A DNA stretch of 64,000 nt. Origin: Methanoculleus bourgensis MS2 (GTDB lineage: Archaea; Halobacteriota; Methanomicrobia; Methanomicrobiales; Methanoculleaceae). The notes beneath the pieces are model-generated. The model was not told where the DNA came from, searched no databases, and was given only the letters and a program-made list of their open reading frames with translations. A program made the translations under genes and the position numbers. The DNA lies in NCBI RefSeq assembly GCF_000304355.2, contig NC_018227.2:558001-622000 (forward strand). The letters run 5' to 3'. This document shows positions 1-64,000 of this stretch, in pieces (position 1 is the stretch's first letter; the number at the start of each line of letters is the position of its first letter).

Positions 1-100
1 CGTTCTCGGAGGCAATCAATTCTAATCCATTGACCTGACGCAGGCGCTCTTCCTCGATGAGGCCTGCGATTTCAGGATCGAAGTTTGCCAGACTAGACAT
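1..100 (-). CDS. glyA: Serine hydroxymethyltransferase, N-terminal fragment
   Basis: Thirty-three codons read leftward from an ATG at position 100 and run off the window. The peptide starts [18 protein letters not shown] and reaches the LIASEN motif that is nearly invariant close to the N-terminus of serine hydroxymethyltransferase, the PLP enzyme that interconverts serine and glycine and charges a one-carbon carrier (tetrahydromethanopterin or folate in methanogens). Only this start is visible, so the carrier preference and the active-site lysine cannot be judged. A GGAG lies upstream of the start but at long spacing. Confidence 0.85.
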
Positions 101-736
101 GCAGGAAAAGGTTGCTCCGGTGAGGTAATATTCTTTCTTTTGCAGGATTTGTGGTAGTGCATCGAGTCACCGTATTCTGGATGGCTCTGGCATGAGGCGG
201 ACCGCCGGTCGCGTGTGGGGAGATGGGGGTATGGCCTCAGTACTTCGCTAAAACGGTTGAGGTAATCTCCAAGAGGTTAAACCATCGACCTCCCTTCGCG
301 TTGTTCGCGGCTTCGCGTGAGTTAATGGCCGAAGATAGCAATATGGCCTCTCGCGCTCTCACGCGTTGCCCGCGAAGTCCGGTGCCCTGGTGCTGCCGAT
401 CCCGTTTTAGGTCGCTATGCGAGGCTGCATTGGTCGATTTCAGATGCCGAAATGAGCGAAGTACTGGGCTTCACGTGAGATTCTGTCTTCACACCTGCGA
501 TGAGGTCGCTCGCGAAGAGAACAGCGGGAAACAGAAATACTTCGCGAAGTCTGTGCGGTTGTTGGCGATCCACGTCACGCACCAGAGCAGGCTATACCCT
601 TCAGATGAGGGTGGCTTCGAAGCGCTGGCTGCCTGTCCCTGGACCTGATGCCGGATAAAATGTAATAATTCTTCATTCGGTGAATCTATAGTAATATTAT
701 TACGTAATTATATCAAGGATTTATTTGAGGGAGATT
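101..736. repeat. Gene-poor gap with CGCGAAG-type repeat remnants
   Basis: No convincing gene is seen between glyA and the coiled-coil gene. From about 285 to 600 the DNA carries motifs such as TTCGCGGCTTCGCGTGAG, ACGCGTTGCCCGCGAAG and TACTTCGCGAAG. These are the interior motifs of the dispersed TA-flanked elements found elsewhere in the window (for example 5643-5889 and 52345-52517). I see no clear element ends here, so this looks like a decayed or rearranged copy. An open frame across 223-648 is arginine- and serine-rich and follows the repeat, so I do not call it a gene. The AT-rich stretch at 655-720 probably holds the promoter for the rightward smc operon. Confidence 0.6.
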
Positions 737-1348
737 ATGGCGAAGAAGGATGCGAGGATACGATTTCTCGAGCGAGAACTCGCGGAGCGCGAGAAGGAGA
801 TGGAGACCATGATTGAAACTGAGCGGCCGATGGAATCGGAGGCGGAGGATGAGCGCGTGCGCGATCTGGAGCGGAAGGTGCGGGAACTTGAGGCTCTGGT
901 GAAAGGCCTGACTGCAGAGGTTCTGGATCTCAAATCGGTGACCATGAATCTCTGTCGGGACGTTGAGGAGCGAAAGAAAAAGCCGGTGGCGACTGAAGAG
1001 AGGACGGCGGGGGCCACAGTCAGGGCTGAACCCCGGATCGGCTCCGAACCGCGCGCGCGTGTTGAGCCCCGGACCTCCACGCGTCCGGTGGAGAAGCGGC
1101 CTGCCGAGCCCGCTGTCGAAGAAGGGGAGCTGGACCTCATCATGCAGAACGACGGGACGCTGAAGCCGGAGCCGAGAAGATCCTCGGAGTATATTGTTGC
1201 CAGCACCAAATTTGGGAACGCACCGGTGAAGGGCAAGGGCAGGGGCGGCAGGTCGTCTGAACGGACCCTGTTCGTGGAGCAGAAGAAACGTAAGGTCAGC
1301 GATGTCATCCAGGCTGAAGAGGGTGACACGCTCGACCTTGACCGGTAG
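737..1348 (+). CDS. Coiled-coil hypothetical protein upstream of smc
   Basis: A 203-residue protein of unknown function. The first 100 or so residues are a highly charged heptad-like coiled coil rich in Glu, Arg and Leu. Residues 100-150 are a low-complexity Arg/Pro/Glu linker, and the tail is basic (KGKGRGG) and then acidic. I chose the ATG at 737 because GAGGGAG sits directly upstream; an in-frame TTG at 725 is possible. It ends 17 bp before smc and is probably co-transcribed with smc and scpA, so a role with the condensin complex is plausible, but that is inference from position. I recognise no catalytic motif. Confidence 0.7.
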   Translation: MAKKDARIRFLERELAEREKEMETMIETERPMESEAEDERVRDLERKVRELEALVKGLTAEVLDLKSVTMNLCRDVEERKKKPVATEERTAGATVRAEPRIGSEPRARVEPRTSTRPVEKRPAEPAVEEGELDLIMQNDGTLKPEPRRSSEYIVASTKFGNAPVKGKGRGGRSSERTLFVEQKKRKVSDVIQAEEGDTLDLDR

Positions 1349-1365
1349 CCGGGGGAGCCTGATCC

Positions 1366-4300
1366 TTGTATATCACGCACCTTGAGATCGACAACTTCAA
1401 GTCGTTCGCCAGAAAGACGAAAATTCCTTTTTTTGAAGGATTTACTGTCATCTCAGGCCCGAATGGTTCAGGGAAGAGCAACATCATCGATAGTATCCTC
1501 TTCGTTCTGGCCCTCTCGGGTGCGCGGGGGTTGCGGGCCGAGAAGCTGACCGACCTGATCAACGTCAACACCGGGAAGAACACCGCCGAGGTGGGGGTTA
1601 CGTTCTCGGACGGCACGACGATCCGCCGCCGGATAAAGCGGACGCCGGCCGGGTACTACAGCTACAACTACCTAAACGGCCGCCTTTGCAAACAGGGCGA
1701 CGTCATCGAGTTCCTTGCGAAGTTAGGGGTCAAGCCTGAGGGTTACAACGTCGTGATGCAGGGTGATATCACCCGGATCATGGAGATGAGCGACGGCGAG
1801 CGGCGCAAGATCATCGATGAGATTGCGGGTGTCGCCGAGTTTGACAGTAAGCGTGAACAGGCTCTCTCGGAACTTGAGGTGGTGCGGGAGCGGATCGAGC
1901 GTGAGGAGATCCTCCTTGGTGAGCTCGCCGCGCGGCTGGATGCGCTCCAGCATGAGCGGGAGCAGGCGATTGAGTACCGGCGGTGGCAGGAGCAGCTGGA
2001 GCACTTCGGGCGGTGCCGGGGGGCGGCGCTTGTCAGGCAGAAAGAGCGGGAGATCGGCACACTGCACGACTTGATGCGTGATCAGCAGGCTGAGGTCGTG
2101 CGCATCACCGGCGAGGTAGAGACCACCAGGGCGAGCCTTGAAGAGGCGCGCGAGCGTCAGCGCGCGGTCGATGATGAGATCAGTCGGAAGAGCGGCCCCG
2201 AATACCTTGACCTCGTAGGAAGGCTTGAGGAGGCGCGGGGCGGGATCAAGCTCGCCGAGAAGACCATCGAACGCCTGAAGACCAGTCGGGATGAGAATCT
2301 GGAAGCGGCCCAGCGGGTCTATATGGACAGCAGGCGCGCTGAGGCAAAGGTCGAGGAGTGTGCCGGGCAGATCCGCAACCTCTCGATCGACCGCGCGAAC
2401 CTGGCGATGGAACTCTCAGGCCAGCGCGAGCAGATGAAGGCGGTCGAGGAGCGTATAGCAGGCGAGAGCAAGGAGGTCGAGGGGTTAAAGGACCAGCTCT
2501 TCGCGCGGCTGCAGGACCTTGAGAGCAGGAAGGAGCTCCGGGCGAAGATCCTCCGCGAGCAGGACATCTTCATCGAGAAGAGCCGCATGCGGACATCGGA
2601 GCGCGAACGCCTGGAGGTGCGCATCCGCCAGATCAATGAGGAACTGGCGAACAAGCAGGAACAGGTCACCGAGTACTCTTCCTGCATGGCCGACTGCGAG
2701 GCGCAGAAGCGCGAGATCGAGCGCGAACTCTCTGATGCCGAGAGCACGCTCTTTGCGCGGCGGTCGACCCTTGACCGGCTGCAGAAGGAGATCCGGGAGA
2801 ACGAGCAGGAACTGATGCGCTTTGAGGCGCAGCAGCAGGCGCAGGGCGATGCCGGCGGGAGGGCGATGGAGTTTGTCCTCGGCATGGATGGCGCGCACGG
2901 CACCGTCGCACAGCTCGGGCGGGCGCCGCCTGAGTATGCGACCGCGCTCGACATCGCGGCCATGGGCCGGCTCCGCTGGGTGATCGTCGATAACGACGGG
3001 GTTGCATCCGATGCGATCCGCTACCTGAGGGAGAACCGTCTCGGCCGGGTCACGTTCCTGCCGCTCAACAAACTCCGTGCCCCGATCCTCTCGCCGCTGG
3101 AGGCGGATCCGGGCATCATCGGTTACGCGGTCGACCTCCTGGAGTTCGACCCGGCGTTCGAGCGTGCTTTCCGGGTCGTCTTCGGCGCGACGGTGGTGGT
3201 GGATACCCTCGAGCGGGCGCGGCGGCTGATGGGCAGGTACAGGATGGTCACCCTGGGCGGGGACTTCGTCGAGAAGAGCGGCGCCATGACCGGCGGTGTG
3301 CAGAAGAAGAAGGTCCGCGGATTCGGGGTGGCTGTCGATGACGAGATCACGCGGGTCCGCGCAACGCTTGCCGGTCTTGAGGCTGAGGCGGCGGAGATCG
3401 GTGCGTCCATCGGTCGTCTTGCTGAGGTCTCGGAGGCAAAGCGGGCGGAGCGGAGTGCGGTCGATGAGCAGGTTGCGCGCTACCGGATGCTCACTGAAGA
3501 GTTTTCAAAGCGCATCGAGGTGCTCACCGGGGAGAAGCAGACCCTGGAAGTGACCCTGCGGGAGATGCTTCTTGACGCGAAGACCGGGGGGGAGGAGCTT
3601 GCGCGGCTTGAGGCGGATCTCGAGCGGACCGCGGGCGAGATCGCGCGGCTCTCCGGGGAGGTTGATGATCTCAAGAAGAAGCTTGACGATACCGAGATCC
3701 CGGCTCTCACCGGGCAGTATGAGGATCTCCGGCGATCTGTCGAGGATATCGAGCGCCGGCTCCGGAACAAGGATGCGGATATCACCGATGCCAAACGCGA
3801 GCGGCAGCACTTCGCTAACCGTGTAGAGGAACTCACTGCGGAGCGGGACCGCCTGGCAGCGAAGAACCAGGAGATCGATGATGAGATCGCGGCGGCTGGG
3901 GAGGAGATCGAGGGGCTGCGTCGCCTGATCGTCCAGTTTGAGGCGCGCCAGAAGGAGTTCTCCGATGAACTTGCCGGGCTGCACGAGAAACGCGACCGCG
4001 TGCTTGGTGAGATCCGGTCGCTGGATCGGGAGGTCCTCGAACTCGGGGGTGCGATGGAGCGTGTCCGGATGCAGATCGATGCGCTCGAAGAACGGGAGCG
4101 CTCGCTGCTTGCGGAGGTTGCGGCGCTCCGGGAGCAGGCCGGTGATGTGGAGACCGATCTTGATCTTGCGACCATCGATGCCGGGATTGCAGAAGCTGAG
4201 CGGGCACTCAAGAAGATCGGTGCTGTGAATATGCTCGCGATCGAGGAGTGCGATCGTGTTAGTGCGCGCGTCGAGGAACGGACCGCGAAGAAGGAGGTGC

Positions 4301-4809
4301 TCTCGCGGGAGCGGACGATGCTTCTTGAGCGGATCGAGAAGTATGAGAAGATGAAGTATGACGCTTTCATGACCGCGTACAGGGCGATCGATGCGAATTT
4401 CCAGAAGATCTTCGCGCGGCTGACTGAGGGGAGCGGCAGGCTGGTTCTCGATAATGAGGAGGACCCGTTCTCCGGTGGCATGACGTTTGCGGTGCAGCCG
4501 CGGGACAAGAAGGTTCATCTCCTCTCCGCGCTCTCCGGCGGCGAGAAGTCGCTGACCACGCTTGCGTTCATCTTCTCGATCCAGCAGTACATGCCCGCGC
4601 CGTTCTATGCGCTGGATGAGGTGGATATGTTCCTCGATGGGAGCAATGTCGGCCGGATCGCCGCCATGATCAGCGAACTATCGGGGAACGCGCAGTCGAT
4701 CATCGTCTCGCTCAGAAAGCCGATGATCGAGCGCGCTGACCGGATTGTGGGTGTGACGATCCGCCCTGACAAGAGCACCTACGTGACCGGTGTGCAGAAC
4801 AATGGATGA
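1366..4809 (+). CDS. smc: Chromosome segregation ATPase SMC
   Basis: A full-length 1,147-residue SMC protein, the ATPase core of the prokaryotic condensin that loops and segregates chromosomes. The N-terminal head carries Walker A (GPNGSGKSN, residues 31-39). Two long Glu/Arg/Leu-rich coiled coils flank a central hinge at about residues 490-650. The C-terminal head has the ABC signature LSGGEKSLTTLAF and Walker B FYALDEVDMFLD. The start codon is TTG at 1366, supported by GGGGGAG eight bases upstream and by the family's usual N-terminus (YITHLEIDNFKSF). The last 8 bases overlap scpA, showing translational coupling with its kleisin partner. Confidence 0.97.
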   Translation: MYITHLEIDNFKSFARKTKIPFFEGFTVISGPNGSGKSNIIDSILFVLALSGARGLRAEKLTDLINVNTGKNTAEVGVTFSDGTTIRRRIKRTPAGYYSYNYLNGRLCKQGDVIEFLAKLGVKPEGYNVVMQGDITRIMEMSDGERRKIIDEIAGVAEFDSKREQALSELEVVRERIEREEILLGELAARLDALQHEREQAIEYRRWQEQLEHFGRCRGAALVRQKEREIGTLHDLMRDQQAEVVRITGEVETTRASLEEARERQRAVDDEISRKSGPEYLDLVGRLEEARGGIKLAEKTIERLKTSRDENLEAAQRVYMDSRRAEAKVEECAGQIRNLSIDRANLAMELSGQREQMKAVEERIAGESKEVEGLKDQLFARLQDLESRKELRAKILREQDIFIEKSRMRTSERERLEVRIRQINEELANKQEQVTEYSSCMADCEAQKREIERELSDAESTLFARRSTLDRLQKEIRENEQELMRFEAQQQAQGDAGGRAMEFVLGMDGAHGTVAQLGRAPPEYATALDIAAMGRLRWVIVDNDGVASDAIRYLRENRLGRVTFLPLNKLRAPILSPLEADPGIIGYAVDLLEFDPAFERAFRVVFGATVVVDTLERARRLMGRYRMVTLGGDFVEKSGAMTGGVQKKKVRGFGVAVDDEITRVRATLAGLEAEAAEIGASIGRLAEVSEAKRAERSAVDEQVARYRMLTEEFSKRIEVLTGEKQTLEVTLREMLLDAKTGGEELARLEADLERTAGEIARLSGEVDDLKKKLDDTEIPALTGQYEDLRRSVEDIERRLRNKDADITDAKRERQHFANRVEELTAERDRLAAKNQEIDDEIAAAGEEIEGLRRLIVQFEARQKEFSDELAGLHEKRDRVLGEIRSLDREVLELGGAMERVRMQIDALEERERSLLAEVAALREQAGDVETDLDLATIDAGIAEAERALKKIGAVNMLAIEECDRVSARVEERTAKKEVLSRERTMLLERIEKYEKMKYDAFMTAYRAIDANFQKIFARLTEGSGRLVLDNEEDPFSGGMTFAVQPRDKKVHLLSALSGGEKSLTTLAFIFSIQQYMPAPFYALDEVDMFLDGSNVGRIAAMISELSGNAQSIIVSLRKPMIERADRIVGVTIRPDKSTYVTGVQNNG

Positions 4810-5545
4810 AGAGCCTGTCGAGATCCTGGTCGGGATGGCCGAGCGGGGCGAGGTCGATCCCTGGAACATCGATATCGTTGATGTGACGGACCGGTTCCTG
4901 GCCGAACTCGACCGCCGGAAGGAACTGGACCTGCGGGTCTCGGGGAGGACGCTCTTCTATGCTGCATGCCTGTTGCGCCTGAAGTCGGAGTATCTTGAGG
5001 GGTGGGACGACGATGAAGACGAAGATTCGTCCCTGGGCGACGAGGAAGACCTCTTTACCGGTTTTGAGTTTGACTTCGAGTCGGGCGGGGAGGGCGAACC
5101 GATAGAACGCCTGGAGCGGGAGATCCAGCGCCGTCTCAGGCGGAAGAACCTGCGGAAGCGCCCCCCGGTCACGCTCTATGAACTTATCAAGCAGCTGAAG
5201 ACGGCGGAGAAGGAACAGCGCCGGAAGCAGCGGAGGCGGAAGCCCGCGCCCCCTGAACCGGATCTCGATCTGGATGCCGGGGACGTGGTGGCGGTGGCGC
5301 ACGACGAGGGGTATCAGATGGCGGTCGCGGGCGTGATGGAGGGGTACCGGCGTTCCGCGCGGGCGGGTGACGGTGTCCTGACGCTCGACGAACTCTCGGG
5401 GTCGATGGACCGGGAGCGGCATGAGGTCTATATCCCGCTCCTTTTCCTGATGCTTGAGGGGAAACTCGCTCTCTGGCAGGACGAGTTCTTCGGTGAGGTG
5501 TATGTCGGCGAGCATATCCCGGAGCGTGATACGGATGATGAATAG
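4802..5545 (+). CDS. scpA: Segregation and condensation protein ScpA (kleisin)
   Basis: A 247-residue kleisin that bridges the two SMC heads. The N-terminus matches the ScpA family (EPVEILVGMAERGEVDPWNI, then DIVDVTDRFLAEL), which binds the SMC neck. The middle is acidic and variable, with runs of Asp/Glu and then Arg/Lys. The C-terminus (VYIPLLFLMLEGKLALWQDE) is the winged-helix segment that contacts the other SMC head. The start is the ATG at 4802, overlapping the smc stop by 8 bases; an upstream GTG at 4790 is less likely. No scpB follows, so any ScpB would be encoded elsewhere or be absent. Confidence 0.93.
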   Translation: MDEEPVEILVGMAERGEVDPWNIDIVDVTDRFLAELDRRKELDLRVSGRTLFYAACLLRLKSEYLEGWDDDEDEDSSLGDEEDLFTGFEFDFESGGEGEPIERLEREIQRRLRRKNLRKRPPVTLYELIKQLKTAEKEQRRKQRRRKPAPPEPDLDLDAGDVVAVAHDEGYQMAVAGVMEGYRRSARAGDGVLTLDELSGSMDRERHEVYIPLLFLMLEGKLALWQDEFFGEVYVGEHIPERDTDDE

Positions 5546-5640
5546 CTGCCACGGTCCGGCATACCCGCGCCTCCTCCTGTAGCCGGCGCATCGGTGTCCT
5601 GGTATCGCCCGGGGTTTGGGCGATTAACGATTCTGGAGCG

Positions 5641-5891
5641 TAGTGGAGCATTTCACCTTTATTTTCGGGTTTGAGCGCGGATGGTCGGCCGCACGCGAAG
5701 AGCGCGATGAGTTCCGGTTGGGAGGGACTACACGGACTTCGCGAACTTCCGTGCGAGAGACTGTAGCACCTTTCTATACCGAAACCTCACGCGAAGCCGC
5801 GAAGGGCGCGAAGGGTGGAGTTACACAGACTACGCGCGAGAGCGCGAGAGGTAACAACCGCATGGACAAGAGTAGATGAAATGCTCCAGTA
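5641..5891. mobile_element. MITE-like element A (247 bp, TA flanks)
   Basis: A complete copy of the dispersed family. It is bounded by TA dinucleotides at 5641-5642 and 5890-5891. The left end reads GTGGAGCATTTCACCT and the reverse complement of the right end reads CTGGAGCATTTCATCT, forming imperfect terminal inverted repeats. The interior has several CGCGAAG motifs and no gene. TA duplication and short inverted repeats are the hallmarks of non-autonomous elements moved by IS630/Tc1-mariner transposases. It sits between scpA and the rRNA promoter region. Confidence 0.7.
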
Positions 5892-6190
5892 GACTCCCTG
5901 CAAAAACAGTGTAATCATATCCTCCTCCAGGCACCGGGAGGCTCCCGGGTCAGGTTGTCGCTGATGGGGAGGCCCCCTCTCCCAGGTACCCCCGGCGCAA
6001 TTGGCCACCATGGTCCACTGCATGGGGTTGTTTTTATCCATGCGTGGGGCGTTTTCCGGGTATCCGGGAGGCCCCTGCCCGGGACTGGCTCGCGCGCGGA
6101 GGGGTGTGCCATGCACCTCGTTTATATACTCTGGTGCTCCTGGAGCTTGCTCCTGGCCGATCCACGACCGGATGCCGGATTTTTGTGTAG
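5892..6190. other. Non-coding gap before the rRNA promoters, with a shared repeat block
   Basis: No gene is apparent. The stretch is rich in G/C palindromes such as ACCGGGAGGCTCCCGGGT near 5933. A segment at about 5968-6030 (containing CCACCATGGTCCACTGCATG) closely resembles 61834-61892 (CCACCACGGTCCACAGCATG), which lies inside another dispersed element. A TTTATATACTC at about 6120 may be a further weak promoter. Short open frames here are unconvincing. Confidence 0.5.
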
Positions 6191-6199
6191 GGTGAGGGT

Positions 6200-6920
6200 A
6201 AATCTATAAATACTCTAGGGGTCTACATGTTATAGTCAAGTCAGAGGCGAATCTCGCGCCTGATTCTGCATTCAGTGGCAGGATGCGCGAGGCTTCTGGC
6301 AAATATGGGGGTCCAAGCCGGATGCTTGGATCCGACAGAGCGGGGAAATGTTTATATAGCATTGGCGACAACATAGTAAGGCTGTGTTGTCAGGGCATCA
6401 GATTGTGCAGCCCGGTTCGGGTGGTCTGGTCGGTGTCCCCTCAACTGCTGTGAGGGTCCGAGAATTGTCTCGGGCCTGATACGGGTTGACAATGTTTATA
6501 TGTCTGGATTCCCAACATGTATTCTCACAAGATGTGTCGACATGCCCCTAAATGGGCAATGTGGCACGATCGGACCGGGAATATATTGTGGATTCCCGAT
6601 CTGAATCCTGAAGCAGGAACACAATGTATATATGCGATGAATCGCAAACATTAATTCCTGCACGGGTGAAACAGGGTGGCTGGAACACAATGTTCTGGCT
6701 GGCTTCTGCATTCAGGTCTGGGATTTCTTCTGGATCTCCAGAATGAATCCTGGTGTGGAGAAGGAACATTTATATGTCGGGAACGACAAATGTTTATTCT
6801 CACGCAGGAGAAGCAGTCTGGTCTGGTTCGGACCTGACGCCCTGTATCGCAAAGGACATGACGATCCGAGTCATCAAAACTCGGATCTGATACGGGAACC
6901 AAATGTTTAAATACTTACAA
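6200..6920 (+). promoter_or_regulatory. Tandem rRNA promoter array (about six TATA units)
   Basis: Six archaeal TATA-like boxes lie at nearly even spacing ahead of 16S: CTATAAATA at about 6204, TTTATATAG at 6351, TTTATATG at 6495, GTATATATG at 6626, TTTATATG at 6769 and GTTTAAATAC at 6905. Steps between them are roughly 130-147 bp. Several units share context, for example a purine-rich GGGAAA/GGAACA run directly before the box (BRE-like) and a CTGATACGGG motif before units 3 and 6. Multiple tandem promoters before rRNA operons are known in halophilic archaea. Use of each box here is inferred. Confidence 0.75.
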
Positions 6921-7008
6921 AATAAACATTGTTTCCCTGTTGATGGAGAATCAACGCGACCGCGCATGACGCGGGTTGGTTCTGACGTTGGCATTGGCAA
7001 TGCGGAAA

Positions 7009-7040
7009 TTTGTTCAGTAACCGCTAATTCCTCCCAAGTT
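7009..7040 (+). other. 16S processing stem, left arm
   Basis: The text beginning TTTGTTCAGTAACCGCTAAT here is complementary, with small interruptions, to 8538-8565 just after 16S (ACTTGGGTGTAAGCGGTTGC then TGAACAAA). The two arms bring the ends of the 16S precursor together in a long helix. In Archaea such helices contain the bulge-helix-bulge cut by the tRNA-splicing endonuclease. Confidence 0.7.
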
Positions 7041-7061
7041 TAGTAGTGTGCATACTTCCAA

Positions 7062-8528
<1,467 letters not shown>

Positions 8529-8537
8529 AATGAAATT

Positions 8538-8565
8538 ACTTGGGTGTAAGCGGTTGCTGAACAAA
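8538..8565 (+). other. 16S processing stem, right arm
   Basis: Partner of the arm at 7009-7040. Pairing is strongest over AAGCGGTTGCTGAACAAA against TTTGTTCAGTAACCGCT upstream (one G-U). It lies between the 16S 3' end and the spacer tRNA-Ala. Confidence 0.7.
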
Positions 8566-8596
8566 ACGTAAAATTGCTGATGTCAACCGGAAGACC

Positions 8597-8669
8597 GGGC
8601 TCATAGCTCAGCTGGAAGAGCGCCGCCTTTGCGAGGCGGAGGCCGGGGGTTCAAATCCCCCTGAGTCCA
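8597..8669 (+). tRNA. tRNA-Ala (TGC)
   Basis: A 73-nt cloverleaf in the 16S-23S spacer, the usual place for tRNA-Ala in Euryarchaeota. The acceptor arms GGGCTCA and TGAGTCC pair with one G-U. The anticodon arm is CCGCC-TTTGCGA-GGCGG, giving anticodon TGC. The T arm is GGGGG-TTCAAAT-CCCCC. The discriminator is A and a full CCA is not encoded. Confidence 0.96.
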
Positions 8670-8740
8670 CTTCAATGCACCCGGAGATGAGAGTCACCGG
8701 GGAAGGGCTGAAGGTCTTTGACCTGACGAGGCCGTGTAAA

Positions 8741-8775
8741 GGTGCGTACTCTGGACGTTAAATGAGTTCAGCGGA
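8741..8775 (+). other. 23S processing stem, left arm
   Basis: GGTGCGTACTCTGGA and GAGTTCAGCGGA in this arm pair with TCCGCTGAACTC and TCCGGAGTACGCACC at 11693-11727, after 23S. The interruption between the paired blocks is where a bulge-helix-bulge processing site would lie. Confidence 0.75.
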
Positions 8776-8779
8776 ACGG

Positions 8780-11690
<2,911 letters not shown>

Positions 11691-11692
11691 CT

Positions 11693-11727
11693 TCCGCTGA
11701 ACTCAGACGAAATCCGGAGTACGCACC
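11693..11727 (+). other. 23S processing stem, right arm
   Basis: Complement of 8741-8775: TCCGCTGAACTC, a short mismatched stretch, then TCCGGAGTACGCACC. It marks the 3' boundary of the 23S precursor. Confidence 0.75.
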
Positions 11728-11769
11728 CCAAAATACCTCATGCCCGTCCCCGGGTAAGGGTGGGAACCC

Positions 11770-11800
11770 TTATATATACTGGGTGACTAATATGTAGAGG
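11770..11800 (+). promoter_or_regulatory. Probable promoter for tRNA-Cys and 5S
   Basis: TTATATATACT at 11770-11780 is a strong archaeal TATA box beyond the 23S processing stem. With a start about 25 bases on, near 11800, it would lie 12 nt before tRNA-Cys. The tRNA-Cys and 5S pair could therefore be transcribed apart from 16S-23S. Confidence 0.6.
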
Positions 11801-11811
11801 TAACACGGCTT

Positions 11812-11883
11812 GCCAAGGTGGCGGAGCGGCCACGCGGTTGACTGCAGATCAACTACACCCCGGTTCAAATCCGGGCCTTGGCT
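11812..11883 (+). tRNA. tRNA-Cys (GCA)
   Basis: A 72-nt cloverleaf between 23S and 5S. Acceptor arms are GCCAAGG and CCTTGGC. The anticodon arm is GTTGA-CTGCAGA-TCAAC, giving GCA for cysteine. The T arm is CCCGG-TTCAAAT-CCGGG. The discriminator is T(U), as expected for tRNA-Cys. The next bases are TCC, so CCA is added after transcription. Confidence 0.95.
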
Positions 11884-11904
11884 TCCATCCGATCTCGGAT
11901 GTCT

Positions 11905-12031
11905 GGTAATAGCGGCCATAGCAGAGGGGAAACACCTGGACCCATTCCGAACCCAGAAGTTAAGCCCTCTCACGTACCGAGTTGTACTGAGGTGCGAGAG
12001 CCCTCGGGAAGCCCGGTTCGCTGCTATTACC
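11905..12031 (+). rRNA. rrf: 5S ribosomal RNA
   Basis: A 5S rRNA whose ends pair as GGTAATAGCGG with CGCTGCTATTACC. The interior carries the conserved ACACCTGGACCCATTCCGAA CCCAGAAGTTAAG block. The length, about 121-127 nt, fits the family. It closes the rRNA locus and is followed by T-rich DNA that may end transcription. Confidence 0.95.
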
Positions 12032-12339
12032 TTCCTTTGCATTGAAGAACTCTTCTGATATCTTATTGTGTAAGCGTTTTCTGATAGTATCTTCTGTAAC
12101 GTGAGTTGTTATGATCTGTTTTCTGCCTGGGGGCCGGGTGGCGCATCCAGATGGTTTCCCGTGTCCAGTCGAGAACAAGAGGCTTTGGCAATCTGCATAA
12201 TCCCTATGAACCCCCTGGCAGGGCACAGGCATAGCTGGACGTGGATACATTTTCATGCTACTATTTTACCTGATTGCGGAGACCACAAAAGATTAACGAA
12301 AGGCAATTATTATATACGGTTTTCGCCATGCTTATACTA
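12032..12339. other. Gap between 5S and the first IS630 copy
   Basis: No gene is supported. The first 60 bases are T-rich (CTTCCTTTGC, CTCTTCTGATATCTTATTG) and probably include the archaeal-type terminator of the 5S transcript. The remainder shows no repeat shared with the other gaps. An ATTATTATATACGG near 12306 resembles a TATA box, but the IS630 element begins only 30 bp later. Confidence 0.5.
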
Positions 12340-12347
12340 GTGCACCG

Positions 12348-13037
12348 TCAACCCTCTAATGTCGGATAGAGGCGCACTAATTTAATCCGTGCATCCTCAG
12401 CCGTGAACTGCCAGTTTACCTTTGCATTCTTGTTATTCCTGGCATTTTCCCATGCTTTTACCTCCATCCGGACCTCCTCGATCGTCTCGATTCTTCGCGA
12501 TAAACACTGCCGGGTCAACACGCTCAACTCTATTTCCGCCATATTCAGCCAGCTCCCATGTTTTGGCGCATATATAAATTCGAACCGATCCCAGAGCGTC
12601 TTTGCCTCTTCCGGCGAATACGTTTCGTAGAGTGAGCCGGGTGTATGGGTATTCAGGTTATCCATCACCAGGACGATCTTCTCTGCCTCGGGGTACTGTT
12701 CAGCGATATCCTGCAAAAACAATGCCCAATCCTGCTTGGTCCGGTGCTCAGTAATCTTCACCATCCGTTTTCCCGCCAATGGTTCACTGGCAAGAAAAAT
12801 GTTGCACGTGCCACAACGGCGGTATTCATAGTCATACCGGGCCGGTTGTCCCGGTGAGGCGGGGACGGCATTCCGGGTTTCGGCAATGAGTTGCTTTGGG
12901 GATTCATCCATGCAAACGACAGGATACAGCGGATTCAAGGGACGTTTGTAGATGTCCAGAACCCGCTCCATATGGGCAACAAAACTACCGGTGTGTTCCG
13001 GCGGTATGATCCACTCTTGGTGCTTCCAGGGCTGCAT
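12348..13037 (-). CDS. IS630 transposase, catalytic part (ORF B), copy 1
   Basis: A 229-residue DDE catalytic domain. It starts MQPWKHQEWIIPPEHTGSF and holds the first Asp in VVCMDES, the second in VLVMDNLNTHTPGS and the Glu in KHGSWLNMAEIELSV, the expected IS630 triad. It lies +1 relative to ORF A and overlaps it by about 50 bases. A run of seven A (on the coding strand) at 13042-13048 precedes its first ATG. A fused product by slippage or frameshifting is likely, though independent initiation is possible. Compared with copy 2 it differs at a few residues (NAVPAS, EKIVLV, GSLYE, EEVRME). Confidence 0.9.
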   Translation of the reverse strand: MQPWKHQEWIIPPEHTGSFVAHMERVLDIYKRPLNPLYPVVCMDESPKQLIAETRNAVPASPGQPARYDYEYRRCGTCNIFLASEPLAGKRMVKITEHRTKQDWALFLQDIAEQYPEAEKIVLVMDNLNTHTPGSLYETYSPEEAKTLWDRFEFIYAPKHGSWLNMAEIELSVLTRQCLSRRIETIEEVRMEVKAWENARNNKNAKVNWQFTAEDARIKLVRLYPTLEG

Positions 13038-13479
13038 TTCGTTTTTTTAAAATCTGGCGAATCGTCTCGTGAGAGATCTCATCGATATATTCCAATGCAA
13101 CAACCCGATCAGCCAACAGACGAAGTGTCCAGCGAGAATAGCCTTCCGGCGGTTCACTGCAGCTGAGTGCGATGAGGTGGGCTTCAAAATCGCCATCGGT
13201 CTTTCTAGGATAGACCCGATCGCGCGTCCGTCCCAAAAGGGCCGTCTCAAGGCCTTCCGTGACAAACCGCTCTTTCACGCGGTCGATCTTCCTCATACTA
13301 ATGTTCAAAACACGGGACAACTCTTCGTTCTTTGAACGCTGGCTCTGAAACTCCCCTTCATCACACCCGAGTAAAATGAGGGCATTCAGAATCTGCTGTG
13401 CAGAATGCTTGCCTTTCGAGGCCAGTGTCGTCAGTTGGTCACGCTCTTCACGAGTGAGGGTCACGATATACTTCTTCAT
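12985..13479 (-). CDS. IS630 transposase, DNA-binding part (ORF A), copy 1
   Basis: The N-terminal half of the transposase, about 164 residues from the ATG at 13479 (a TTG lies two codons upstream). It is a helix-turn-helix region typical of IS630 (LSRVLNISMRKIDRVKERF) followed by a linker (SGRTR-like, here LGRTRD). The frame ends in a different register 16 codons past the poly-A slip site, with a tail unlike the family, which supports a switch to ORF B. Copy 2 has the same arrangement, so the split is not a one-off mutation. Confidence 0.85.
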   Translation of the reverse strand: MKKYIVTLTREERDQLTTLASKGKHSAQQILNALILLGCDEGEFQSQRSKNEELSRVLNISMRKIDRVKERFVTEGLETALLGRTRDRVYPRKTDGDFEAHLIALSCSEPPEGYSRWTLRLLADRVVALEYIDEISHETIRQILKKRNAALEAPRVDHTAGTHR

Positions 13480-13549
13480 CCTCAATCCCCAAGAAAGAGT
13501 GGGTATGGGGGAGCATATACTTTACGACATTATATCATTGACAATACAC

Positions 13550-13712
13550 TAGTGGACCGTTTCACCTTATCTTGCAGGTCTTGATGCAGATCGCCACCTC
13601 ACGCGGAGGCACGTGTGAGAACGCGAAGGGTTCCGGTTGGGGGGTATACAGACTTCGCGTCTTCGCGCTCAACGCGTGAGTTGATGGAATGCCATGTGAA
13701 ATATTTGATGAA
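13550..13712. repeat. MITE-like element B, abutting IS630 copy 1
   Basis: It begins at the TA shared with the IS right end: TAGTGGACCGTTTCACCT. The interior contains ACGCGAAGGGTTCCGGTTGG and CTTCGCGTCTTCGCG, shared with element A. The right end is degraded; CATGTGAAATATTTGATGAA resembles the family end CATGGACAATATTAGATGAA but no TA is clear. It lies directly upstream of the first methyltransferase gene and may include its leader. Confidence 0.55.
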
Positions 13713-13729
13713 AGTGAGGGGTGAGTACA

Positions 13730-14581
13730 ATGGCGGTTGACTACATCTCTCTCTGGAATGAGCAGCATGAGAGGGCCAACCGCCAGAAAGAGGTCTGGAT
13801 TGATGGCAGGGATTTCTGGGAAGACCCCAGGAACATCCGCCGGTTTGTGGACCGGCTGATGACCGGCGACCGGTCGCGCATCGAAGGGCAGCTTGCGGCG
13901 ATGCAGATCCCTGCAGGCTCCACGGTGCTTGACATCGGGGCCGGGCCGGGGTCTCTTGCGGTCCCTCTCGCTCTCGCGGGCTGCGACGTTACGGTCGTGG
14001 AGCCCTCCGCCGGGATGCGGGCTGCGATGAAGGAGTACCGGGAGGCGTCCGGTGCTCCGGAGATCCGCGTGATTCCTTCCCGATGGGAGGATGCGGACCC
14101 AGGGGAGGTGGGGAGGCATGATGTTGTTGTCGCTTCATTCTCCTTGGGGCTTGATGATATCGGTCCTTCCCTCCAGAAGATAGACTCGGCGGCGAAGCAC
14201 GCGGTACATCTCTTCTGGTTCCTGACGCCGCCTGCATGGACCCGGGCGAACGTTATCCTCTGGCCGAAACTTCACGGGAGTGAGTTCACCTTCGAGCCGA
14301 CGGCGGATCTTCTCTGGAACTGTCTCTGTCAACTCGGGATTTATCCGAATATCATGGTCGAGCACGTGGAGAAAGGACAGCGTTATCCGACTGTGGAGGA
14401 GGCTGTCGCCGATTACTGCCGGCGCCTGTATGTCCGCGATGGTTGGCAGCGCGAAACCGTTACATCATTTGTCCGCGAGAGGCTTGTGCAGACAGAGACC
14501 GGGTTCTGTAATCCGGGAACTTCAAAGACGGCCCATATCTGGTGGGAGAAGGGGTTCCGGGAACCTGATTACGTTTTGTGA
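13730..14581 (+). CDS. Class I SAM-dependent methyltransferase (paralogue 1)
   Basis: A 283-residue Rossmann-fold methyltransferase. Motif I is clear (TVLDIGAGPGSLAVPLALAG), followed by the acidic ribose-binding residue in VTVVEPS at the end of strand 2. Post-I features include RWEDADPGE and the hydrophobic DVVVASFSL strand. The C-terminal half (WPKLHG, LLWNCLCQLGIYPN) has no motif I can tie to a substrate. The start at 13730 has GGTGAG upstream. The next gene is a close tandem paralogue 6 bp away with the same N-terminus (DYISLW-EQH), so the pair arose by duplication. The substrate is unknown. Confidence 0.85.
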   Translation: MAVDYISLWNEQHERANRQKEVWIDGRDFWEDPRNIRRFVDRLMTGDRSRIEGQLAAMQIPAGSTVLDIGAGPGSLAVPLALAGCDVTVVEPSAGMRAAMKEYREASGAPEIRVIPSRWEDADPGEVGRHDVVVASFSLGLDDIGPSLQKIDSAAKHAVHLFWFLTPPAWTRANVILWPKLHGSEFTFEPTADLLWNCLCQLGIYPNIMVEHVEKGQRYPTVEEAVADYCRRLYVRDGWQRETVTSFVRERLVQTETGFCNPGTSKTAHIWWEKGFREPDYVL

Positions 14582-14587
14582 GGTCGT

Positions 14588-15445
14588 ATGTGCTATAATA
14601 ACTCCGGTACCTCAGGTACCGCGATAGACTACATCAGTCTCTGGGACGAACAGCATGCCCGCTCCCTTGCGCAGAAAGAGAGGATGGGCGAGGGCGGCGG
14701 GAAGTTCTGGTCAAACCAGGATGTGGTTGACCGATTTGTCCGGAATCTTATCACGGGGGATCGCTCCCGTATCGAGGGCCAGATCGCCGGGATGCAGATC
14801 CCGCCGGGTTCATCGGTTCTTGATATCGGCGCCGGTCCCGGGACCCTTGCGGTTCCTCTTGCTCTTGCGGGCTGCAGGGTTACGGTTGTGGAGCCGTCGG
14901 TTCCCATGGGCGAGGCGATGGAGAAATACCACCGGGTGGTGAACGCTCCAGCGCTCCGTGCAATTCGCAGCCGCTGGGAGGACGTCAGTCCGGGGGAGGC
15001 GGGGGTGCACGATGTTGTTGTCGCCTCAAGGTCTCTTAGTATGGGTGATATCCGAAGCAGCCTCCTGAAGATGGATGCTGCGGCGAAGCATGCGGTGCAC
15101 CTCTACTGGTTCCTCCCATCCCCGTCCGATTCGGGAGGGAATGCCGAACTCTGGCCGGTGCTGCACGGGGAGCCGTACTGCGGCGAAGCAGGTGCCGATG
15201 TGCTATGGAACGCCCTCTGCCAGCTCGGGATTTATGCAAACGTGCATGTCGAGACAAAGGAGAGAAACCACCGCTATGCCAGCTTTGAGGAACTGAGGCG
15301 GGATTACTACAACCGTCTCTCTGTCGCGGAGGACTGGCAGCGGGAGATCGTCGATGCGTTCCTCCTTGAGCGGGCGGTTCCGGATGGGTCGGGGTATGTT
15401 GTTCCGGGGCGTTCGCGGTCGGCGCATATCTGGTGGGAGAAGTAG
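14588..15445 (+). CDS. Class I SAM-dependent methyltransferase (paralogue 2), 3' end set by an element
   Basis: A 285-residue paralogue of the upstream gene, aligning over its whole length (AIDYISLWDEQHARSLAQKE; SVLDIGAGPGTLAVPLALAG; LWNALCQLGIYANVHVE). Motif I and the VEPS acidic position are intact. It ends at HIWWEK and TAG. Paralogue 1 continues with GFREPDYVL after the same WWEK. The TA of this stop is the left boundary of a dispersed element (TAGTGGAACATCTCATCTAA), so the insertion appears to have trimmed the C-terminus. The gene is probably still functional because the trimmed tail is short. The substrate is unknown. Confidence 0.85.
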   Translation: MCYNNSGTSGTAIDYISLWDEQHARSLAQKERMGEGGGKFWSNQDVVDRFVRNLITGDRSRIEGQIAGMQIPPGSSVLDIGAGPGTLAVPLALAGCRVTVVEPSVPMGEAMEKYHRVVNAPALRAIRSRWEDVSPGEAGVHDVVVASRSLSMGDIRSSLLKMDAAAKHAVHLYWFLPSPSDSGGNAELWPVLHGEPYCGEAGADVLWNALCQLGIYANVHVETKERNHRYASFEELRRDYYNRLSVAEDWQREIVDAFLLERAVPDGSGYVVPGRSRSAHIWWEK

Positions 15446-15530
15446 TGGAACATCTCATCTAATATTTTCCATGCGATTGCTGCCTCTCGCGTTGAGCGCG
15501 AAGCCGTAAGAACGTGTAGCCCCTCCCCCT
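15443..15530. repeat. MITE-like element C, truncated
   Basis: It begins at the stop codon of the second methyltransferase: TAGTGGAACATCTCATCTAA then TATTTTCCATGCGATTG, the family's left end. The CGCGTTGAGCGCGAAGC interior follows, after which similarity fades before a right end is reached. Confidence 0.6.
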
Positions 15531-16609
15531 TGTCACTACCCTCCCGCATGTGCCTGGTGATCATCACGCACCAGGATCCATGAAAAGTCCAGCAGCAGGA
15601 GGAACCGCCATCACGCGGCACCCCGCCGGGGCGTCCGGCACGACTGCCCCGGTACGACTCCGTTCCACCCCGGAGTCGCGGGTGCCTTTGAGGTTTTACC
15701 TTGACGAAAGGGTGTTTAAGGGCGTGATCAGGACCTCCGACCGGGAAATACCGGGTCGGTGTTCCAGTTATCCTCTATGATCTCTGTGATGCACTGCACT
15801 CACTGCAGTGACACCATACTATAGATTCAACTATTATAATTTAACTTTTGCCATTTGTAAACTATATTATATTTATCTACCGGCGAGACGATCCCCGGGC
15901 GCGCGGCAACCGTGGTCGGCCGTTATCCCGCGGAGCATGCGGGAGGGGTTCGCCTCCGGTCCCGGGCCGATGAACCCTCAAACCCACACTCCCCACTACC
16001 CTGAGGAGAAGTCACAGAAGGGGTGCCGGGCGGGGTTCGTCGGTCCCGGAGAAACTCGGAGCGGGCTGCCGGAAGTGATTCCCCCGGCAGCCAGCCGGGA
16101 GCGTGGATCCCACGAAGGATAGTAATGGCAGGGGGCGGGTTCGGGAGGTCGTTCCCGCCCCCACTCTGGTTTGGCACCTCCCAGAGCATCCGGGATAACA
16201 TCCATCCGGTGCGTCTCCTTTCCTTTTCCCGGATGCTTGGGGTTTTATGTTGATGAAAGAGAGGGTCTCAGGGCTTGATTGCAACCTACATCGTCCATGA
16301 CATCGACAGCAAAGATACCACTCTGGTGTTCCGGTTCACCGCTCCAGTCCCTTGTTATCCATGATGCACCGCTATCGCGATGACACCACATATACACTAT
16401 AAACTATTACTATTTAACTTTAATCATTTGTCGATCTAATTACGTTTACTGGGCAGGTGGAGCACCGCCGGGAGAGCCCGGCACGGCCTGCCCCCACGTG
16501 CGGAAGACTGGAGGTGGTTTGATACAAACCCGCATTGGTGACTACTCTGGCTCCGGTGGTGATACCCAATTCTTGAGGTGTTTTATAGATCCCGAAAAAT
16601 ATTATGCGC
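15531..16609. repeat. 1.1-kb non-coding region with a diverged duplication
   Basis: No gene is convincing. Two related modules are visible, about 15685-15870 and 16225-16435. Each begins with GAGGTTTTACCTTGACGAAAG or GGGGTTTTATGTTGATGAAAG and ends with an AT-rich block: ATGACACCATACTATAGATT...TTTAACTTTTGCCATTTGT against ATGACACCACATATACACTA...TTTAACTTTAATCATTTGT. Both are followed at some distance by GC-rich text (CCGGCGAGACGATCCCC; CACCGCCGGGAGAGCCCG). The modules could be regulatory, RNA-coding or remnants of an element. The AT blocks contain TATA-like sequences. Confidence 0.5.
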
Positions 16610-17047
16610 TTACATCACCGCAAACTGTGCCGCTTTCTGCTTCTCCAGTTCAAACCCCTCGCTGAGCTCAAAGAGTTCGCTCCTGCTGAGGTAGTGCTCT
16701 GCGCGGGAGAAGAGCACCTCCTCCTCTGCAGCGAAGTGCGCCTCGACGAGATCTCTCAGTTCGGCGAGCGCCGGCATCCACGCCTCATCCCTGAGCGGGA
16801 TCGCCTCAAAGCGGGCAAGCATGTCACGTATATTGCTATGCTCGCTGGTCGATTGCCTGATCTCCTCCGGGGCCACATCCCGGAGCCGCGCATACAGTGT
16901 AGCCTCCTCCGCGTACATGTGCCCCGGCAGTTCGCGGCGGAGCGTGATGCACCGGACATCCCGCGTCTCGGGGTTGCCCGCGAGCTCGTCGAGGAGACTC
17001 CTGATAAAGTCGTGGTCTGCCCTGATCAACTCAAGAATCTGTGCCAT
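16610..17047 (-). CDS. Hemerythrin-domain protein (third of three)
   Basis: A 145-residue four-helix HHE cation-binding protein. Candidate iron ligands follow the family order: HDF near residue 12, HMYAEEATLY near 42, the EHS segment near 68 and EAHFAAEEEVLF near 100. Proteins of this type bind a di-iron centre and sense or store O2, NO or iron in the cytoplasm. I chose the ATG at 17047 because GGAGG lies about 9 bases upstream and the two neighbours start with similar MAQ/MGQ sequence. It is the last of three tandem paralogues on this strand and the most diverged. Confidence 0.85.
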   Translation of the reverse strand: MAQILELIRADHDFIRSLLDELAGNPETRDVRCITLRRELPGHMYAEEATLYARLRDVAPEEIRQSTSEHSNIRDMLARFEAIPLRDEAWMPALAELRDLVEAHFAAEEEVLFSRAEHYLSRSELFELSEGFELEKQKAAQFAVM

Positions 17048-17147
17048 ACACCCGGCCTCCATCCGGATGTCCAATGGCAGGTGTCGCACTTAACAATTTC
17101 GTACTCAGGCCAAAAACAGGGGCGCCGGTGCCTATGCACCTGCGCTC

Positions 17148-17600
17148 TCAGCGTGCCGCAACCGGCATCGCGCTTCTCTTCGCTTCCTCATACCGGCTGC
17201 CGAGGCTTGAGAGTTCGTCGCTGCTCATCTTCTGCTGCATCTGCGGGAAGATCTTCTCCTCCTCCTCGCTGATGTGGTGGTCCACGTTCTCCTGGATGAC
17301 CTTCAGTTTCGCCACCCAGCTATCCTCCTCTGATGAGGATGCGCTGTCGAGCTGGCCAAGCAGCGTCTTGACCGCACCGTGCTCCTCGATGGACTCGAGA
17401 ACCATGTCCCGCATCTCTGCCTCTTCTTTGAGCCTTGGATACAGAGCCTGCTCTTCTCCGATCATGTGCGGCATGAGGTTTTCCTTCAGGGACTCGTATT
17501 TCTGCTCCCGACCACTGATGCCCTTGCTTGCGAGTTCCGAGAGCATTGAGAGCACCATCTCGTGCTCCTGTTTCAGGATATCAATAACGTTCTGCGCCAT
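17148..17600 (-). CDS. Hemerythrin-domain protein (second of three)
   Basis: A 150-residue HHE-domain protein starting MAQNVIDILKQEHEMVLSML. The ligand pattern is EH near 12, PHMIGEEQALYPRL near 45, EEHGAV near 72 and DHHISEEEEKIFPQM near 107, consistent with a non-haem di-iron site. It resembles the upstream paralogue closely (NILDLLRREHVKVLSQLDEL against NVIDILKQEHEMVLSMLSEL). The start was placed at the ATG at 17600 on alignment with that paralogue; an in-frame GTG at 17621 is the alternative. In an anaerobe, protection from O2 or NO is the likeliest role, which is inference. Confidence 0.87.
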   Translation of the reverse strand: MAQNVIDILKQEHEMVLSMLSELASKGISGREQKYESLKENLMPHMIGEEQALYPRLKEEAEMRDMVLESIEEHGAVKTLLGQLDSASSSEEDSWVAKLKVIQENVDHHISEEEEKIFPQMQQKMSSDELSSLGSRYEEAKRSAMPVAAR

Positions 17601-17770
17601 CTCATCACTTCCCCCACTCAAACACAGGGGACCACCTGATGCGGTACCGGCATATATGTGTTATGCCCGGAATCCGGGAAGCCTCGCGAGGCGCTCCCCC
17701 GGGCGCGAACCCGGGCCAGCAACCTTCAGTCACCCAGACCGTGGCAGGTATCCTCGCGGTTCATGGGAGA

Positions 17771-18220
17771 TCACCTGAGTGGCCGCAGGTGCGCCTTCCC
17801 CTTCGCCTCCTCGAAACGGTCACCGATATGCAGGAGTTCGGCATTGTCCAGTCGCTCCCTGGTCGCCTCAAAGACCGTCTTCTCCTCCCGGTCGAGATGA
17901 CTCCTCATCGCCTCACGGAGGTCGGGTATCAGGCGGACCCAGCTGTCTTCGTCGGTCGGGGGGATGCTGTTCAACCGGTCGATGAGCGCCCGGATGGCTG
18001 TATGCTCCTCCCGGGACGCCGCCACGAGGTCGTGCAGCCCCCGCTCCCCGAGCCTCGGGTAGAAGACCCGCTCCTCACCGGCCATGTGCGGCAGGAGGTT
18101 GTTCTTCATCTGGTTGTACTTTTCCGCCCGGTCGCTGATACCCCTCCGCTGTAACTCGTCCAGCTGGCTAAGCACCTTCACATGTTCCCGCCGTAGGAGG
18201 TCCAGAATGTTCTGCCCCAT
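17771..18220 (-). CDS. Hemerythrin-domain protein (first of three)
   Basis: A 149-residue HHE-domain protein, first in the leftward trio. It begins MGQNILDLLRREHVKVLSQL, and carries PHMAGEERVFYPRL, EEHTAI and SHLDREEKTVFEATRERL at the usual ligand positions. The ATG at 18220 is chosen over the upstream in-frame start at 18286, whose extra residues look non-coding and would overlap the likely promoter of the divergent permease gene. Gaps of about 100-170 bp separate the three genes, so they may be transcribed separately. Confidence 0.87.
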   Translation of the reverse strand: MGQNILDLLRREHVKVLSQLDELQRRGISDRAEKYNQMKNNLLPHMAGEERVFYPRLGERGLHDLVAASREEHTAIRALIDRLNSIPPTDEDSWVRLIPDLREAMRSHLDREEKTVFEATRERLDNAELLHIGDRFEEAKGKAHLRPLR

Positions 18221-18373
18221 AGGGAGACCACAGGCGCGGGTATCCGATAAAAATGTATTGTGTGCCGGCGATCGGCCCCCCGGCATGGGGCGTCCACCAC
18301 CCCGGCTGGATGACCGGGCTCATTGGACATGCCGCACGGCCGGATACCCATAAATGGTGCAGGTACACAGGGT

Positions 18374-19684
18374 ATGCATATGCCAGAAGAAGAACCGGGC
18401 TTCGGAACGCACCTCCGCCGCGACCTCGGGCTCGCTGCGGTCACCCTCTCGGGGATCGGGATCATCCTCGGAGCCGGGATCTACGCCCTGCTCGGGGAGG
18501 CGGCAGGCATGGCCGGAAACGCCGTCTGGCTGGCGTTTGCCATCGCCGCTGTCATCGCCGGGTTGAGCGCCCTGAGTTACGCCGAGCTCTCCTCGATGTA
18601 TCCCCGTGCGAGCGCCGAATACGAATACGTATCGAGCGCGTTCGGGAGGAGGCTTGCGTTCGTCGTCGGGTGGCTGATCATCTTCTCCGGCATCCTCGGC
18701 GCCGCAACCGTCGCGCTCGGGTTTGCCGGCTACTTCTCGGACCTCGTCGGTCTCCCGCTCCTCCCCTCTGCAGTCCTGATCATCCTCCTTCTTACCGCGA
18801 TCCTTCTTTCCGGCATCAGGGAGACCACCCGGGTCGCGATCGCCATGACGCTTGTCGAGGCCGCGGGCATCATCATGGTCATCCTGATCGGCCTCCCCTA
18901 CATCGGGCAGGCTGACTACCTCGCTATGCCGCAGGGAGTCCCGGGTCTCCTGCAGGCATCAGCGCTCGTCTTCTTCGCCTACATGGGGTTTGAGGAGATC
19001 GTCAAACTCTCGGAGGAGACCAAAAACCCGGAGCGGACCATCCCGCTCGCCCTGATGGTCGCGCTTGCCGTCACTATCATCCTCTATATCCTTGTATCCC
19101 TCTCCGCCGTCTCGGTCGTCGGCTGGGAGCAACTTGCCGCCTCCCGGGCACCCTTCGCCGACGTCGCATCCGTCGCCCTCGGCCCTGCGGCGTTCACCGT
19201 CATCTCCGTAATCGCCCTCTTTGCCACCGCGAACACCGCCCTCCTGATGATGCTCGCATCCTCCCGGATCACCTACGGCATGGCGTCCGACCTCTCGCTC
19301 CCGCCGGTCCTCGCCCGGGTGCATCCCCGGACGCGGGCACCCTGGGCGGCCATCATCGCTGTTGCAGCCGCATCTGTGGCGTTCCTCTTTGCCGGCAGGA
19401 TCGGCTTCGTCGCAAATGTCACCAACTTCACGCTCTTTGTGACATTCTTCGTCGTCAACGCATCCGTGATCCTGCTGCGCTACCGTGAGCCGGACAGAGC
19501 CCGGCCCTTCCGGGTCCCCGGGAGGATCGGGTCGCTCCCCCTCATCCCGGTCATCGGCATGATCTCAAGCCTCTTCCTCCTCGCCCAGCTGGACCTCCTG
19601 GTGCTTCTGGTCGGGGGCCTCCTGGCCGCCGTCGGTGTCGGGCTCTCGCTCATGGGGGAGTGGCGGCCACGCGGGGCGTCGTGA
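18374..19684 (+). CDS. APC-family amino acid permease
   Basis: A 436-residue inner-membrane transporter with about 12 hydrophobic helices. The first helix carries the APC motif GIGIILGAGIYALLGEAAG, where unwound glycines bind the amino acid backbone. Later features include FFAYMGFEEIVKLSEETKNP, a cytoplasmic loop typical of cationic or neutral amino acid permeases. TATA (CCCATAAATGG) at 18347-18356 lies about 25 bp before ATG at 18374 and 18380, so the transcript may be leaderless; either ATG could be used. The substrate cannot be told from sequence. It is divergent from the hemerythrin genes. Confidence 0.9.
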   Translation: MHMPEEEPGFGTHLRRDLGLAAVTLSGIGIILGAGIYALLGEAAGMAGNAVWLAFAIAAVIAGLSALSYAELSSMYPRASAEYEYVSSAFGRRLAFVVGWLIIFSGILGAATVALGFAGYFSDLVGLPLLPSAVLIILLLTAILLSGIRETTRVAIAMTLVEAAGIIMVILIGLPYIGQADYLAMPQGVPGLLQASALVFFAYMGFEEIVKLSEETKNPERTIPLALMVALAVTIILYILVSLSAVSVVGWEQLAASRAPFADVASVALGPAAFTVISVIALFATANTALLMMLASSRITYGMASDLSLPPVLARVHPRTRAPWAAIIAVAAASVAFLFAGRIGFVANVTNFTLFVTFFVVNASVILLRYREPDRARPFRVPGRIGSLPLIPVIGMISSLFLLAQLDLLVLLVGGLLAAVGVGLSLMGEWRPRGAS

Positions 19685-19718
19685 CGGGGAAACTGCCGGC
19701 ACTATACTTTATGGGTAT

Positions 19719-19782
19719 GCTCTAGAGCAATGGAGTTGTTGTCGAAAAATGCTATATTGTCCCTCCCCCTCACCGGTAGTAC
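19719..19782 (+). promoter_or_regulatory. Promoter region of pstS, with palindrome
   Basis: A perfect 10-bp palindrome GCTCTAGAGC lies at 19719-19728 and a TATA-like GCTATATTG at 19751-19759. A start about 25 bases beyond the latter would give a leader of only a few bases before the ATG at 19783. The palindrome sits just upstream of the box, where an archaeal activator or repressor could bind. Confidence 0.5.
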
Positions 19783-20643
19783 ATGACGGAGATATCTTCT
19801 ATCCGGTATAAGCGGCTGCTCCTCACGACATCCCTGCTCGTCCTCGTTGCCGCCATCCTCTCGGCCGGTTGCACGGTAGGGGAGAGAACTCCCGCCAAAA
19901 CCGAGACTCTCCTGATATCCGGTTCGACGACCGTCCTCCCCGTTGCCCAGCTCACCGCCGAGGCCTTCATGGCCAAAAACCCGGACGTCGATCTCCAGAT
20001 CAGCGGCGGCGGGTCCAGCGTCGGCATCCAGGCCGCCGGCAGCGGCACTGCAGATATCGGTATGGCCTCCCGCGACCTGAAAGAATCAGAGAAGGAGGCG
20101 TATCCCGACCTCGTGAAGCACGTGGTCGCCCTCGACGGCATCGTGATCATCGTAAACCCGGAAAACAGTCTCGGGAGCCTCACGCTGGACGAGGTGCGGG
20201 GCATCTACAACGGCACCTACCGGAATTGGAACGACCTCGGCGGTCCCGACCAGGAGATCGTTGTCACCGGCCGGGACAGCGCTTCCGGGACACGCGAATT
20301 CTTCCACGAAACCGTGATGCAAAAGGAGGACTTTGTCGAGACCCAGCTCGAGAAGAACTCAAACGGCGCGGTGAAGCAGACCGTCGCCCAGACCCCCGGC
20401 GCCATCGGCTACGTGGGGCTCGGCTACATCGATGCATCGGTGAAGGCGCTCCCCATCGATGCCGGCAGCGGTCCGGTTGAGCCCACGATAGAGAATATCG
20501 AGGACGGCACCTACCCGATCGCCCGTGAACTCTTCATGTTCACCCGGGGTGAGCCCACCGGGCTCGCGGCAGAGTACCTCTCCTTCATCTCCAGCCCGGA
20601 AGGGCAGCAGATCATCCGGGACGAAGGGTTCGTACCTGCCTAA
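19783..20643 (+). CDS. pstS: Phosphate-binding lipoprotein PstS-like
   Basis: A 286-residue periplasmic-type binding protein anchored by lipid. A hydrophobic signal (LLLTTSLLVLVAAILSAGC) ends in the lipobox LSAGC near residue 29. The mature part begins with the phosphate-binding ISGSTTVLP motif, followed by GGGSSVGIQAAGSG, a DIGMASRDLKESE segment and GRDSASGTREFF, all typical of PstS. No pstC, pstA, pstB or phoU is adjacent, so either the permease lies elsewhere or the protein serves as a sensor. The stop codon overlaps the end of the convergent ACT/metallo-beta-lactamase gene. Confidence 0.88.
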   Translation: MTEISSIRYKRLLLTTSLLVLVAAILSAGCTVGERTPAKTETLLISGSTTVLPVAQLTAEAFMAKNPDVDLQISGGGSSVGIQAAGSGTADIGMASRDLKESEKEAYPDLVKHVVALDGIVIIVNPENSLGSLTLDEVRGIYNGTYRNWNDLGGPDQEIVVTGRDSASGTREFFHETVMQKEDFVETQLEKNSNGAVKQTVAQTPGAIGYVGLGYIDASVKALPIDAGSGPVEPTIENIEDGTYPIARELFMFTRGEPTGLAAEYLSFISSPEGQQIIRDEGFVPA

Positions 20644-22169
20644 CCCCCCCTTCTCTCTCCGGGCCGGTAGCGCTCGACCGGGCCGGCCGCCTCCAGTTTT
20701 CCATCCGAGAGGACCGAGATGGCGCCGTGGCCGCATGCGACCAGACACCGCCTGCCGGCCGGGGCAAGTTCCTTATCCAGGCCCGCGATCATCTCAAGCA
20801 GCGCTTTGCGTTCTGCGCGTGCACACTCGCTGTCGACGTTAACCGACGTCACCAGGAAGTCGGCCAGCGAGTTGTAGCGTTTCCGGTTCTCATCGAGGCT
20901 CCCGAAGTTGATCAGCGTATCAGCGGTGAAGATGATCCCGTGCCCGGGGCAGAAGAGGTAGACCTGGCCGTGCAGGTGCCCGCCCAGGGACTCGAGGACC
21001 TCGAACTCAAGGTCATGGACCCTGAACCTGGCGAGGACAGGGAAGATCGACCGCATACCGATCTTCTCCCCCAAAAAGAGTTCCGGGCTCTCCGGCGGGG
21101 CGAAGTGCGAGAAGAGGTTGATGATGGTTGTGTAGACCTCCTCGAGGATCGAGGACTCGCTGCGTGAACCGTAGGCCCGGTTCGCCTGGCGGATGATCTC
21201 AAGCGATCCTGTGTGCATATACGCCTCTGCCTCAAAGAGCCCGCCCGCCCCACAGTGGTCGGCGTCGGCGTGGGTGATGTAGATCCTCTTGATCTTTTTG
21301 AGGTCGCCAAGACCGTAATGCTGGAACATCTGCACCACGTCCTGGTGATAGATGCCGTAGCCGGTATCGATCATGACGGTCTCGCCAGGGGCGCGGAGCA
21401 GGAAGATGTTCCCGCCGCCCGGCATCTGGAAACAGAAGACCTCGACGGCGTCGCTGACCTGGATACGCTGGACATCCGCGTAGAACCCCTCCCCGGTGGT
21501 ATCCCGGAGCGTTCTCCCGGTGAGCAGGATGCATTCGAAGACCTCTTTTGGGTCCTGGCCGAGGCTGTTGAGTTCCTGGACGATATGATTGACGTCCTGC
21601 AGGAGGTTTAGCAGGAACCCGTCCTCTGCCGTCCCGATCAGCCCCCGCACCGCCTGGGCGAACCTGACGTAGAAGACGGTATCGTCGAGTTTCTCGCCGG
21701 TCGTGTCGTACTCGAGGATCTCAAGACGGTAGCGCGATTTCAGCCGGTCGAGCAGGCTTTCTGCGATCGCGGACTCTTCGACGTTCAGGCTGATGGTGAC
21801 CCTTCCTGGGTCGCACCGCCGGTCGTCGAAGTCGATGTAGGCGATGTTTGCGCCCGCCCCGGTGATGTAGGTGAGGAGTTCAAAGAGCGCTCCGGGCTGG
21901 TGCGGGAGGTATACCGAGAACCTGAGGAATCCGGGCGTTGGGAGCGACTCCTGGAGGTAGCCGATAGCGTGGAGGTCTTCCTTCATCCGGTGGTAGGTCT
22001 CCGGCGCGGCGGTTACCTCAAAGAAGACCGTGGCGGGGTCGATCCTGCGGTCGTACTGGATGCGGTTGATGTTGCCCGAATAGGACTTGATGATCTCGGC
22101 CGCGCGGTGGAGCGCGCCCGGTTCGTCGGGCATTCTTGCGACAAAGGAGTATTTATTCACCCGGTTCAC
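20640..22169 (-). CDS. ACT-domain/metallo-beta-lactamase-fold fusion protein
   Basis: A 509-residue fusion. Residues 5-75 (YSFVARMPDEPGALHRAAEI) and 80-160 (FSVYLPHQPGALFELLTYIT) are two ACT-like ligand-binding modules, as in enzymes regulated by amino acids. From about residue 245 a metallo-hydrolase fold follows: MIDTGYG, ITHADADHCGAGG, a later GHLHGQVYLF, FTADTLINFG and a terminal CGHGA. The metal motif reads H-x-D-x-D-H, with Asp where the second His of the canonical HxHxDH usually sits, as in some related subgroups. The start GTG at 22169 is tentative; GTG at 22160 is close by. Its substrate is unknown. Confidence 0.8.
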   Translation of the reverse strand: MNRVNKYSFVARMPDEPGALHRAAEIIKSYSGNINRIQYDRRIDPATVFFEVTAAPETYHRMKEDLHAIGYLQESLPTPGFLRFSVYLPHQPGALFELLTYITGAGANIAYIDFDDRRCDPGRVTISLNVEESAIAESLLDRLKSRYRLEILEYDTTGEKLDDTVFYVRFAQAVRGLIGTAEDGFLLNLLQDVNHIVQELNSLGQDPKEVFECILLTGRTLRDTTGEGFYADVQRIQVSDAVEVFCFQMPGGGNIFLLRAPGETVMIDTGYGIYHQDVVQMFQHYGLGDLKKIKRIYITHADADHCGAGGLFEAEAYMHTGSLEIIRQANRAYGSRSESSILEEVYTTIINLFSHFAPPESPELFLGEKIGMRSIFPVLARFRVHDLEFEVLESLGGHLHGQVYLFCPGHGIIFTADTLINFGSLDENRKRYNSLADFLVTSVNVDSECARAERKALLEMIAGLDKELAPAGRRCLVACGHGAISVLSDGKLEAAGPVERYRPGERRGG

Positions 22170-22273
22170 CCTGACAATTGCAGATAGGTGAGCGATCGTC
22201 CTATATCCATTTTTTCTTGCGGCCCGCGGGGCCGGGATAAAGAAAAGAGGAGTGTCGGGGCCTGCGATCCGCT

Positions 22274-23617
22274 CTACCGGCCAATACGCCGGAAGACGGC
22301 TATGATCGCTACGGCCCCGAGGGCGACGGCGAGAGAGTATCCGGGAGCTTCCTGCGGCGCAGGGTCGCCGCCTTCCCCGGGCGTGGAATCCATCTCGGGT
22401 GCTGCCTGCATATCACCCAGGAGCGTTGCCGAAGAAGTGGCTTCCGGGGTAACCGTGCCCTGCTCCAGGATCACAGTCGGCGGGGTTCTGGAGGCAAAGA
22501 TGAAGTAGTAGGCGTTCCGGTTATCGGAGCCTATGGCCAGGTAATCGGGCGGCGATGAGAACGCAACAGCGGTGACGGCGCTGTTCTCTCCTTCCGGGCT
22601 CCAGACCCTGCCAAACTCCCAGAGCCGAACTCCGGCACCGTTTAGCAGGTGCGCATACCCTCCGCCCGTCCCGGCGCCGATCCGGGAGCCGCGTGGGTCG
22701 AGGTGGACCGCGTAGATCGGGTCGTCGCCTGTCCATACCGCCCCTCCTCTCCCCTCGTTGTCGAGCAAGAGGACCGTGGAGCCTGCGGTTCCGGCGGCGA
22801 CGGCGGACCCGCCCGCTGCTATCGAGACGCTCTGCACGGCGCTGCCTGCATCACGTGTCCAGAGCACATCTCCCCGGGAATTCAGGAGATAGATGGAGCC
22901 GTCTTCGGTTCCTGCCGCCACGAACGCACCGTCAGGGCCGACCGCGACGGCAGTGACGGCGCTTCCCGGTTGCGTCTTCCAGAGAAGGCCTCCACGGCTG
23001 TTGGTGAGGAGGATATCCCCCGCGGCGGTCCTGGCGGCGCAGTACTTCCCTTCAGGGGAGATGCCGGCCCCAAGCACCCTGCTTCCTGTATCCATCGTCC
23101 AGAGAATCTGGCCGTCGGCATCAAGCATCATGATCCAGTTCCCGGTCCCTGCCGCGATGGCGCTCCCCCCGGCAGTGATCCCAAGCCCCGTGACTGGAGC
23201 GCCGGATTGGTAGGTCCAGAGTACGTTTCCGCTGCTGTTCAGGAGGGCGATCTCCCCGCCGGCTGTGCCGACAGCAACTGCCGACCCGTCGGTCGGCATG
23301 CTGATCGCAGTTACTGCGTCCGTGAAGCTGTGAGTCCAGAGCAGGACGGCGGAGAGGCCGCCGCCTCCACCGGAGTCCCCTTGCGATACGCTGTTCCCGG
23401 CTTCAGGGTAGAGGTAGAGTTCTGTCCTGATCTGGACTCCCTGTGATGCGGTGCCGGTGGGGTTATCGGAACTGTACGCCTGGCTGGTTCCGGCGATGAG
23501 GCAGAGCATGATAAGGCATGTAAGGACTCTCCAAACCCCATGGCCCCCTGATGATTTGAGGCGTATTACGTGGTTATTTTTCAGTATTGGGCCCTGATAC
23601 CCCCCTTTCTGGGTCAT
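22274..23617 (-). CDS. Secreted beta-propeller (WD40/PQQ-like) protein with sorting tail
   Basis: A 447-residue exported protein. A signal segment (VWRVLTCLIMLCLIAGTSQA) covers about residues 28-47. Residues 90-375 hold about seven repeats of the pattern ISxDGSxxAAGTxxGxIxLLNSxGxxLW, a PQQ- or WD40-like propeller. A Thr/Pro/Gly linker leads to a C-terminal APGYSLAVALGAVAIIAVFR with a basic end, which resembles archaeal PGF/PEF-CTERM tails recognised by archaeosortases. A TATA-like box on this strand near 23647 would give a very short leader. The function is unknown; a surface-anchored binding protein is likely. Confidence 0.8.
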   Translation of the reverse strand: MTQKGGYQGPILKNNHVIRLKSSGGHGVWRVLTCLIMLCLIAGTSQAYSSDNPTGTASQGVQIRTELYLYPEAGNSVSQGDSGGGGGLSAVLLWTHSFTDAVTAISMPTDGSAVAVGTAGGEIALLNSSGNVLWTYQSGAPVTGLGITAGGSAIAAGTGNWIMMLDADGQILWTMDTGSRVLGAGISPEGKYCAARTAAGDILLTNSRGGLLWKTQPGSAVTAVAVGPDGAFVAAGTEDGSIYLLNSRGDVLWTRDAGSAVQSVSIAAGGSAVAAGTAGSTVLLLDNEGRGGAVWTGDDPIYAVHLDPRGSRIGAGTGGGYAHLLNGAGVRLWEFGRVWSPEGENSAVTAVAFSSPPDYLAIGSDNRNAYYFIFASRTPPTVILEQGTVTPEATSSATLLGDMQAAPEMDSTPGEGGDPAPQEAPGYSLAVALGAVAIIAVFRRIGR

Positions 23618-23801
23618 GGTGTGCAGTGATATAGGGTGCTATTATTTATAAGTATCCTAAACACGGTGTTATGATAGACGCTTTTTTATATTTATACTGT
23701 TATTAAAATCCTCCTCCGTAGTGTTGCTCCGGTGAACCGGCTAGAACTGGAAGAGGCGACTCCATCTCTGCCCGGCCCGGAGAAAAAGAGGTGCCGGTCG
23801 G

Positions 23802-24308
23802 TCAAGCCCGGGCAATCTTCGGGCGCAGGGCCTGTGCCCAGGCCCGGACGGCTTCCCAATCGCGGAAGTCTCCAGTCTTTGCCCTGATGAGTTTGGTGAT
23901 CGCGCGGTCTGCCACGGAGAGGCGGCTGCTCTCGAGTCTTCCCGGAAAGATGCCGATATCCACCGGATTTACGAGCATTCTGACCTGGCCCATCGACGCC
24001 TCTGCCTTCCTGATGGCATCAGGAGTCGCGCCTGCGACCGTGAGCCCCACGGCGAAGTAGGCGACCGGTATGCCGCGCAGGTACTGCTGGTGCCGCTCGA
24101 CGAAGACCTGTGCTTCAGGGAGCCATTTTCCCATGTAGATCGGGCTCCCGATGATGACTGCCTGGTATCGGGAGAGACCCTGGATATCATCAATTGGCTG
24201 CACATCGACCTCAGCGCCCGCCTTCCGGAGTTCATCGCCGACCGCCTCCGCCACCTCTGCGGTCGAGCCGTAGCGGGTGGCGTAGGCAACAAGAATCGTA
24301 TCTGTCAT
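23802..24308 (-). CDS. Flavodoxin-domain protein (HemG-like)
   Basis: A 168-residue flavodoxin fold. The FMN phosphate loop is seen at the N-terminus (AYATRYGSTAEVAEAV), then AVIIGSPIYMGKWLPEA, the loop near the isoalloxazine ring, and AYFAVGLTV. The family includes the menaquinone-dependent protoporphyrinogen oxidase HemG and flavodoxin-like electron carriers. A methanogen without classical haem synthesis is more likely to use it as a redox carrier or reductase. It stands alone, divergent from the TPR gene, with a short shared promoter region. Confidence 0.83.
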   Translation of the reverse strand: MTDTILVAYATRYGSTAEVAEAVGDELRKAGAEVDVQPIDDIQGLSRYQAVIIGSPIYMGKWLPEAQVFVERHQQYLRGIPVAYFAVGLTVAGATPDAIRKAEASMGQVRMLVNPVDIGIFPGRLESSRLSVADRAITKLIRAKTGDFRDWEAVRAWAQALRPKIARA

Positions 24309-24396
24309 AGTATATCTATCTCGCCCTCGATTGGTCTTATCCGTTGCGGGACGCCGGACGTTAGGTTCTTATGGGTTGGTTTCCCCTGTAACTCCG

Positions 24397-25038
24397 ATGG
24401 CGATCAGACAAGAGAATGCCGGGGTGTGGTACCACTGGGGGCAGGCCTTCTGCAACATGAGGAAGTTTGATGAGGCGATCGCCTGCTACGATAAGGCCCT
24501 TGAACTCTCCCCCGGCGACCCTGTCATATGGAGACGGAAGGGCTTTGCCCTCCTCAAGATCGGCCGCTACGACGAGGCGGCCGCCAGTTTTGATCAGGCG
24601 CTTGCCATCGACCCGGAGAATGCGACGGCCTGGCAGCGGAAGGGGTATGCTCTTGCCTGCCTCGGGGAGCACAAAGATGCCGTCGCCTGCTGTGATACGG
24701 CGCTCACGCTGGACCCCAGACATATCCTCGCCTGGCAGAGCCGGGGATGGCTGCTTGGGGTCATGTGCAGGTACGATGAGGCGGCTGACTGCTATGAGGC
24801 AGTCCTTGCGATCGACCCCGACCGCAGGTCTGCGGCATGGCACCGGGAGCGGATGCGGGAGAGGAGAGACCTTGAGGCGCTTGCAGTCGAGATCCGGGAG
24901 GCCGAACGGTTCATCGAGGTGCCGGCCTGCATCCGGGACGTCGTCGCGGAACGGGACTACGGCAACGTCGCTCTCGCGCGGGCGGCGCTCCGGGAACTGG
25001 TCGGGAGAGCGGAAGCGGTGGCGGTCCACCGCTCATGA
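24397..25038 (+). CDS. TPR-repeat protein
   Basis: A 213-residue cytoplasmic protein with four consecutive tetratricopeptide repeats covering about residues 10-145. Each has the W-x-x-x-G-x-x/Y-x-x-A/F-D-x-A-P signature (for example AWQRKGYALACLGEHKDAVA). The C-terminal 60 residues are a charged helical region without a recognised domain. Such proteins are scaffolds for protein binding and the partner is not evident. The start at 24397 (MAIRQENAG) is supported by a TATA-like TTCTTATGG about 27 bp upstream, giving an almost leaderless transcript. An earlier in-frame start at 24331 would lie upstream of this box. Confidence 0.8.
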   Translation: MAIRQENAGVWYHWGQAFCNMRKFDEAIACYDKALELSPGDPVIWRRKGFALLKIGRYDEAAASFDQALAIDPENATAWQRKGYALACLGEHKDAVACCDTALTLDPRHILAWQSRGWLLGVMCRYDEAADCYEAVLAIDPDRRSAAWHRERMRERRDLEALAVEIREAERFIEVPACIRDVVAERDYGNVALARAALRELVGRAEAVAVHRS

Positions 25039-25336
25039 GTGTGGTGGTGGGGCTGTTTGCTGGGGTGAATCGGATCGCTGGCTCACACAGAAGTTCACGG
25101 AGTCCGTGCAAAATGGGTCTTCTCCCTTCAACCCGCCATTTGGCCCGCAGTACCTCGATCGGGTCGAGGTTCGATGCCTGCCATGCCCTGCACGGCGATT
25201 GTAGCCGACGATGATGCACGCGACTATATCCGCGCCCCCTCTTCGGATCCGGAAAAACAGAATAGTATGAGGTCAGCCTTGAGCAGATCCTGGAGGGAAT
25301 CTGGCCGGCCTCCGACGAAGCCAGCCCGGGACCGCT

Positions 25337-27022
25337 TCACCGGTGCGCCAAGAACGCGTCCACCCGGCCATCGGTCACTGAGTCTACCCGCGCAAACCCG
25401 ACACGCTCAAACTGGACGACGCTCTCCACCTCTCCCGTGACCAGGGGCTCGCAGAACCCCTCGACATCCCCGTCCTGTGTATGAAGGGTGCAGGGAAGCT
25501 TCGCATCAACCGGCAGCCACTGGATGATCGGCGCCTTCTCCCGCCGGGCATCCTCGAGCGACTCCCCTGCGTATGATACGCGCGGCAGATCCCCATCCCA
25601 TGCGATCCTGACATTATAGAGGTCTTTTAACCGGACCATGCTCCGTCCCTCGATATCCGCCTTCGGGAGGAGGACCGCGCCAGCGGTGACGAGGGTTCTG
25701 ACCCCTCGGGAGGGATCGTTTGGGTGGAGCGCCGCGTGGGCCTCGTGGCGGGGAGCTCCCTCCACGACGACCTCGACCGGGTCAGGCACAAAGAAGTATC
25801 GGTTCGCCTTTGGGTCGACAAGCTCCTTGTTCCTGGCATAGAGGTTCTCCCACGAGAACGTGATATCGGTCTCCCCCATCCCGATATCGACCATGGCGTT
25901 CCTGACCGCCTCTGGCTCGATACCCCGGCGCGCGATCGCCCGGAGCGTGCCGAGATGAACATCGTCCCACCCGGTGTAGACACCGCTCCTGATCCCCTCC
26001 CGCATGCTCGACGTCGAGAGGACAACCCCCGATATCCCCATCCGTCCGTAGTGATAGTAGACCGGCGGCTTCCAGCCAAAGTAATCGAAGATGTACCGCT
26101 GCCGCCCTGTGTTTGCAATGTGGTCCTTCCCGCGGATGACATGGGTGATCCCGAGCAGGTGGTCATCCACCGCGACCGAGAAGTTCATCAGCGGAAAGAC
26201 CGTGGCGTCCACCCTCGGGTGGATGGGCGTATTCACGATCCTCATCGCTGAGTAGTCCCGCATCGCCGGGTCAGGGTGATCAAGGTCTGTCTTCACCCGG
26301 ACGGTTGCATCGCCCTCGTAGAACTCCCCGTCAAGCATCCGCTGCCAGAGTTCCAGGTTCTCCTCAACCGGCCGGTCCCGGCAGGGGCACGCCTTCTTCT
26401 TGAGTTTAAGGTCCCTGAATCGCTCAGCCTCACAGACGCAGACGTAGGCGCCGCCAAGCTCGATGAGTTTCCGGCACCAGTCATAGTAGACATCAAGCCG
26501 GTCGCTCTGGTAGACGATATCGGTGATCCCAAGCCCCATCCACTCGATATCCTCAAGCACCATCTCGTACGCCTCAGGATCAACCCTTCTTGGGTCTGTA
26601 TCCTCGATACGGAGGACATACCGGCCCCCATACCGCCTGACATAGTAATCGTTCAGGATAGAGGCCCGGGCGTGCCCGAGGTGGAGCGGCCCGCTTGGGT
26701 TCGGCGCAAACCGCATCACGACACCGTTCTCCGCACCGAGAAGGGCAGGGAGCTCCCGCGAGTGCTCGCGAGTCTCGGTGAGTTCATCCAGGAGTTCGGG
26801 AGCGATCTCTTCTAGAAGGCTCTTCCGCTCAGGCCCGTCCATCGCCGCCACCTTCGCGACAACCTTCCCTGCAAGAGGGCCAATCTCCCTGACCCGGCTC
26901 CGGAACTCAGGGTGCTTCCCGAGCACCGTGCCGATGACCGCCCCGCTCTTCGGGGCACTGTTGTGCTTCACCGCGTTCTGCAGGGCGTAGATGAAGAGCA
27001 GGTGCTCGAGATCAGCGTCCAT
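25337..27022 (-). CDS. gltX: Glutamyl-tRNA synthetase (archaeal type)
   Basis: A 561-residue class I synthetase that charges tRNA-Glu and, in archaea with GatDE/GatCAB, may act without discrimination. After an archaeal N-terminal extension of about 100 residues, the Rossmann core begins with RFAPNPSGPLHLGHARA, containing the HIGH motif as HLGH. LRIEDTDPRRVDPEAY follows. The KMSKS position reads VLSTSSM. The C-terminal half forms the beta-barrel anticodon-binding domains of the GlxRS/archaeal GluRS class. It is the last gene of the leftward superoperon, starting 4 bp after the prenyl diphosphate synthase stop. Confidence 0.95.
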   Translation of the reverse strand: MDADLEHLLFIYALQNAVKHNSAPKSGAVIGTVLGKHPEFRSRVREIGPLAGKVVAKVAAMDGPERKSLLEEIAPELLDELTETREHSRELPALLGAENGVVMRFAPNPSGPLHLGHARASILNDYYVRRYGGRYVLRIEDTDPRRVDPEAYEMVLEDIEWMGLGITDIVYQSDRLDVYYDWCRKLIELGGAYVCVCEAERFRDLKLKKKACPCRDRPVEENLELWQRMLDGEFYEGDATVRVKTDLDHPDPAMRDYSAMRIVNTPIHPRVDATVFPLMNFSVAVDDHLLGITHVIRGKDHIANTGRQRYIFDYFGWKPPVYYHYGRMGISGVVLSTSSMREGIRSGVYTGWDDVHLGTLRAIARRGIEPEAVRNAMVDIGMGETDITFSWENLYARNKELVDPKANRYFFVPDPVEVVVEGAPRHEAHAALHPNDPSRGVRTLVTAGAVLLPKADIEGRSMVRLKDLYNVRIAWDGDLPRVSYAGESLEDARREKAPIIQWLPVDAKLPCTLHTQDGDVEGFCEPLVTGEVESVVQFERVGFARVDSVTDGRVDAFLAHR

Positions 27023-27026
27023 GGTA

Positions 27027-27992
27027 TCAGTTGCCCCGGTTTACGAAGAAATCGGCAATCTCGCCGAGCAGGCGCTTCTCCTCCGAATCCGGGAGGACCG
27101 AGAGCGCCTCCTTCGCCACGACTGCCCGCTCGATTGCCGTGGCCCTGACCTCGTCGATGACGCCTGCATCCTCAAGCCGGGCGATCAGGTCGTCGATCTC
27201 GGCGCCCGTGAGTTCCCGCTGGTACGGGGCGAGGTCAAGCCCCTTCTCCCGTGCCGTGATCGCGATCAGGGTCTGTTTCCCTTCCCTGATATCCGATGCG
27301 CGGTCCTTCCCGCTCTTCTCGCTGCTTGCATAGAGATCGATCAGGTCGTCCTGTATCTGGAAGGCAACGCCGCTGTTCACCCCGAACTGGTAGAGGGCGT
27401 CGGCCTGGATCGGGTTTGCGCCCGCAAGGACCCCGCCGATAGCGGCGGCCGCGCCGTAGAGTACGCCCGTCTTCTTGGCGACCATCTCCAGGTACTCCGC
27501 CTCAGAGACATCCCTCCGGGCCTCAAACGCGATATCCATGCTCTGCCCCTCGCAGATCTCGGTGCAGGTCCGGGCAAGCATCCTCACCGCCCTGACTTTT
27601 TCGAGGTTCCCGGCATCAGAGATGCAGATGAACTCAAACGCCTTCGCATACAGCACATCCCCCGCAAGGATCGCCGTCGGTTCACCCCAAACGGTGTGCA
27701 CCGTCGGGACGCCGCGCCGGGTGACATCGCCGTCCATGATGTCGTCATGGATGAGAGTGAAGTTATGCGTCAGTTCAAGTGCGAGAGCCGCAGGGAGCAG
27801 GTCATATGAACTCCCCTTCGTCACCGCATCCGCAGCGAGGCTAACGACCGCCGGGCGGAGCCTTTTGCCGCCCGCAAGCAGCAGGTGGGCGCTCGCCCGG
27901 AAGAGGTCACCGTAGACGTCCCCGAAGTAGCGGTTGATCATCTTGTCCATTCTGTCGGCATTCTTCTCCAGGTAGTCTTCAAGCGTTGTCAT
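27027..27992 (-). CDS. idsA: Geranylgeranyl/polyprenyl diphosphate synthase
   Basis: A 321-residue all-helical trans-prenyltransferase that extends DMAPP with IPP to the C15-C20 chains used for archaeal ether lipids. The first aspartate-rich motif is LIHDDIMDGD near residue 83, followed by RRGVPTVH; the second is FQIQDDLIDLY near residue 215. GGKRLRP near 42 binds diphosphate. SD-like GGAGAG precedes the ATG. It lies downstream of the genes for mevalonate kinase, IPK, IPP isomerase and RNase J, placing the precursor supply and chain elongation in one operon. Product length cannot be fixed from sequence. Confidence 0.95.
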   Translation of the reverse strand: MTTLEDYLEKNADRMDKMINRYFGDVYGDLFRASAHLLLAGGKRLRPAVVSLAADAVTKGSSYDLLPAALALELTHNFTLIHDDIMDGDVTRRGVPTVHTVWGEPTAILAGDVLYAKAFEFICISDAGNLEKVRAVRMLARTCTEICEGQSMDIAFEARRDVSEAEYLEMVAKKTGVLYGAAAAIGGVLAGANPIQADALYQFGVNSGVAFQIQDDLIDLYASSEKSGKDRASDIREGKQTLIAITAREKGLDLAPYQRELTGAEIDDLIARLEDAGVIDEVRATAIERAVVAKEALSVLPDSEEKRLLGEIADFFVNRGN

Positions 27993-28002
27993 GCCTTCTC
28001 TC

Positions 28003-29340
28003 CTACTTTATCAGAACCTTCTGCCCGTTCCGCAGGACATGGAGATCGTCCCCGAGGGTATACCCGATCTCCTCTGCAAACTTCGCGTAGCCGCCGGTCA
28101 TGTCGATGTCACCATGGGCCGGGATAAGATGCTGTGGGTTTAAGAGGTGCAGGAACTCGTAGTGGTCCTCCCGGTACGCGTGGCCCGAGACGTGCAGTTC
28201 ATCAAAGATCCGCACGCCAGCCATCCTGGCGCGGGCCTCGACAAGGTAGCGCTGCCCGTAGTTCATCGGGTTTGGGATCACCTTCGCGGAGAAGAGGATC
28301 TTGTCGCCCTTCTCCAGTTTGTACGGGGTATCCCCCATCACGATCCTCGTCAGGATAGCCCCTGACTCACCCTGGTGGCCGGTGACGATCGGGAGGAACT
28401 TATCCTTCCCGGTCTTCATGATCCGCCGCAGCGTCCGGTCAACGGTCCGCCGGTTGCCAAACATTGAGAGCGTCTCAGGGAACCCGACCAGTTTCAGCTG
28501 CTCGGCAGCCGAGCTGTAGCGCTCCATCGACCGCCCGAGCAGGACCGGTTTTCTGCCGATCTCGTGAGCGCACTCGGCGATGGTCTTGACACGGGAGATG
28601 TGCGACGAGAACGTCGAGACAAATATAGCGCTCTTGTCGTCCTCGTAACTCGTGATGGTGTCCCTGACCAAGTCCCGCGCGATCTTCTCGCTCGGGCAGC
28701 GCCCCTTCTCGCTGATGTTTGTGCTCTCGACGATCAGGGCAAGCACGCCCTCCTTCCCGAGCTGCCTCAACCGGGCGAAGTCCGGCGGCTCCCCGAGCAC
28801 CGGCGTCCGGTCCAGTTTGAAGTCATTTGCGTAGACGATCGCGCCCCTTGGTGTGTGCAGGACCGGGAAGACGGTATCGATGATGGAGTGCTGGCTCCGT
28901 ACGAACTCGAGCGTGAGGTGCGGGGAGATGGTGTAGCGCTGCCCTGCTTTCAGGGCGAAGAGTTTATTGTTCACCCCGAACTTCTGTTCACCTGCGATCT
29001 GTTGCCTGATCAGTTCCGATGTGTAGGGCGTGCTGATGATCGGGGCATTATAGCGGTGCGCCAGTTTTGGTATCGCACCGATATGGTCCAGGTGCCCGTG
29101 CGAACAGACGATCGCCTTGACACTTCCTTCAATCGAATTCATGATCGTGTCATCGGGGATGGCTTTCATCTCGATCAGGTCCAGGGAATGCATGCTCTCA
29201 ATGTCAGCATCCTCATGGATCATCACCTGATCAAGACGCAGGCCCATATCAAAGATGACAATCTCTTTTCCGCAGCGGACGGCAGTCATATTTCTGCCGA
29301 CTTCGTTATATCCGCCCACTGCTATAATCTCAATATCCAT
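28003..29340 (-). CDS. rnj: Ribonuclease J (archaeal aRNase J)
   Basis: A 445-residue metallo-beta-lactamase/beta-CASP ribonuclease, a 5'-3' exonuclease of RNA turnover. The zinc-binding motif is SHGHLDHIG near residue 80. Further ligands appear in VRSQHSIID near 148, IVYANDFKLD near 168 and the beta-CASP region (SGHAYREDHYEFL near 382, then IPAHGD). The start ATG at 29340 has GGAGG five bases upstream. It sits between fni and idsA in the superoperon, an arrangement I know from other euryarchaea. Confidence 0.95.
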   Translation of the reverse strand: MDIEIIAVGGYNEVGRNMTAVRCGKEIVIFDMGLRLDQVMIHEDADIESMHSLDLIEMKAIPDDTIMNSIEGSVKAIVCSHGHLDHIGAIPKLAHRYNAPIISTPYTSELIRQQIAGEQKFGVNNKLFALKAGQRYTISPHLTLEFVRSQHSIIDTVFPVLHTPRGAIVYANDFKLDRTPVLGEPPDFARLRQLGKEGVLALIVESTNISEKGRCPSEKIARDLVRDTITSYEDDKSAIFVSTFSSHISRVKTIAECAHEIGRKPVLLGRSMERYSSAAEQLKLVGFPETLSMFGNRRTVDRTLRRIMKTGKDKFLPIVTGHQGESGAILTRIVMGDTPYKLEKGDKILFSAKVIPNPMNYGQRYLVEARARMAGVRIFDELHVSGHAYREDHYEFLHLLNPQHLIPAHGDIDMTGGYAKFAEEIGYTLGDDLHVLRNGQKVLIK

Positions 29341-29367
29341 GTAGCCTCCTTGTAGGGATTTTTCTGA

Positions 29368-30420
29368 TTAGTTGATCGTTTCAATCATCTGCCGGGTCAG
29401 TCCGGTTATATACGTCCGTGCGTGCGAAAGGTCCCGTACCGTCCGGGATCCCGTCAGGAACATCGCAACCTCGAGTTCGCGGTGGATCGCCTCGACGGCT
29501 GCAAAGAGCGCATCATCGCTCTCCATAGCCGGCTTTAAGAGGGGGAGCGCCATGCCCCCGAGATCCGCCCCAAGCGCGATTGCTTTCGCGATATCTATTC
29601 CTGAACGCAGTCCGCCCGTTGCAATAATTGGGTTTCCTGTCGTCCGCACCTCGCAGAGGCTCACCACCGTCGGTATGCCCCAGGAGAGGAACGCTTCCCC
29701 GAGATCGGCAAGACCGGGATCTCTCGCCCTGAGACACTCTATCTTCGCCCAGGACGTCCCTCCATAGCCGCCGATATCGATGGCGCTTGCTCCTGCTCCC
29801 CAGATTGCCCTTGCAGTTCCGGCCGATATGCCCGAACCAGTCTCCTTCACGATGACCGGGTAGGAGAATTCTTCGCAGAGGTCGCGTAGTGCTTCCAGGC
29901 ATCCCTCAGCGTTATGGTCGCCTTCCGGCTGAATCGCTTCCTGAAGCGAGTTGATGTGGATGGCGATTGCATCTGCATCGATCATCTCGACAGCCCGCTC
30001 CGCCCACTCGATGCCGTGGTCGCGGAGCTGGATGATTCCCAGGTTCGCACAGAGGAAGGCATGTGGCGCCTCCTCCCGCACGACGACAAAACTCTCCTCC
30101 AGTTCGGGCTTTTCCAGTGCCGCTCGCTGAGAACCGACACCCATACCGAGGTTATACCGTTCGGCGGCGCGTGCGAGCCGCCGGTTCACCTCGAGGGTGT
30201 CCGGATGTCCTCCGGTCATCGCTGCAATGAAGAGGGGGGAGGAGAGTGTTCTGTCGAGGAACCGGGTCCGGGTCTCGATCGCATCCATATCGCACTCCGG
30301 GAGGGCGTTGTGGACCAGCCGCACATCTTTAAAGCCGGCGTCTCCGGCCTCAATGGGTTTCTCACAACAGATAACCAGGTGGTCCCGTTTCCGTGATGAT
30401 GTGGCGGTCTCTTTTGTCAT
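29368..30420 (-). CDS. fni: Type 2 isopentenyl-diphosphate isomerase
   Basis: A 350-residue FMN- and NAD(P)H-dependent TIM-barrel enzyme that interconverts IPP and DMAPP. Family motifs are visible in order: RKRDHL near residue 10, FIAAMTGGH near 64, GVGSQRAAL near 95, ANLG, the HINSLQEAIQPEGD substrate loop near 155, VKETGSGIS near 193, the GGTSWA loop and GGLRSGIDIAKAIALGAD for FMN phosphate. Its ATG overlaps the ipk stop by 4 bases, so translation is coupled to the enzyme that makes its substrate. Confidence 0.96.
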   Translation of the reverse strand: MTKETATSSRKRDHLVICCEKPIEAGDAGFKDVRLVHNALPECDMDAIETRTRFLDRTLSSPLFIAAMTGGHPDTLEVNRRLARAAERYNLGMGVGSQRAALEKPELEESFVVVREEAPHAFLCANLGIIQLRDHGIEWAERAVEMIDADAIAIHINSLQEAIQPEGDHNAEGCLEALRDLCEEFSYPVIVKETGSGISAGTARAIWGAGASAIDIGGYGGTSWAKIECLRARDPGLADLGEAFLSWGIPTVVSLCEVRTTGNPIIATGGLRSGIDIAKAIALGADLGGMALPLLKPAMESDDALFAAVEAIHRELEVAMFLTGSRTVRDLSHARTYITGLTRQMIETIN

Positions 30421-31178
30421 GGTATGCCTCTTCTGGTTACGATCGTCCCGCCATGCCCGGTGCCGTCCAGGAACCGTCCGACCTTCGAGACATGGAAGAT
30501 GTGCGAATCGGTGCCGGCATCGGCAAGCGCCAGGAGTTCCCTGATCTTGCCTCGCATGCCCCCGGTCACATCGGTGTTGCCCGATCCGCTGATCTCAAGT
30601 GTTTCTGCTATGCTCCGGTCGATGCGTGGGACGACCGCTCCGTTCTGCAGGACGCCCGCGACGTCGGTTGCAAGCCCCACACGCCTGCTCCCGAGAGCGA
30701 CGGCAAGCCGGGTCACCAACTGGTCGCCTGAGACGATGCAGGCCCCCTTCAGGCGGTCCATCACCACATCGCCGTGCAGCACGGGTACAATGCCGTGTCC
30801 AGTCATTTCGGCGATGTGGCGGGTCTCAAACGAGGCCAGACGTCCGCCTTCAGCGAGAGCCAGGTCAAGGGGGTGGATACCGATCGCCTCGATGCCCGCA
30901 TCCCGCAGGGCACCGACGACCGCGGCGTTCAGGCGCGAGACGGCAGCGTGCGTGTGGTAGACCCCCGGGACGTTCTCCGTATCAAGGCCATCGTTGATGC
31001 GGTAGCGTCGGGCCTCCGGGTGCCCGCACGACCCCGCGCCGTGGACGAGCACGAGTTTCGGAGCACTCCGTGCGATATGGCCTGCGATATCGTGCAGGCG
31101 GGCGTGATCGATGGCACATTCCCCCGACTTGTCGGTTATCACGCTCCCCCCAAGTTTCAGTATCACGGTCTCAGTCAT
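30417..31178 (-). CDS. ipk: Isopentenyl phosphate kinase
   Basis: A 253-residue amino acid kinase-fold enzyme that phosphorylates isopentenyl phosphate to IPP, the last step of the archaeal mevalonate branch. The N-terminus carries KLGGSVITDK. The catalytic histidine lies in VHGAGSCGH near residue 52. The nucleotide part includes GSGNTDVTGGMRGKI near 203. The frame is open further upstream, but the extension is Arg/Ser/Pro-rich and lies inside mvk, so I start at the ATG at 31178. The gene overlaps mvk by 8 bases and fni by 4. Confidence 0.94.
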   Translation of the reverse strand: MTETVILKLGGSVITDKSGECAIDHARLHDIAGHIARSAPKLVLVHGAGSCGHPEARRYRINDGLDTENVPGVYHTHAAVSRLNAAVVGALRDAGIEAIGIHPLDLALAEGGRLASFETRHIAEMTGHGIVPVLHGDVVMDRLKGACIVSGDQLVTRLAVALGSRRVGLATDVAGVLQNGAVVPRIDRSIAETLEISGSGNTDVTGGMRGKIRELLALADAGTDSHIFHVSKVGRFLDGTGHGGTIVTRRGIP

Positions 31179-32040
31179 GCTTCTCTTTTCTCGCGCCGTC
31201 GGTATCGATGGTGGTGATGATCGCTTTTCCCTCGCAGGCCTCGATGGCCCCGGCAACCCGGCTCTTTGCGCGCCGGGGGCAGAGGGCGATGATGCTCCCG
31301 CCGCCTCCCGCCCCCGTGATCTTCGCCCCGTAGGCGCCGCTCGCTCTCGCGGCAAGCACGAGTTTGCTGCTTGCGGGATGCCCTACGCCGAGCGCTTCCA
31401 GGAGGGCGTTGTTCATGTCCATGCACCGCCCCAGTTCCCTTGGGTGGTTGATGTTATGGAGGGCGGCAAGCGTTACGGCTCCGATGGCATCCAGGATCGG
31501 GTTTGCGATCTCCGGGTGCTTCTTCTGGAGATTCCCGACCAGTTCCACCATCTTTGCGGTGCTGTGCGGCACCATGGTGTTTCCTACAACGATCTGCAGG
31601 CCCTGTGGGGGAAGTCTCCGCTTGGAGTTCCCGGTGATGAGCACTATCCCGCCGCTTGTGGAGACATAGGTGTCGGTGGGGCTCGCCCTCCCTTTCTGGA
31701 CTTTCTTTTCGATGGCAAACGCCATATCCGCGATATCTTCACGGGTGCGCCCGAGACCGAATTCATCGTTGATCGCACAGAGTGTCGCCACCGTCACCGC
31801 GGCCGATGATCCGAGTCCTGACGAGCTCTGGAGTTGTGAATGGACGTAGACACTCCCCCGGACGCCCATCCGCCTGAAACATTCGTTGATGTAGGGCGAC
31901 CTGGGTCGTGTCGGGTTGCGGGATTTCCTTACCGTGACGAAGACACGGGGTTTGATCGCCATCGCTACCCCGGGCTTTCCGTAGACCACTGCATGCTCGC
32001 CGAACAGGAAGACCTTGCCCGGCGCGCTCCACGTTGCCAA
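31171..32040 (-). CDS. mvk: Mevalonate kinase
   Basis: A 289-residue GHMP kinase that phosphorylates mevalonate. It opens WSAPGKVFLFGEHAVVYGKP, the GHMP motif 1; the ATP loop SSSGLGSSAAVTVATL is near residue 70; motif 3 KITGAGGGGSIIAL is near 240. The start codon is TTG at 32040, directly abutting the MEMO-family stop, with GGTG a few bases upstream. No phosphomevalonate kinase is adjacent, consistent with the archaeal routes that end at IPK. Confidence 0.95.
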   Translation of the reverse strand: MATWSAPGKVFLFGEHAVVYGKPGVAMAIKPRVFVTVRKSRNPTRPRSPYINECFRRMGVRGSVYVHSQLQSSSGLGSSAAVTVATLCAINDEFGLGRTREDIADMAFAIEKKVQKGRASPTDTYVSTSGGIVLITGNSKRRLPPQGLQIVVGNTMVPHSTAKMVELVGNLQKKHPEIANPILDAIGAVTLAALHNINHPRELGRCMDMNNALLEALGVGHPASSKLVLAARASGAYGAKITGAGGGGSIIALCPRRAKSRVAGAIEACEGKAIITTIDTDGARKEKHD

Positions 32041-32829
32041 TTACACCACCGCTATCGCTGCATACCCCACTACCTGATTGAAGTCCCCCGTCACATCACC
32101 GCTGGTCGTATACCGTAGCAGTTCCCCTCTCGTTGCGCCGAGCGTCCGGCAGGTGATGCACATGGCCGCGATCGGGCCGTAGCCGCACGCCGTAGCGCCG
32201 GTCTCCCGGAGCCGTCGATAAAATTCCGGTATATCCAGGGTTTTGAGCGCATCAATCGCGTAGAGGTCCTGTCGGCGGGCCGTCTCGTCCGGGACATAGT
32301 GGGAGAAGTCGCTCGAGGCGACGATCCGCACGTTCCTGCCCGTGTGTTCTATCGCCCGGAGCAGGTGCTCAGCAAGGCTTGCCGCTGCTTCGTAACTCTG
32401 GTCTCCCATCATGACGGGCGCAATCCTCGCTCTCGGGAACCGGTACTTGATGATAGGCACCTGCACCTCGATAGAGTGTTCATTCCGGTGCGACGCCTCA
32501 TCTATCTCGATATCCAGCGCGTCGACAAACTCTGTATCGACATCGACGATCCCAAGCGGGGTCTCCCACGGTACGGCGGAGGCACAGGTCATGTACCCCC
32601 GGTGACTTGGACCGATGACAACAAACGTGCCGTCGAAATCAGGCGGTATGGTAGAGAAGGCACAGGCTCCAGTCTCCCCGGAGTAGACGTAGCCCGCATG
32701 GGGAGCGACGATGCCCCGGGCATCGATGCCCGGAGCCTTCTTCTGGAAGAATGTCTCCAGCAGTTGCTCCAGATGCCGGGGCTCGGCAGGATAGAACATT
32801 CCTGCTACACTGCATGGGCGCATATCCAT
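32041..32829 (-). CDS. MEMO1-family protein (AmmeMemoRadiSam B)
   Basis: A 262-residue protein of the MEMO family, related in fold to class III extradiol dioxygenases. Typical segments are RPCSVAGMFYPAEP at the start, VAPHAGYVYSG near residue 43, VIGPSHRGY near 73, HRNEHSIEVQVP near 112 and ASSDFSHY near 171, which hold the conserved His residues of the metal-binding cleft. Its biochemical role in archaea is not established. It lies between rps2 and mvk in this superoperon, a position I know from other euryarchaea. The start is ATG at 32829, or 32823. Confidence 0.92.
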   Translation of the reverse strand: MDMRPCSVAGMFYPAEPRHLEQLLETFFQKKAPGIDARGIVAPHAGYVYSGETGACAFSTIPPDFDGTFVVIGPSHRGYMTCASAVPWETPLGIVDVDTEFVDALDIEIDEASHRNEHSIEVQVPIIKYRFPRARIAPVMMGDQSYEAAASLAEHLLRAIEHTGRNVRIVASSDFSHYVPDETARRQDLYAIDALKTLDIPEFYRRLRETGATACGYGPIAAMCITCRTLGATRGELLRYTTSGDVTGDFNQVVGYAAIAVV

Positions 32830-32860
32830 CTATATTGGAGCTTCTTTGTGCCTCTGTGTC

Positions 32861-33478
32861 TTATAACTCTGTCTCAAAGTCTTCGGGAGTGAGCGACGTG
32901 GTCACTCCACGCAGGCGGAGCAGTTCCTTTGTCAGGAGGAAGTAGATCATTGAGAGCGCTTTCCTGCCCTTGTTGTTGGTGGGAATGACCAGGTCGATGT
33001 ACTTGGTCATGTTGTTGGTATCGCAGAGGGCGACGATCGGGATGCCCGCCTGGACCGCCTCGTTGATCGCCTGTGTATCACCGATCGGGTCGGTCACCAC
33101 GATCACGTCCGGCTCGATGTACTTATTTAAGCCATGTAAGCGCTGGTTGGTGAGCATCCCCGGGATGAAGCGGCCGATGACCGCCATGCCGCCAACGGCG
33201 TCGGCGAACATCTTCGCCGGGTACTGGCCGTACTGCCGGGAGGTGACGACCAGGACTTTTGCCGGCTCGTACTGTGCGAGGAACTTCGCGGCGGTCTTGA
33301 TCCGCTCATCAGTGGCCTGGATGTCCAGGATGTACAGCCCATCTCCGCGGACGCGGTAGATGAACTTCATCATATCCTTGCTCTTCTGCTGGGTGCCGAT
33401 GTGCACGCCTGCTGCAAGATACTCTTCTACGGGTATCAGTGGTTCTTTCAGTTCGATTTCCAGTTCGTTTCCGGTCAA
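32861..33478 (-). CDS. rps2: 30S ribosomal protein S2
   Basis: A 205-residue S2 protein of the archaeal/eukaryotic (uS2/SA) type. It shows [20 protein letters not shown] at the N-terminus, [21 protein letters not shown] and [15 protein letters not shown], then the [20 protein letters not shown]-terminal stretch. The start codon is TTG at 33478, one base beyond the enolase stop. It assembles at the neck of the small subunit. Confidence 0.97.
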
Positions 33479-33479
33479 G

Positions 33480-34667
33480 CTAGATCAGCTCCTCTATACG
33501 AATCAGTTCATTCAGTTTGGCAATCCGTTCCCCGCCGACGACGCCGGTCTTGAGGAATATACATTCGAACGCAGTGGCCAGATGGGCGATCGTTGCATCG
33601 GTGGTCTCTCCGGACCGGTGACTCATGACCGTCTCCATGCCGCTCTTCTGGGCAAGACGTATCGCCTCGAAGGTCTCGGTGAGCGTTCCTATCTGGTTTG
33701 GTTTGATCAGCACGCAGTTTGCCGCGCAGGTCTCAACGCCCTTCGTGATCCGTTCAACGTTGGTCACGAAGAGGTCGTCCCCGCAGATCAGGCACCGGTC
33801 CCCGACTGCTGCCGTCAGGTCTGCGAACGCCTCGAAGTCCTCCTCGAAGAGGGGGTCTTCGATGTAGATGAGGTTGTAGCGGTCGACCAGGTCTGCCATG
33901 TAGGCGACCTGTTCCTCGCGGGTTCTCACGGCATCCTTGTAGCGATACTGCTTACCGTCCCAGAGTTCGCTTGCCGCCACGTCGATTCCCATGCGGACCT
34001 CGATGTTTGTCTCGTCAGAGACGGTAGCGATCGCTTCGCTGATGATCTCAAATGCCTCGGTGTCGGATATTGCGGGTGCCCAGGCACCTTCATCTCCTTT
34101 ACCTGAGAGTTTGCCCTGCTTCTGCAGGATCGCTTTCACGGTCCTGTGAACGGCAGCGTTCACAAAGACCCCCTCCGATGCGCCGGAAGCGCCGGTGGGA
34201 ACCACCAGGAATTCCTGGATGGATGTAGCGTTTGGGGCGTGCGCGCCTCCACCGATGACGTTGCCCAGGGGCAGGGGTGTCTTATCGGCGAATGCACCGC
34301 CCAGGTAGTGGAAGAGTTCAAGGTCGAGAGACGATGCAGCCGCCTTTGCACACGCAAGCGAGAGCGCTACCGCGACATTTGCGCCGATCGAACTGAAGTC
34401 GGGTGTCCCGTCGATCTCCCGCAGTCGTGCGTCGAACGTGATCTGATCGCGAGTGTCCTCACCGATGAGTGATGGAATCAGGTGCTTCTCTGCATCCCTG
34501 ACAGCCTCCCGCGGCGGCCGCACCTTTGCCTCATAGGTCCCGGTGCTGGCACCGCTGGGCGCCGCAGCCTGGCCAAAGCCGTAATCTGTGTGGACTTCGG
34601 CCTCGACGGTCTCGTTCCCCCGGCTGTCCAGGATAACTCTTAAGATAATCTCTTCGATGGTCGTCAT
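33480..34667 (-). CDS. eno: Enolase
   Basis: A 395-residue enolase that interconverts 2-phosphoglycerate and phosphoenolpyruvate. It carries [14 protein letters not shown] at the N-terminus, [11 protein letters not shown] near residue 38, the metal ligands in GIDVAAS, YIEDPL and CGDDLF, the catalytic Lys in LIKPNQIGT near 318 and [16 protein letters not shown] near 346. The length is slightly shorter than the bacterial 430. In archaea eno often sits between rpoK and rps2, as it does here. Confidence 0.97.
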
Positions 34668-34674
34668 CAGATCA

Positions 34675-34842
34675 CTACTTTCTCTTCACCGTTATAGGGA
34701 TCACGCCTTGATCAAACTCTTCCAGTGCGATCTCGAGCGGCTCTGTATTCATCGTTTTAATCAAAACCGGTGCACCCATCGATATCTGCAGAGCACGAGC
34801 CCCTATAATCCGCGCTCGTTCGTATCGGGTATAAGATTCCAT
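34675..34842 (-). CDS. rpoK: RNA polymerase subunit K (Rpo6)
   Basis: A 55-residue protein, equivalent to Rpb6/omega, read from the ATG at 34842. It carries the family core [20 protein letters not shown] followed by APVLIKT and [10 protein letters not shown], ending PITVKRK. It holds together the large catalytic subunit of archaeal RNA polymerase. It lies between tRNA-Pro and enolase. Confidence 0.96.
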
Positions 34843-34871
34843 CGTGCAGCCTCAAAACTTTAATAATAAAA

Positions 34872-34945
34872 TGGGGTCGCTGAGATTTGAACTCAGGTTA
34901 CAGCGTCCCGAACGCCATAGGATGTCCAGGCTACCCTACGACCCC
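34872..34945 (-). tRNA. tRNA-Pro (CGG)
   Basis: A 74-nt tRNA on the minus strand inside the operon. The acceptor arms are GGGGTCG and CGACCCC, the anticodon arm TGGCG-TTCGGGA-CGCTG gives anticodon CGG, and the T arm is CTGAG-TTCAAAT-CTCAG. The discriminator is A. Its first base follows the rpoN stop codon with no gap, so the tRNA must be cut from a shared transcript unless it has its own promoter. Confidence 0.92.
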
Positions 34946-35134
34946 TCACTGATACGGATTCAGGTCCTCCACTATTTCCTTGTGCGTCAGCAGCATCCGC
35001 CTGCAACAGTAACGTTCCAGGCCGAGATCGTCGAGGATCCGATTTGGATCCTCGCCCGCATCCCGCCGCTCCTTGAACTCCTTCCAGGCTGGAGAGATGA
35101 CCTTACCGCATGTAAAACATCGTACGGGTATCAT
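34946..35134 (-). CDS. rpoN: RNA polymerase subunit N (Rpo10)
   Basis: A 62-residue zinc-binding subunit, equivalent to Rpb10. It begins [13 protein letters not shown] with CxxC and ends with the atypical CC pair in [15 protein letters not shown]; together these hold one zinc. It bridges subunits D and L with the second largest subunit in archaeal RNA polymerase. The stop directly abuts tRNA-Pro. Confidence 0.97.
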
Positions 35135-35170
35135 AATAATGTACCTGCTCTCCTTATATCCCTTTTCCCA

Positions 35171-35572
35171 TCACCGGTAGGATTTCTGGTATCTTGCCCG
35201 TGCACCAGGACCGTGCGGCTTCTTGGACTCTTTCTGCCGTGAGTCATTCACGAGCAGCGTGCGGTCGTATGCCAGGAAGGCGTCCTTAATCTGCGGATCG
35301 TTGTGCCACTCTACAATGCCGCGCGCCAGCGCCGTACGGACTGCCTCGGCCTGACCCACTGCACCGCCGCCGGAGACATCGATTGCTGCATCGACGCCGT
35401 CGAGTGCGCTTGGAACCAGCAGCAGGGGTTCAGCGATCTTCATGCGCATCAGTTCTGTCCCGTAGACCTCGAGGGGCACGGAGTTGATGCGGACCCGGCC
35501 GTTGCCGGGTTTCAGGGTTGCCCGCGCAATTGCCGTCTTCCTCTTACCGCTTGTATTGATGATCTTTGCCAT
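35171..35572 (-). CDS. rps9: 30S ribosomal protein S9
   Basis: A 133-residue uS9. Family features are [20 protein letters not shown] at the N-terminus, [20 protein letters not shown] in the middle and the basic tail [21 protein letters not shown], whose end reaches toward the P-site tRNA. GAGGTGA precedes its ATG. It follows rpl13 as in most archaea. Confidence 0.97.
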
Positions 35573-35586
35573 TCCGTCACCTCATT

Positions 35587-36009
35587 TCAGTATTTTGCTC
35601 CGAGATTGGTGCTGATCGCTCCAACCGTTACATACCTCGGGCTGCTCAGCCGGTCGATGTGGGCCGCTTTGGGAGACTCTCTCTCCATCGCGGAGAACTC
35701 AACCGGAACGCCTACGTAGACCTTGATCCGCTTGAACGCGGCGATACCCCGTTCGCGCTTGTACGGGAGCATGCCGCGGATGGTGCGCTTGATGATATGG
35801 TCGGGCCGGCGCGGGTAGAACGGGCCGCCCTCGCGGGATCCGCGGTTGCGCTTCCTGTAGTAGTCCGCGAGCACGTATGCCCGGTCCCCGGAGACGATTG
35901 CCTTCTCCGCGTTCACGATGGCGATCTCCTCACCGGCGAGCGCGCGCCCTGCGACGACGCTGGCCATTCTTCCGAGCAGTAATCCGTCTGCATCGATAAC
36001 CGTAACCAT
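35587..36009 (-). CDS. rpl13: 50S ribosomal protein L13
   Basis: A 140-residue uL13. The N-terminus [20 protein letters not shown] and the segments [38 protein letters not shown] and PYKRERG are typical. The ATG at 36009 is preferred over the GTG three codons earlier because GGTGAG lies at proper distance. It is in the L18e-L13-S9-RpoN order common to Euryarchaeota. Confidence 0.97.
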
Positions 36010-36014
36010 TCGTC

Positions 36015-36383
36015 TCACCTGAGGATCCGTACCCTGCTCCCCTTCGGGTTATCCCGAACGAGGTCCTCGATGGTCATGCACGTCCCGTTGGCGCCGGTGA
36101 TCTTGCTCACCGCGGCCTCGGAAAAGTCGAGCGCGGCGACCTTCACCGGCAGGTTGAGTGCGCCGCTGCCGAGCACCTTGCCCGGCACCAGGATCGTCTC
36201 GCCTTCGTTTGCGTACCGGTCGATCTTGCTGAGGTTCACCTCGGCGTAGTTCTTCCGGGGCGCATCCAGCCTCTTTGCGATCTCGCGCCAGATATTCGCC
36301 TCATGTACGCGCGACGCATCTCTCAGCGTCACGATGAGGGCAGCCAGCCGGGGGTTTGTTTTATTCTCGGTTGTCTTCTTCAT
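36015..36383 (-). CDS. rpl18e: 50S ribosomal protein L18e
   Basis: A 122-residue archaeal/eukaryotic L18e (eL18). It contains [17 protein letters not shown] and [20 protein letters not shown] then [12 protein letters not shown]. Its ATG overlaps the rpoD stop by 4 bases. No bacterial counterpart exists at this locus, which supports an archaeal source. Confidence 0.97.
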
Positions 36384-37209
36384 TCAGTCCCCTCTCCCGT
36401 AATCTCGTTTATCACGTCTACCAGGTCATCTGATGTTTTCTGGATATACTCGAGCGCTCTCTCGATGATCTCCCGGACGGGCATCGATCCGTCGCTTTCC
36501 ACCACAAAGATGTATTTCGTCTCATCAGCACCGATATGGATGGCCGCCTCAGTGCCGATACCGCCGGCAAGGCATGCCCGCTCACAGAGCCTGCAGAGGG
36601 AACAGAACTCCTGCCGCCCTCCGATAACCCTGACTTTTCCCTGCCCGGCCTCAAGCACGTCACGCGGACACTCGTCGACGCACATGCCACACCCGTCGCA
36701 CTTCTCGTCGACGGTGATCACCGGGTAGTTCTTGTAGCCGCAGGCGGTCGTCGCCTGCCATTTGGCATGCTCTTTTCCGGTGCCGATGACGGCGTATGCC
36801 TCAAGCACGACCTTCTGGTCTTTGTCAAGGTCGATGATGGGGATCTCCTCCTCAGCCGGTGCGGCATCGGGATCCTGGGGAATCAGGTCGCTTGAGTAGA
36901 CCGTCTTCGGCCCCTCGACGGAGAGCGTGTAGGTGGCGGTACAGACCGGGCAGCCTGCACCCTCACAGGTGCACTCTGCACGGGTCACGTAGCGGTCCAG
37001 GTCGGTCCGCAGGGGTATGAGCCCCAGACGGTGTGCCAGCATCTCATCAAAGAGAACGCTAGTGTTATCGTAGATACGAATGTCCTCGATGGCGAGCGTT
37101 GGCACTTCGCTCATCATCGCCCGCCGTAACATATTGGCGAACGAAGTGGAAACGCTGCTTATGGTGAATTTAGCGACTCTCTCATCCAGTCGAGAAAACG
37201 CAATCTCCA

Positions 37210-37210
<1 letters not shown>
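36380..37210 (-). CDS. rpoD: RNA polymerase subunit D (Rpo3) with two 4Fe-4S motifs
   Basis: A 276-residue alpha-like subunit. The N-terminal assembly domain carries FANMLRRAMMSEVPTLAIED. The insert domain has an additional ferredoxin-like module near residues 165-215 with two complete patterns, CDGCGMCVDECP and CSLCRLCERAC, so two 4Fe-4S clusters are predicted. Zinc-like cysteines also occur earlier in CTCEGAGCPVC. The dimerisation segment lies at the C-terminus. Clusters in this subunit are known in Methanosarcina and Sulfolobus and help D-L assembly. It shares one base with the end of rps11 (TAATG). Confidence 0.97.
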
Positions 37211-37599
<389 letters not shown>

Positions 37600-37603
37600 G
37601 GTG

Positions 37604-38152
37604 TTACCTCACTCCTGCACGGGCGATCCTGGTTCTCTCAGGATGAACGTCGTTTGTGAACGGAGAGGGACCGTAGTAGGTGATCTCAGACTCTTCGATT
37701 CTCTCGACCCGGTAACTCGGCACGGTCACCCGGCGACCCGAGATCGCGATGTGTCCGTGGGTGATGAACTGGCGGGCCTGCTTTGGGGAACGTGCAAGCC
37801 CCTTCCGGTGGACCAGCGTCTGGAGGCGGCGGTCGAGCTGCTGCTCAACCTTCAGGGCGAGGATGTCGCCGAGATCAGCGTCTTCACCGACGAGGCCGTA
37901 GCGGAAAAGGTGGTTGATGAGCTGATCTTTCTTCTTCTGATACTCATCCAGATTGATCCCTGCTGACCGCAGTGCCACCAGTTCACGGGCGGCTGTCCGG
38001 TATTTTCGCAGGACACTCTGGGCCTTCCAGACTTCACGCTTGTTCCGGAGCCCGTAGTCGATGATGAGTCGCTTTTCGTCCTCGAGCCTTGTCTTCTCAA
38101 ACCGCCGCTTGGGCGTCGCGTACTGCTTGTAGTTCTTTCCGGGATATCCCAT
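37604..38152 (-). CDS. rps4: 30S ribosomal protein S4
   Basis: A 182-residue uS4, a primary 16S binder. The N-terminal [20 protein letters not shown] is of archaeal type and lacks the bacterial zinc finger. The S4 RNA-binding domain is near residues 100-160 with [20 protein letters not shown] and [20 protein letters not shown]. It is the second ribosomal gene of the superoperon. Confidence 0.97.
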
Positions 38153-38164
38153 TCAATCACCCCT

Positions 38165-38614
38165 TTACTCTTTCTTTCTGCTGACGCCGACAGTCGTGCC
38201 CGTTCTTCCGGAGGCTTTGGTGCGCTGGCCGCGGACCTTCTGTCCGGTCTCGTGCCTGATGCCGCGGTAACTGCGCATCTTGCGCATACGGTTGACGTCA
38301 TCGTCGTTGGTCATGGTGAGGTCGGTCCCGAGAAGGTGACGGGCCTCTCCGGTGTAGACGTCCTTTGGACGATTTAACATCCAGTCCGGTACCTGTTCGG
38401 TGTAGGCATCGACGGCGTTTGCGAGTCGTTCGACCGATCCATCGTCCAGCTTGCCGAGCACGGCGCGAGGGTCCACATTGGCAAGGGCGGTGATGGTGCG
38501 TGACGTGTGCGGACCAATGCCCTTGATGCCGGTCAGTGCGATGTGCACAGCCTTCGTGCCGTCGAGATCAGTATTCCTGATCCGAACAAAGTATTTTATC
38601 TCTTCTTCATCCAT
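38165..38614 (-). CDS. rps13: 30S ribosomal protein S13
   Basis: A 149-residue uS13 of archaeal type. It contains [34 protein letters not shown] for the helix-two-turn-helix, and the C-terminal [27 protein letters not shown] tail that contacts tRNA. It opens the ribosomal superoperon, with tRNA-Ser just upstream on the same strand. Confidence 0.97.
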
Positions 38615-38648
38615 GTGATTGCCTCATCATCGACGTTGTCGGTGAAAG

Positions 38649-38733
38649 CGCTGAGGGAGGGATTTGAACCCTCGAGTCCCAGGGGGACACAGGTTTAGCA
38701 AACCTGCGCCATACCAGGCTTGGCTACCTCAAC
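38649..38733 (-). tRNA. tRNA-Ser (GCT)
   Basis: An 85-nt class II tRNA. Acceptor arms GTTGAGG and CCTCAGC pair with one G-U. The anticodon arm CAGGT-TTGCTAA-ACCTG gives GCT. A long variable arm (TGTCCCCCTGGGACTC) precedes the T arm GAGGG-TTCAAAT-CCCTC. The discriminator is G, as in tRNA-Ser. It lies 34 bp upstream of rps13 on the same strand. Confidence 0.94.
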
Positions 38734-38853
38734 ATAGAATTTCGCATCTCTCGATACTCGCAACACCAGAGGTGCTGCTCCAGACACAGTATTCTATGAC
38801 TTGTGCTTACTAATTTTAGTGTGGTGTCTTAATAAGAGTTTTGGTGTTGGGGG

Positions 38854-39259
38854 TAGTGCACCAGGACATCTCCTGATCCCGCGAAGAGCGTGTGATTGCC
38901 ACCCCTGCACCTCCCTTCGCGACTTCGCGCTCTTCGCGTGAGGCTGTATCGTTATCCCATCCACCTAACTCACGCGAAGTCGCGAAGGACGCGAAGTTTG
39001 GTAATGGGTGTAGATAGTCCCCGTCAAGGCTGGTATGAAAACCCCCTCCGGGTATGGAGAGCGTCCCCTCGAAGAGGCCGCTATAACCATACGGGCCAGC
39101 CATCGCCGTTTTTCATGCTCATGGCACGCTTCGCGTGAGGGAGCTGGTTCAGGGAGGCACCAGAGCATCACGCTAAAGACGCGGGAGAGCGCGAAGCACC
39201 GTAGACGTCTATAACAGCTGCCCTTCGTGGCCTTCTCGCGTTCGAGGTGGCGATCAGCC
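38854..39259. repeat. Composite MITE-like region H between tRNA-Ser and dys
   Basis: It holds no gene. It begins TAGTGCACCAGGACATCT, similar to the family's left end, and carries several interior motifs: CCTTCGCGACTTCGCGCTCT TCGCGTGAGG near 38915, CTCACGCGAAGTCGCGAAGG near 38968 and GAGAGCGCGAAGC near 39190. The right part (GAGGTGGCGATCAGCCTC...CGCATCGGG) matches the right part of element D and runs into the last codons of dys. At least two decayed copies seem to be nested here. Confidence 0.5.
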
Positions 39260-40240
39260 TCACACCCGCATCGGGCCATCGTTGCGGGCAGCCCGCTCGA
39301 CGCCGCTTCCGATGAGTGCCGACGCGACGATAGGCAGCGCAATCGTGGCATCACAGAAGCACTGGACACGCGGGGACTCCGGCGCCTCCTTGCCCCAGCT
39401 GATCGCCTCCTCAAACGTGCAGCCCGAGAGCCCGCCCCAGTGGGGGGCGTCGGTGGTGTACTGGATGGCGTAGGCATGCCCGCCGAGATGCTGCTCGTGG
39501 ATTGAGGCGATGACCTGAGTCTGCTGGATGAAGTTCTTCGGCACGCCCCCGCCGACGTAGATGACGCCGGTCTTCTGCGACTCCTCGACCATGCGCGTGA
39601 TCTCGTCGGTATCGGCGAGCTGGTCGATGTCGACGTCAACCCCGCGCCGGCGTGCCATGACGAGACCGATGCCGATGGAGGAGTCGCCGAGAGCGGGGAT
39701 GAAGATCGGAACATCGTATTCGGCGCAGGTGGCGATGAGCGAGCGTCCTTCTGGCCTCCGCTCGCGGAGCCAGTTCCCGAGGCGCCGGATGAACTCCCGC
39801 GAGGAACCGCGGAACGGTGCAACTTCATCGGCAAACCTGGCGATCTCTGCATCAACGCTGCGGAACTCCTCTTCATATGCAAAGACGTCGTAGATGCGGT
39901 CGATCCCCTCTTCGAAGAGCGCCTCGTCGTCGGCATGGTGGTGGCCGATGTAGTGCCGCACGCCAAGGTGCTCGCAGGTGTCATGGAAGATGTTTGCACC
40001 TGTGGAGACGAGGACATCGATGTAGCGGTGCCTGACGAGTTCGATGAGCACGTTCTGCATACCTGCCGGGATCATCGCGCCCGACAGGCCCATGAATATC
40101 GTGCAGTCCGGATCCCTGACCATCCTGGTCCAGACGCCGAGTGACTCCCCGAGTTTTCTCCCCTGGAAGCCGGTCCTGCTCATGGACTCAAGGAGCGCCG
40201 TTACATCCTTGTTCGGTTTGACTGGCTGCGTTGGTTTCAT
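39260..40240 (-). CDS. dys: Deoxyhypusine synthase
   Basis: A 326-residue NAD-dependent enzyme that transfers the aminobutyl group of spermidine to a lysine of translation factor aIF5A. NAD-binding and active-site segments are TIFMGLSGAMIPAG near residue 48, VSTGANIFHD near 78, EEFR, IFIPALGDSSIGIGL near 195 and GGGVPKNFIQQTQ near 250. The catalytic lysine lies in EEAISWGKEAPES near 285. The last residues fall within similarity to the dispersed repeat, so an insertion may have altered the C-terminus. Confidence 0.95.
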   Translation of the reverse strand: MKPTQPVKPNKDVTALLESMSRTGFQGRKLGESLGVWTRMVRDPDCTIFMGLSGAMIPAGMQNVLIELVRHRYIDVLVSTGANIFHDTCEHLGVRHYIGHHHADDEALFEEGIDRIYDVFAYEEEFRSVDAEIARFADEVAPFRGSSREFIRRLGNWLRERRPEGRSLIATCAEYDVPIFIPALGDSSIGIGLVMARRRGVDVDIDQLADTDEITRMVEESQKTGVIYVGGGVPKNFIQQTQVIASIHEQHLGGHAYAIQYTTDAPHWGGLSGCTFEEAISWGKEAPESPRVQCFCDATIALPIVASALIGSGVERAARNDGPMRV

Positions 40241-40791
40241 GGAAGTATCCAGGTATCTGTTTCTGGTTGCGGAGCCTTAATGCTTGGTGCCGGGGCGGAA
40301 AGACGGGGCAGATGGAGGCCCCGGCACTATCTCATATCGGGTCGGGTGAGGGGCTCCGCGCCGGGGTGGGCGGCTGCGGGTGGGGGTTGGGTTTTGATAA
40401 AGCATTGGAGGCGCGACTGCCGGACCGTTGTGGGAACATGGGAGGAGGAGAAATCTCACTTCCGGGCAGTGGGCCGTGGTGGCTATCGTCTTTTGGGGAG
40501 GAACTGACGGGGAGGGAGAGCATCCCCCTCCCCTGTCCGCCATCTTGAATTGTCGGTGCTCATGCACTCGACGTGCCACCGGTACACACTCGAAGACTTT
40601 CGTTCTTCTCAAGTTCCCGCCCCTTGGCTGGTCATTTCATGGAGGCGATACCTGATGTGGACCGGTTGAGAGGCCCGGAACGAGAACATTCACTGGTGGA
40701 TGAGACATGAGCGCTAACAAGCGTAAACCCCGCCAGATGCCGGACAAAATGGCTGGGCACCCGCTCGAAAAAGGGGTGGTCTCCGCCCCTC
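40241..40791. other. GC-rich non-coding gap between dys and the CBS genes
   Basis: No open frame here looks like a gene. The text is G-rich on the plus strand (GGGGCTCCGCGCCGGGGTGG near 40350; GGGGAGGAACTGACGGGGAG near 40497) and can form several hairpins. I looked for RNase P and SRP RNA signatures and did not find them. The promoter of dys on the minus strand should lie in the first 60 bp. Confidence 0.4.
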
Positions 40792-41574
40792 TCAGAGGGC
40801 CTGGATGAGTGAGTTTCTGGTGACGATGCCCGTGATTCTGCCGTTCTGCATGACCGGGACGGAGCTTATGTTCTTCTTAAGCATCAGGTCGATGACATCC
40901 GAGACATCCGTATCCGCATCCACGGAGATCAGGGGCGTGCTCATGATGTCACGCACGAGGAGGTTCCTGATCCGGAACTCCTGGCGGGTCCCCTCCACAA
41001 TATCCTTGAACGCGTACAGCGCCTTTGCGACGTCGGTCTCCGTGACGATACCGAGGACGTTGTCGCCCTCCTCGACGATGAACCGGTCGATATCGCCGTC
41101 CAGCATCCTCCGCCGGAGGTGGACGGCCCGCTCCTCGACCTGGATGGTGTATGCCGGTTCCATGACATCCAGGAGACCGCCCGGCGGCCGGAGCACTCGC
41201 AAGAGATCGCCGGCCGTCACCTGCCCGATGAGGCGGTGATCGGAATCAAACACCACAATCAACTTGTAGTGCTGGAGCAGCGGCACCAGGATATCGATGT
41301 TCTGGTCTGGGTATGCGGAGGTGAAGTTCTCCTCAACCGTGTTTGCAACATGGATAGATGTGGCTTTCATCGCCTGGGTCTTTCTGCTCCCGAGCGTCTC
41401 GGCGATCGCCGCACGGGACGTCGTGCCGATGACCGTGCCGTTGTTGGTCACGATGAGCGGGTCGACACCCTCATTGAGCATCTTCTCGAGTGCTTCGCTG
41501 ACAAAAGCGGACTTTGCGATGGCGATGGGTTTCGCCATCACGTCCCTGACCAGTACCTGAAATTTGTCGCTCAT
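40792..41574 (-). CDS. Four-CBS-domain protein (fifth of five)
   Basis: A 260-residue protein made of two Bateman modules (four CBS domains) and nothing else. Repeats of the form VRDVMAKPIAIAKSAFVSEA followed by PLIVTNNGTVIGTTSRAAIA occur at about residues 7, 67, 130 and 205; the last ends SVPVMQNGRITGIVTRNSLI. CBS pairs bind adenine nucleotides or SAM-like ligands and act as sensors. Its ATG overlaps the previous gene's stop by 4 bases, so it is co-translated in the CBS operon. Its target is unknown. Confidence 0.9.
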   Translation of the reverse strand: MSDKFQVLVRDVMAKPIAIAKSAFVSEALEKMLNEGVDPLIVTNNGTVIGTTSRAAIAETLGSRKTQAMKATSIHVANTVEENFTSAYPDQNIDILVPLLQHYKLIVVFDSDHRLIGQVTAGDLLRVLRPPGGLLDVMEPAYTIQVEERAVHLRRRMLDGDIDRFIVEEGDNVLGIVTETDVAKALYAFKDIVEGTRQEFRIRNLLVRDIMSTPLISVDADTDVSDVIDLMLKKNISSVPVMQNGRITGIVTRNSLIQAL

Positions 41575-42410
41575 TTCGCCACTACCTTGATGATATCATC
41601 TCTCTTGAGCAGACCCCGGATATCTCCGTCCTCCACGACCACAAGGCTGTTGATCTGGTTTTCGAGCATCAATCCGACCGCATCCTGCAGGGATGCGCCG
41701 GGGGGGACGGTGATGACCGGGCGGCTCATGATGTCCTCTGCAACTGCCGATACCTCAACGACGTACCTGAAGCGTTTCTGCCCTGCCGGCTCCTCCTTCC
41801 TGAGGTGAGTAATATCCTTCCTGGGCAGGTTCATCCGTTCATCCAGGTACTCGTAAAATGCAAGGTTACTCTCCGTAATGATGCCGGCAAGGCTACCATT
41901 ATCGTTAACGACGATAAGTTTATCGTTTTTCCCTTTTATCGTGTTGATGACGTGGTCCAGCGAGTGGTAGCGGCTGACCGTGATCGCCTCTTCCATGATC
42001 TCATCGACCCGGGCAGAGAGGCCGCGTACATGGGCTGAACGCATGACGTCCAGTTTGGTGACGATACCGGCTACCTTGCCGTTCTCGACCACAGGCAGTC
42101 CTGATATGTCGCGGTCGAGCATCGTGGCTGCAATGTCATGGATGCTGGTCCCCGGCATCACGGTGATGGGGTTTTCTGTCATCAGGATGCTGACCGGGAT
42201 CCGGTCGATGGGGCGCCGCCGCCACAGCGGTTCCGTCTGCCTGAGCCGGTAGGCGATGTCCTTCTTGGTGAGGATCCCCCGGAGTTCATTTCCTTCCATG
42301 ACGGGGAGCCTTGAGACACGGTGCCTGAGCATCAGGTTTCGCGCATAGGCGACATTATCGGTCGGTGCAATGACATACACCGGAGAAGACATTACATCAA
42401 CAGCACGCAT
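41571..42410 (-). CDS. Four-CBS-domain protein (fourth of five)
   Basis: A 279-residue protein with four CBS domains, starting MRAVDVMSSPVYVIAPTDNV. The pattern V-x-x-I/L-M-x-x-P-x-x-V then G-I-I/V-T-x-x-D recurs at about residues 3, 73, 135 and 220 (for example RLPVMEGNELRGILTKKDIA and GLPVVENGKVAGIVTKLDVM). No catalytic domain is fused. It starts 9 bases after the preceding CBS gene and overlaps the next by 4. A regulatory sensor role is inferred from the fold. Confidence 0.9.
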   Translation of the reverse strand: MRAVDVMSSPVYVIAPTDNVAYARNLMLRHRVSRLPVMEGNELRGILTKKDIAYRLRQTEPLWRRRPIDRIPVSILMTENPITVMPGTSIHDIAATMLDRDISGLPVVENGKVAGIVTKLDVMRSAHVRGLSARVDEIMEEAITVSRYHSLDHVINTIKGKNDKLIVVNDNGSLAGIITESNLAFYEYLDERMNLPRKDITHLRKEEPAGQKRFRYVVEVSAVAEDIMSRPVITVPPGASLQDAVGLMLENQINSLVVVEDGDIRGLLKRDDIIKVVAK

Positions 42411-42419
42411 ACGATTTTC

Positions 42420-43367
42420 TCACTCCTCTGCAAATGCCTTCACAAGATCATATTCAGTTACGAGTCCGACAAGGTGCGAATCCTCTATGACGGGGAACGC
42501 CCCGATACGCCTCTGGATCATCTCGATGGCGATGTCGTGGATGTTCCGGTCCGGGGTGGTGGTATGGAGTTCACCGGAGAGGAGCGACCGCACCGGTGCC
42601 CCCATCACCTCGGCCGAGTCTCCGGTCGTCAGCTGCTCAAACACCTTGCCCTTGCCGAGGTAATTCATGATATCGGTTGCGGTAACGATGCCGCAGAGGA
42701 CATCGTCCACGACGACCGGGAGACGCCTGAACCTGCACTTCACCATCTCTTCGCAGACCTTGCCGATCGGGGTATCGGGGCTGGTGACACGTACCGACGA
42801 CTTCATGATATCCTCCACTCTGCGACTCGAGTTCTCGGTGGTGAGCACCTTCATCACGTCGCGCTCGGTCACGATACCCCTCAGGTTCTCTTCGGCGTCG
42901 ATGATGGGGATTCCACCAATGTTCCGGTTGATGATGACATTGACTGCATCATCGATGCTCCCGGTGACGGGCATGGTCACCGGTTGCGGCGTCATGATCT
43001 CGCGCAGCCCCTCGTTGATGGCAGCGAGGAAGTTGCCCTTATGCTTCACCTGCACGAGGTTGAACTTGTCGCCGCCGCCCATGAAGTTGATGATGTCGCT
43101 GACAGTTACGATCCCCCTGAGGCGGTGTGTTCCGGCATCAACGACCGGCAGCCTGCGAAACCCTTCCCGGGTCATAATCTCGACTGCCTGGATGATCGTG
43201 GTGGTCTGCTGTGCTGTGATGACGTTTCTGGTAGCGATCGCCATGATCTCGCCTTCATATCCGGCGATCCTTGTCTTGAAATCGACAGGTCCGCGGTTGA
43301 GTTTGCCCGGCATCTTCAGGAGCCTGTCAGCCGGTTTCTTCTCTGAATGATTTGGGTTCGGTTGCAT
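42420..43367 (-). CDS. Four-CBS-domain protein (third of five)
   Basis: A 315-residue protein with a 50-residue basic N-terminus (KKPADRLLKMPGKLNRGPVD) and four CBS domains, recognised by GFRRLPVVDAGTHRLRGIVT, GGIPIIDAEENLRGIVTERD, RRLPVVVDDVLCGIVTATDI and GAFPVIEDSHLVGLVTEYDL. GGAGTG precedes its ATG. A start of this kind, with RLLKMPGKLNRGPV and then a FKTRIAGYEGEIMAIATRN segment, is the only non-CBS sequence in it. It has no recognisable effector domain. Confidence 0.9.
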   Translation of the reverse strand: MQPNPNHSEKKPADRLLKMPGKLNRGPVDFKTRIAGYEGEIMAIATRNVITAQQTTTIIQAVEIMTREGFRRLPVVDAGTHRLRGIVTVSDIINFMGGGDKFNLVQVKHKGNFLAAINEGLREIMTPQPVTMPVTGSIDDAVNVIINRNIGGIPIIDAEENLRGIVTERDVMKVLTTENSSRRVEDIMKSSVRVTSPDTPIGKVCEEMVKCRFRRLPVVVDDVLCGIVTATDIMNYLGKGKVFEQLTTGDSAEVMGAPVRSLLSGELHTTTPDRNIHDIAIEMIQRRIGAFPVIEDSHLVGLVTEYDLVKAFAEE

Positions 43368-43403
43368 GGTATCACTCCTCTGGGATTGGTATTCGAAATG
43401 CTC

Positions 43404-44159
43404 TCATGGGATTAGGCAGCTAGAGACATCATGACGGTCGATGATACCGACGATTCTCTTCCTCTCATCAATGACGGGGAGGATGCTGATATCGTGGTCG
43501 ACCATCAGTCTTGCCGCCGTGGCTACCTGATCATCGGGCGTCACGCTGACGACGGGCGTCGTCATCACCCGGTCCACGGTGGTGTCTGCCTGGTTCTTCA
43601 CCGATATGCGGACGTTTCCTGCGCGCAGGAGATCCCGGCGGGAGATGATGCCGATGACCTCGTCCTTCTGCACCACCGGGAACGCAATAAAGCCGCTGGA
43701 GACGATCAGGCTATAGATCTTGTGTATGGGATCCTCTGGTGCACAGGTGATGGGCTCCCGCGTCATGACGTCCCCGACCCTGCCGGGGATGTTGCGGCGC
43801 GATATCAGGACCGGGAAGAGTTCGGAGAAGAGCACTCCTCCCAGGAGCACACCGTCTTCGTCGACGACTGCAGCGCTATTGGTATAGGCATCCATTATGG
43901 CACGAGCGACCTCTGTGAGGGGGGTATCCCGGGTTACCCGGGCTGCCTCCCTGACAAAACCCTTGATAGTGACGTTCGATTTGGTATCCACCACTCTGAG
44001 GACGTCGGATATATCGAGATAGCCCATCAGGCGGTTTTTTTCATCCACGACGTAGAGTTCGCGGAAGACGTCGTCCCGGAGGACGCTGCGTGCTTTCGTG
44101 ACGTGGTCGTCGTAGCGCAGGACGGGAATCTTCACCATCAGGTTTGAGGCCACTTTCAT
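43404..44159 (-). CDS. Four-CBS-domain protein (second of five)
   Basis: A 251-residue protein, four CBS domains, from the ATG at 44159 (MKVASNLMVKIPVLRYDDHV). GGAGGAG lies about 9 bases upstream of that ATG, and the longer frame reads through the zinc-ribbon end of the preceding gene, so it is rejected. Later repeats read AAVVDEDGVLLGGVLFSELF, AFPVVQKDEVIGIISRRDLL and ILPVIDERKRIVGIIDRHDV. The start overlaps the first CBS gene by 4 bases. Confidence 0.9.
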   Translation of the reverse strand: MKVASNLMVKIPVLRYDDHVTKARSVLRDDVFRELYVVDEKNRLMGYLDISDVLRVVDTKSNVTIKGFVREAARVTRDTPLTEVARAIMDAYTNSAAVVDEDGVLLGGVLFSELFPVLISRRNIPGRVGDVMTREPITCAPEDPIHKIYSLIVSSGFIAFPVVQKDEVIGIISRRDLLRAGNVRISVKNQADTTVDRVMTTPVVSVTPDDQVATAARLMVDHDISILPVIDERKRIVGIIDRHDVSSCLIP

Positions 44160-44719
44160 AACAACTGCTCCTCCTCCCGGCAGACGGGGCAGAGCATAAG
44201 GTTGTCGACCCGCGAGAGGTCGTCGGACATGTTCCCGCACCGGTCGCAGACGCCCATGGTGTACTCCTCCTCGCGGTTGATCTCGATGAGGTCTGCCAGC
44301 AGTTCGTTCAACTCAGCCGCGACAGTGAGAATATCCCGGACTGTCACGATCCCGATGACCAGCTGGTTCTCAACAACAGGAAGCCTGCGGACGCGGTGCT
44401 TCACCATCATTGTTGATGCGTCACCGACCAGTTTGTCGGCACCGATCGTGATCAGCGGGGTGCTCATGATCTCGCTGACATGAATACTGCTCGGTTTTAA
44501 GTCTTTTGCCACGACTTTACAGTTGATATCCTCCTCTGTGACGATCCCGATGGGCAGGTTATTTTGTAATACGATACAACTACCGACCTCATCGCGGCAC
44601 ATTGCCTGTGCCGCCCGGGCGACTGTCTCCCCCACATCGATGGTCGTTGGATGGCTCCGCATGACCTCCCTGACTGGAACGCGTGTCTCGAAGTGGATGG
44701 TATCGTTATTGTTCATCAT
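44156..44719 (-). CDS. CBS-pair protein with C-terminal zinc ribbon (first of five)
   Basis: A 187-residue protein that leads the CBS operon. Two CBS domains (residues about 12-75 and 78-140; GSCIVLQNNLPIGIVTEEDI, RRLPVVENQLVIGIVTVRDI) are followed by a zinc-ribbon-like tail with CDRCGNMSDD and LMLCPVCREEE, giving two CxxC pairs. CBS plus zinc ribbon suggests a ligand-sensing protein that binds nucleic acid or a protein partner. GGAG lies six bases before the ATG. It is divergent from the Era-like GTPase gene, with an AT-rich shared region between. Confidence 0.9.
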   Translation of the reverse strand: MMNNNDTIHFETRVPVREVMRSHPTTIDVGETVARAAQAMCRDEVGSCIVLQNNLPIGIVTEEDINCKVVAKDLKPSSIHVSEIMSTPLITIGADKLVGDASTMMVKHRVRRLPVVENQLVIGIVTVRDILTVAAELNELLADLIEINREEEYTMGVCDRCGNMSDDLSRVDNLMLCPVCREEEQLL

Positions 44720-44859
44720 GGGATTCTCCTAATCCGGTCGTTATAAGAGCCGTTCATCCTGGTCCAAGTGTATCTAGGTTTTGACAGTATAAAAGAATTC
44801 TCACGCCCCGGGATTGTTGTTTGTCCCCAAAAAATGGGTAATCTGCCGGATGGAACATA

Positions 44860-44880
44860 TAATTATATTTATTTAGGGGT
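44860..44880 (+). promoter_or_regulatory. Promoter of the Era-like GTPase operon
   Basis: ATAATTATATTTATTTAGGG is an AT-rich TATA region about 60 bp before the ATG at 44930. On the other strand, CTTTTATACTGTC near 44790 could serve the CBS operon. Confidence 0.5.
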
Positions 44881-44929
44881 TCTATACCTTACCTGAGTAT
44901 AGAAGAAAAGGTCTATCAGAGGGTGCCAG

Positions 44930-45571
44930 ATGAAGTTCTTAGTTCGTACAAAACAGAAGATCTCGCAGTTCCTAAAGACGTTCTTCAGGAAGCGGACCTG
45001 CAGGATTGGGATCTACGGGCCGCCTAATGCGGGCAAGACAACGCTCGCAAACAGGATCGTGCGGGATTGGACCGGTGATGCAGTCGGGCCGGTCAGCGAG
45101 GTGCCGCACGAGACCCGTCGTGTGCGGCGCAAGCAGGATATCACTATCACGGGCCAGAACGGCCACTCGATCACCTTCGATATCGTCGATACGCCGGGTG
45201 TGACGACCAAGATCGATTATAATGAGTTCATCGAATACGGTTTTGAGAAGGAGGAGGCAGTCAGGCGGGCACGGGAGGCGACCGAGGGGGTGGCCGAGGC
45301 GATGCACTGGCTCCGTGAGGATATCGACGGCGTCATCTACATGCTCGATTCCACGCAGGACCCGTTCCAGCAGGTGAATATCATGATGGTGGGGATCATC
45401 GAGAGCAGGAAACTTCCGATCCTGATCGTCGCCAACAAAAACGATCTTCCTGATGCTTCGCCGGCGCGGATCAAGAGTGCGTTTCCCCAGCACCCTGTGG
45501 TTGCCATATCGGGCCTGGAGGGAAACAACGTGGATGAACTGTATGAGCAGATGACGTCCTATTTCGGGTGA
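44930..45571 (+). CDS. Era-like GTP-binding protein (Oap cluster)
   Basis: A 213-residue small GTPase. G1 is GIYGPPNAGKTTLANRI near residue 28, G3 is FDIVDTPGV near 83, G4 is VANKND near 167 and G5 is AISGLEG near 190. The N-terminal 25 residues are basic. It heads a three-gene operon with a DUF2073 protein and a zinc-ribbon protein, which I know as the archaeal OapABC (origin-associated) set; in haloarchaea it lies by a replication origin. GGGTG precedes the ATG. Confidence 0.9.
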   Translation: MKFLVRTKQKISQFLKTFFRKRTCRIGIYGPPNAGKTTLANRIVRDWTGDAVGPVSEVPHETRRVRRKQDITITGQNGHSITFDIVDTPGVTTKIDYNEFIEYGFEKEEAVRRAREATEGVAEAMHWLREDIDGVIYMLDSTQDPFQQVNIMMVGIIESRKLPILIVANKNDLPDASPARIKSAFPQHPVVAISGLEGNNVDELYEQMTSYFG

Positions 45572-45942
45572 TGGAGATGATACAGGGTGTACAGATAGAC
45601 CTTATTTCGGCAGAGCGCCTTGACCGGCTCACTGCGATGGAGAAGATCCGCCTGATCCTCGACGATGTCATGGAGGGGAACATTGTCGTCCTGGAGAAGG
45701 GTCTTGCGCCTGATGAGCAGAGCAAGCTCATTGAAATTACGATGCGGGAGATCACGCCAGACGGGTTCTCGGGTATCGAGATGGAGACGTATCCTGTCAG
45801 GGATGCCCCGGACGGTTTTCTGGCGAGACTCTTCGGCGGGAAGCGCTCTGAGACACGGCTGACCGTGATCGGGCCGGCCAACCAGCTCAAGACCATCAAG
45901 AAAGAGAAGGATCTCATCAGTGCATGGGTTTCCTCCAGGTGA
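45571..45942 (+). CDS. DUF2073-family protein (OapB-like)
   Basis: A 123-residue archaeal protein matching my memory of DUF2073: GVQIDLISAERLDRLTAMEK at the start, then IRLILDDVMEGNIVVLEKGL, IEMETYPV and LTVIGPANQLKTIKKEKDLI near the end. No catalytic motif is evident. The ATG at 45571 shares a base with the GTPase stop (TGATG). Its biochemical role is not established. Confidence 0.85.
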   Translation: MEMIQGVQIDLISAERLDRLTAMEKIRLILDDVMEGNIVVLEKGLAPDEQSKLIEITMREITPDGFSGIEMETYPVRDAPDGFLARLFGGKRSETRLTVIGPANQLKTIKKEKDLISAWVSSR

Positions 45943-45964
45943 ATAGAATTTTGGGTGATAATTG

Positions 45965-46339
45965 ATGCCTCACAAATGTACGCAATGCGGCAGGGAGTTC
46001 GAAGACGGGTCGACGACGATACTGAAAGGGTGCCCGAGTTGCGGCGGGAAGAAGTTTCTCTACATCCGTGAGGCTGAGCGGCACGACGATGTGCTGAAAG
46101 AAAAATCGATCGATGAGATTGTCAGGGATACGGGGGAGGATGTGCTTGAGGTCCGTGATGAGCGAAAGAGAGAGGAGATCGAGGTCTTTGAACGGATCGA
46201 GAGCATCCGTATCCTTGCTCCTGGTTCGTATGAACTGAATATCGAGAAACTGGCCAGGTCTGATGAGGTCGTTCTCGGGCTGGAGAAGGAGGGGAGATAC
46301 ATGGTGGATATCCTCTCCATGGCCCGGAAGAAGAAGTGA
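45965..46339 (+). CDS. Zinc-ribbon protein (OapC/DUF2072-like)
   Basis: A 124-residue protein with an N-terminal zinc ribbon (HKCTQCGREF then GCPSCGGKKF), a charged middle and a C-terminal domain ending GSYELNIEKLARSDEVVLGL, then EKEGRYMVDILSMARKKK. It is the third gene of the GTPase/DUF2073/zinc-ribbon cluster. The ATG at 45965 is chosen over an overlapping TTG because GGGTGAT is well spaced. Confidence 0.87.
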   Translation: MPHKCTQCGREFEDGSTTILKGCPSCGGKKFLYIREAERHDDVLKEKSIDEIVRDTGEDVLEVRDERKREEIEVFERIESIRILAPGSYELNIEKLARSDEVVLGLEKEGRYMVDILSMARKKK

Positions 46340-46365
46340 GACCCGTTTCGCCGGCTCCCCCAGAC

Positions 46366-46393
46366 GGGATTTTCTTCTGTTTTTGCGGTTTCT
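46366..46393 (+). terminator. T-rich terminator after the Oap operon
   Basis: GGGATTTTCTTCTGTTTTTG offers the U-rich runs typical of archaeal termination, 30 bases after the zinc-ribbon gene. A second run of eight T lies at 46423-46430. Confidence 0.45.
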
Positions 46394-46404
46394 CGTAATA
46401 AAAC

Positions 46405-46412
46405 TTATATAA
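46405..46412 (+). promoter_or_regulatory. TATA box of the KamA-like gene
   Basis: AAACTTATATAATC is a good archaeal TATA box. A start about 25-28 bases on, near 46434, gives a leader of about 190 nt before the ATG at 46623. Confidence 0.6.
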
Positions 46413-46439
46413 TCTCATGACCTTTTTTTTGCATAGAAT

Positions 46440-46510
46440 ATAACCCGACACTCATAGGCGCATGTCGGGCAATGGTTTCCTGTATGAGAGCGTGGAAACC
46501 CTCATGAATC
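46440..46510 (+). ncRNA. Candidate structured leader: twin hairpins with kissing loops
   Basis: Two perfect 7-bp hairpins stand side by side. The first pairs CCCGACA (46444-46450) with TGTCGGG (46463-46469); the second pairs GGTTTCC (46474-46480) with GGAAACC (46494-46500). Loop 1 contains CTCATA (46451-46456) and loop 2 contains its exact complement TATGAG (46483-46488), so a kissing-loop contact is possible. A second CTCAT at 46501-46505 could compete for loop 2. The placement downstream of a TATA box and upstream of the KamA-like gene suggests a cis-regulatory RNA or a small RNA. I recognise no known class. Confidence 0.5.
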
Positions 46511-46622
46511 CTGTGTGTTGACAGATCAACTTATCTCTGATCGATTGCTCTCGTGCGGCCTCCTCCCGACTGCTTCTGACCGTACCCTTGTAACGGGGGG
46601 TGTCTACGTGGAGAACGATACC

Positions 46623-47798
46623 ATGAATCCGACGTATATATCATCACTCGATACGGTTTCCGGGATCAGTCCGGAGGAGCGTGCCCGCCTCGCGCGGGTG
46701 ACCGATCTCTTTGCGTTCCGGTCAAATGACTATTATCTCTCGTTGATAGACTGGGATGATCCGAAAGATCCTATCAGGCGGCTGATCATACCGACCCTTG
46801 AGGAGCTTGAGCCCTGGGGGCGTCTGGACCCATCGTCGGAGCACCTGTATACCCGGGCGCCGGGGCTGCAGCATAAGTACCGGGAGACGGCTCTCCTGCT
46901 GGTGAGTGATCTCTGCGGCGGTCTCTGCCGGTACTGTTTCCGCAAACGTCTCTTCATTGACGACGCCCGTGAGGTGAACAGGGATATCTCGGGGGGGCTT
47001 GCCTACATCAGGGAGCACCCCGAGATCACGAACGTCCTGCTCACCGGTGGCGATCCCCTGATCCTCGATACCGCCCGTCTGCGGGAGATCCTTGCCCGTC
47101 TCCGGGGGATTGAGCACGTCAGGATCATCAGGATCGGGACGAAGATGCCAGCATATAATCCCTACCGGATCATTAACGATCCCGGCCTGCTTGACGCAGT
47201 CAGGGAGTACAGCCTTGGCGAGAAGAGTATCTACATCATGGTGCAGTTCAACCATCCCCGTGAGCTGACCGAGGCTGCGTGCCGGGCGGTGGCGCTCCTG
47301 CAGGATGCCGGGGCGGTTATCATGAACCAGACGCCCCTGATCCGGGGTATCAACGATGACCCTGCGGTGTTATCGAGGCTTCTTGGGCGGCTCTCGTTCA
47401 TCGGGGTCAACCCCTACTATGTCTTCCAGTGCCGGCCCACGACCGGGAACCGGCCGTTTGCGGTGCCGGTGGAGGAGTCGTACCGGATATTTGAGCGGGC
47501 GCGGGCGACCTGCTCGGGGCTCTCCAAGCAGGCGCGGTTTGTTATGTCCCATGCTACCGGGAAGATCGAGGTGGTGGGGATGACTGATGAGTACACCTTC
47601 TTTAAGTACAACCAGGCGGCGGACCCGGATGATATCGGGCGGTTTATGGTCTACAGGGGTAACCCGGAGGCCTACTGGTTCGATGACTACACGGATCTCG
47701 TGGATGAGGGGCGGATCTGGAAGTCAGGGCGGGTCGATGGGGATCCCGGCGGGCGCGGGGTGCAGGTCAAGACTGAGGAGAGTCCGGTGGTGTTGTAG
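46623..47798 (+). CDS. KamA-family radical SAM protein
   Basis: A 391-residue radical SAM enzyme related to lysine 2,3-aminomutase. The cluster motif is CGGLCRYCFRKR (CxxxCxxC). Preceding KYRETALLLVSDLCGG and following NVLLTGGDPLILDT, RIGTKMP, MVQFNHPREL and MNQTPLIRGIND are all typical of the family. Methanogens use a KamA/YodO pair to make the osmolyte N-epsilon-acetyl-beta-lysine, but no acetyltransferase is adjacent here and KamA-like proteins vary in substrate. I start at the ATG at 46623, with GTGGAG eight bases upstream; the open frame extends to 46515. A structured leader precedes it. Confidence 0.85.
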   Translation: MNPTYISSLDTVSGISPEERARLARVTDLFAFRSNDYYLSLIDWDDPKDPIRRLIIPTLEELEPWGRLDPSSEHLYTRAPGLQHKYRETALLLVSDLCGGLCRYCFRKRLFIDDAREVNRDISGGLAYIREHPEITNVLLTGGDPLILDTARLREILARLRGIEHVRIIRIGTKMPAYNPYRIINDPGLLDAVREYSLGEKSIYIMVQFNHPRELTEAACRAVALLQDAGAVIMNQTPLIRGINDDPAVLSRLLGRLSFIGVNPYYVFQCRPTTGNRPFAVPVEESYRIFERARATCSGLSKQARFVMSHATGKIEVVGMTDEYTFFKYNQAADPDDIGRFMVYRGNPEAYWFDDYTDLVDEGRIWKSGRVDGDPGGRGVQVKTEESPVVL

Positions 47799-47853
47799 GG
47801 GCGGGACGGCTTCTGCCCGCCATGCAGCCCTCCTGCTCACCTGTGCCCGGGCC

Positions 47854-48264
47854 TTATACTGCAGTGCCGTTCCCAAGATCGTGGAGGAGCCAGCTGCCGC
47901 TGCCCTCTGCAACGATCTGGATATGGGGATTCTCAGGCACATCATTGCTGAGGACGAGGGCCTGCCCGGTCTTCCACGACGTCCAGGTTTCGCACTCGTG
48001 CCCTGCGCCGTCGATGAGGGTGAAATGTTTCGGCTCGCCGTCGACGAGGATCTTGAAGTGCCCGCGTTCGAGGGGGTCGCCGCCGTCGTGGTAGATGAAG
48101 ATGCTTCCGTTCTCATCAGTCACACTGCGGGCGAGCATCGCGGGCGCTGCATCGCCCATCGTGCTGGAGAGGAGCGCCACCCCGACGATCGCCGCCGCTG
48201 TCACGAAGACGGCGATGAGGGCCATGACGCCGATGAGATCGGAGGCGGCGGTGTCGTTGGGCAT
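47854..48264 (-). CDS. Type IV pilin-like protein, short
   Basis: A 136-residue protein with an archaeal pilin-type N-terminus: MPNDTAASDLIGVMALIAVF then a long hydrophobic helix to about residue 35. The outer part contains IFIYHDGGDPLERGHFKILV, which matches the LAHEGGDPLREGEYRIYIEN segment of its larger neighbour, so the two are related (DUF1628 type). It is third and last of a leftward trio. Pilins of this class are cleaved by an archaeal prepilin peptidase before the helix; the exact site is unclear here. Confidence 0.8.
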   Translation of the reverse strand: MPNDTAASDLIGVMALIAVFVTAAAIVGVALLSSTMGDAAPAMLARSVTDENGSIFIYHDGGDPLERGHFKILVDGEPKHFTLIDGAGHECETWTSWKTGQALVLSNDVPENPHIQIVAEGSGSWLLHDLGNGTAV

Positions 48265-48290
48265 GAGTGGTTCCTTTGGGTTCCTGATGT

Positions 48291-49118
48291 CTAATTTGTC
48301 CGCTCAATTTTTACTGTTCGAGCATCACAACCTACGACGAAATTTGTTTCATTAAAGGCAATTGCAACGACGACGACGGTATCCCCATCGCAGATTTGGC
48401 CTGGTGGAATACCACCTAATCTTGCTTCATATGTGCCGTTCCCGGGAACCCATGTCACGTTTTTCTGGTGATCATCATAGTGCTTCGAGGAATCAGTAGC
48501 ATAACCATACAGCAAGAAGTCCACCCGCGTGACGCTAACGTTAGTTACATTCGCCGACACAAAAGACCGACAATCACCACCTATCTTAACAAACTTCATT
48601 GTAGTCCCGATTCCAGGGATAACAATGCTGATGGGCGTCTCTTCCGACCCGTTACCCCCTCCGTCTGACACCGTCCCTGGCTCCACCGGGTCCGGGGAGA
48701 ACCCCGCCGTCCCTCCTCCCCTGAACTCCGGTTCTGCAAGGATCGTCTCACCGCCCCCCGAGATCGCGGTCACGACCACTCTCTCCGGCTTCTCTGTGCC
48801 GTTATAGACGAGCGCTCCCCCGATCGACCAGACGCCGTCTTCAGGTTTGCTGAAACTCCCGGTCCCATCCACAAACCCGCTTTCGTTCTCGATATAGATC
48901 CGGTACTCCCCCTCCCTCAGGGGGTCCCCTCCCTCGTGGGCGAGGGTGAGGCTGCCGCTCTTATTCCCCGCGACGATGGTTGCATGAGGGATCTCGTCCG
49001 GCTGGGGGCCGGAGAGGAAGAGCGCCGCCATGACCGCCACGGCGAGGACGGTCACGCCGACCAGGAGTACAACCCCGATCACCTCGGAGACTCCTTCTTC
49101 ACCAGGGTATCGTGTCAT
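48291..49118 (-). CDS. Type IV pilin-like protein with extended outer domain
   Basis: A 275-residue protein. The N-terminus PGEEGVSEVIGVVLLVGVTV followed by hydrophobic residues to about 40 is a typical archaeal pilin (DUF1628) signal with conserved SEVIGVVL. The outer domain holds the DUF1628 segment (EGGDPLREGEYRIYI) and a Gly/Ser-rich linker near 155-170, then a second region with several N-x-S/T sites (NVTNVS, NVTW, NETN) suitable for N-glycosylation. I chose ATG at 49118 because GGAGTG lies upstream; a GTG at 49127 is also open. Confidence 0.82.
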   Translation of the reverse strand: MTRYPGEEGVSEVIGVVLLVGVTVLAVAVMAALFLSGPQPDEIPHATIVAGNKSGSLTLAHEGGDPLREGEYRIYIENESGFVDGTGSFSKPEDGVWSIGGALVYNGTEKPERVVVTAISGGGETILAEPEFRGGGTAGFSPDPVEPGTVSDGGGNGSEETPISIVIPGIGTTMKFVKIGGDCRSFVSANVTNVSVTRVDFLLYGYATDSSKHYDDHQKNVTWVPGNGTYEARLGGIPPGQICDGDTVVVVAIAFNETNFVVGCDARTVKIERTN

Positions 49119-49123
49119 ACTGT

Positions 49124-50038
49124 TCACTCCACCAGGGATGCGGCGTTGTGGATCGTCACCGTGTAGTTCGCCTGGTACACGGTGAGGATTACCTTCCTGT
49201 CGCCTGCCGCCTCTGGCCGGATGGTGAGCCGGGCCTTGTTCCCGTCCAACAACTCGGGCTTGGGCAGCCAGGTGACATTCTCATCCATCGCTCTCTGCCG
49301 CACTTCCCCAAACGCCCTCTCCCAGGCCCTGGCCGTCATTGGATTGTCGGCCTCGATGGTCAGGTTCACCCGGTCATAGGCCTCAACGGAAGACGAATTG
49401 CCCCATCGCATCCGGGTCTCGACCCGCACCGGCCCCGAGCCCGCGATCATGTCCGAGCCCTCGAGCCGGATCGGTGCTATGGTGAGGGTGGTGTTCTCCC
49501 CGGCACGCGCCACCGCAATCGACGGCCCGACCCGCACCGTCGCCCCCCCATCCTGGGAGAGGAAGACCGCGCCCATCTGGTAGGTCCAGGTCTGGTCTAC
49601 CCAGTAGTTGTTCGAGGACCGGTAAGTGAGGTTGCCGAGGGGAAGATCCTGTATGGGGGTAGAGATCTCTTCACCATTCTGTGCAGTGACGGTGAGGTTA
49701 GCCCCGCCCTCCGTCACCGAGACCGTCCCCCCCGACCCCGCGGGGGAGAGGATGGGGAGCGCAAAAGCCCCGCCCCCCGTCGCCGCAGCACCCGTCCCAA
49801 GGTCGAAGGCCGTCGAGAGGAGCACCCCACTCCGGTTATTCACCCACAGCGAATCCAGGCTGATCTTATAATCCACGAACCGGTCCTTCACCTGGTTCAT
49901 ATGCGCAATCTCATTCTCCCTTCCCGCCGCCGGGACCCCGTAGACCTGGTAGAGCGAGAGTGCTACAACGATCACGCCAAGAATCAGCACAAAACCGACG
50001 ACCTCCGAGAGGGCGTCATCACGCAGGGGAAGTAGCAT
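49124..50038 (-). CDS. Pilin-like membrane-anchored surface protein
   Basis: A 304-residue protein with N-terminal DDALSEVVGFVLILGVIVVA and a hydrophobic helix to about residue 30, again the archaeal pilin pattern. The rest is an outer domain rich in beta-strand sequence and N-x-S/T sites (NRSG, NLTV, NLTY, NTTL, NSSS, NLTI). It leads the leftward trio, with GGATAAATAC near 50072 as a likely TATA box. Together the three may form a pilus or surface filament; the assembly ATPase is not in the window. Confidence 0.8.
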   Translation of the reverse strand: MLLPLRDDALSEVVGFVLILGVIVVALSLYQVYGVPAAGRENEIAHMNQVKDRFVDYKISLDSLWVNNRSGVLLSTAFDLGTGAAATGGGAFALPILSPAGSGGTVSVTEGGANLTVTAQNGEEISTPIQDLPLGNLTYRSSNNYWVDQTWTYQMGAVFLSQDGGATVRVGPSIAVARAGENTTLTIAPIRLEGSDMIAGSGPVRVETRMRWGNSSSVEAYDRVNLTIEADNPMTARAWERAFGEVRQRAMDENVTWLPKPELLDGNKARLTIRPEAAGDRKVILTVYQANYTVTIHNAASLVE

Positions 50039-50213
50039 AATTACTTGATTCTCTGTGTATGAACTGTATTTATCCGTTACTAATCATTATGCGCACTTCA
50101 CCAGGATAAGACAGAAAAGAAACGTTCATGACCCGGAAGGGGAGTATCTCAGGGGTTCTTTCCTGGTATCATGAAACCTTTTCACCTTCGCCCTCCTATA
50201 TGTAGAGCATAGT

Positions 50214-51224
50214 ATGACACAGGAGTCGGGAGTGGCTCCCCGGGAACCGTTCCTGAGCCCGGGATGCGTCCTCTGCCACCAGGGAGCAAAGATGGTCCTC
50301 TTCGTGACCGGACGGTGTCACCGCACCTGCTGGTACTGCCCGCTCTCGCGTGAGAGGAAGGGCCTGGATGTGGTGTTTGCAAATGACCGGAGAGTCACAT
50401 CGCCCTCCGATATCATCAGGGAGGCTGAGAACATGAGTGCTCTCGGCACCGGGGTCACCGGCGGCGAACCGCTGCTCGTCCTCGACCGGGTGGTGGAGTA
50501 CTGCACCCTCCTCAAGGAGCACTTCGGTCCCGACCATCAGATTCACCTCTACACCGGCCTTGCACCGGACGAGTCCATGCTCGGACGCCTGCAGGGGCTG
50601 GTCGACGAGATAAGGCTGCATCCTCCCCACGAATCCTGGCCGCGCATCCTCGAGACCAACTACGCCCGCTCCGCCGCCCTCGCTCGCCGGATGGGCTTTA
50701 CGATCGGCATCGAGGTCCCGTCGCTCCCCGGGCTCGGGGCTCTCGCCGCCGCGCTGCCGCTCCTCGACTTCTTGAACATCAACGAACTGGAGTGGGGGGA
50801 GACCTGCGCCGCCGCCATGCGCGAACGCGGGCTCGAGCCGGAGGACGGGCTGCATAATGCGGTGAAGGGTGCCCGCCAGTGGGTGGAAGAACTCCCTGCC
50901 GACCCGAAGGTGCACCTCTGTTCGTCGGTCTTCAAGGACTCGGTCCAGCTGCGGGAACGGTTAAAGCGGATCGCTGCCAATACTGCCCGTCCGTTTGAAG
51001 AGGTGACGGATGACGGGACTGTTGTCTATGGCGTTCTCGAACCGGCGGGCTCTCTCGACGGGTTCCTGGACGGTCTTGATGGGGACGACTATGAGATCTG
51101 TGAAGGAAGGGTCGAGACTGCGTGGTGGGTCCTCGCCGACCACGCTGCCCTGGTGCCGGGCAGGAAGTATGTCGTCGAGCGCTACCCGAACGGAGGGATG
51201 GTGGTGGAGGTGACACCGCTCTGA
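50214..51224 (+). CDS. Radical SAM protein, function unassigned
   Basis: A 336-residue radical SAM enzyme. The cluster motif is CHRTCWYCPLSRERKG near residue 35, preceded by LFVTGRC. GTGVTGGEPLLV follows as the SAM-binding GGE motif. Two upstream cysteines in PGCVLCHQGAK may bind another metal or cluster. The C-terminal third (VVYGVLEPAGSLDGFLDGLD) resembles no domain I know. It overlaps the start of the cis-prenyltransferase gene by one base, so the two are co-translated. Related proteins are often loosely called PFL-activating enzymes; I would not assign a substrate. Confidence 0.82.
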   Translation: MTQESGVAPREPFLSPGCVLCHQGAKMVLFVTGRCHRTCWYCPLSRERKGLDVVFANDRRVTSPSDIIREAENMSALGTGVTGGEPLLVLDRVVEYCTLLKEHFGPDHQIHLYTGLAPDESMLGRLQGLVDEIRLHPPHESWPRILETNYARSAALARRMGFTIGIEVPSLPGLGALAAALPLLDFLNINELEWGETCAAAMRERGLEPEDGLHNAVKGARQWVEELPADPKVHLCSSVFKDSVQLRERLKRIAANTARPFEEVTDDGTVVYGVLEPAGSLDGFLDGLDGDDYEICEGRVETAWWVLADHAALVPGRKYVVERYPNGGMVVEVTPL

Positions 51225-51991
51225 TGCTCCGGTCCGCGATTGAGCGTCTCTATGCTCGCTACCTCCTGTGGCAGGTAAAACACATCCCGCGGCACGTCGC
51301 GGTGATCCAGGATGGGAACCGCCGGTTTGCCAGGGACCAGGGGCTTGATACAGCGATCGGGCACCGGCTTGGGGCTGATACAACGGAGCAGGTTCTCGAC
51401 TGGGCATGCGAACTCGGTGTGCGGCACATCACGCTCTACACCTTCTCCACCGAGAACTTCCGGAGGGAGAGGAGTGAACTAACATCGTTGTTTGCGCTCT
51501 TTCAGGAGAAATTTGCCGCGATCCTGACCGACGAGCGTGTGCATAAAAACCATATCAGGGTGCAGATGATCGGGGACCGGTCCCTCCTGCCCGACGACCT
51601 TCTTGCGACCATCGACGCGGCAGAGAAGGCAACGTTGCACTACGCTGATTACTACATCAACATCGCGCTTGCCTACGGAGGCCGGAACGAGATCGTGCAT
51701 GCCGCCCGGTCGATCCTGGACGAGGTGAAAGCCGGGCTCATCGATCCCGCGACCATCAACCCCATGACCGTCGAGAGCCACCTCAACCGGGGAGCGCCTA
51801 TTCCCCCTGTCGACCTGATCATCCGCACCGGCAACGACTGCCGGACCTCCAACTTCCTCCCCTGGCTCGCAAACGGCCACGAGTCTGCTGTCTACTTCTG
51901 TGCCCCGTACTGGCCGGCCTTCCGGAAGATCGATCTCCTGCGGGCGATTCGCGTCTATGACCAGCGCATGCGCCTGCAGGAACGTATGTAA
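51224..51991 (+). CDS. uppS: cis-Prenyltransferase (undecaprenyl diphosphate synthase family)
   Basis: A 255-residue enzyme that extends a prenyl diphosphate in the cis configuration to make the dolichol-type carrier for N-glycosylation. Catalytic elements are VAVIQDGNRRFARDQG near residue 28, LYTFSTENFRR near 72 and DLIIRTGNDCRTSNFLPW near 197, the last with the Arg-rich IPP site. Its ATG lies in TGATG at the end of the radical SAM gene, with GGAGGTGA upstream. A degenerate homologue lies 680 bp downstream on the other strand. Confidence 0.94.
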   Translation: MLRSAIERLYARYLLWQVKHIPRHVAVIQDGNRRFARDQGLDTAIGHRLGADTTEQVLDWACELGVRHITLYTFSTENFRRERSELTSLFALFQEKFAAILTDERVHKNHIRVQMIGDRSLLPDDLLATIDAAEKATLHYADYYINIALAYGGRNEIVHAARSILDEVKAGLIDPATINPMTVESHLNRGAPIPPVDLIIRTGNDCRTSNFLPWLANGHESAVYFCAPYWPAFRKIDLLRAIRVYDQRMRLQERM

Positions 51992-52344
51992 CGGTATCCC
52001 TGGACAGGCGCAAAACTTTCGAGTCTCTCACACCTGTCGTCCCGGCAACCGCTCTCCGGGGGTATCCACCGGGACCGGGCTTTCCGGCTATGAGCGTATC
52101 CCAAAACGTTCATGAGGCCGCGTTCGGCCTCAGGCGCAACTGATGAAAAATCCCGAAGGGCGATTCACCACTGGCATGTCGCGTTTGGGAACGCAACAAA
52201 CAAAGACTCCGTTTCCAATTCTGAGGGGATTTTCATGTGAAACGCCTATGAGGGCGCTTTGGCCACGGGCTCACCTGATGAACACCGGAGCGCTGGATAC
52301 AGAGACCGATCTGCCAGACCCGGTTTTTCTCTCCGGTCCCTGTA
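51992..52344. other. Gap after uppS with stable hairpin
   Basis: No gene is supported. A perfect 8-bp hairpin, TGAGGCCG (52113-52120), loop CGTT, CGGCCTCA (52125-52132), stands out. It could be a transcript end or part of a decayed element. The right end of the gap adjoins element D. Confidence 0.45.
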
Positions 52345-52519
52345 TTGTATCATTTCATCTAATATTGTCCATGCAATACCATCTCACGCGAAGGGCGCGA
52401 AGCCGCGAAGTTCGGTTGCTGGGCGGCATAGTCCCCTTCGCGTCCTTCGCGCCTTCGCGTGCGGTGGCGATCGCTCGCCCCGCATCAGGACCCGCAACAT
52501 AAGGTGAAACGGTCCAGTA
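52343..52519. mobile_element. MITE-like element D (173 bp, TA flanks)
   Basis: It is bounded by TA at 52343-52344 and 52518-52519. The left end reads TTGTATCATTTCATCTAATA and the reverse complement of the right end reads CTGGACCGTTTCACCTTATG. The interior has CACGCGAAGGGCGCGAAGCC and CTTCGCGTCCTTCGCGCCTT, nearly complementary blocks that would fold into one long hairpin. Its left half is the reverse complement of the right half of element E. A second end (TAGTGGACCGCGG) begins at once at 52520. Confidence 0.7.
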
Positions 52520-52670
52520 TAGTGGACCGCGGTGGTAACCCCCACCCCACCTGACCTCCAAAATCCTCCACCGGGAGGATGCCCTGCCTGGGGGCGATGA
52601 AAAAGAACCCAAAAGACCGGTGACACAGTTCAGGCGTCCCGGACCCGGTATATTCCCGGCAGCCTCCTCC

Positions 52671-53261
52671 TCACTTCCCAAAACGTCTTGCCCGGGACTG
52701 GAAATCCCGGAGTGCCCTGAGAAAATCCACTTTTCTGAGCAGCGCCCAGTTCACATCAAGGAAGAAGAGTTCTGAGTAGACCGACTGCCAGATGAGAAAG
52801 TCGGTCAGGTGGTCCCCGCCGGTCTTGATGACAAGGTCAGGCTCGTACTTGAAGGTGAGGTATGATTCCAGCAGCCCCTCGTCAACCGATGCCGGGTCCA
52901 CCCCGTCTTCGGCAATCCTTCTCACGCAGTCAGCGATCTCCTCCCGGCCGCTCTTCCCGATCGCCACCGTCACCTCCATACCTTCCCCGCTGACCTCACT
53001 CTCATCCCCGTAGTGCAGGGTCAGGCGTGCGATCGAGGCAACCGTGCGGATCAGCGGAAGACAGCGTTCGAGCCTTGCCGGATCGTCGGTGCTGATATGA
53101 AACATGACACTTCCGATCCCGAGTTCGCGGCACCACTGGACGGCGAGGGAGAGGTTGCCCGGGGCGTCGAGTATATCCTGCTCGGTGATCATGAAGCAGA
53201 TCTGTTCCGGGAGCGTGTGGAGGTCCGCGAGGAGTCTCCTCTCGTAGAGCCGGTAGATCAC
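52671..53261 (-). CDS. Degenerate cis-prenyltransferase homologue (NgBR-like partner)
   Basis: A 196-residue homologue of uppS. Its start IYRLYERRLLADLHTLPEQI aligns with IERLYARYLLWQVKHIPRHV of uppS, but the catalytic IQDGNRRFA reads ITEQDILDA, so the essential Asp/Asn/Arg cluster is gone. The C-terminus is kept (LVIKTGGDHLTDFLIWQSVY, then SELFFLDVNWALLRKVDFLR). This matches the non-catalytic subunit of heteromeric cis-prenyltransferases (NgBR/Nus1 type), known also from Methanosarcina. I start at the GTG at 53261, overlapping the polX stop; a GTG at 53270 is possible. Confidence 0.82.
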   Translation of the reverse strand: MIYRLYERRLLADLHTLPEQICFMITEQDILDAPGNLSLAVQWCRELGIGSVMFHISTDDPARLERCLPLIRTVASIARLTLHYGDESEVSGEGMEVTVAIGKSGREEIADCVRRIAEDGVDPASVDEGLLESYLTFKYEPDLVIKTGGDHLTDFLIWQSVYSELFFLDVNWALLRKVDFLRALRDFQSRARRFGK

Positions 53262-54937
53262 GACCTCCACTCCAGCAACTCAGGTAGAGAGAGGGTATTT
53301 GCGAGATCGTCCGGGGTGCACCAGCCCCGGCGCGCCATCATGATGCCGTAGCAGATATTCGAAAATTCGCCCACCCGGTGGGCATCGGTCCCTGCAGCCA
53401 GTTTCACTCCTTTCTTCTTCGCGTGCCAGATATAAATATCCTCAAGATCCAGCCGGTAGGGCGACGCATTGATCTCAAGCGCGGTCCCTGTTGCGGCTGC
53501 ATGGTCGATCACCCGCGCAAGGTCGATCGCATACGGCGGCCTCCGGCCGAGGAGACGTCCGGTGGGATGGCCGATGATATCGACATGCTCGTTCTCCATC
53601 GCATTGAGGACGCGCCGGGTCAGGACGTCCTGGTCCTGGTCGAACCCCGAGTGGACCGAGGCTATCACCAGGTCGAGGTCTGCAAGGACCCCATTTGGGT
53701 ACCCAAGGCTGCCGTCGCTCCTGATATCCACTTCACTCCCGGCGAGGAGCTGGCAGGTATGCCGCCGGTTGACTCGCTCGATCCCGGCCTGCTGCTTTGC
53801 GAGTGCTTCCAGGCTCACCCGCGAGGAGTGGTCGGTGATCGCGATATACTCGTAGCCCATGGCATCCCCTGCCGCCGCCACATCCTCAAGCGACTGGCGG
53901 CCATCGCTCTGGATCGTGTGCGCATGGAGGTCTCCCCGCAGGTCGCGAAGTTCGACGAGGTCGGGGAGGGCGCGGCTGAGGGCGAGTTCGACCTCGCCCC
54001 GGTCCTCGCGCAACTCCGGTGGGACGGTTTCCATGCCGAGGAACCCGAAGACCTCCTCTTCGCTCCCGAATGCCTGCAGGCGGCCGCTCGTAGACTCGAC
54101 GAGGCCGCCCGGCTCCAGCCGGTACCCCTGTTCCTGCGCCACAGCGGCGAGCCTGGCTAAAAACGCCCCGGAACCGGTGGCGCAGAGGAGCGCGGTGCCG
54201 TACTGGTCCGGGTCGGTGAACCTGACGTTCACCCGGGCACCGCTTATAGAGAGTGAGACCTCCTCCTTGTCCTCGCCGGGGCCGGCCAGAAGGTGGTCCA
54301 TGAGGGCAGCCCGGTCCGCGGTGGTGACGATATCGATCTTCCCGACGGTGCTTGCGCCCCGGCGGTAACTCCCGGCAACCGCATATTGCCCGTCCGGAAA
54401 GAGCGCCGCCACGCTCCCGAGCACGGCGTCGGCCTGTGGGCGGGTCATCCGGTTCGACCTCTCGCGGTACCGCCTGATCCCCCTTCCTATCGCCTCCTCC
54501 TTCTTCGCGCCGAACCCCCGAAGACCCCTGATCCGGCGCCCCTTCACCGCCGCCTCCAGGTCGTCTATCGTCTGGATACCAAGCTTCTTCCAGAGGGTAT
54601 GCAGCGTCCGGGGCCCCACCCCGCTGACATCGAGGAGGTCGATGACCGATCCCGGTATCGTGGCCTGCAGGTCATCGAGTTCCCGGAACGACCCGGTCCC
54701 GGCGATCTCCTGGATCTGCGCGGCTATCCGGACCCCGATGCCCGGGATGCGGGTGAGCGCCTCCTCATCGAGCCCGGCGACCGGGATGGAAAGCCGCTCA
54801 ACCTGCCGTGCCGCCCGGGCATACGCCCCGGCCCGGTGTTGGTCGGCACCCGCGACCTCAAGCAACCGGCCCATGAGCGCGAGCTGTTCGGCCACGTCCC
54901 TGTTCGTGACCTGCCTCTCCGGCCCCTTCATGATCAT
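53258..54937 (-). CDS. polX: PolX-family protein (PHP domain intact, polymerase site altered)
   Basis: A 559-residue X-family polymerase/PHP protein. N-terminal HhH motifs (LTRIPGIGVRIAAQI, LLDVSGVGPRTLHTL) bind DNA. The palm motif reads GSYRRGASTVGKIDIVTT, where the family has GDxD, so the first catalytic Asp is Lys. The third Asp, normally in RxDxR, is Asn in VNVRFTDPDQYG. The C-terminal PHP phosphoesterase is complete: DLHAHTIQSDG, AITDHSS, GSEVDI, ASVHSGF, IGHPTGR and GTDAHR. It may be a nuclease rather than a polymerase. The start at 54937 is preferred to 55027, whose extra residues look non-coding. Confidence 0.9.
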   Translation of the reverse strand: MIMKGPERQVTNRDVAEQLALMGRLLEVAGADQHRAGAYARAARQVERLSIPVAGLDEEALTRIPGIGVRIAAQIQEIAGTGSFRELDDLQATIPGSVIDLLDVSGVGPRTLHTLWKKLGIQTIDDLEAAVKGRRIRGLRGFGAKKEEAIGRGIRRYRERSNRMTRPQADAVLGSVAALFPDGQYAVAGSYRRGASTVGKIDIVTTADRAALMDHLLAGPGEDKEEVSLSISGARVNVRFTDPDQYGTALLCATGSGAFLARLAAVAQEQGYRLEPGGLVESTSGRLQAFGSEEEVFGFLGMETVPPELREDRGEVELALSRALPDLVELRDLRGDLHAHTIQSDGRQSLEDVAAAGDAMGYEYIAITDHSSRVSLEALAKQQAGIERVNRRHTCQLLAGSEVDIRSDGSLGYPNGVLADLDLVIASVHSGFDQDQDVLTRRVLNAMENEHVDIIGHPTGRLLGRRPPYAIDLARVIDHAAATGTALEINASPYRLDLEDIYIWHAKKKGVKLAAGTDAHRVGEFSNICYGIMMARRGWCTPDDLANTLSLPELLEWRS

Positions 54938-55109
54938 CGGTCGTCCGCGAAACCATATGGTGTTGACGCCTCCCCCGCCCCCCGGCATTGCCGGGGATAT
55001 GCCCGCTGACCGGTCGAGCAGAACCACTCAAGAGAACGTAGCGGGTGGATCGACCCCCACATGGCATCATCCAAATCCATAAACTGATAGAGGTGTAAGA
55101 AGTTGTAGC

Positions 55110-55742
55110 ATGCTTCCCTCCACATTTGAGGATTACCTCGAAGCAATCCTCACAATAACAGAAAACGGCAGGCAACAGGCGACGTCGCAGGAGATAGCGG
55201 CGGCGCTCGGCACCGGGAGGGCAGCCGCCGGGGAAACCATCGCCTCCCTGGTCGAGGAAGGATACCTGGAGCAGGCGCCGGGCGACGCGGTCAGATTGAC
55301 CGGGAAGGGGAGGACGGTTGCATCGAAGGTGGCCCGGAAACACCGTGTCCTCCAGTGCTTCCTGACCGAGGCGCTCGGCATCGAGGAGGACGCAGCAAAC
55401 CGGGAAGCCTGCACGCTTGAGCACGGTATCTCTGATGAGACCATCGACCGCCTCTCCTCCTACATGGACGGCGCCCAGCCCCCTCCGGGACGTCTTGGGC
55501 GCTGCTGGGGGCGGGACGCCTGCACGCTGCTCGACTGCAAGGAAGGAGACACCGTCCGTGTGGCGATGCTTCGGGGGCCCCGGCGGAACCGAAGGCTGCT
55601 TGACCTCGGCATCTTCCCCGGCGAGGTCGTGCAGATCCGGCGAAAACTCCCGAACCAGTCGGTCGTCGTCAGGGTAAAAGGGTGCGACATCGCCATCAGC
55701 CCCGAGATCGCTGCATCGATCATCGTGGAGTCGTGTCCATGA
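55110..55742 (+). CDS. DtxR-type metal regulator fused to a FeoA domain
   Basis: A 210-residue regulator. Residues 1-65 are a winged helix (PSTFEDYLEAILTITENGRQ); residues 70-120 are the metal-binding dimerisation part with NREACTLEHGISD, the DtxR/MntR ligand motif EAC..EH. Residues 135-208 are an SH3-like FeoA domain (EGDTVRVAMLRGPRRNRRLL DLGIFPGE). It probably represses the iron uptake gene feoB, which it overlaps by four bases, and supplies the FeoA function in cis. No separate feoA is seen. Confidence 0.92.
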   Translation: MLPSTFEDYLEAILTITENGRQQATSQEIAAALGTGRAAAGETIASLVEEGYLEQAPGDAVRLTGKGRTVASKVARKHRVLQCFLTEALGIEEDAANREACTLEHGISDETIDRLSSYMDGAQPPPGRLGRCWGRDACTLLDCKEGDTVRVAMLRGPRRNRRLLDLGIFPGEVVQIRRKLPNQSVVVRVKGCDIAISPEIAASIIVESCP

Positions 55743-57589
55743 GGCTTGCGCTGGTCGGAAACCCCAGCGTGGGCAAATCCCTGATCTTCAACCAGCTCAC
55801 CGGCCTTGGTGTGGAGGTGAGCAACTACCCCGGGACCACCGTTGAACTGCAGCGCGGCAACACCTGCTTCCAGCGCGAGATGATCGAGCTCGTGGACCTT
55901 CCCGGTATCTACTCGCTCGAAGGCGACTCAGACGAAGAATCCCTGGTCCGCCGGTATCTGGACCAGCACGAGACCGATGCGATCATCGCGGTGGTCAACG
56001 TCACGCGCCTCGAACGCAACCTCTACCTCCTCCTCCAGGTAGCCGAGTATGGCCTTCCTATGGTCGTCGTGCTGAACATGGCCGACGAAGCCATACAACA
56101 GGGACTCGAGATCGACCCCGGCCCGCTCCGCGACCTCCTCGGTGTCGACGTTATCCTGACGGCTGCGTCGCAGGGAAAGAACATCGACCGGATCATCCCG
56201 GCGGCAAGGGCCGCCACCCGGCCGTCAAAGGTGGAGGTTCCCTACGACCACCACGTGGAAGCCGCTATCCGGAGCCTCGGGAAGATGTTCGGGGCCGACC
56301 GGAAGGAGAGTATCCAGGCACTCCAGGGGTTTGGCGATAGCCCGGATCTCCTCGAGGCGGCACGCATGATCGTCGACGAGATCGAGTCCCGGCACCGGAT
56401 GACGGCCGCCCAGATCATCGCCGCCAACCGGCACAACTTCGCCCGCCAGCTCGCCGACCTCACCATCAAAGAGGAGACGCCGCTCCCCCGGGCCGACCTG
56501 GACAGCATCCTGACGCGGGTGATCCCTGGAATCCCGATCCTCATCGGGATCCTGGTGGGAATGCTCCTCCTGGTCTTCATCGCGGGATCGTTCCTCGAAG
56601 AACTGATCGTCGAGTTCTTCGAGGTCTTTGCGCTCCAGCCGTTCATTGCCCTCGGGCTGCCGCCGCTGGCAGAGGCCCTGGGAACATCCATCCTGCTCGC
56701 GCTCCAGGCTGGCCTTGGGATAGCGTTCCCGTACGTCTTCCTCTTCTACATCATCATCTCCATCCTCGAGGATTCCGGGTACATGACCCGGGCTGCCTTC
56801 CTCGCCGACAACGCCATGCACCGGGTCGGGATGCATGGCGGTGCGGTCATCCCCCTCACCCTGGCGTTCGGGTGCAACGTCCCGGCGATCATGAGCGTCC
56901 GGCTCCTGCACTCCCGGCGCGAACGCATCATCGCCTCGTTCCTGGTCACAATGGTCCCCTGCTCGGCACGGACCGTCATCATCGCCGGGATAGTAGCCAG
57001 TTTCGTCGGCATCGGGGCGGCGTTCAGCGTATACGCCATCGTCTTTGTCCTGATCCTCCTCACGGGGCTCGTCCTCTCCCGCGTAACACCCGGGGAGCAG
57101 TTCGGGATGATCATGGAGATGGTCCCGCTCCGACGGCCCGATCCAAAACTGGTGATGAAGAAGGCATGGTCCCGCCTCTCTGAGTTCCTCTTCATCGCCA
57201 TGCCCCTCCTCCTCGTGGGAAGCGTCGTCCTCGGTCTGCTCGAGTTCTTTGGTGTCATGACCGTATTTGAGGGCCTGGTCGAGCCCTATACCATGGCCCT
57301 CCTCGGCCTCCCTGGTTACTCGGCGACAGCGCTCATATTCGGGATTCTCAGAAAAGAGATGGCGTTTGAGACCCTTGCGATCCTCGCCGGCACGGCAAAC
57401 CTCGGGGCGGTGCTCACGTCCCTCCAACTCTACATATTTGCCGTCGTGACTGTCCTCTTCGTCCCCTGCCTTGCGACCATCACGGTCCTCTTACGTGAGG
57501 TCGGCTCACGGATCACGCTCGCGGTCACGATCTACACCGTCTCCCTCGGACTCCTTATCGGAGGCCTTATCTATCGTCTCCTGGCATAG
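55739..57589 (+). CDS. feoB: Ferrous iron transporter FeoB
   Basis: A 616-residue membrane protein for Fe(II) uptake. The N-terminal G domain has GNPSVGKS (residues 7-14), the NYPGTTVE switch, DLPGIYSLEGDSDEE and VVLNMADEA (G4). A helical linker leads to the membrane part from about 255, with Gate motifs: AFPYVFLFYIIISILEDSGY and GCNVPAIMSVR then VPCSARTVIIAG. About 8-10 helices are predicted. The ATG at 55739 overlaps the DtxR-FeoA stop, so regulator and transporter are co-translated. Confidence 0.95.
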   Translation: MRLALVGNPSVGKSLIFNQLTGLGVEVSNYPGTTVELQRGNTCFQREMIELVDLPGIYSLEGDSDEESLVRRYLDQHETDAIIAVVNVTRLERNLYLLLQVAEYGLPMVVVLNMADEAIQQGLEIDPGPLRDLLGVDVILTAASQGKNIDRIIPAARAATRPSKVEVPYDHHVEAAIRSLGKMFGADRKESIQALQGFGDSPDLLEAARMIVDEIESRHRMTAAQIIAANRHNFARQLADLTIKEETPLPRADLDSILTRVIPGIPILIGILVGMLLLVFIAGSFLEELIVEFFEVFALQPFIALGLPPLAEALGTSILLALQAGLGIAFPYVFLFYIIISILEDSGYMTRAAFLADNAMHRVGMHGGAVIPLTLAFGCNVPAIMSVRLLHSRRERIIASFLVTMVPCSARTVIIAGIVASFVGIGAAFSVYAIVFVLILLTGLVLSRVTPGEQFGMIMEMVPLRRPDPKLVMKKAWSRLSEFLFIAMPLLLVGSVVLGLLEFFGVMTVFEGLVEPYTMALLGLPGYSATALIFGILRKEMAFETLAILAGTANLGAVLTSLQLYIFAVVTVLFVPCLATITVLLREVGSRITLAVTIYTVSLGLLIGGLIYRLLA

Positions 57590-57602
57590 GTGTTGTATTA
57601 AG

Positions 57603-58322
57603 ATGTACCGCTACACAACCGGCATCCCGCTGATTGATAGGGAGTTCGGGGGCCTGCGGGCCAGCACGAACGTCCTCATCCTGGCCCCGCCCCTGGCCTA
57701 CGCAGAGCGTCTTGCCTACAGGGTGGCCTGCCCGGGCGCGGGTGAGTGGACGATCGCGATCTCGACAGACGGCCGCGCCTCCGATGTCGTCGGTGCGTTC
57801 CGAAACCTCGGGGCGGGCAGGAACCAGGTCGGGATCATCGATGCAATCACGAAGAGCTCGGTGCCGACTCTCCGGGATACACCGAAGGCGAAGTTTGTCA
57901 CGAGCCCCGTCGACCTGACCAGCATAGGGATTAAGTTCTCCCGGATGGTGGAGAGTATGTGGAGGGAGGGCGTCATGGCTGACCCGCCGGGGCCGATGCC
58001 CCCGCCGATCCGGCTCTGCGTGAACTCGGTCTCGACGCTCCTTATGTACACGGGACTGGAGGTGACCTTCCGGTTCCTCCATGTTATCACCAACAGGGTG
58101 AAGAAACTGGAGGGGCTCGGTATCTATGTTCTCAACAGTGAGTCGTTCGATGAGAAGACCGTGGCCACGATGAAGCAGTTGATGAGCATGGTCATCGAGG
58201 TGAGGTCGAACGACGGGGAGGGGTTGGTGGAGCGGGATCTCCGCATCGTCGGCATCCGCGGCAGGACGACCCCCCGGATCCGTTACTTCTACGACGATGG
58301 AACGCTGACGTTTGAGGGATGA
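57603..58322 (+). CDS. KaiC/RadA-like protein lacking the Walker A motif
   Basis: A 239-residue protein of the RecA-like fold. It begins [20 protein letters not shown], the usual KaiC/RadA lead-in (TGIPxLDxxxGG), but the P-loop position reads [20 protein letters not shown] instead of GxxGxGKT, so nucleotide binding of the standard kind is lost. Later strands ([50 protein letters not shown]-like) follow the family. The function is unknown. It starts 14 bp after feoB and ends 47 bp before dphB, so it is probably part of that operon. Confidence 0.8.
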
Positions 58323-58368
58323 TGATGAGAGGACAGCCTGGTCCAGATCAGCCGGGAGGGAACCGGCC

Positions 58369-59121
58369 ATGCTGATGTTTGTGGGTCTTGGGCTCTACGA
58401 TCTCGGGGATATCTCGCTTAAGGGTCTTGAATGTGTCCGGAACGCCGATACCGTCTACCTGGAGGCCTACACCTCCCGGCTGATGGGGACCGACGTTGCG
58501 GAGATGGAGGCGTTCTTCGAGAAAGAGATCCGGGTGCTCAGCCGGGAGGATGTCGAGCAGAACCCCCGTGATATCATAGAGCGTGCCGCGAGAGGCCGGG
58601 TTGCGTTCCTGACCGGGGGAGACCCCATGGTCTCGACGACCCATGCCGACCTGCGGATGCGTGCCGCCGCTGCAGGGGTTGCGACGTCGATCATCCACGC
58701 CTCGTCCATATCGAGCGCGGTCTGCGGTCTCTCGGGGCTCCAGAACTACCGGTTCGGGAAGTCCTGTTCGGTGCCGTTTCCCGCAAAGGGGTGGTTCCCG
58801 ACGGCCCCTGTCGAGACGATCGCGGCAAACCTGGACCTGAACCTGCACACGCTGGTCTTTCTTGATATCCAGATGGATCGTTACATGCGCATCCCGGAGG
58901 CGATCGCCATCATCGAGGAGATGGCAGCGAAGCGCGGCATCGAACCGCCCGCGCTCTACGTGGGTATCGCCCGGGCGGGGTCGGAGAGCCCGGTGGTTGC
59001 GGCAGGCTCCGGCGCGAAACTCAAGGAGACCCAGTTCGGGCCCCCGCTCCATGTCCTCGTCGTCCCGGCCGACCTCCATCCCATGGAGCGGGAGTACCTG
59101 GAGATCTTTGCCGGTCTATGA
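58369..59121 (+). CDS. dphB: Diphthine synthase
   Basis: A 250-residue SAM-dependent methyltransferase of the tetrapyrrole-methylase fold that methylates the modified histidine of elongation factor aEF2 on the way to diphthamide. It begins [20 protein letters not shown] and shows [20 protein letters not shown] near residue 82, [10 protein letters not shown] near 112 and [11 protein letters not shown]-like sequence ([11 protein letters not shown]) near 128. ATG at 58369 has GGGAGGGA upstream; the longer open frame to 58312 is rejected. It overlaps the DUF357 gene by 4 bases, with both start and stop in ATGA. Confidence 0.95.
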
Positions 59122-59687
59122 ACTTCGATGACTATGGGGTCCTCTTCAGGGAGGCCCTTTGCCGGACCCGGATCGCTGTTCCGGAAGGAACTCTCCTCCA
59201 CCGGGCGGCAGCAGAGGTGCTTGAGATGGCTGTCGCCTACCAGGATGATGGCACGACGTTTCTTGGGGACGGCGACCCGGTGAACGCGCTTGCCGGGTTT
59301 GCCTACGGGCTCGGCTGGCTTGACGCAGGCTTGCGGCTCGGGCTGCTCGCACCGCTCGCCGCCCACCCTCCCGGTGAGGTGGACGCGTGCATCCCTGACG
59401 CGAAGAGCGCCCACCTCCACGAGAAGACCCACCGCTACCGGCGGATGCTCCAGTCCGCCCTCACGATGGTCGAGGCGGCGCCGGACGAGGCGAGTCCACT
59501 GTATGCTGGCTCAAGGGAACTCCATGCTACGGCGCGGTCCTGGTATGCAGAGGGGGTTGAACGACTCGAGGCGGGCGACCTCGTCGGTGCCCTCGCCCGG
59601 TTCAGCTACGGGTATGCATGGCTCGATGCCGGCATCCGTGCGGGGCTGCTGCGGGTCACCGGTGAGCGGGGCCTCTTTACGGTCTAG
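59118..59687 (+). CDS. DUF357-family protein, two domains
   Basis: A 189-residue helical protein with an internal duplication. Both halves end with the DUF357 signature: [25 protein letters not shown] near residue 55 and [25 protein letters not shown] near 155. Function is not established, although proteins of this family are widespread in Archaea. The stop TAG at 59685-59687 consists of the TA flank and first base of dispersed element E, so the C-terminus was fixed by an insertion. Confidence 0.85.
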
Positions 59688-59845
59688 TGGACCACTGCAC
59701 CTAATATTTCCACGCGATTGTTGCGTCACGCAGAAGTGCGCGAAGAGCGCGAAGGGGACGATACCGTCCAGCAACCGAACTTCGCGGCTTCGCGCCCTTC
59801 GCGTGAGATGGTATTGCATGGACAATATTAGATGAAATGATACAC
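59685..59845. mobile_element. MITE-like element E (about 159 bp)
   Basis: The left end TAGTGGACCACTGCACCTAA begins at the stop codon of the DUF357 gene. The interior has GTGCGCGAAGAGCGCGAAGG and CTTCGCGGCTTCGCGCCCTT. The right end, GCATGGACAATATTAGATGA AATGATACAC, is the inverted form of the family end; the right TA is lost. A decayed second copy seems to follow from 59848 (GTGGACCACTGCATCT) to about 59955. Confidence 0.65.
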
Positions 59846-60164
59846 TCGTGGACCACTGCATCTCCTCTCTCACACCCCTTCACGGTCTTCTGCGTGCGAC
59901 TGCCGATCCGCCTCACACACCACCCCCCTCAAAGTAAGATGACCCGGTGCACCGGCCGTTCCGCGCGGGAGTTCCCTGCCTGGTTCCGTGGTGCCCTCCC
60001 GGTGGATCCGGCATTCGCCTGTCTCAATGATAAAACCACCGATTATATAGTAGCTGAACGATACTTTATTAGTCCAATTCCGGGTTATTTTTGGAGAAAC
60101 ATCCGGAATATCTTGTATCAGCAGGTGCCAGAGGAGCAGTCTTTTGGAGCCGGGAGCGTGAAGA
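59846..60164. other. Gap with a decayed element and the flippase promoter
   Basis: The first 110 bp resemble a worn copy of the dispersed family: GTGGACCACTGCATCT at one side and AAAGTAAGATGACCCGGTGC at the other. Further on GATTATATAGTAG at 60041-60053 is a good TATA box, implying a leader of about 90 nt for the gene at 60165. GGGAGCG lies just before that start. Confidence 0.5.
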
Positions 60165-61205
60165 ATGGAGAAGTCTCAGTGGAAGTGGCTGCTCGTCTCG
60201 ATCGGGTTTAGCGCTCTTGTTATGGGGGGCGTCCTCTATTTCACCGTCGATGAGACGACGATCGAGTATCTCAGCCGCGTAAACCCCTTCTACCTGATCC
60301 TTGCTGTACTCCTCCATATCCTCTCGCTCGGGTTCTGGGCACTCCGCATCCAGAAGATGTCGGCGTCGCTCGGCTACCGGGTGGGTTTCAAGCACTGCCT
60401 GAACCTGGTGCTGGCGAACATGCTTGTTGCGGCAGTCACCCCGTCACAGGCGGGCGGCGAACCGGTCCGGGTCCATGAACTCTACCGGGCAGGCGTCACC
60501 GTCGGGGACGCCACCGCCATCGTCATCATGGAACGGGTCATCGACGGGATCGTCCTTGGGGCGGCAGGAGCTTTTGCCATGCTCTTCCTCGGCAGGTACT
60601 GGAGCAGCCTCGCCTCAGGGTTCAGCGGCGTGAGTTTCATAATGTACGCCGCCTGGATATTCGTCACCATCTTTGTGCTGATATTCGTCTACTCGGTGAA
60701 GAACCCGGACTACCTCAAACGGGTCCTCAAACGGATATCGCGCTGGATCGACCGGCGCTGGCACTTAAAGCGGCTCGAGCAGCTCCTGGGGACGATCGAC
60801 CGGGAAGTGGATAACTTCAACCGCGGTCTTGTCGAGTTCGTGAACCACGGGAAGAGCGGCCTTGTGTGGGGTTTTATCTTCACGGCACTCTTCTGGCTCT
60901 CGGAGTTTGTCATCGCATCGATGCTCCTCCTGGGGCTCGGGCAGCAACCGTACTTCATCGAGTCGTTCGTTGTCCAGCTCGTCATCGCCATCATCATGAT
61001 GATCCCGCTCACACCCGGGGGTTCGGGCGTTGCGGAGCTCGGCGCCACGTCGTTCTACAGCCTCTTTGTCCCGTCATCGATCGTTGGCGTCTTTGTCCTC
61101 CTCTGGCGGTTGATCCTCTACTACCTCAACATCTTCCTCGGCCTGCTGCCGAGCCTCTCAATAATGCGGCGTGAGTTCCTTGCCCGCGCCAGAAAGCAAC
61201 GGTGA
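60165..61205 (+). CDS. Flippase-like integral membrane protein (UPF0104/AglD-type)
   Basis: A 346-residue protein with about eight membrane helices (for example WLLVSIGFSALVMGGVLYFT, YLILAVLLHILSLGFWAL, VIAIIMMIPLTPGGSGVAEL). The segments NMLVAAVTPSQAGGEPVRVH and IPLTPGGSGVAELGATSFY are hallmarks of the lysylphosphatidylglycerol synthase TM / UPF0104 family. In archaea family members occur beside or fused to glycosyltransferases such as AglD, suggesting transfer of lipid-linked sugars; no glycosyltransferase is adjacent here. The exact role is unknown. Confidence 0.88.
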   Translation: MEKSQWKWLLVSIGFSALVMGGVLYFTVDETTIEYLSRVNPFYLILAVLLHILSLGFWALRIQKMSASLGYRVGFKHCLNLVLANMLVAAVTPSQAGGEPVRVHELYRAGVTVGDATAIVIMERVIDGIVLGAAGAFAMLFLGRYWSSLASGFSGVSFIMYAAWIFVTIFVLIFVYSVKNPDYLKRVLKRISRWIDRRWHLKRLEQLLGTIDREVDNFNRGLVEFVNHGKSGLVWGFIFTALFWLSEFVIASMLLLGLGQQPYFIESFVVQLVIAIIMMIPLTPGGSGVAELGATSFYSLFVPSSIVGVFVLLWRLILYYLNIFLGLLPSLSIMRREFLARARKQR

Positions 61206-61248
61206 TCCACCCCAAGGTTTAAACACTATAAGACTCATGTCAGATCAC

Positions 61249-61695
61249 ATGACTGCTCAAAGTTGCCGGGTGCAGGGCGTGTTTATGTCGGTGAGCGAGA
61301 TGGGAGCGGCGCCGACTGTCGTTCTGGATGCCGGGGGTGACAGCACAATACCCATATATGTCGGGCTCTGGGAAGCGATATCGATAAACAACGCATTGAA
61401 TAGTGAGATGCTTCCCCGCCCCATCACCCACGACCTCATCGTCGACCTCTTCCGGAGGTTTGATATCACGCTTGATGCCCTGCACATCGACTCCCTGGAG
61501 GAAGGAGTCTTTTACGCCAAACTCCTCCTCAGCCAGGGCTCGCGCACTGAGGTTATGGACTGCAGGCCGAGCGACGGGATAGCCATCGCTCTGCGCTACC
61601 AGGCTCCCATCATGATCGAAGATACGGTCGTGGAGACCGCAGCAGTCAGGAAAGACGATCTCCCGAGGATGGTGGACCTGAAGGAGTATCTCTGA
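61249..61695 (+). CDS. Bifunctional nuclease family protein (DUF151)
   Basis: A 148-residue protein of the BFN/DUF151 family: VQGVFMSVSEMGAAPTVVLD, IPIYVGLWEAISINNAL, RPITHDLIVDLFRRFDI and DCRPSDGIAIALRYQAPIMI are the family landmarks. Plant and thermophile members show nuclease activity; the role in methanogens is not established. GGTTTAAACACTATAAG at 61216-61232 looks like a promoter whose start would fall near 61246, favouring ATG at 61249 and a leaderless message; ATG at 61237 is also in frame. Confidence 0.85.
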   Translation: MTAQSCRVQGVFMSVSEMGAAPTVVLDAGGDSTIPIYVGLWEAISINNALNSEMLPRPITHDLIVDLFRRFDITLDALHIDSLEEGVFYAKLLLSQGSRTEVMDCRPSDGIAIALRYQAPIMIEDTVVETAAVRKDDLPRMVDLKEYL

Positions 61696-61734
61696 GCGGA
61701 TCTGCTCACGCACAAAAAAGGTATGCCCCCGCGC

Positions 61735-62019
61735 TACGGGAGCATTTCAGCTAACATTTCCCATGAAAACCGCCCTGGTTTGGCAGGTGGGGGAATCATG
61801 GCTCTGTTTGTGCCCCGGATCCGGCTTGTGCGGGGAGGGGGCTCGCCCCCACCCCCCGGGCGATTCCCACCACGGTCCACAGCATGGGTGAGAGCTTGGG
61901 GAATAGGTTGCTTTTCTGCGTACAGCCTCTCGCTCTGCCCCATGAACGCTCCACATCCCTTCGCGATCTTCCGCGTGATACACGCCAAGACCCGCAAATT
62001 AAGATGAAATAGTCCACTA
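61735..62019. mobile_element. MITE-like element F (281 bp), abutting IS630 copy 2
   Basis: TA flanks lie at 61735-61736 and 62018-62019; the latter is also the IS630 target. The left end reads CGGGAGCATTTCAGCTAACA and the reverse complement of the right end reads GTGGACTATTTCATCTTAAT. The interior includes a G/C-rich block at 61834-61892 shared with 5968-6030, and CCCTTCGCGATCTTCCGCGT near 61960. Only the outer parts match the other copies, so it is a chimera or an expanded version. Confidence 0.6.
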
Positions 62020-62089
62020 GTGTTATGTCAACAATATAATGTCGTAAAGTATATGCTCCCCCATACCTACTCTTTCTTGGGGATTGAGG

Positions 62090-62584
62090 ATGAAGAAGTA
62101 TATCGTGACCCTCACTCGTGAAGAGCGTGACCAACTGACGACACTGGCCTCGAAAGGCAAGCATTCTGCACAGCAGATTCTGAATGCCCTCATTTTACTC
62201 GGGTGTGATGAAGGGGAGTTTCAGAGCCAGCGTTCAAAGAACGAAGAGTTGTCCCGTGTTTTGAACATTAGTATGAGGAAGATCGACCGCGTGAAAGAGC
62301 GGTTTGTCACGGAAGGCCTTGAGACGGCCCTTTCGGGACGGACGCGCGATCGGGTCTATCCTAGAAAGACCGATGGCGATTTTGAAGCCCACCTCATCGC
62401 ACTCAGCTGCAGTGAACCGCCGGAAGGCTATTCCCGCTGGACACTTCGTCTGTTGGCTGATCGGGTTGTTGCATTGGAATATATCGATGAGATCTCTCAC
62501 GAGACGATTCGCCAGATTTTAAAAAAACGAAATGCAGCCCTGGAAGCACCAAGAGTGGATCATACCGCCGGAACACACCGGTAG
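62090..62584 (+). CDS. IS630 transposase, DNA-binding part (ORF A), copy 2
   Basis: A 164-residue N-terminal half from the ATG at 62090: helix-turn-helix (LSRVLNISMRKIDRVKERF) and SGRTRDRVYPRKTDG linker. It differs from copy 1 at few places, such as S for L in ALSGRTRD. Codons TTA AAA AAA CGA at 62519-62530 mark the slip site, after which the family's expected LKKNE-type sequence is found only in the +1 frame. Confidence 0.85.
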   Translation: MKKYIVTLTREERDQLTTLASKGKHSAQQILNALILLGCDEGEFQSQRSKNEELSRVLNISMRKIDRVKERFVTEGLETALSGRTRDRVYPRKTDGDFEAHLIALSCSEPPEGYSRWTLRLLADRVVALEYIDEISHETIRQILKKRNAALEAPRVDHTAGTHR

Positions 62585-63221
62585 TTTTGTTGCCCATATG
62601 GAGCGGGTTCTGGACATCTACAAACGTCCCTTGAATCCGCTGTATCCTGTCGTTTGCATGGATGAATCCCCGAAGCAACTCATTGCCGAAACCCGGAATG
62701 CCATCCCCGCCTCACCGGGACAACCGGCCCGGTATGACTATGAATACCGCCGTTGTGGCACGTGCAACATTTTTCTTGCCAGTGAACCATTGGCAGGAAA
62801 ACGGATGGTGAAGATTACTGAGCACCGGACCAAGCAGGATTGGGCATTGTTTTTGCAGGATATCGCTGAACAGTACCCCGAGGCAGAGAGGATCGTCCTG
62901 GTGATGGATAACCTGAATACCCATACACCCGGCTCATTCTACGAAACGTATTCGCCGGAAGAGGCAAAAACGCTCTGGGATCGGTTCGAATTTATATATG
63001 CGCCAAAACATGGGAGCTGGCTGAATATGGCGGAAATTGAGTTGAGCGTGTTGACCCGGCAGTGTTTATCGCGAAGAATCGAGACGATCGAGGAGGCTCG
63101 GATGGAGGTAAAAGCATGGGAAAATGCCAGGAATAACAAGAATGCAAAGGTAAACTGGCAGTTCACGGCTGAAGATGCACGGATTAAATTAGTGCGCCTC
63201 TATCCGACATTAGAGGGTTGA
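62532..63221 (+). CDS. IS630 transposase, catalytic part (ORF B), copy 2
   Basis: A 229-residue DDE domain with VVCMDES, VLVMDNLNTHTPGS and KHGSWLNMAEIELSV carrying the triad. It is in the +1 frame relative to ORF A and begins 4 bases after the A7 run at 62521-62527. Loss of one A, or gain of two, during transcription, or a +1 ribosomal shift, would fuse it to ORF A. The reading frame is intact, as in copy 1, so both copies may be active. Confidence 0.9.
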   Translation: MQPWKHQEWIIPPEHTGSFVAHMERVLDIYKRPLNPLYPVVCMDESPKQLIAETRNAIPASPGQPARYDYEYRRCGTCNIFLASEPLAGKRMVKITEHRTKQDWALFLQDIAEQYPEAERIVLVMDNLNTHTPGSFYETYSPEEAKTLWDRFEFIYAPKHGSWLNMAEIELSVLTRQCLSRRIETIEEARMEVKAWENARNNKNAKVNWQFTAEDARIKLVRLYPTLEG

Positions 63222-63229
63222 CGGTGCAC

Positions 63230-63376
63230 TAGTAGAGCATTTCATCTACTCTTGTCCATGCGATTGTTGCCTCTCGCGCGAAGCCCGTGTAACTCCTCGC
63301 AACCGGAACCCTTCGCGTTCTTCGCGTGCGGCCGACCATCCGTGCTCAAACCCGAAAATAAAGGTGAAACGGCCCC
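63230..63376. repeat. MITE-like element G, right end lost
   Basis: It begins TAGTAGAGCATTTCATCTAC then TCTTGTCCATGCGATTG, matching the inverted right end of element A. Its right part (CTTCGCGTTCTTCGCGTGCG then AATAAAGGTGAAACGGCC) is the inverted left part of element A. The terminal TA on the right is missing. It separates IS630 copy 2 from hisE. Confidence 0.6.
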
Positions 63377-63409
63377 TCCCTCGATGCACCGGAAGGCCGC
63401 AACAGGCTG

Positions 63410-63703
63410 TTATTTCCGGCGGGCGGCAAGTTCATCGAGCACGTCCGCCACGTCGGTGCCTGATGCCTGTAGTGCCACCAGGAAGTGGAAGAGGAGGTCG
63501 GCCGCTTCTGAGACCGTCCTCTCCGGGACCTGGTTCTTTGCGGCCAGGATGAACTCGACCGCCTCTTCACCGACCTTCTCCAGGGATTTGTCAATTCCCT
63601 TCCGGTGGGTCAGGACAGAACTGACGTAACTCCCTGCCGAGGGATGTTCCGCCCGGTCCTGGATGACCTGCCAGACCTCGTCGAGGATGCTCCAGTCACG
63701 CAT
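63410..63703 (-). CDS. hisE: Phosphoribosyl-ATP pyrophosphatase
   Basis: A 97-residue enzyme of histidine synthesis that hydrolyses phosphoribosyl-ATP to phosphoribosyl-AMP. The all-alpha NTP-pyrophosphohydrolase fold is shown by SYVSSVLTHRKGIDKSLEKV, then GEEAVEFILAAKN with the metal-binding glutamates, and SEAADLLFHFLVAL with the conserved Asp. I start at the ATG at 63703 because GGGAGAG lies upstream; the longer frame is inside the nusA-like gene. It overlaps that gene by 8 bases. No other his gene is nearby. Confidence 0.93.
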   Translation of the reverse strand: MRDWSILDEVWQVIQDRAEHPSAGSYVSSVLTHRKGIDKSLEKVGEEAVEFILAAKNQVPERTVSEAADLLFHFLVALQASGTDVADVLDELAARRK

Positions 63704-64000
63704 GGGTCTCTCCCCCTGCCAGCACCTCGCCGAGGTCGGTATCGAAGTACCGGGAGAGCAGGAGTCGCGCCTTCTCAATGGTGCATCCGCCTTTCCCGAT
63801 AGCGATGCCGAGATCGCCTTTATTGACGTATACGGTGAGCCGGCCGTCGTCTTCCTTCTTCACGCCGACGACGTCGGCCGGCTTAAAAGCGTTTTTTGTG
63901 AATTTTTCAATCTCAGGAGAATATTCGACCATCTCGATACGTTTCCCGAGGACCCGCTGCATCTTTCGGATATTGCTTCCCTTCCTGCCGATAGCAAGGC
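63696..64000 (-). CDS. nusA: NusA-like transcription factor, 3' part
   Basis: The visible 100 codons form the end of an archaeal NusA-like protein with tandem KH domains. The frame runs off the window, entering with LAIGRKGSNIRKMQRVLGKR, the GxxG loop of the first KH, and later shows VYVNKGDLGIAIGKGGCTIE of the second KH. Archaeal NusA is short, about 140-150 residues, binds RNA and is linked to transcription elongation or termination. An ATG at 63962 is internal and not the true start. It is followed directly by hisE. Confidence 0.88.
   Translation of the reverse strand, partial: LAIGRKGSNIRKMQRVLGKRIEMVEYSPEIEKFTKNAFKPADVVGVKKEDDGRLTVYVNKGDLGIAIGKGGCTIEKARLLLSRYFDTDLGEVLAGGETHA

Follow-up and report, generated by a model that had tools for sequence, protein, structure and literature searches.

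A conserved and possibly bistable 5' leader of the gene for a KamA-like radical SAM protein in Methanoculleus

Introduction

Na+ riboswitches are known in bacteria on ablA and eam, and one ablA carries a c-di-AMP riboswitch in tandem (PMC9337991). A c-di-AMP riboswitch (RF00379) was located directly upstream of a homologue of the enzyme considered here in 24 of the 30 Paenibacillaceae loci tested. In Paenibacillus sp. GM2, the riboswitch is directly upstream, and the homologue is 53% identical. These riboswitch loci (L180, positions 1172-1312, and 23 among L218-L246) give a functional clue for the enzyme family, and no Rfam elements were found at the loci of other bacterial phyla that were examined. 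Few riboswitches have, to our knowledge, been established in archaea, and a literature search found none described for the order Methanomicrobiales.

The leader described here precedes a gene designated kam in Methanoculleus bourgensis MS2. It was analyzed within a 64-kb stretch of this genome, the “window,” which also contains an archaeal rRNA operon, and in comparison with the leaders of orthologous genes.

Results

Anatomy of the leader and its linkage to kam

The leader is situated between oapC and kam, which encodes a KamA-like radical SAM protein of 391 aa (Table 1). The start codon of kam was assigned to the ATG at position 46623, versus a GTG at 46515 in the mechanical list of open reading frames, and the distance from the predicted transcription start to this ATG is ~189 nt. 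An earlier note on this DNA, made from the sequence alone, had described a structured leader of ~190 nt reaching from a TATA box to a KamA-like radical SAM gene, and this arrangement is conserved among the relatives. The position as 5' leader of one gene is fixed in 32/32 species: the domain is present as a single copy, a TATA-like box is centered 35-40 nt 5' of the 5' strand of helix P1, and the gap between P1 and the Shine-Dalgarno-like motif is 3-7 nt.

Table 1. Features of the kam leader and its surroundings in M. bourgensis MS2, in window coordinates
Feature	Position	Strand	Remarks
Upstream operon oapA(arvA)-oapB-oapC	44930-46339	+	oap naming according to PMC10927574
TATA box TTATATAA	46405-46412	+	Box in sequence; spacing kept among relatives
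Predicted transcription start	~46434	+	Inferred from usual archaeal spacing
Conserved RNA domain, ~165 nt, covariance model R1	46442-46608	+	129 bits in the window
Hairpin 1, CCCGACA/TGTCGGG	46444-46450/46463-46469	+	Local fold
P1, GACACTC/GGGTGTC	46447-46453/46598-46604	+	94-95% paired; 3 pairs changed on both sides; p = 0.02
P2, GCA-T-GTCGGG/CCCGAC-TGC	46460-46469/46565-46573	+	90% paired; 5 core pairs
P3 of relatives, GACGG/CTGTC	46471-46564	+	94% paired; p = 0.04 (both-sided changes)
Hairpin 2, GGTTTCC/GGAAACC	46474-46480/46494-46500	+	Perfect 7 bp only in the window species
GGTTTCCTG, P3/P4 bulge	46474-46482	+	Near-invariant; TTTCC core in 32/32
P4, TGTATGAGAGC/GCTCTCGTGCG	46481-46491/46547-46557	+	93-97% paired; p = 0.025
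Competing local pairing ATGAG/CTCAT	46484-46506	+	92.7% paired; not above shuffles; p = 0.05 (cells paired)
Shine-Dalgarno-like GTGGAG	46608-46613	+	3-7 nt (mostly 5) past P1 in 32/32 species
kam, KamA-like radical SAM/PLP aminomutase family	46623-47798	+	

Among 61 genomes, the leader DNA was matched in 20, and these all belong to Methanoculleus. The covariance model R1 identified the domain in 32 of 35 Methanoculleus genomes, once in each, and in none of the 197 genomes from other genera of the order. The three negative genomes (G010, G026, and G034) are those without a kam orthologue: a search for kam gave zero matches in G026 and G034 and only a distant AblA-type match in G010. The domain is thus present in all 32 genomes with kam and missing where kam is missing, which indicates that it travels with the gene. 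An RNA class common to all Methanomicrobiales was discarded as an interpretation because R1 finds nothing beyond Methanoculleus. The leaders of orthologues in other genera displayed no recognizable homology to the Methanoculleus domain. Lineage-specific stems are found there, some closing just 5' of the Shine-Dalgarno motif (for example, in L098-L107, L058-L065, L061-L080, and L090-L099), and remain a lead only because the folding z-scores of these leaders are weak, with group means between -1.9 and +0.8.

Synteny of oapABC and kam is retained in all 32 Methanoculleus genomes and in several other families of the order. In Haloferax, oapA has been linked to vesicle formation (PMC10927574). As judged by eye from the translated reading frames, three neighboring CBS-domain-like proteins are encoded farther upstream in the window (42420-44719) and several pilin-like proteins, which have a motif of the SEV[IV]G type at the N terminus, downstream at 47854-50038 on the minus strand.

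Two other candidates within this region were rejected. A short upstream reading frame (ATG at 46462, ~20 codons) lacks a Shine-Dalgarno motif, and its frame is, by eye, not kept in the relatives. A pairing of CCCTT with the Shine-Dalgarno motif, the top result of the helix scan, was discarded because CCCTT lies 5' of the likely start site and thus outside the transcript.

When the window and the archaeal leaders were searched with Rfam 15, no family reached its gathering threshold, the best chance match having 12 bits versus a gathering score of 70. No match to the c-di-AMP riboswitch RF00379 was found in either, even at E <= 5. An identity with an Rfam thermometer or riboswitch was rejected since no family was above threshold.

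Twin hairpins with complementary loops

The earlier note had centered on two adjacent perfect 7-bp hairpins whose loops contain CTCATA and TATGAG, and a check of the sequence located both of them as described (CTCATA of loop 1 at 46451-46456, TATGAG of loop 2 at 46483-46488), with an additional CTCAT following hairpin 2 at 46501-46505. The window contains 144 perfect 7-bp hairpins, 5 adjacent pairs of these, and 1 pair with a 6-nt loop complementarity; 10 mononucleotide shuffles, than which the real 64-kb sequence is generally richer in hairpins, averaged 63.3, 0.9, and 0.0, respectively. Twin hairpins with complementary loops are above chance in this single sequence.

Comparison with the relatives divided this proposal. 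The 6-nt loop complement needed for a kissing interaction occurs in only 3 of the 32 Methanoculleus species (L021, L022, and L027), and the 3' arm of hairpin 2 varies without compensation, displaying neither covariation nor support in a tree-aware test. Covariation in the leaders of orthologues was found for hairpin 1 and not for hairpin 2. Loop complementarity, whose lack of conservation the earlier note had named as refuting, and hairpin 2 were therefore lost as conserved features. Hairpin 1 was kept, and a switch in the wider sense remains tenable, by alternative pairing and not via kissing loops. The additional CTCAT had been suggested to compete for the same loop, which agrees with the extent of ATGAG/CTCAT pairing in the alignment (Table 1). 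A stronger partner for the ATGAG segment, overlooked in the earlier note, is GCTCTC[AG]TGC farther downstream (46547-46556).

A long-range fold that excludes hairpin 1

A fold composed of the helices P1 to P4 was derived by RNAalifold and helix scans on the aligned leaders of the Methanoculleus orthologues (32 sequences). Both-sided changes were seen in P1, P2, and P3. In P2, GTCGG pairs with CCGAC. The consensus of P1 among the relatives is CGACACTC with GAGTGTCG, ending ~5 nt before the Shine-Dalgarno motif, with covariation at the alignment positions 11-170 (U-A, C-G, or U-G) and 7-177 (A-U, G-U, or G-C); L027 has lost much of P1. P3 covaries at 33-131 (G-C or A-U) and 35-129 (C-G, U-G, or U-A), with changes from G-C to A-U in 5 species and from C-G to U-A in 3; in the window, with AATGG/CTCCT, P3 consists mostly of mismatches. 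The changes in P4, with the consensus TGYATGAGAGC and GCTCTCATGCA, are mostly one-sided wobble changes. The bulge sequence GGTTTCCTG has a 5-nt match to the Shine-Dalgarno motif, with 91% of the cells paired, and could pair with it. An apical hairpin P6 (GATCG/CGATC in the relatives) was dropped, with a p of 0.9 in the tree-aware test.

The two arms of hairpin 1 are engaged by P1 (first arm) and by P2 (second arm), so that hairpin 1 and P1/P2 are mutually exclusive. For hairpin 1, 90% of the cells are paired and 14 cells are changed on both sides, a result that was reached by 0 of 500 shuffles. Its position 3-30 is U-A in 17, C-G in 11, and U-G in 2 of the sequences, and position 7-25 is A-U or G-C. 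The exchange at 3-30 is explained by hairpin 1 and not by P2, because in the P2 fold position 30, an A, is opposite a C.

In the tree-aware null model, substitutions were redistributed on the species tree while the column rates were kept. The resulting p values, which are raw and come from several measures, were 0.005 for the whole fold, 0.02 for P1, 0.025 for P4, 0.04 for P3, and 0.005-0.01 for hairpin 1; nothing was obtained for hairpin 2, P2 alone, or P6. An R-scape-like test, underpowered with 32 sequences from one genus, gave no significant pair of either fold over all pairs, and only one pair passed 0.05 in the restricted version of the test. The alignment appears to provide modest but consistent covariation support for both folds.

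When each fold was enforced, the energies were close, with a mean difference of 2.6 kcal/mol. P1/P2 was favored in 26 of 32 species (81%), and in the other 6, hairpin 1 was predicted to equal or exceed P1/P2 in stability. The predicted accessibility of the Shine-Dalgarno motif differed modestly between the folds, being slightly lower with hairpin 1 in most species, which weakly suggests that P1/P2 may be the permissive state. The folding energy of the complete leader in the window (46434-46622) was unremarkable, with a z-score of -0.9; that of the core (46442-46608) was -2.1, and the cores of 16 species had a mean z-score of -2.6, ranging from +0.1 to -5.5.

The KamA-like enzyme and a candidate signal

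The kam product scored 220.7 bits with the model for lysine 2,3-aminomutase AblA (TIGR03820, cut-off 525.4) and 219.8 bits with that for glutamate 2,3-aminomutase (TIGR04368, cut-off 650), far below the cut-off in both cases. It possesses the features of the KamA-type radical SAM superfamily, CGGLCRYC as the CxxxCxxC motif and SHATGK, with the PLP lysine present in 127/127 family members. Asp293 of AblA binds the side-chain amine of lysine. This position is occupied by Arg in 127/127 family members (Arg271 in the window protein) and by Asp in 7/7 true AblA proteins. A true AblA function was rejected because the score was under the cut-off and the key residue was the wrong one. The enzyme probably forms a beta-amino acid that protects against salt. 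Possibly, it acts on an acidic substrate, giving beta-glutamate, which is a known osmolyte of methanogens. According to a review (PMC1224877), earlier NMR evidence spoke against methanogens forming their beta-glutamate by a glutamate aminomutase.

No AblA above the cut-off was found in the genome of the window. An AblB-like acetyltransferase above the cut-off is encoded elsewhere in this genome (G000 C1:209698-210495, L249), which keeps a lysine-related role conceivable. An AblB-like protein without AblA above the cut-off is a pattern common to several Methanoculleus genomes, and one genome (G024 C1:604930-607680) contains a second, broken ablA copy in pieces, one of them with a stop codon. 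The kam enzyme family is present in archaea, with homologues in many bacterial phyla.

As a weaker proposition, an osmotic signal might act on the leader, with the ions K+ and Na+, c-di-AMP, and the enzyme's beta-amino acid product as candidates, because most of the Paenibacillaceae homologues are preceded by c-di-AMP riboswitches and methanogens use beta-amino acids as osmolytes. For c-di-AMP, its candidacy is based on RF00379 upstream of the homologues, on the diadenylate cyclase encoded in 34 of 35 Methanoculleus genomes, and on the connection of c-di-AMP to osmoregulation in Haloferax (PMC6741144).

Discussion

As far as comparison of the genomes shows, the domain, its linkage to kam, its fixed anatomy, and two mutually exclusive pairings are conserved, and the leader has the appearance of an RNA switch from a class that is still uncatalogued. 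With somewhat better than even confidence, it is regarded as a 5' leader that acts in cis on the kam mRNA and is bistable. The 5' element CCGACACTC...TGTCGG would pair either locally as hairpin 1 or over a long range, each way excluding the other. In the long-range state, the first arm would close the domain on GAGTGTC before the Shine-Dalgarno motif (P1), P2 would be formed by the second arm and CCCGAC, and P4 by the GYATGAGAGC segment and GCTCTCATGC. Hairpin 1 may form first, during transcription, and a later signal may decide whether the P1/P2/P4 fold displaces it. With P1 closing ~5 nt from the Shine-Dalgarno motif, the choice of the fold would set the access of the ribosome and hence the level of the enzyme. 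A more specific version, in which the leader represents a class of archaeal riboswitches that Rfam lacks, with hairpin 1 versus P1/P2 under an osmotic signal setting the level of an aminomutase that is possibly a beta-glutamate synthase, as a counterpart of the Paenibacillaceae c-di-AMP riboswitches, is tentative and has a limited chance of being correct.

The same conservation could also result from protein binding to a structured leader that is not refolded by a ligand. The protein would be either the enzyme itself, in an autoregulatory manner, or an RNA-binding regulator, so that only P1-P4 matters and hairpin 1 is incidental. The near-invariant bulge GGTTTCCTG, the conserved long-range fold, and the preference for P1/P2 in 81% of the species agree with such a site, but the compensatory changes at position 3-30 of hairpin 1 are left unexplained by P1/P2, and this possibility is considered rather unlikely. 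A stable small RNA transcribed from its own promoter, with kam merely located downstream, would account for the constant spacing of the TATA box and for the strong sequence conservation. This is improbable and less likely than a cis-acting leader: the domain is always present as a single copy, always before kam, and is lost with kam, the end of P1 is fixed 3-7 nt from the kam Shine-Dalgarno motif, and the sequence from the domain to kam shows no obvious T-run terminator.

An RNA thermometer would profit from two folds of nearly equal energy, but no Rfam thermometer was above threshold. An element at the DNA level might be an operator or a replication origin beside oapABC, since the haloarchaeal oap genes adjoin an origin (PMC10927574). 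Covariation with G-U intermediates, however, points to RNA, and the origin was rejected because the best Orc1/Cdc6 gene is at genome position 488, ~600 kb away, with paralogues elsewhere; the thermometer and the DNA-level element are, taken together, very unlikely. Lowest in probability, and hardly credible as a conserved device, is the kissing-loop twin-hairpin element. Its loop match is exact in the window species, L022, and L027, but absent from 29 of 32 species, and hairpin 2 is without support.

Should the leader answer an osmotic signal, the same osmolyte-type enzyme would be governed by unrelated RNA leaders in archaea and in bacteria. The replacement of Asp by Arg and the riboswitch context also make the assignment of the enzyme family to beta-glutamate testable.

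Compared with the described systems, kam shares the radical SAM CxxxCxxC motif and a PLP-type fold with AblA and glutamate 2,3-aminomutase, but it has SH[AT][TS]GK instead of DAPGGGGK at the PLP lysine and no AblB partner alongside. In Paenibacillaceae, RF00379 (the ydaO/yuaA leader) is a long structured leader directly upstream of the same stand-alone enzyme gene family, as is the leader in Methanoculleus, whereas the Methanoculleus domain matches RF00379 neither in sequence nor in structure and has its own competition between hairpin 1 and P1. The Na+ riboswitches (DUF1646 motif) and the tandem Na+/c-di-AMP riboswitches exert RNA control over aminomutases for beta-amino acid osmolytes, and a similar role is proposed for the Methanoculleus leader; the Na+ riboswitches are bacterial, while this leader matches no Rfam family. 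Bistable translational riboswitches in general have a P1 adjoining the ribosome-binding site and mutually exclusive local and long-range helices. The Methanoculleus leader differs from them in being archaeal, confined to one genus, and associated with candidate ligands only, but it has the same predicted arrangement of P1 next to the ribosome-binding site and of local and long-range helices that exclude each other.
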